Shown in pieces: positions 1 through 11,622 of a stretch of 11,622 bases of DNA. The DNA is from Betaproteobacteria bacterium (GTDB taxonomy: Bacteria; Pseudomonadota; Gammaproteobacteria; Burkholderiales; SG8-39). Under the pieces are notes generated by a model. That model did no database searches, had not been told where the DNA came from, and saw only the letters and a program-made list of their open reading frames with translations. The stretch is from the NCBI GenBank assembly GCA_029865405.1, contig JAOUGZ010000042.1:1-11622 (forward strand), read 5' to 3'. Position numbers and translations under genes: made by a program. Each line of letters starts with the position of its first letter. Position 1 is the stretch's first letter.

Positions 1-1413
1 ACGCACGCGCAGCTGCGCACGCGCAGCAAGATGTTCTCGGGTGCCTCGACCGCGTTCGGCGCGCCGCCCAACTCGCAGGCCGCAGCGGTGGACATCGCGC
101 TGCCGGGCGTCCTGCCGGTGGTGAACGCGGCGGCGGTGGAGATGGCAGTCAGGTTCGGGCTCGCCGTCGGCGGCCGCGTCAATGCGCGCTCGGTATTCGC
201 GCGCAAGAACTACTTCTACCCCGACCTGCCCAAGGGCTACCAGATCAGCCAGTACGAGATCCCGATCGTGGCTGGTGGCGAGCTGCGCATCGCCGTGCCG
301 GAAGGCGAGAAGATCGTGCGCCTGACGCGCGCGCACCTCGAGGAGGATGCGGGGAAATCCCTGCACGAGGACTACCACGGCATGACCGGCATCGACCTGA
401 ACCGCGCCGGCACGCCGCTGCTCGAAATCGTCTCCGAGCCCGACCTGCGCGGGGCGAAGGAGGCGGTGGCCTATGCGCGCGTGCTACACGCCCTGGTGCG
501 CTGGATCGGCGTGTGCGACGGCAACATGCAGGAGGGGTCGTTCCGCTGCGACGCCAACGTCTCCGTGCGCAAGGCGGGCGACACGACGCTCGGCACGCGC
601 AGCGAGATCAAGAACCTGAACTCCTTCCGCTTCATGGAGCAGGCCATCGATTTCGAGGCGCGGCGGCAGATCGAGCTGCTCGAGGACGGCGGCACGGTGG
701 TGCAGGAAACGCGGCTGTTCGACCCGGACCGGGGCGAGACGCGCGCCATGCGCACCAAGGAGGACGCGCACGACTATCGGTATTTTCCCGATCCCGATCT
801 GCTGCCGCTGGTGGTGTCGGAATCCGAAATTGAACGATTGCGCAAGGCGATGCCGGAACTGCCGGAGGTCATGTCCAAGCGCCTGCGTACCGAGCACGGC
901 CTGTCCGACTACGACGCGCGTCTGATCGCTTCGAGCCGAGAGACGGCGGAGTTCTTCGAGCAGGTGGCCGCAACGGCAGATCCAAAACTCGCAGCCAACT
1001 GGATCAATGGCGAGATCGCAAGCCGACTCAATGAAGGCGGCCTGGACTTGGACAGATGTCCCGTCAGTGCCGAGATCCTGGCATGGATGATCAACCGGAT
1101 ATCGGATGGGACCATTTCCAACAAGATCGCCAAGGAGAAGGTATTTCCCGACCTCTGGAGTCGGCAGAACGTTGCGCTGGGCAAGGCTGAGTTTGAACGG
1201 CTGATTGCGAGCAATGCGCAAGTCTCCGACGCCGGGGCGCTGGCAACGATCGTCGACGAGGTCCTGGCGAAGAACGCGCGCCAGGTCGAGGACTACCGCG
1301 CCGGCAAGGACAAGGCGTTCAATTCGCTCGTCGGCCAGGTGATGAAGGCGACGCAAGGCAAGGCCAATCCCGCGCAGGTGAACCGCATACTGAAGGCGAG
1401 GCTGGGCGGCTGA
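1..1413 (+). CDS. gatB: Asp-tRNA(Asn)/Glu-tRNA(Gln) amidotransferase subunit B (5' end outside window)
   Basis: GatB is the kinase/transamidase subunit of GatCAB. It phosphorylates the side chain of mischarged Glu-tRNA(Gln) or Asp-tRNA(Asn) and amidates it with ammonia delivered from GatA. The frame is open from base 1, so the ATG at 31 is internal and only a short N-terminal piece is missing. About 470 codons remain, close to the usual ~475-480. Family hallmarks are visible: [15 protein letters not shown] near the left edge, [56 protein letters not shown] and [13 protein letters not shown]. The last ~150 residues form the YqeY-like tRNA-binding tail, ending in [15 protein letters not shown]. 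The gene stops 5 nt before a convergent gene, with no terminator between them. Part of it (about 780-1250) uses more relaxed codons than the rest. The assignment is secure. Confidence 0.97.
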
Positions 1414-1418
1414 GGCCG

Positions 1419-2108
1419 CTATTTCGCGCCGGTGAGCTGGCGGTACTTGCGCTTTTCCTCGTCGTAGCGCGCGTTGATCTCGGCGGCCTCGCGCTTGCGC
1501 GAGGCGAGCAATTGCTCCTGCAGCGACAGGTCGTAGGCCACCGCCTTGAGGTCCTGCTGCAGCTTCTCGGGCACCGCGCCGGGCGTCTTCTCGGCTTCCG
1601 TGACCAGATTCCCTTGCCGGCTCTTCAGCAGCGCGATGCGCGTCTCGACCTGCGCCGCCGCATCGCGGTTGCTGGCCAGAGCGCGCTGGCGCACGCGCTC
1701 GATGTCCGCCTCGTCGGAGTAGGTCTGCAGCAACGCGCGGTCGCGCCGCGCCTGCACCTCGGCCTGCCGGCGCGCCTCTTCGCGCGCGGCCTGGGCTTCG
1801 GCCGCCTTCTGCTCCTCGGCGTCCTGCGCCGCGCGCTGCTCGGGCGTGAGCGGCGGCTCGATGCGAAACAGCATCGTGCCCTGCGCCGAGAGCGCCTCGA
1901 CCGGCTCGCCCGTGCACTGCGGCGGGATGGTCGAGCCGTAGTACTTGCGGCCCGCCTTCGTCACGCAGCGGTACGAGCGCACCTGCGCGCGCAGCGCGTT
2001 GATGCGCGCCTTTTCCTTCGCTTCATCGGTCTTCGCTTGCGCGAACGTCGCCTCGGGTTCTCCGGCCAGCAGCAGCGCGCAGGCGGCGAGCACGGTTGTG
2101 CGGAGCAT
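1419..2108 (-). CDS. secreted coiled-coil protein with DUF4124-like N-terminal module
   Basis: A 229-residue exported protein of unknown function. I chose the ATG at 2108 because GGAGG lies 6 nt upstream; the earlier in-frame ATG at 2132 has no Shine-Dalgarno sequence and would put charged residues ahead of the signal. Residues 1-23 form a signal peptide (MLR, hydrophobic core to Gly16, likely cleavage after TFA). An LAAC tetrad at 7-10 resembles a lipobox but sits too close to the N-terminus to be convincing. Residues 46-66 (YRCVTKAGRKYYGSTIPPQC) resemble the DUF4124 pattern (Y-x-C/W...G...YYG/YS...PP), with Cys48 and Cys65 able to form a disulfide. From about residue 85 to the end the protein is Ala/Glu/Arg/Gln-rich heptad-like helix, probably a periplasmic coiled coil. 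It is divergent from pyrE and convergent with gatB. The family assignment is moderate; the function is unknown. Confidence 0.85.
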   Translation of the reverse strand: MLRTTVLAACALLLAGEPEATFAQAKTDEAKEKARINALRAQVRSYRCVTKAGRKYYGSTIPPQCTGEPVEALSAQGTMLFRIEPPLTPEQRAAQDAEEQKAAEAQAAREEARRQAEVQARRDRALLQTYSDEADIERVRQRALASNRDAAAQVETRIALLKSRQGNLVTEAEKTPGAVPEKLQQDLKAVAYDLSLQEQLLASRKREAAEINARYDEEKRKYRQLTGAK

Positions 2109-2113
2109 CGCGA

Positions 2114-2119
2114 TCCTCC
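2114..2119 (-). promoter_or_regulatory. Shine-Dalgarno site deciding the start of the DUF4124-like gene
   Basis: On the - strand GGAGGA is read from 2119 to 2114, with six bases between GGAGG and the ATG at 2108. It fixes this start over the upstream ATG at 2132, which has no such site. Confidence 0.75.
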
Positions 2120-2139
2120 ATCGTGCGGTCATCGCGCCG

Positions 2140-2158
2140 ATTCTAACCCTGCTAGAAT
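2140..2158. promoter_or_regulatory. divergent mirrored -10-like boxes between the DUF4124-like gene and pyrE
   Basis: ATTCTA (2140-2145) and TAGAAT (2153-2158) are exact inverted copies separated by 7 bases. Read outward, each is a TAGAAT -10-like hexamer, one per divergent gene. The + strand box would start transcription near 2165, leaving a leader of only about 9 nt before the pyrE ATG. The - strand box would give a ~25-nt leader containing the good Shine-Dalgarno site of the opposite gene. I see no convincing -35 hexamer at 16-18 bp for either direction, so this is a tentative overlapping divergent promoter. It could instead be a small operator palindrome. Confidence 0.4.
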
Positions 2159-2173
2159 TCGCGCGCTTCCGCC

Positions 2174-2863
2174 ATGCATTCCGCCGACCGCGCGTTCATC
2201 GCCGATACCACCGCGAAGATGCTTCTCGAGGTGAAGGCCGTGCTGTTCTCCGACGGCAAGCCTTTCATCTTCACCTCGGGCTGGGCAAGCCCGGTGTACA
2301 TCGACTGCCGCAAGCTCATCTTCTACCCGCGCATCCGCGGCCAGCTGGTGGATTTCGCCACGGCGACGCTGGCGCGCGACGCCGGCTTCGAGCAATTCGA
2401 CGTCGTGGCGGGCGGCGAAACCGCCGGCATTCCCTACGCCGCGTGGATCGCGGACCGCCTCGGGCTGCCGATGCAGTACATCCGCAAGAAGCCCAAGGGC
2501 TTCGGCCGCAACGCGCAGATCGAGGGCGACGTGCGCGAAGGCGCGAGGACGCTGCTGGTCGAGGACCTGACCACCGACGGGCGCTCGAAGATCAATTTCT
2601 GCAAGGCGCTGCGCGAGGCGGGCGCGGTAGTCGAGCACGTGTTCGTCAACTTCTACTACGACATCTTCCCGGAATCGAAGCAGGTGATGAAGGACCTGGG
2701 CGTGCGCCTGCACCACCTCGCCACCTGGTGGGACGTGCTGCGCGTGGTGCAGCAGGGCAACTACCTCGCCGCGGCGCAGGTCGCCGAGGTCGAGAAATTC
2801 CTCAACGCGCCGGCCGAGTGGTCCGCCGCGCACGGCGGCGCCTCGAGCTTTCCCTCGTCTTGA
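2174..2863 (+). CDS. pyrE: orotate phosphoribosyltransferase
   Basis: PyrE joins orotate to PRPP to give OMP, the fifth step of de novo pyrimidine synthesis, in the cytoplasm. The 229-residue protein has the type-I phosphoribosyltransferase fold. It shows the flexible catalytic loop [15 protein letters not shown] (residues 104-118) and the PRPP loop [13 protein letters not shown] (127-139). [18 protein letters not shown] (77-94) is characteristic of the longer PyrE type found in many beta- and alphaproteobacteria. The ATG at 2174 is supported by family-like N-terminal sequence ([17 protein letters not shown]), although no Shine-Dalgarno sequence precedes it. With the putative -10 at 2153-2158 the mRNA would be nearly leaderless. 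The TGA stop overlaps the proposed TTG start of xth, so the two are probably translated from one message. Confidence 0.96.
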
Positions 2864-3636
2864 GGGTCATCACCCTCAACGTCAACGGCATCCGCTCCGC
2901 GGCCAAGAAGGGCCTGTACCGCTGGATCGCCGCGCAGAAGGCCGACGTGGTGTGCCTGCAGGAGATCAAGGCGCACGACGGCGACCTGCTCGAGGCGATG
3001 CGTGCGCCAAGCGGCCTGCGCGGCTTCTTCTCGCACGCCGAGAAGAAGGGCTACGCCGGGGTGGGCCTGTACAGCCGGGTGCGGCCCGACGCCGTGCACG
3101 AGGGTTTTGGCGTCAAGGAGTTCGACAGCGAGGGGCGCTGCCTCGAAGCGCACTTCGGCAGGCTGTCGGTGATCTCGGTCTACCTGCCTTCGGGCTCCGC
3201 GGGGCCGCACCGGCAGGCGTCGAAGTTCCGCTTTCTCGAGGCATTCCTGCCGCACCTGAAGAAGCTGAGGAGAAGCGGCCGTGACGTGATCCTGTGCGGC
3301 GACTGGAACATCGCGCACCAGGCCATCGACCTGAAGAATTGGCGCTCGAACCAGAAGAACTCGGGCTTCCTGCCCGAGGAACGTGCCTGGCTGACGAAGG
3401 TGTTCGACGATGTGGGCTTCGTCGACGTGTTCCGCACGCTCAACGCCAAGCCCGATCAGTACACGTGGTGGTCGAACCGCGGCCAGGCCTGGGCGAAGAA
3501 CGTCGGCTGGCGCATCGACTACCAGATCGCCACCCCGGGCATTGCGGCGCGCGCGCGCAAGGCGGCGATCTACAAGCGGCGCCGGTTCTCGGACCACGCG
3601 CCGCTCACCATCGACTATGACTGGCCGCGCGCCTAG
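2860..3636 (+). CDS. xth: exodeoxyribonuclease III (AP endonuclease)
   Basis: This is a DNA repair nuclease of the ExoIII/APE1 family that cleaves at abasic sites and degrades 3' ends of duplex DNA. It is Mg-dependent and cytoplasmic. With a TTG start at 2860 the protein is 258 residues and begins [14 protein letters not shown], exactly where family members begin. No ATG or GTG exists near this point. The TTG overlaps the pyrE TGA by 2 nt, which suggests translational coupling, since no Shine-Dalgarno sequence is evident. Catalytic residues are in place: Asn7, Glu35 (LQEIK), Tyr108 (VYLPSG), Asp148 and Asn150 (GDWNIAH), Asp220 (RIDYQ), and Asp245-His246 (FSDHAPL). The function is secure; the exact start codon is an inference. 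Its last 20 nt overlap the next gene. Confidence 0.95.
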
Positions 3637-4924
3637 CGCGCTGCGGCCTTACCTCGAGGCCGCGCCGCTCGCGGCCCTCGCCCTCGGCGTCTCCTCGGGC
3701 TTCGCCTTCGCGATGATCGGCGCGACGCTCACCTCGCGCCTCGCCCAGCACGGCGTCACCAAGAGCGCGGTCACCGCATTCGCGCTTACGTTCCTCGCCT
3801 ACAACCTGAAGTTCCTGTGGGCGCCGATCGTCGACAACGTGCGCCTGCCGCTGATCGGCCGCTTCGGCCAGCGGCGCAGCTGGCTGTGGCTGGTCGGCGT
3901 GCTGGTGATGGCCGCGGTCGCCTTTCTCGGCTTGGCCGATCCCGACGAGTCGCTGCTGCTCGTGGCGGTCGCCGCGATCGCCGTGGGCGTGGCCGGCGCG
4001 ACCTTCGACATCATCATCGACGCCTATCGCATCGAGCTCCTCGAGCCGCGGCAGCTCGGCGTGGGCTCCGGCATGTCCCAGTACGGCTGGCGCATCGGCG
4101 CCGCGGCGGCGGGCGCGCTGGCGCTGGTCCTCGCCGCGCAGCTGGGCTGGGGCGTGGCGTACGCTGCCTGCGCGGCCTTCGCGCTGCCGGCGATGCTGGT
4201 GGGCGTGGTGATGGGCGAGCCCCGGCGCCACCGCGAACCGGCGCCGCCGCGCGGCGTCGGCGAGGCGATCGTCGCCTATTTCAGCCCGCTCACGGAGTTC
4301 CTGAGGCGCCAGGGCGCGCTCGTCGTCCTGCTGTTCGTAGTGATCCACAAGATCGGCGACACGCTCGCCAACCTGACGCTGCGGCTGCTGTTCGAGAGCC
4401 TCGGCTTCACCAACAACGAGATCGCCTTCTACGACGTCGGTATCGGCTTCGCGGCGCTGCTCGCGGGGATCTTCGTCGGCGGCATCCTGTACGTGCGGCT
4501 GGGGATGAAGCACGCCGTGCTCGTCAGCCTGGTGCTGATGGCGGTGTCGAACTTCAGCTTCGCGGCGCTCGCGGCCGTGGGCCATACCAACTGGGGCATG
4601 GCCGCGGCGGTCGGCTTCGAGAATTTCGCCAGCGGCATCGGCGGGGTGACGGTCGTCGCCTACCTGTCGGCCCTGTGCAACCTGAAATTCACCGCGACCC
4701 AGTACGCGCTGCTCTCGGCGCTCGCCAGCATCGCCGGGCGCTTTTTGACCGGCACCACGGCCGGCGGGATGATCGAGGCGATGGGCTACGTCAACTTCTA
4801 CCTGCTCACCACCGCGGTCGCGTTCCCGGGCGTGATCCTGTTCTGGCTCATGATCCGCTCGGGACTGGCCGACCTGTCGGTCGGCTCGGCGGGGACGGTG
4901 GGCGAGGGCGACGCGCGGAGGTAA
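3617..4924 (+). CDS. ampG: AmpG-like MFS permease
   Basis: This is a 435-residue polytopic inner-membrane protein of the MFS/PAT group that includes AmpG, the proton-coupled importer of anhydro-muropeptides for cell-wall recycling. Family-like stretches include NLKFLWAPIVD (63-73), RFGQRRSWLWL (82-92), FDIIIDAYRIE (130-140), HKIGDTLANLTLRLLF (244-259) and TATQYALLSALASIAGR (359-375). About twelve hydrophobic segments are visible; enterobacterial AmpG is longer (~490 residues, extra C-terminal helices), so the substrate here is inferred. The ATG at 3617 lies within the xth 3' end, a 20-nt overlap in another frame, which supports co-transcription. The stop is followed 3 nt later by the twin CX3C gene, whose Shine-Dalgarno sequence sits across the last codons of this gene. 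Confidence 0.85.
   Translation: MTGRAPSALRPYLEAAPLAALALGVSSGFAFAMIGATLTSRLAQHGVTKSAVTAFALTFLAYNLKFLWAPIVDNVRLPLIGRFGQRRSWLWLVGVLVMAAVAFLGLADPDESLLLVAVAAIAVGVAGATFDIIIDAYRIELLEPRQLGVGSGMSQYGWRIGAAAAGALALVLAAQLGWGVAYAACAAFALPAMLVGVVMGEPRRHREPAPPRGVGEAIVAYFSPLTEFLRRQGALVVLLFVVIHKIGDTLANLTLRLLFESLGFTNNEIAFYDVGIGFAALLAGIFVGGILYVRLGMKHAVLVSLVLMAVSNFSFAALAAVGHTNWGMAAAVGFENFASGIGGVTVVAYLSALCNLKFTATQYALLSALASIAGRFLTGTTAGGMIEAMGYVNFYLLTTAVAFPGVILFWLMIRSGLADLSVGSAGTVGEGDARR
4917..4921 (+). promoter_or_regulatory. Shine-Dalgarno site of the twin CX3C gene
   Basis: GGAGG lies 6 nt before the ATG at 4928 and inside the last codons of the permease gene. It is one of the strongest ribosome-binding sites in the window, and it supports the 81-residue downstream frame as a real, separately initiated gene. 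Confidence 0.75.
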
Positions 4925-4927
4925 CTG

Positions 4928-5173
4928 ATGCGGAAGACGCAGAAGGGGCTGGGCTGGTTCGGGTCGCTGATCGTGCTCGCGCTCGCGGTGGGCGCGGGCT
5001 ATTACCTCTACCAGGAGATGGTCGTCGGCGACGCGGCGCCGAGCTGCGCCGCCGAGCAGAACGAATGCCTGCAGAAGTGCCGCCGCGCGAGCACCGACAA
5101 CGCGTCGATGCAGGCTTGCCAGGAGGGCTGCCGGCGCGAGGCGGACGTCTGCGCGGCGCTGAAAAAGAACTAG
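4928..5173 (+). CDS. small membrane-anchored twin CX3C protein, function unknown
   Basis: I do not recognise this 81-residue protein as a named family. The N-terminus (RKTQK) is basic. Residues 8-28 form one hydrophobic helix (LGWFGSLIVLALAVGAGYYLY), predicting N-in topology with a ~50-residue periplasmic tail. The tail has six cysteines at 40, 47, 51, 64, 68 and 75, i.e. C-X6-C-X3-C-X12-C-X3-C-X6-C. The pairs 40/75, 47/68 and 51/64 each sum to 115, so an antiparallel helical hairpin would align all three as stacked disulfides. The two CX3C units resemble one another (CLQKCRR, CQEGCRR). The pattern recalls CHCH/twin-CX3C helical hairpins such as mitochondrial small Tim proteins, but I claim similarity of pattern only, not homology. 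A strong Shine-Dalgarno sequence and a 3-nt gap from the AmpG-like gene imply co-expression. The stop lies one base from the convergent lipoprotein gene's stop. Confidence 0.85.
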   Translation: MRKTQKGLGWFGSLIVLALAVGAGYYLYQEMVVGDAAPSCAAEQNECLQKCRRASTDNASMQACQEGCRREADVCAALKKN

Positions 5174-5174
5174 C

Positions 5175-5615
5175 TCAGGGCTGAATCTGCCCGCGCACCT
5201 CGCCGCCTTTGTGCTTGGCGGTGTGCACGTTCACGTAGAGCTCGCCGTCCTTCCAGGCCTTCACCTGGGCGGCGCTCAGCTTGCGCCCGGCTGGGACGCT
5301 GTAGGTGTCGCCCTTCTTGTCCAGCGGCACGATCACCGGCCCGTTCTTGCCTTTGGCGCCGAGGTGGATGTGCGCCGCGGTACCGGGCACGTCCTTGGTG
5401 GTGACGCTGCCGCTCACCGTGCCGTCCTCGGCCAGGCGCAAGCTGCCGGAGCCAGAGCCGACGGTCTGCACCGGCGGCACTTCCTCCGCGCCGCTCAGCT
5501 TCACGCCGACCGCGTTGCTCCCCGGCATCCAGTGCGGCAGCGTGCCCTGCACCTGCGCGCAACCCGCGAGCGCGAGCGCGGCGAGCGCGGCGAACAGCCT
5601 GAGGTATCTCTTCAT
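5175..5615 (-). CDS. CHRD-domain lipoprotein
   Basis: This is a 146-residue predicted lipoprotein. Residues 1-19 are a lipoprotein signal ending in the lipobox LAGC (Cys19 lipidated). The residue after Cys is Ala, not Asp, so outer-membrane sorting is expected. Residues ~34-146 match the CHRD domain, named from chordin: AVGVKLSGAEEVPPV, GSGSLRLAEDGTVSG, the AHIHLG turn (81-86), NGPVIVPL and GELYVNVHTAKHKGGEVRGQI. Bacterial CHRD proteins are common but biochemically uncharacterised, so I assign no activity. The ATG at 5615 is preferred because GGAG lies ~7 nt upstream; another ATG at 5630 has no such site and would put MRRPL before the signal. It lies 74 nt downstream of metW on the same strand. 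Its 3' end is one base from the convergent twin CX3C gene, leaving no room for a terminator. Confidence 0.9.
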   Translation of the reverse strand: MKRYLRLFAALAALALAGCAQVQGTLPHWMPGSNAVGVKLSGAEEVPPVQTVGSGSGSLRLAEDGTVSGSVTTKDVPGTAAHIHLGAKGKNGPVIVPLDKKGDTYSVPAGRKLSAAQVKAWKDGELYVNVHTAKHKGGEVRGQIQP

Positions 5616-5638
5616 GAGGGGTCTCCGCATCGTGATTG

Positions 5639-5665
5639 GGACGGGGCATGCTGCGCGCTCCGTCC
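5639..5665. repeat. inverted repeat between metW and the CHRD lipoprotein gene
   Basis: GGACGG (5639-5644) and CCGTCC (5660-5665) form a 6-bp stem with a 15-nt loop in the 74-nt gap. No T-run follows on either strand, so it is not a standard intrinsic terminator. It may be a weak hairpin attenuating read-through from metW, or chance in GC-rich DNA. Confidence 0.3.
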
Positions 5666-5689
5666 TTGCGGCGTCAAGGGAGAATGGCG

Positions 5690-6268
5690 CTAAGCCGTGA
5701 CGCGGTACACGGCCAGGCTGCCGAGCAGGTTCGGCAGCACGCGCACCGGCCGGCCGTGGTGCAGCACGACGCGCTCGCGGATCTTCGCGCCGAGCTTTGC
5801 GCACAGGTCCTCGAAATCGTGCAGCGTGCACAGGTGCACGTTGGGCGTGTTGTACCACTGGTGCGGCAGCTCCTCGGACACCGGCATGCGCCCCCGCAGG
5901 ACCTGCAGACGAGCCTGCCAGTGGCCGAAGTTCGGGAACGACACGATCGCCTCCTTGCCCACGCGCAGCATCTCGCGCGTGAGGAACTCGATGCGGTGGA
6001 TGGTCTGCAGCGTCTCCGAGAGAATCACGTAGTCGAACGAGCCACCCTGGAACAGCGCCAGCCCTGACTCCAGGTCGAGCTGCAGGACGTTGACGTCATT
6101 GCGAAAGCAGGCCAGCACCTCGGCGTCGTCGATCTCGACGCCGTAGCCGTGCGCCTGGTTCTTCTCCCACAGGTGCCGCAGCAGCGAGCCGTCGCCGCAG
6201 CCGAGGTCGAGCACGCGCGCCCCGGGCACCACCCACTGCGCGATCGCTTCGAGGTCGGGGCGCGTCAC
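5690..6268 (-). CDS. metW: MetW, methionine biosynthesis partner protein
   Basis: MetW is a class-I methyltransferase-fold protein that accompanies metX in many proteobacteria and is needed for, or supports, the homoserine acyltransferase step of methionine synthesis. The start is GTG at 6268, giving 192 residues beginning [13 protein letters not shown], the normal start and length. The GTG overlaps the metX TGA as GTGA, typical translational coupling. The SAM-binding glycine motif is LDLGCGDG (20-27), followed by the acidic strand-2 GVEID. Other MetW-like segments are [29 protein letters not shown] and [15 protein letters not shown]. It lies downstream of metX in the same message, so the leader riboswitch should control it too. 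Its own methyl acceptor, if any, is unknown. Confidence 0.94.
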
Positions 6269-7386
6269 AGCTCGATGTTCTCGAAGTAGGCGCGCAGCGC
6301 GCCGTGGTAGCGCGGGTCCTCGAGCAGGAACGCGTCGTGCCCGCCGGGAGCGTCGAGCTCGAGATAGGAGACGATGCGCCGGTTGTCGAGCAGCGCCTTC
6401 ACCATGGCGCGCGAGCGCGCCGGCGCGAAGCGCCAGTCGGACTTGAACGACACGACGAGGAACGCCGCCTGCGCGCGGGCGAAGGACTTCGCCAGGTCGC
6501 CGCCGAAATCGCCCGCGGGATCGTAGTAGTCGAGCGCCTTGGTGATCCTCAGGTAGGTGTTGGCGTCGAAGTAGGTGGAGAACTTGTCGCCCTGGTACCG
6601 CAGGTAGCTCTCGATCTCGAAGTCGATGTCGAAGTCGAAGCCGAGCGCGGCGCGGCGCAGCTGCCGGCCGAACTTCTCCATCATGGCGTCGTCCGACAGG
6701 TACGTGATGTGGCCGATCATGCGCGCGATGCGCAGGCCGCGCGCCGGCACCACGCCGTGCTCGTAGTAGTGCCCGCCGTGGAAATCGGGGTCGGTGACGA
6801 TCGCCTGGCGCGCCACCTCGTTGAAGGCGATGTTCTGCGCCGAGAGCCGGGGCGTCGAGGCGATGACGAGCGAATGCCCGATGCGCTCGGGGTAGGCGAG
6901 CGCCCATTGCAGCGCCTGCATGGCGCCCAGCGACCCGCCGATCACCGCCGCGAAGCGCTCGATGCCCAGGCGGTCGGCGAGGCGCGCCTGCGCCGCCACC
7001 CAGTCCTCCACCGTGACCACCGGGAAGTCCGCGCCGTAGGGCTTGCCGGTCGCCGGGTTGATCGAGGTCGGGCCGGTGGAGCCGAAGCAGCCGCCGATGT
7101 AGTTGTTGCCGATGACGAAGAAGCGGTCGGTGTCGAGCGGCTTGCCGGGCCCGACGAGGTTGTCCCACCAGCCGACGTTGTCCGGGTCGCCGGCGTAGGC
7201 GCCGGCTACATGGTGCGAGGCGTTCAGCGCGTGGCAGACGAGGACGGCGTTGGAGCGCGCGGCGTTCAACGCGCCATAGGTCTCGTACATGAGCTCGAAG
7301 CGCGGGATCTCGGCGCCGCTGCGGAAAGCGAACGGCTCCTCGAACGCCGCGCGCTTCGCCTCCACGATGCCCACCGAGCCGGCCAT
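6265..7386 (-). CDS. metX: homoserine O-acyltransferase (acetyl- or succinyl-)
   Basis: MetX is an alpha/beta-hydrolase-fold enzyme that transfers an acyl group from acyl-CoA to homoserine, the committed step of methionine synthesis. The protein is 373 residues from the ATG at 7386; a TTG four codons earlier is less likely because GGGGA precedes the ATG. The catalytic triad is visible: Ser152 in the nucleophile elbow GGSLGAMQ, Asp317 in SDWRF and His350 in GGHDAFLL. Other signatures are [42 protein letters not shown] and DANTYL. The acyl donor cannot be settled by eye; MetX partnered with MetW is often the succinyl type, so 'homoserine O-acetyltransferase' should not be taken as given. It is preceded by a promoter, a SAM-II-like riboswitch and an intrinsic terminator, so it should be switched off when SAM is plentiful. 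Confidence 0.95.
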
Positions 7387-7402
7387 GCGTCCCCGCAAAA
7401 CG

Positions 7403-7436
7403 AAAAAACCCGTTCAGCTTTCGCGAGAACGGGTTT
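7403..7436 (-). terminator. intrinsic terminator of the metX leader (riboswitch expression platform)
   Basis: On the - strand the 5' arm AAACCCGTTC (7436-7427) pairs perfectly with GAACGGGTTT (7415-7406) to give 10 bp. Inside the 11-nt loop, GC-GAAA-GC can add a two-pair extension capped by a GNRA tetraloop. The 3' arm runs into six T (7408-7403) and, after CG, four more T. It ends 16 nt before the metX ATG. It lies immediately downstream of the SAM-II-like aptamer. Its loop plus 3' arm (7420-7411) is the exact complement of a riboswitch segment (7483-7474), so terminator formation is probably conditional. It would also stop transcripts arriving from the upstream CoA-transferase/pts genes. 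Confidence 0.9.
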
Positions 7437-7440
7437 CGGG

Positions 7441-7497
7441 CCGTCTCTTTAGCGGCATTTGTAGAGCGCCCGCAAGCTGAACGTCAAATCGGCGCTT
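7441..7497 (-). promoter_or_regulatory. SAM-II-like (SAM-alpha) riboswitch aptamer upstream of metX
   Basis: The - strand RNA begins with AGCGCC (7496-7491). A 20-nt loop follows, then GGCGCT (7470-7465), which closes a 6-bp P1 stem. The loop contains the conserved AUUUG just after P1 (7489-7485) and CUUGC just before the P1 3' strand (7477-7473). After a short A/U-containing linker comes the conserved GCUAAA (7453-7448), the 3' pseudoknot strand. Order, spacing and conserved words match the SAM-II H-type pseudoknot known upstream of metX/metA. A possible outer pseudoknot helix is CGUU (7483-7480) with GACG (7445-7442). I aligned this from memory of the family and did not fold it. The downstream gene is metX, the classic target. 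A predicted transcription start falls right at P1, as expected for this compact aptamer. Confidence 0.85.
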
Positions 7498-7504
7498 GAC
7501 GCGG

Positions 7505-7510
7505 ATTATA
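7505..7510 (-). promoter_or_regulatory. -10 box of the metX promoter
   Basis: A perfect TATAAT is read from 7510 to 7505 and overlaps the stop codon of the upstream CoA-transferase gene. It places the start of transcription at about 7498-7497, one or two bases before the first P1 base of the riboswitch. The -35 region is poor (TGGCAA at 7534-7529 with an 18-bp spacer, or ATGGCA with 19), so the promoter may be modest or need an activator. A TTGACG further down (7487-7482) is part of the riboswitch and is probably not a -35. Confidence 0.7.
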
Positions 7511-8699
7511 GCCGGGCCGCGCCGCTCTTTGCCATCGCCTCGATCTGCGCGTCCGAGTAGCCGGCCTCCTTCAGCACCTCGCGCGTGTGCTCGCCGAAGC
7601 GCGGTGCGTGGCGCCGGTACTCGGGCTCGGTCTCCGACCATTCCGAGGGCACCTTCATCGACAGGAGCTTGCCTTCGCTCGGGTGCTCGACCGGCGTGAA
7701 GTAACCGATCGCCTCGAGGTGCGGGTCCTTCAGGATGTCCTCGAGGCTGTTCATGCGCTGCACCGGGATGTCGGCGGCGCCGAGCGCGGCCAGCCACTCG
7801 TCGGTCGTGCGCCGCGTCATCTCGTCGGCGACGAAGCTGTAGACATCGTCGAAGTTCTGGCTGCGCCCCTCGGCGGAGGCGAAGCGCGGATCGGCCACCA
7901 GGTCGGAGCGGCCGACCATCTCGAAGAAGGCCTTCCAGTGCTTGTCGTTGTAGATCAGCGCGCAGACGTAGCCGTCCCTGGTCTCGTAGGGGCGGCGAAA
8001 GCGCGTGAGCATGCGCCGGTAGCCGCCCGGCCCGAGCTGCGGCACGAAGGTGTACCCGCCCAGATGCTCGCCGAGCACGGACTGCAGCAGGCTCTCGAAC
8101 ATCGGCACGTCCACGCGCTGCCCCTTGCCGGTCTTCTCGCGCGCGTAGAGCGCCGCGCTCACCGCGTTCGCGGTGTGCAGGCCCACCGAGCGGTCGGCGA
8201 TGATCACCGGCGTGTAGCGCGGCGACTCGCCGCTTGCCTCGCGCGACAGCCACGGCAGGCCGGCGGCGCCCTGGATCAGGTCGTCGTAGGCTGCCTTGGC
8301 GGCGTAGGGCCCGCGCTGGCTGTAGCCGAAGCAGCCGACGTAGATGATGCGCGGGTTCGCCGCGCGCACGTCGTCGTAGCCGAGCTTGAGCCGCGACATC
8401 GCCTGCGGGCGGATGTTGTACACGAGCACGTCGGCGGTCTTCGCCAGCGCGAGGCACGCGTCGCGCCCCTCGGGCTGCTTGAGATCGAGCACGATGCCGC
8501 GCTTGTTGCGGTTGGCGTTGAGGAAGATGTGGCCCATCCCCTTGGAGCGGAACGGCCAGGCCCAGCGCATGATGTCGCCCTCGGGCGGCTCCACCTTGAC
8601 CACGTCGGCGCCGAAGTCGGCGAGGATCTGCGTCGCGTAGGGACCCATCACCACGGTGGTGAGGTCCAGCACGCGCACGCCATCCAGCGGTCCGGGCAT
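7506..8699 (-). CDS. CaiB/BaiF family CoA-transferase (class III)
   Basis: This is a class III CoA-transferase that moves CoA between carboxylic acids through an enzyme-bound aspartyl-CoA intermediate. The 397-residue length is normal for the family. Signatures are the N-terminal PLDGVRVLDLTTVVMGPYATQILADFGADVVKVE (4-37), NRNKRGIVLDLK, YNIRPQAMSRLKLGYD, and AYDDLIQGAAGL, where Asp139 is the likely catalytic aspartate. The C-terminal domain carries a family-like APRFGEHTREVLKEAGYSDAQIEAM tail. The ATG at 8699 is preceded by AAAGG with 6 nt spacing, and lies 12 nt after the ptsI stop on the same strand, so it is probably the distal gene of the pts transcript. The acids used cannot be told from sequence; close relatives are annotated as formyl-CoA, succinyl-CoA:dicarboxylate or alpha-methylacyl-CoA enzymes. 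The metX promoter overlaps its stop codon. Confidence 0.9.
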   Translation of the reverse strand: MPGPLDGVRVLDLTTVVMGPYATQILADFGADVVKVEPPEGDIMRWAWPFRSKGMGHIFLNANRNKRGIVLDLKQPEGRDACLALAKTADVLVYNIRPQAMSRLKLGYDDVRAANPRIIYVGCFGYSQRGPYAAKAAYDDLIQGAAGLPWLSREASGESPRYTPVIIADRSVGLHTANAVSAALYAREKTGKGQRVDVPMFESLLQSVLGEHLGGYTFVPQLGPGGYRRMLTRFRRPYETRDGYVCALIYNDKHWKAFFEMVGRSDLVADPRFASAEGRSQNFDDVYSFVADEMTRRTTDEWLAALGAADIPVQRMNSLEDILKDPHLEAIGYFTPVEHPSEGKLLSMKVPSEWSETEPEYRRHAPRFGEHTREVLKEAGYSDAQIEAMAKSGAARL

Positions 8700-8711
8700 C
8701 GGGGGCCTTTC

Positions 8712-10436
8712 TCAGGCGTTGAGCTGCGCCAGAAGCTCGCGCGTCTTCGCCGCGTCGGTGGAGCGCAGCACCTTGTGCGCGAGCGGCTCGGCCGCGGCGA
8801 GGTCGGTGCGCAGCACGCGCTCCTTGATCGCCAGCAGCTGCGCCGGGTGCATGGAGAAGTTGCGCAGTCCGAAGCCCAGCAGCAGTCGCGTGAGCGCAAG
8901 GTCGCCCGCCATCTCGCCGCACACCGCCACCGGCGTCTTGGCGCGCTGGGCGGTATGGATGACCTGCGCCACCAGGTGCAGCACGGCGGGGTGCAGCGGG
9001 TCGTACAGGTGCGCCACGGCGTCGTCGGTGCGGTCGATGGCGAGCGTGTACTGGATCAGGTCGTTGGTGCCGAGCGACAGGAAATCCAGCCGCTTGATGA
9101 ACATCGACAGGGCGAGCGCCGCCGCCGGGATCTCGATCATGGCGCCCACCGCGACGTCCGGGTCGTAGGGCTGGCGGCGCTCGTCGAGCTGCTGGCGCGC
9201 CTGGCCGATGAGCACCAGGGCCTGGTCGACCTCGTGCGCGTGGGCCACCATCGGCAGCAGGATGCGCACCTTGCCGTGGTGCGAGGCGCGCAGGATGGCG
9301 CGCAGCTGCGTGAGGAAGATCTGCGGCTCGGACAGGCAGTAGCGGATGGCGCGCAGCCCGAGCGCCGGATTGGGCATCTCCTCGACGTGGCCGTCGAGCG
9401 CCTTGTCGGCGCCGATATCGAGCGTGCGGATCACCACGGGCTTGCCCGCCATCTTGCGCGCCACCTCGCGGTAGGCCTCGAACTGCTCGTCCTCGCCCGG
9501 CAGGTCCTTGCGGTTCATGAACAGGAACTCGGTACGGAACAGGCCGATGCCCTGCGCCCCCGACTCGTGCACCTTGTCCAGGTCCTGCGGCAGCTCGATG
9601 TTGGCGAAGAGCTCGATCGCCGTGCCGTCGAGCGTGGCCGCGGGCGTGCTCTTCAGGCGCCCGAGCTTCTTCCTTTCCAGCTCGTGCTGCGACTGGCGCA
9701 GGCGGTACTCGGCGAGCACCAGGGGATCGGGGTCCACCACCAGCACGCCCTGGATGCCGTCGACGATCAGCAGCTCGCCCTCGCGGATCATGTGGCGCGC
9801 ATGGTGCAGTCCGACCAGCGCCGGGATGTTGAGGCTGCGCGCGAGGATCGCGGTGTGCGAGGTGACGCCGCCGACGTCGGTGACGAAGCCGCCGTACTCG
9901 TGGCGCTTGAACAGCAGCATGTCGGCGGGCGAGAGGTCGTGCGCCACCACGATGAGCTTGTGCTCGTCGCTGAGCTTGGGCGCGAGCGGTGCGCGCTGGC
10001 CCATCAGCGCCTTCAGCACGCGCTCCACCACCTGCTGCACGTCCGCCCCGCGCTCGCGCAGGTAGGCGTCCTCGACCTGCTCGAACTGCTCCTCGAGCGT
10101 CTCCATCTGCTGCACCAGCGCCCACTCGGCGTTGCAGCGGCGCTCGCGGATGATCTCGCGTGGCGCATGCGACAGCGACGAGTCCTCGAGCATCATGCGG
10201 TGCAGGTTGATGAACGCGCCGAACTCGGCCGGCGCGTCGTGCGGGATCTGGCTCTCGAGCTGCGCCAGCTCCTGCTTGGCGCGCGAGATGCCGGCGTCGA
10301 AGCGGAAGATCTCGCCCGGCACCGCATGCTCCGGGATCTCGTAGTGCGCCACCTCGAGTCGCGCACTCGACACGAGGTGCGCCTGGCCGATGGTGATGCC
10401 CGAGGTGACGCTCGAGCCGTGCAAGACGAAGTTCAC
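8712..10436 (-). CDS. ptsI: PTS Enzyme I (phosphoenolpyruvate-protein phosphotransferase)
   Basis: Enzyme I takes phosphate from PEP onto a histidine and passes it to HPr, the first step of the phosphotransferase system in the cytoplasm. The protein is 574 residues, the normal size. The N-terminal HPr-binding helical domain is followed by the phosphohistidine motif GGVTSHTAI with His194. The C-terminal PEP-binding barrel shows LFRTEFLFMNR (299-309), GAMIEIPAAAL (431-441), LSLGTNDLIQYTLAIDR (453-469) and VCGEMAGD with catalytic Cys506. The start is GTG at 10436, 4 nt after the ptsH stop, with GGAG/AGGA across the end of ptsH as the Shine-Dalgarno sequence. All key residues are present, so the enzyme should be active. 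No sugar-specific EIIB/EIIC lies in the window, so the pathway may be regulatory. Confidence 0.96.
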   Translation of the reverse strand: MNFVLHGSSVTSGITIGQAHLVSSARLEVAHYEIPEHAVPGEIFRFDAGISRAKQELAQLESQIPHDAPAEFGAFINLHRMMLEDSSLSHAPREIIRERRCNAEWALVQQMETLEEQFEQVEDAYLRERGADVQQVVERVLKALMGQRAPLAPKLSDEHKLIVVAHDLSPADMLLFKRHEYGGFVTDVGGVTSHTAILARSLNIPALVGLHHARHMIREGELLIVDGIQGVLVVDPDPLVLAEYRLRQSQHELERKKLGRLKSTPAATLDGTAIELFANIELPQDLDKVHESGAQGIGLFRTEFLFMNRKDLPGEDEQFEAYREVARKMAGKPVVIRTLDIGADKALDGHVEEMPNPALGLRAIRYCLSEPQIFLTQLRAILRASHHGKVRILLPMVAHAHEVDQALVLIGQARQQLDERRQPYDPDVAVGAMIEIPAAALALSMFIKRLDFLSLGTNDLIQYTLAIDRTDDAVAHLYDPLHPAVLHLVAQVIHTAQRAKTPVAVCGEMAGDLALTRLLLGFGLRNFSMHPAQLLAIKERVLRTDLAAAEPLAHKVLRSTDAAKTRELLAQLNA

Positions 10437-10440
10437 CGTC

Positions 10441-10710
10441 CTACTCCGCCTCGCCGAACTTGCCGGCCACCAGCTCGCGGATCGCCGCCAGCGCGGCCTC
10501 GGCGTCCGCGCCTTCGGCTTCCACCGTGAGCGCGGCGCCGCGCCCGGCGGCGAGCATCATCACGCCCATGATGCTCTTCGCGTTCACGCGGCGGCCGTTG
10601 CGCGTCAGCCAGACGTCGGCGGCGAACCGGCTCGCCACCTGCGTCAGCTTGGCCGACGCGCGCGCGTGCAGCCCGAGCTTGTTGGCGATGGTGAGCTCAG
10701 CGCTTGGCAC
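10441..10710 (-). CDS. ptsH: phosphocarrier protein HPr
   Basis: HPr carries phosphate from Enzyme I to EIIA proteins. It has 89 residues, typical of the family. The active-site motif KLGLHARAS places phosphoacceptor His15. Ser46 sits in NAKSIMGVMML, the serine motif used by HPr kinase/phosphorylase, which betaproteobacteria commonly have, so dual regulation is plausible. The start is GTG at 10710, inside the end of the EIIA gene (14-nt overlap). The resulting N-terminus [17 protein letters not shown] is family-like. It is followed after 4 nt by ptsI. The order EIIA-HPr-EI with overlaps indicates a single translationally linked unit. Confidence 0.96.
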   Translation of the reverse strand: MPSAELTIANKLGLHARASAKLTQVASRFAADVWLTRNGRRVNAKSIMGVMMLAAGRGAALTVEAEGADAEAALAAIRELVAGKFGEAE

Positions 10711-11101
10711 CGCAGCGGTCCGCGTTCATGTGCACCACGCCCTCGGTGCCGCCCGAGAGCGCGCGCTGCACCAGCGCCCCGAGGGGGCCGTTGCGGCGCG
10801 ACAGCACGCGCACCAGCATCGGCAAGGACACGCCGGAGACGCCCTCGACGCGGCCGTCGGCGAGCAGCCGTGTCGCGACGTTGCAGGGCGTGGCGCCGAA
10901 CATGTCGGTGAGCACGAGCAGTCCCGAGCCGTCGTCCAGGCGCTCGGCCAGCGCGCGCGCACGTTCCAGCACCGCTTCGGGGGCGTCGGCGCGCGCCACG
11001 CCGAGCGCAGCCGCCTGCGCGGGCGCGCCGAGGATCTGCGCGGCGCTCGCAAGCAGCGCCTCGCCGATGGTGCCGTGCGTGATGACCAGCACGCCGATCA
11101 C
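10697..11101 (-). CDS. EIIA(Man)-type PTS protein
   Basis: This is a stand-alone IIA domain of the mannose PTS family, which receives phosphate from HPr. With a GTG start at 11101 it is 134 residues, the size of one EIIA(Man) domain. The active-site histidine is His9 in [15 protein letters not shown], corresponding to His10 of the E. coli mannose IIA domain. The second family motif is [16 protein letters not shown]. The GTG overlaps the gshB TGA as GTGA, implying coupling. A frame extending upstream to 11182 would only add residues encoded within gshB and is not credible. There is no EIIB/EIIC/EIID partner here, so a regulatory or sensing role is more likely than sugar uptake, though partners could lie elsewhere in the genome. 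Confidence 0.93.
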
Positions 11102-11622
11102 CGCGCCAGCCTCGCTTCCAGCGCCTGCACGAAGACTTCGCCCGCGTCGTAGCCGGTCTGGTCCTGGATCTCGCGAAAGCACGTCGGGCTGGTGACATTG
11201 ACCTCGGTCAGCCAGTCGCCGATCACGTCGAGACCGGCGAAGAGTATTCCCCGCGCCGCGAGCGGCGGCCCCATGATCCCGGCGATCTCCCGGTCGCGCG
11301 CCGACAGCGGCTGCGCCACGCCCTTGCCGCCGACGGCGAGGTTGCCGCGCGTCTCGCCCGCCTTGGGGATGCGCGCCAGCACGTATGGCGCGGGTTGGCC
11401 CTCGACGACGAGGATGCGCTTGTCGCCGGCGCTGATCTCGGGGATGAAGCGCTGCGCCATGACGCTTTCGGCGCCGTGGCGCGCCAGTGTTTCCACGATG
11501 ACGTTGCGGTTGGGGTCGTCGCGCCGCACGCGGAAGATGCCGGCGCCGCCCATGCCCGAGAGCGGTTTCAGGATCGTGTCGCGGTGCTCGTCGACGAACG
11601 CCTGGAGCATCGCCATGTCACG
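11098..11622 (-). CDS. gshB: glutathione synthetase, C-terminal part (5' end outside window)
   Basis: GshB ligates gamma-glutamylcysteine and glycine with ATP to make glutathione, in the cytoplasm. The frame stays open to the window edge, so the ATG at 11616 is internal and only the last ~174 codons of a ~315-residue enzyme are seen. ATP-grasp features of the C-terminal half are clear: the glycine-rich loop [41 protein letters not shown] and the metal/product end [23 protein letters not shown]. It ends with a GTGA overlap into the EIIA gene, so glutathione synthesis and the PTS proteins are probably co-transcribed, an arrangement seen in other betaproteobacteria. Confidence 0.95.

Follow-up and report, generated by a model that had tools for sequence, protein, structure and literature searches.

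A SAM-II leader of metXW that probably controls termination by exchanging four strands, with a predicted response to SAM

Results

The metXW leader

On the minus strand of a betaproteobacterial contig, a leader of ~110 nt separates a CoA-transferase-family ORF from metX-metW. It was analysed within its window, by which we mean the whole stretch of DNA, 11,622 nt in length. The features are listed in Table 1.

A TAYRMT box located 4–10 nt 5′ of helix P1 was seen in 26 of 37 leaders of relatives sharing 75% or more MetX identity (28 of the 37 have a terminator, 9 lack one), where shuffled sequences gave a mean of 0.8. As such a box is common in the close leaders, the RNA probably starts near 7497. 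A promoter scan of the leader region listed no sigma-70 promoter at the TATAAT site. The minimum free energy fold of 7505-7398, which has a 5′ hairpin (z −1.33; 20 of 200 shuffles as stable), was set aside since this hairpin uses bases upstream of the likely start that are probably not transcribed.

Table 1. Features of the metXW leader and its surroundings (positions in the window; ranges in the remarks run in the direction of the transcript where they descend)
Feature	Position	Strand	Sequence	Remarks
CoA-transferase-family ORF, upstream of leader	7506-8699			stop codon 7508-7506
−10 promoter box	7505-7510	−	TATAAT	overlaps the stop codon of the CoA-transferase-family ORF
SAM-II (SAM_alpha) aptamer, whole Rfam match	7428-7505	−		RF00521, full model 1-79
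P1 5′ strand	7491-7496	−	AGCGCC	pairs with 7470-7465; −10.0 kcal/mol
Loop strand	7474-7483	−	CGUUCAGCUU	5′ strand of both pseudoknot P2 and antiterminator
P1 3′ strand	7465-7470	−	GGCGCU	partner of 7491-7496
P2 3′ strand (pseudoknot tail)	7442-7449	−		pair placement set by hand
Tail strand of second (proximal) antiterminator helix	7441-7447	−	GAGACGG	pairs with 7432-7425, one bulged U
Terminator 5′ arm	7427-7436	−	AAACCCGUUC	hairpin −16.6 kcal/mol
Tail partner in terminator 5′ arm and loop	7425-7432	−	CCGUUCUC	from transcript folding
Antiterminator 3′ strand	7411-7420	−	AAGCUGAACG	5 hairpin-loop bases (7420-7416) and 5 3′-arm bases (7415-7411)
Terminator 3′ arm	7406-7415	−	GAACGGGUUU	U run 7408-7403
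metX (homoserine O-succinyltransferase type)	6265-7386	−		NF047916, 652.4 bits (cut-off 560); likely start ATG 7386
metW, 3′ of metX	5690-6271	−		TIGR02081, 254.5 bits (cut-off 189.5)

Aptamer and terminator

The aptamer matches RF00521 with 36.3 bits (E 2.9e-5), marginally above the gathering score of 36, and contains the conserved GAUUUG, CUUGC and GCUAAAG of this family; like other SAM-II elements it precedes methionine genes, here metX and metW. The metX copies of four relatives score 43.1–43.5 bits. With R1, a beta model built from 61 aptamers (the first 60 of 92 selected, plus the window), the aptamer scores 75 bits, the window sequence itself being part of the training set. In alignment A1, which comprises the window and 29 leaders (30 sequences; L084 and L100 were left out), the aptamer core is invariant, and it is nearly so in alignment A2. 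Five of the six P1 pairs form in all 30 sequences and the outermost one in 24. For P1 and P2 together 92.3% of the A1 cells are paired, and three pairs have changed on both sides. P2a is short, its outermost pair being absent in 19 of the 30 sequences, and the sequence also allows an alternative register of P2 in which a single U of the loop strand is bulged. The leader is predicted to bind SAM.

An intrinsic terminator (7436-7406 followed by the U run) stands between the aptamer and metX. Its pairs are formed in 97.2% of the A1 cells and four of them have changed on both sides. The loop is a small GC-GAAA-GC cap, which we take to be of the GNRA type. A simple terminator scan missed the hairpin: the stem is interrupted before the 11-nt apical part, and the scan allows loops of 3–8 only. 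The initial annotation had described an aptamer, a terminator, metXW as the target and two pairings that exclude each other; Rfam, folding, family matches and the sequence bear out all four.

Among 200 genomes of the order, RF00521 gave matches above the cut-off in 37 and at E ≤ 0.001 in 88, and R1 gave matches at E ≤ 0.001 in 156, although many R1 training sequences come from genomes that were then searched with it and its E-values are rough. Thus, the Rfam SAM_alpha model gives low scores to beta-proteobacterial copies, and its cut-off leaves out most of them, so that much of that branch is missed. Representatives of the other SAM-II loci precede metZ, metY, metH (partial), metA and metK, and for two of nine downstream proteins checked at such loci no family was assigned. 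SAM-II elements lie shortly 5′ of metK (methionine adenosyltransferase) at L096 and L265, both family-checked, with which L111 and L269 group by BLAST. At L163 the element lies shortly before a threonine ammonia-lyase gene, a target absent from the parts of the SAM-II literature covered here. On the opposite strand of the window (7403-7522, plus strand) RF02424, the Burkholderia sRNA Bp2_287, matches with 29.2 bits, below its cut-off of 70. As the reverse complement of the RF02424 consensus holds the SAM-II core and a terminator, this family seems to be antisense to a SAM-II leader. RF02424 was not found above the cut-off in 20 loci.

A ten-nucleotide match between aptamer loop and terminator

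The pairing first noticed in this leader joins the loop strand to the terminator. Direct comparison confirmed that CGTTCAGCTT (minus strand 7483-7474) is the exact reverse complement of AAGCTGAACG (minus strand 7420-7411). Neither 10-mer has a third site anywhere in the window, and the leader region 7520-7380 holds only two Watson-Crick inverted repeats of at least 10 nt, namely this match and the terminator stem (7436-7427/7415-7406). U7416, which is unpaired in the terminator, forms an A-U pair with A7478 in 28 of the 30 A1 sequences.

When the 20-nt loop strand was dinucleotide-shuffled against the fixed terminator, a match of at least 10 nt arose in 45 of 20,000 cases (~0.2%). A scan of the entire minus strand with this spacing kept gave at least 10 nt in 24 of 11,472 windows, those of the finding itself included. 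Among 1291 other terminators from the fetched loci none has a 10-nt match to the loop strand and eight have one of at least 8 nt; seven reach the duplex energy obtained with the leader's own terminator (−20.3 kcal/mol). The initial claim that such a match is unlikely by chance therefore stands for a single event (~0.2%), which taken alone is not impossible; it is conservation that makes the case. A chance origin was rejected on the shuffles, the background terminators and the conservation described below.

The match could also stem from a constraint on the terminator cap. According to this explanation the terminator is a constitutive attenuator, and the complementarity results from the aptamer GCUUGC and a GC-GNRA-GC cap (GCGCAAGC or GCGAAAGC) together with inheritance within the lineage. 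Such a cap forms the terminator loop in many close leaders, GCAAGC is also present in 40 of the 1291 background terminators, and L048, L062 and L070 match through the cap only; in S. meliloti, the terminator behind the metA SAM-II is not predicted to be SAM-responsive in the available text of PMC9373788. However, the match extends into the 3′ arm, with CTGAAC present in 35 of the 176 SAM-II terminators of beta-like leaders (duplicates retained) versus 6 of the 1291 background ones. It also includes a U that the terminator leaves unpaired, and the loop strand is cognate-specific for the 3′ arm and not for the 5′ arm (see below). A pure cap constraint leaves the 3′-arm part of the match unexplained and was rejected as its cause; we regard a constitutive attenuator as improbable.

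Folding of the growing transcript

We folded the transcript at successive 3′ ends. This folding is at equilibrium and free of pseudoknots, so that the antiterminator and P1 exclude each other in it though they might coexist. With the loop strand left free, a helix between the pseudoknot tail and the terminator 5′ arm (tail:5′ arm, −6.4 kcal/mol) forms first and is present up to the 3′ end 7416. The antiterminator reaches a probability of 0.98–0.99 at 3′ ends 7412-7410, and the full terminator prevails from 7408. When loop and tail were blocked to mimic, crudely, what SAM binding would do, the terminator had a probability of 0.91 already at 7412. The view of the loop strand as an antiterminator is thus supported as to the pairing and incomplete as to the design, since folding and the partner-swap tests below add the second helix.

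At −35.1 kcal/mol the completed terminator state lies below the antiterminator state in energy (−30.6 kcal/mol), which means that the switch has to be kinetic. RNA polymerase covers roughly the last 8–14 nt of the transcript. The RNA exposed when the polymerase is at the U run would therefore be in the antiterminator range, making a kinetic OFF switch plausible on this model. A folding range dominated by the antiterminator was found in 27 of 28 close leaders (from the best 80 of 334 MetX matches), in 16 of 60 other beta-like leaders and in 6 of 49 alpha-like ones. The 60 beta-like leaders are a random draw from 118 outside set A, taken from the order and phylum samples and including some copies.

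Conservation among relatives

The sample comprised 279 loci. Set A consists of the best 80 of 334 MetX matches, by record titles almost all from betaproteobacterial MAGs or genomes; for sets B (order) and C (phylum), leaders were fetched at RF00521 matches, found in 88 of 200 and 58 of 299 genomes. The aptamer pattern failed at 33 loci (13 metX loci of set A and 20 RF00521 hits), and at 21 of the remaining 246 a terminator was not found, in L087 because the contig ends. L263 looks mis-parsed, and one order match (G051:C7) is absent from the sample. L081–L084 re-fetch the leaders of L043, L001, L002 and L005, and L100, L104 and L109 look like copies of L022, L064 and L060; these copies are counted in the set B figures and in the pool of 118 leaders.

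For each leader the pairing of the loop strand with its own hairpin was compared with that in 300 base-pair-shuffled hairpins. Set A, the best 80 of 334 matches, has the aptamer by pattern in 67 loci and a terminator in 58 of these, with p ≤ 0.05 in 47 of the 58 and p ≤ 0.01 in 37. Conservation in close relatives, on which the initial annotation had staked its mechanism, was borne out: among the terminator-bearing leaders of these best 80 with a MetX identity of at least 75%, 27 of 28 gave p ≤ 0.01, the sole failure being L042 (p = 0.106). In 16 of the 28 the best duplex has 12–13 uninterrupted pairs, longer than the 10 of the window, partly because the cap is GCAA where the window has GAAA.

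Further away the match fades. In the wider samples p ≤ 0.05 was obtained for 46 of the 110 set B leaders and 18 of the 57 from set C. Sorted by gene, beta-like leaders gave 17 of 35 for the remaining metX copies and 29 of 83 for genes other than metX; alpha-like leaders gave 18 of 49. Over all sets the proportion declines with MetX identity: 24/24 at 80% or more (a bin with at least four re-fetched copies), 9/10 at 75–80%, 26/43 at 70–75%, 4/14 at 65–70%, 1/2 at 60–65% and 1/7 at 50–55%. The design is lineage-limited; beyond the close group, most SAM-II leaders do not show it. Its universality across the order was rejected on the set B figure, on the 16 of 60 beta-like leaders with the folding window and on the comparison with background terminators given below.

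Within A1, 92.3% of the antiterminator cells are standard pairs, a value that falls to at most 53.5% when the strands are slid by 1–3 columns. None of the ten pairs has changed on both sides, so the support from the close clade consists of conservation and G-U wobble only. Other pair types at variable positions are seen, for instance, in L189, L135, L150 and L186, which were preselected for p ≤ 0.05. The alternative helix, exclusive with the terminator and the ligand-bound aptamer, is thus conserved. As for the covariation that had been suggested as a check, it is found in the wider beta set by the swap test and is absent inside A1.

Nine close metX relatives have no terminator (L004, L020, L025–L027, L029, L031, L034 and L061), and in these metX starts close behind the aptamer tail. 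The same aptamer therefore seems to serve transcriptional and probably also translational control among near relatives. These nine would also suit an explanation in which regulation acts chiefly on translation, or through Rho, P2 masks the ribosome site and the terminator is secondary; in the available text on the crystal structure of a metX SAM-II, P2 is described as hiding that site (PMC10907184). In the window, however, the likely start codon (7386) and the GGGG site lie outside P2, with the terminator between them and the aptamer tail, and we consider such control of this leader highly improbable. The loop motif GTTCAG is kept in 26 of the 28 close leaders with a terminator versus 3 of the 9 without. 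This contrast may serve as a natural control for the design; as the nine may be a single clade, it is suggestive only.

The genomes of L001 and L005 have extra SAM-II copies before other genes: L085 (metZ), L086 and L088, the last grouping with a metH representative. In these copies the loop had no clear match to the terminator (p = 0.27, 0.50 and 0.13, respectively).

The Herbaspirillum leaders (L058, L063, L065, L067, L069, L071 and L080) have a long insertion in the aptamer loop, and their loop pairs with the terminator 5′ arm instead. Here the aptamer carries GCUUGCGGGC, the complement of GCCCGCAAGC, which spans parts of the terminator 5′ arm and loop; the exact match was confirmed in the six of the seven leaders that were checked. 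RF00521 gave no match in the one Herbaspirillum genome searched, that of L058, and R1 detects all seven leaders with 31.5–35.2 bits.

Partner specificity across SAM-II leaders

In the partner-swap test, cognate strands were compared with swapped partners in 5000 permutations of non-redundant sets of beta-like leaders. In the 85% identity set (n = 106) no permutation was as good as the cognate partners for either loop:3′ arm or tail:5′ arm, and the cross pairings gave no signal (loop:5′ arm 2264/5000, tail:3′ arm 3860/5000). The 75% set (n = 51) yielded 8 and 15 of 5000 for the two helices, and 1597 (loop:5′ arm) and 1418 (tail:3′ arm) for the cross pairings. With these results the cross pairings were rejected as exchange pairings. 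In the 68% set (n = 19) loop:3′ arm was not significant (1011/5000).

When partners were permuted inside each of 20 aptamer clusters (67 of the 106 leaders fall into one of them), loop:3′ arm gave 1/5000 and tail:5′ arm 0/5000, and in the 66 leaders without overlap of terminator and tail the latter again gave 0/5000. For alpha-like leaders the same two helices gave 23 and 2 of 5000 (n = 24) and 9 and 32 (n = 15); at n = 7 loop:3′ arm was at 1956/5000. The effect is ~0.7–1.5 kcal/mol on average. P2, the positive control, gave no signal (3272/5000), which indicates that short helices escape this test. Just 4 of the 51 own terminators in the non-redundant set at 75% are within the best 5% of the background terminators. 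Judged by sequence comparison, exactly two helices are cognate-specific across the beta leaders, loop:3′ arm and tail:5′ arm.

The two exchange helices are not independent of each other, and tail:5′ arm is tied to all three remaining pairings. One may thus ask if the local tail:5′ arm helix is the antiterminator on its own, loop:3′ arm being a by-product of four mutually complementary strands. The local helix is as cognate-specific as loop:3′ arm and the earliest to appear in the growing transcript, and when P2, the terminator and one exchange helix are complementary, this tends to imply the other. In the window, however, it is weak compared with the isolated 10-bp helix (−6.4 versus −13.3 kcal/mol), and when set against shuffled hairpins it reaches p ≤ 0.05 in 7 of the 28 close leaders; for the loop strand paired with the whole hairpin, 27 of these leaders reach p ≤ 0.01. 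We find it quite improbable that the local helix alone matters.

Discussion

Taken together, we conclude with a probability of roughly three in four that the metXW leader is a transcriptional OFF switch in which a SAM-II aptamer and an intrinsic terminator swap four strands; its response to SAM is a prediction. With SAM, the loop strand (7483-7474) and the tail (about 7449-7442) would be locked in P2, so that the terminator arms (7436-7427 and 7415-7406) would pair with each other and transcription would end before metXW. Without SAM, P2 would not be held, and the tail (7447-7441) would take the terminator 5′ arm (7432-7425). The loop strand would then capture the terminator loop emerging from the polymerase, followed by the 3′ arm (7483-7474 with 7420-7411). 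Since half of the partner is the terminator loop, which is made before the 3′ arm, the antiterminator could start first. Formed early, it would delay the hairpin while the polymerase passes the U run, leaving the switch ON, and expression of metXW would be expected to follow.

SAM-II elements with terminators in betaproteobacteria are already in print. In its available text, Corbino 2005 (PMC1273637) proposes SAM-II as an OFF switch with a putative terminator in many copies, and Bordetella bronchiseptica is among its organism abbreviations. The present leader resembles the SAM_alpha described there (RF00521) in having P1, a pseudoknot P2, the conserved GAUUUG, CUUGC and GCUAAAG and a place before methionine genes; unlike in the covered part of that text, the antiterminator strands are named here. 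Barrick and Breaker 2007 (PMC2258182) report transcription-attenuating SAM-II in alpha- and beta-proteobacteria, the mechanism not being experimentally established; the strand pairing given here is absent from the portion of their text available. For the alphaproteobacterium S. meliloti, SAM-induced termination at the metZ SAM-II with an sRNA of ~100 nt is predicted by Scheuer 2022 (PMC9373788), who note a lack of earlier studies on how SAM-II affects gene expression. In G. oxydans, also an alphaproteobacterium, RNA-seq coverage of the SAM-II leader before a sulfhydrylase gene is 20-fold above that of the ORF, and a terminator and an antiterminator are predicted (PMC5756330). The exact exchange strands are not in the parts of these two texts that were covered.

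Another close relative of the present leader in the literature is the metXZ RNA element, presented as novel in the available text of Leyn 2014 (PMC4239095), where SAM_alpha is reported only in Rhizobiales and Rhodobacterales. The metXZ element is likewise a beta-proteobacterial leader of metXW or metZ, with two pseudoknotted helices followed by terminators that are called non-conserved in sequence. By its description in that text, it has six conserved regions, of which 1 pairs with 4 and 2 with 6, a topology that fits P1 and P2, and its authors speculate that an antiterminator arises by pairing of regions 3 and 4 with one arm of the terminator. The metXZ element is very probably the SAM-II of the present leader, which differs from the published account in being read here as SAM-II with defined, coevolving exchange strands. 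In the literature covered, mostly open titles and abstracts and few subscription papers, we found neither metXZ identified as SAM-II nor these exchange strands named. As far as found, the exact strands, their coevolution and the metXZ identification are therefore new, the class and the kind of expression platform being known already.

A broader proposal, which we hold to be evenly balanced between right and wrong, is that metXZ is SAM-II and that transcriptional SAM-II switches, those of alphaproteobacteria included, operate through a reciprocal exchange of four strands, the two pseudoknot strands themselves turning into the antiterminator strands and the terminator loop serving as the kinetic landing site. 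The named strands make this model of terminator control by SAM-II testable by mutation. If it is true, the 'novel' metXZ RNA element is explained by a known riboswitch.
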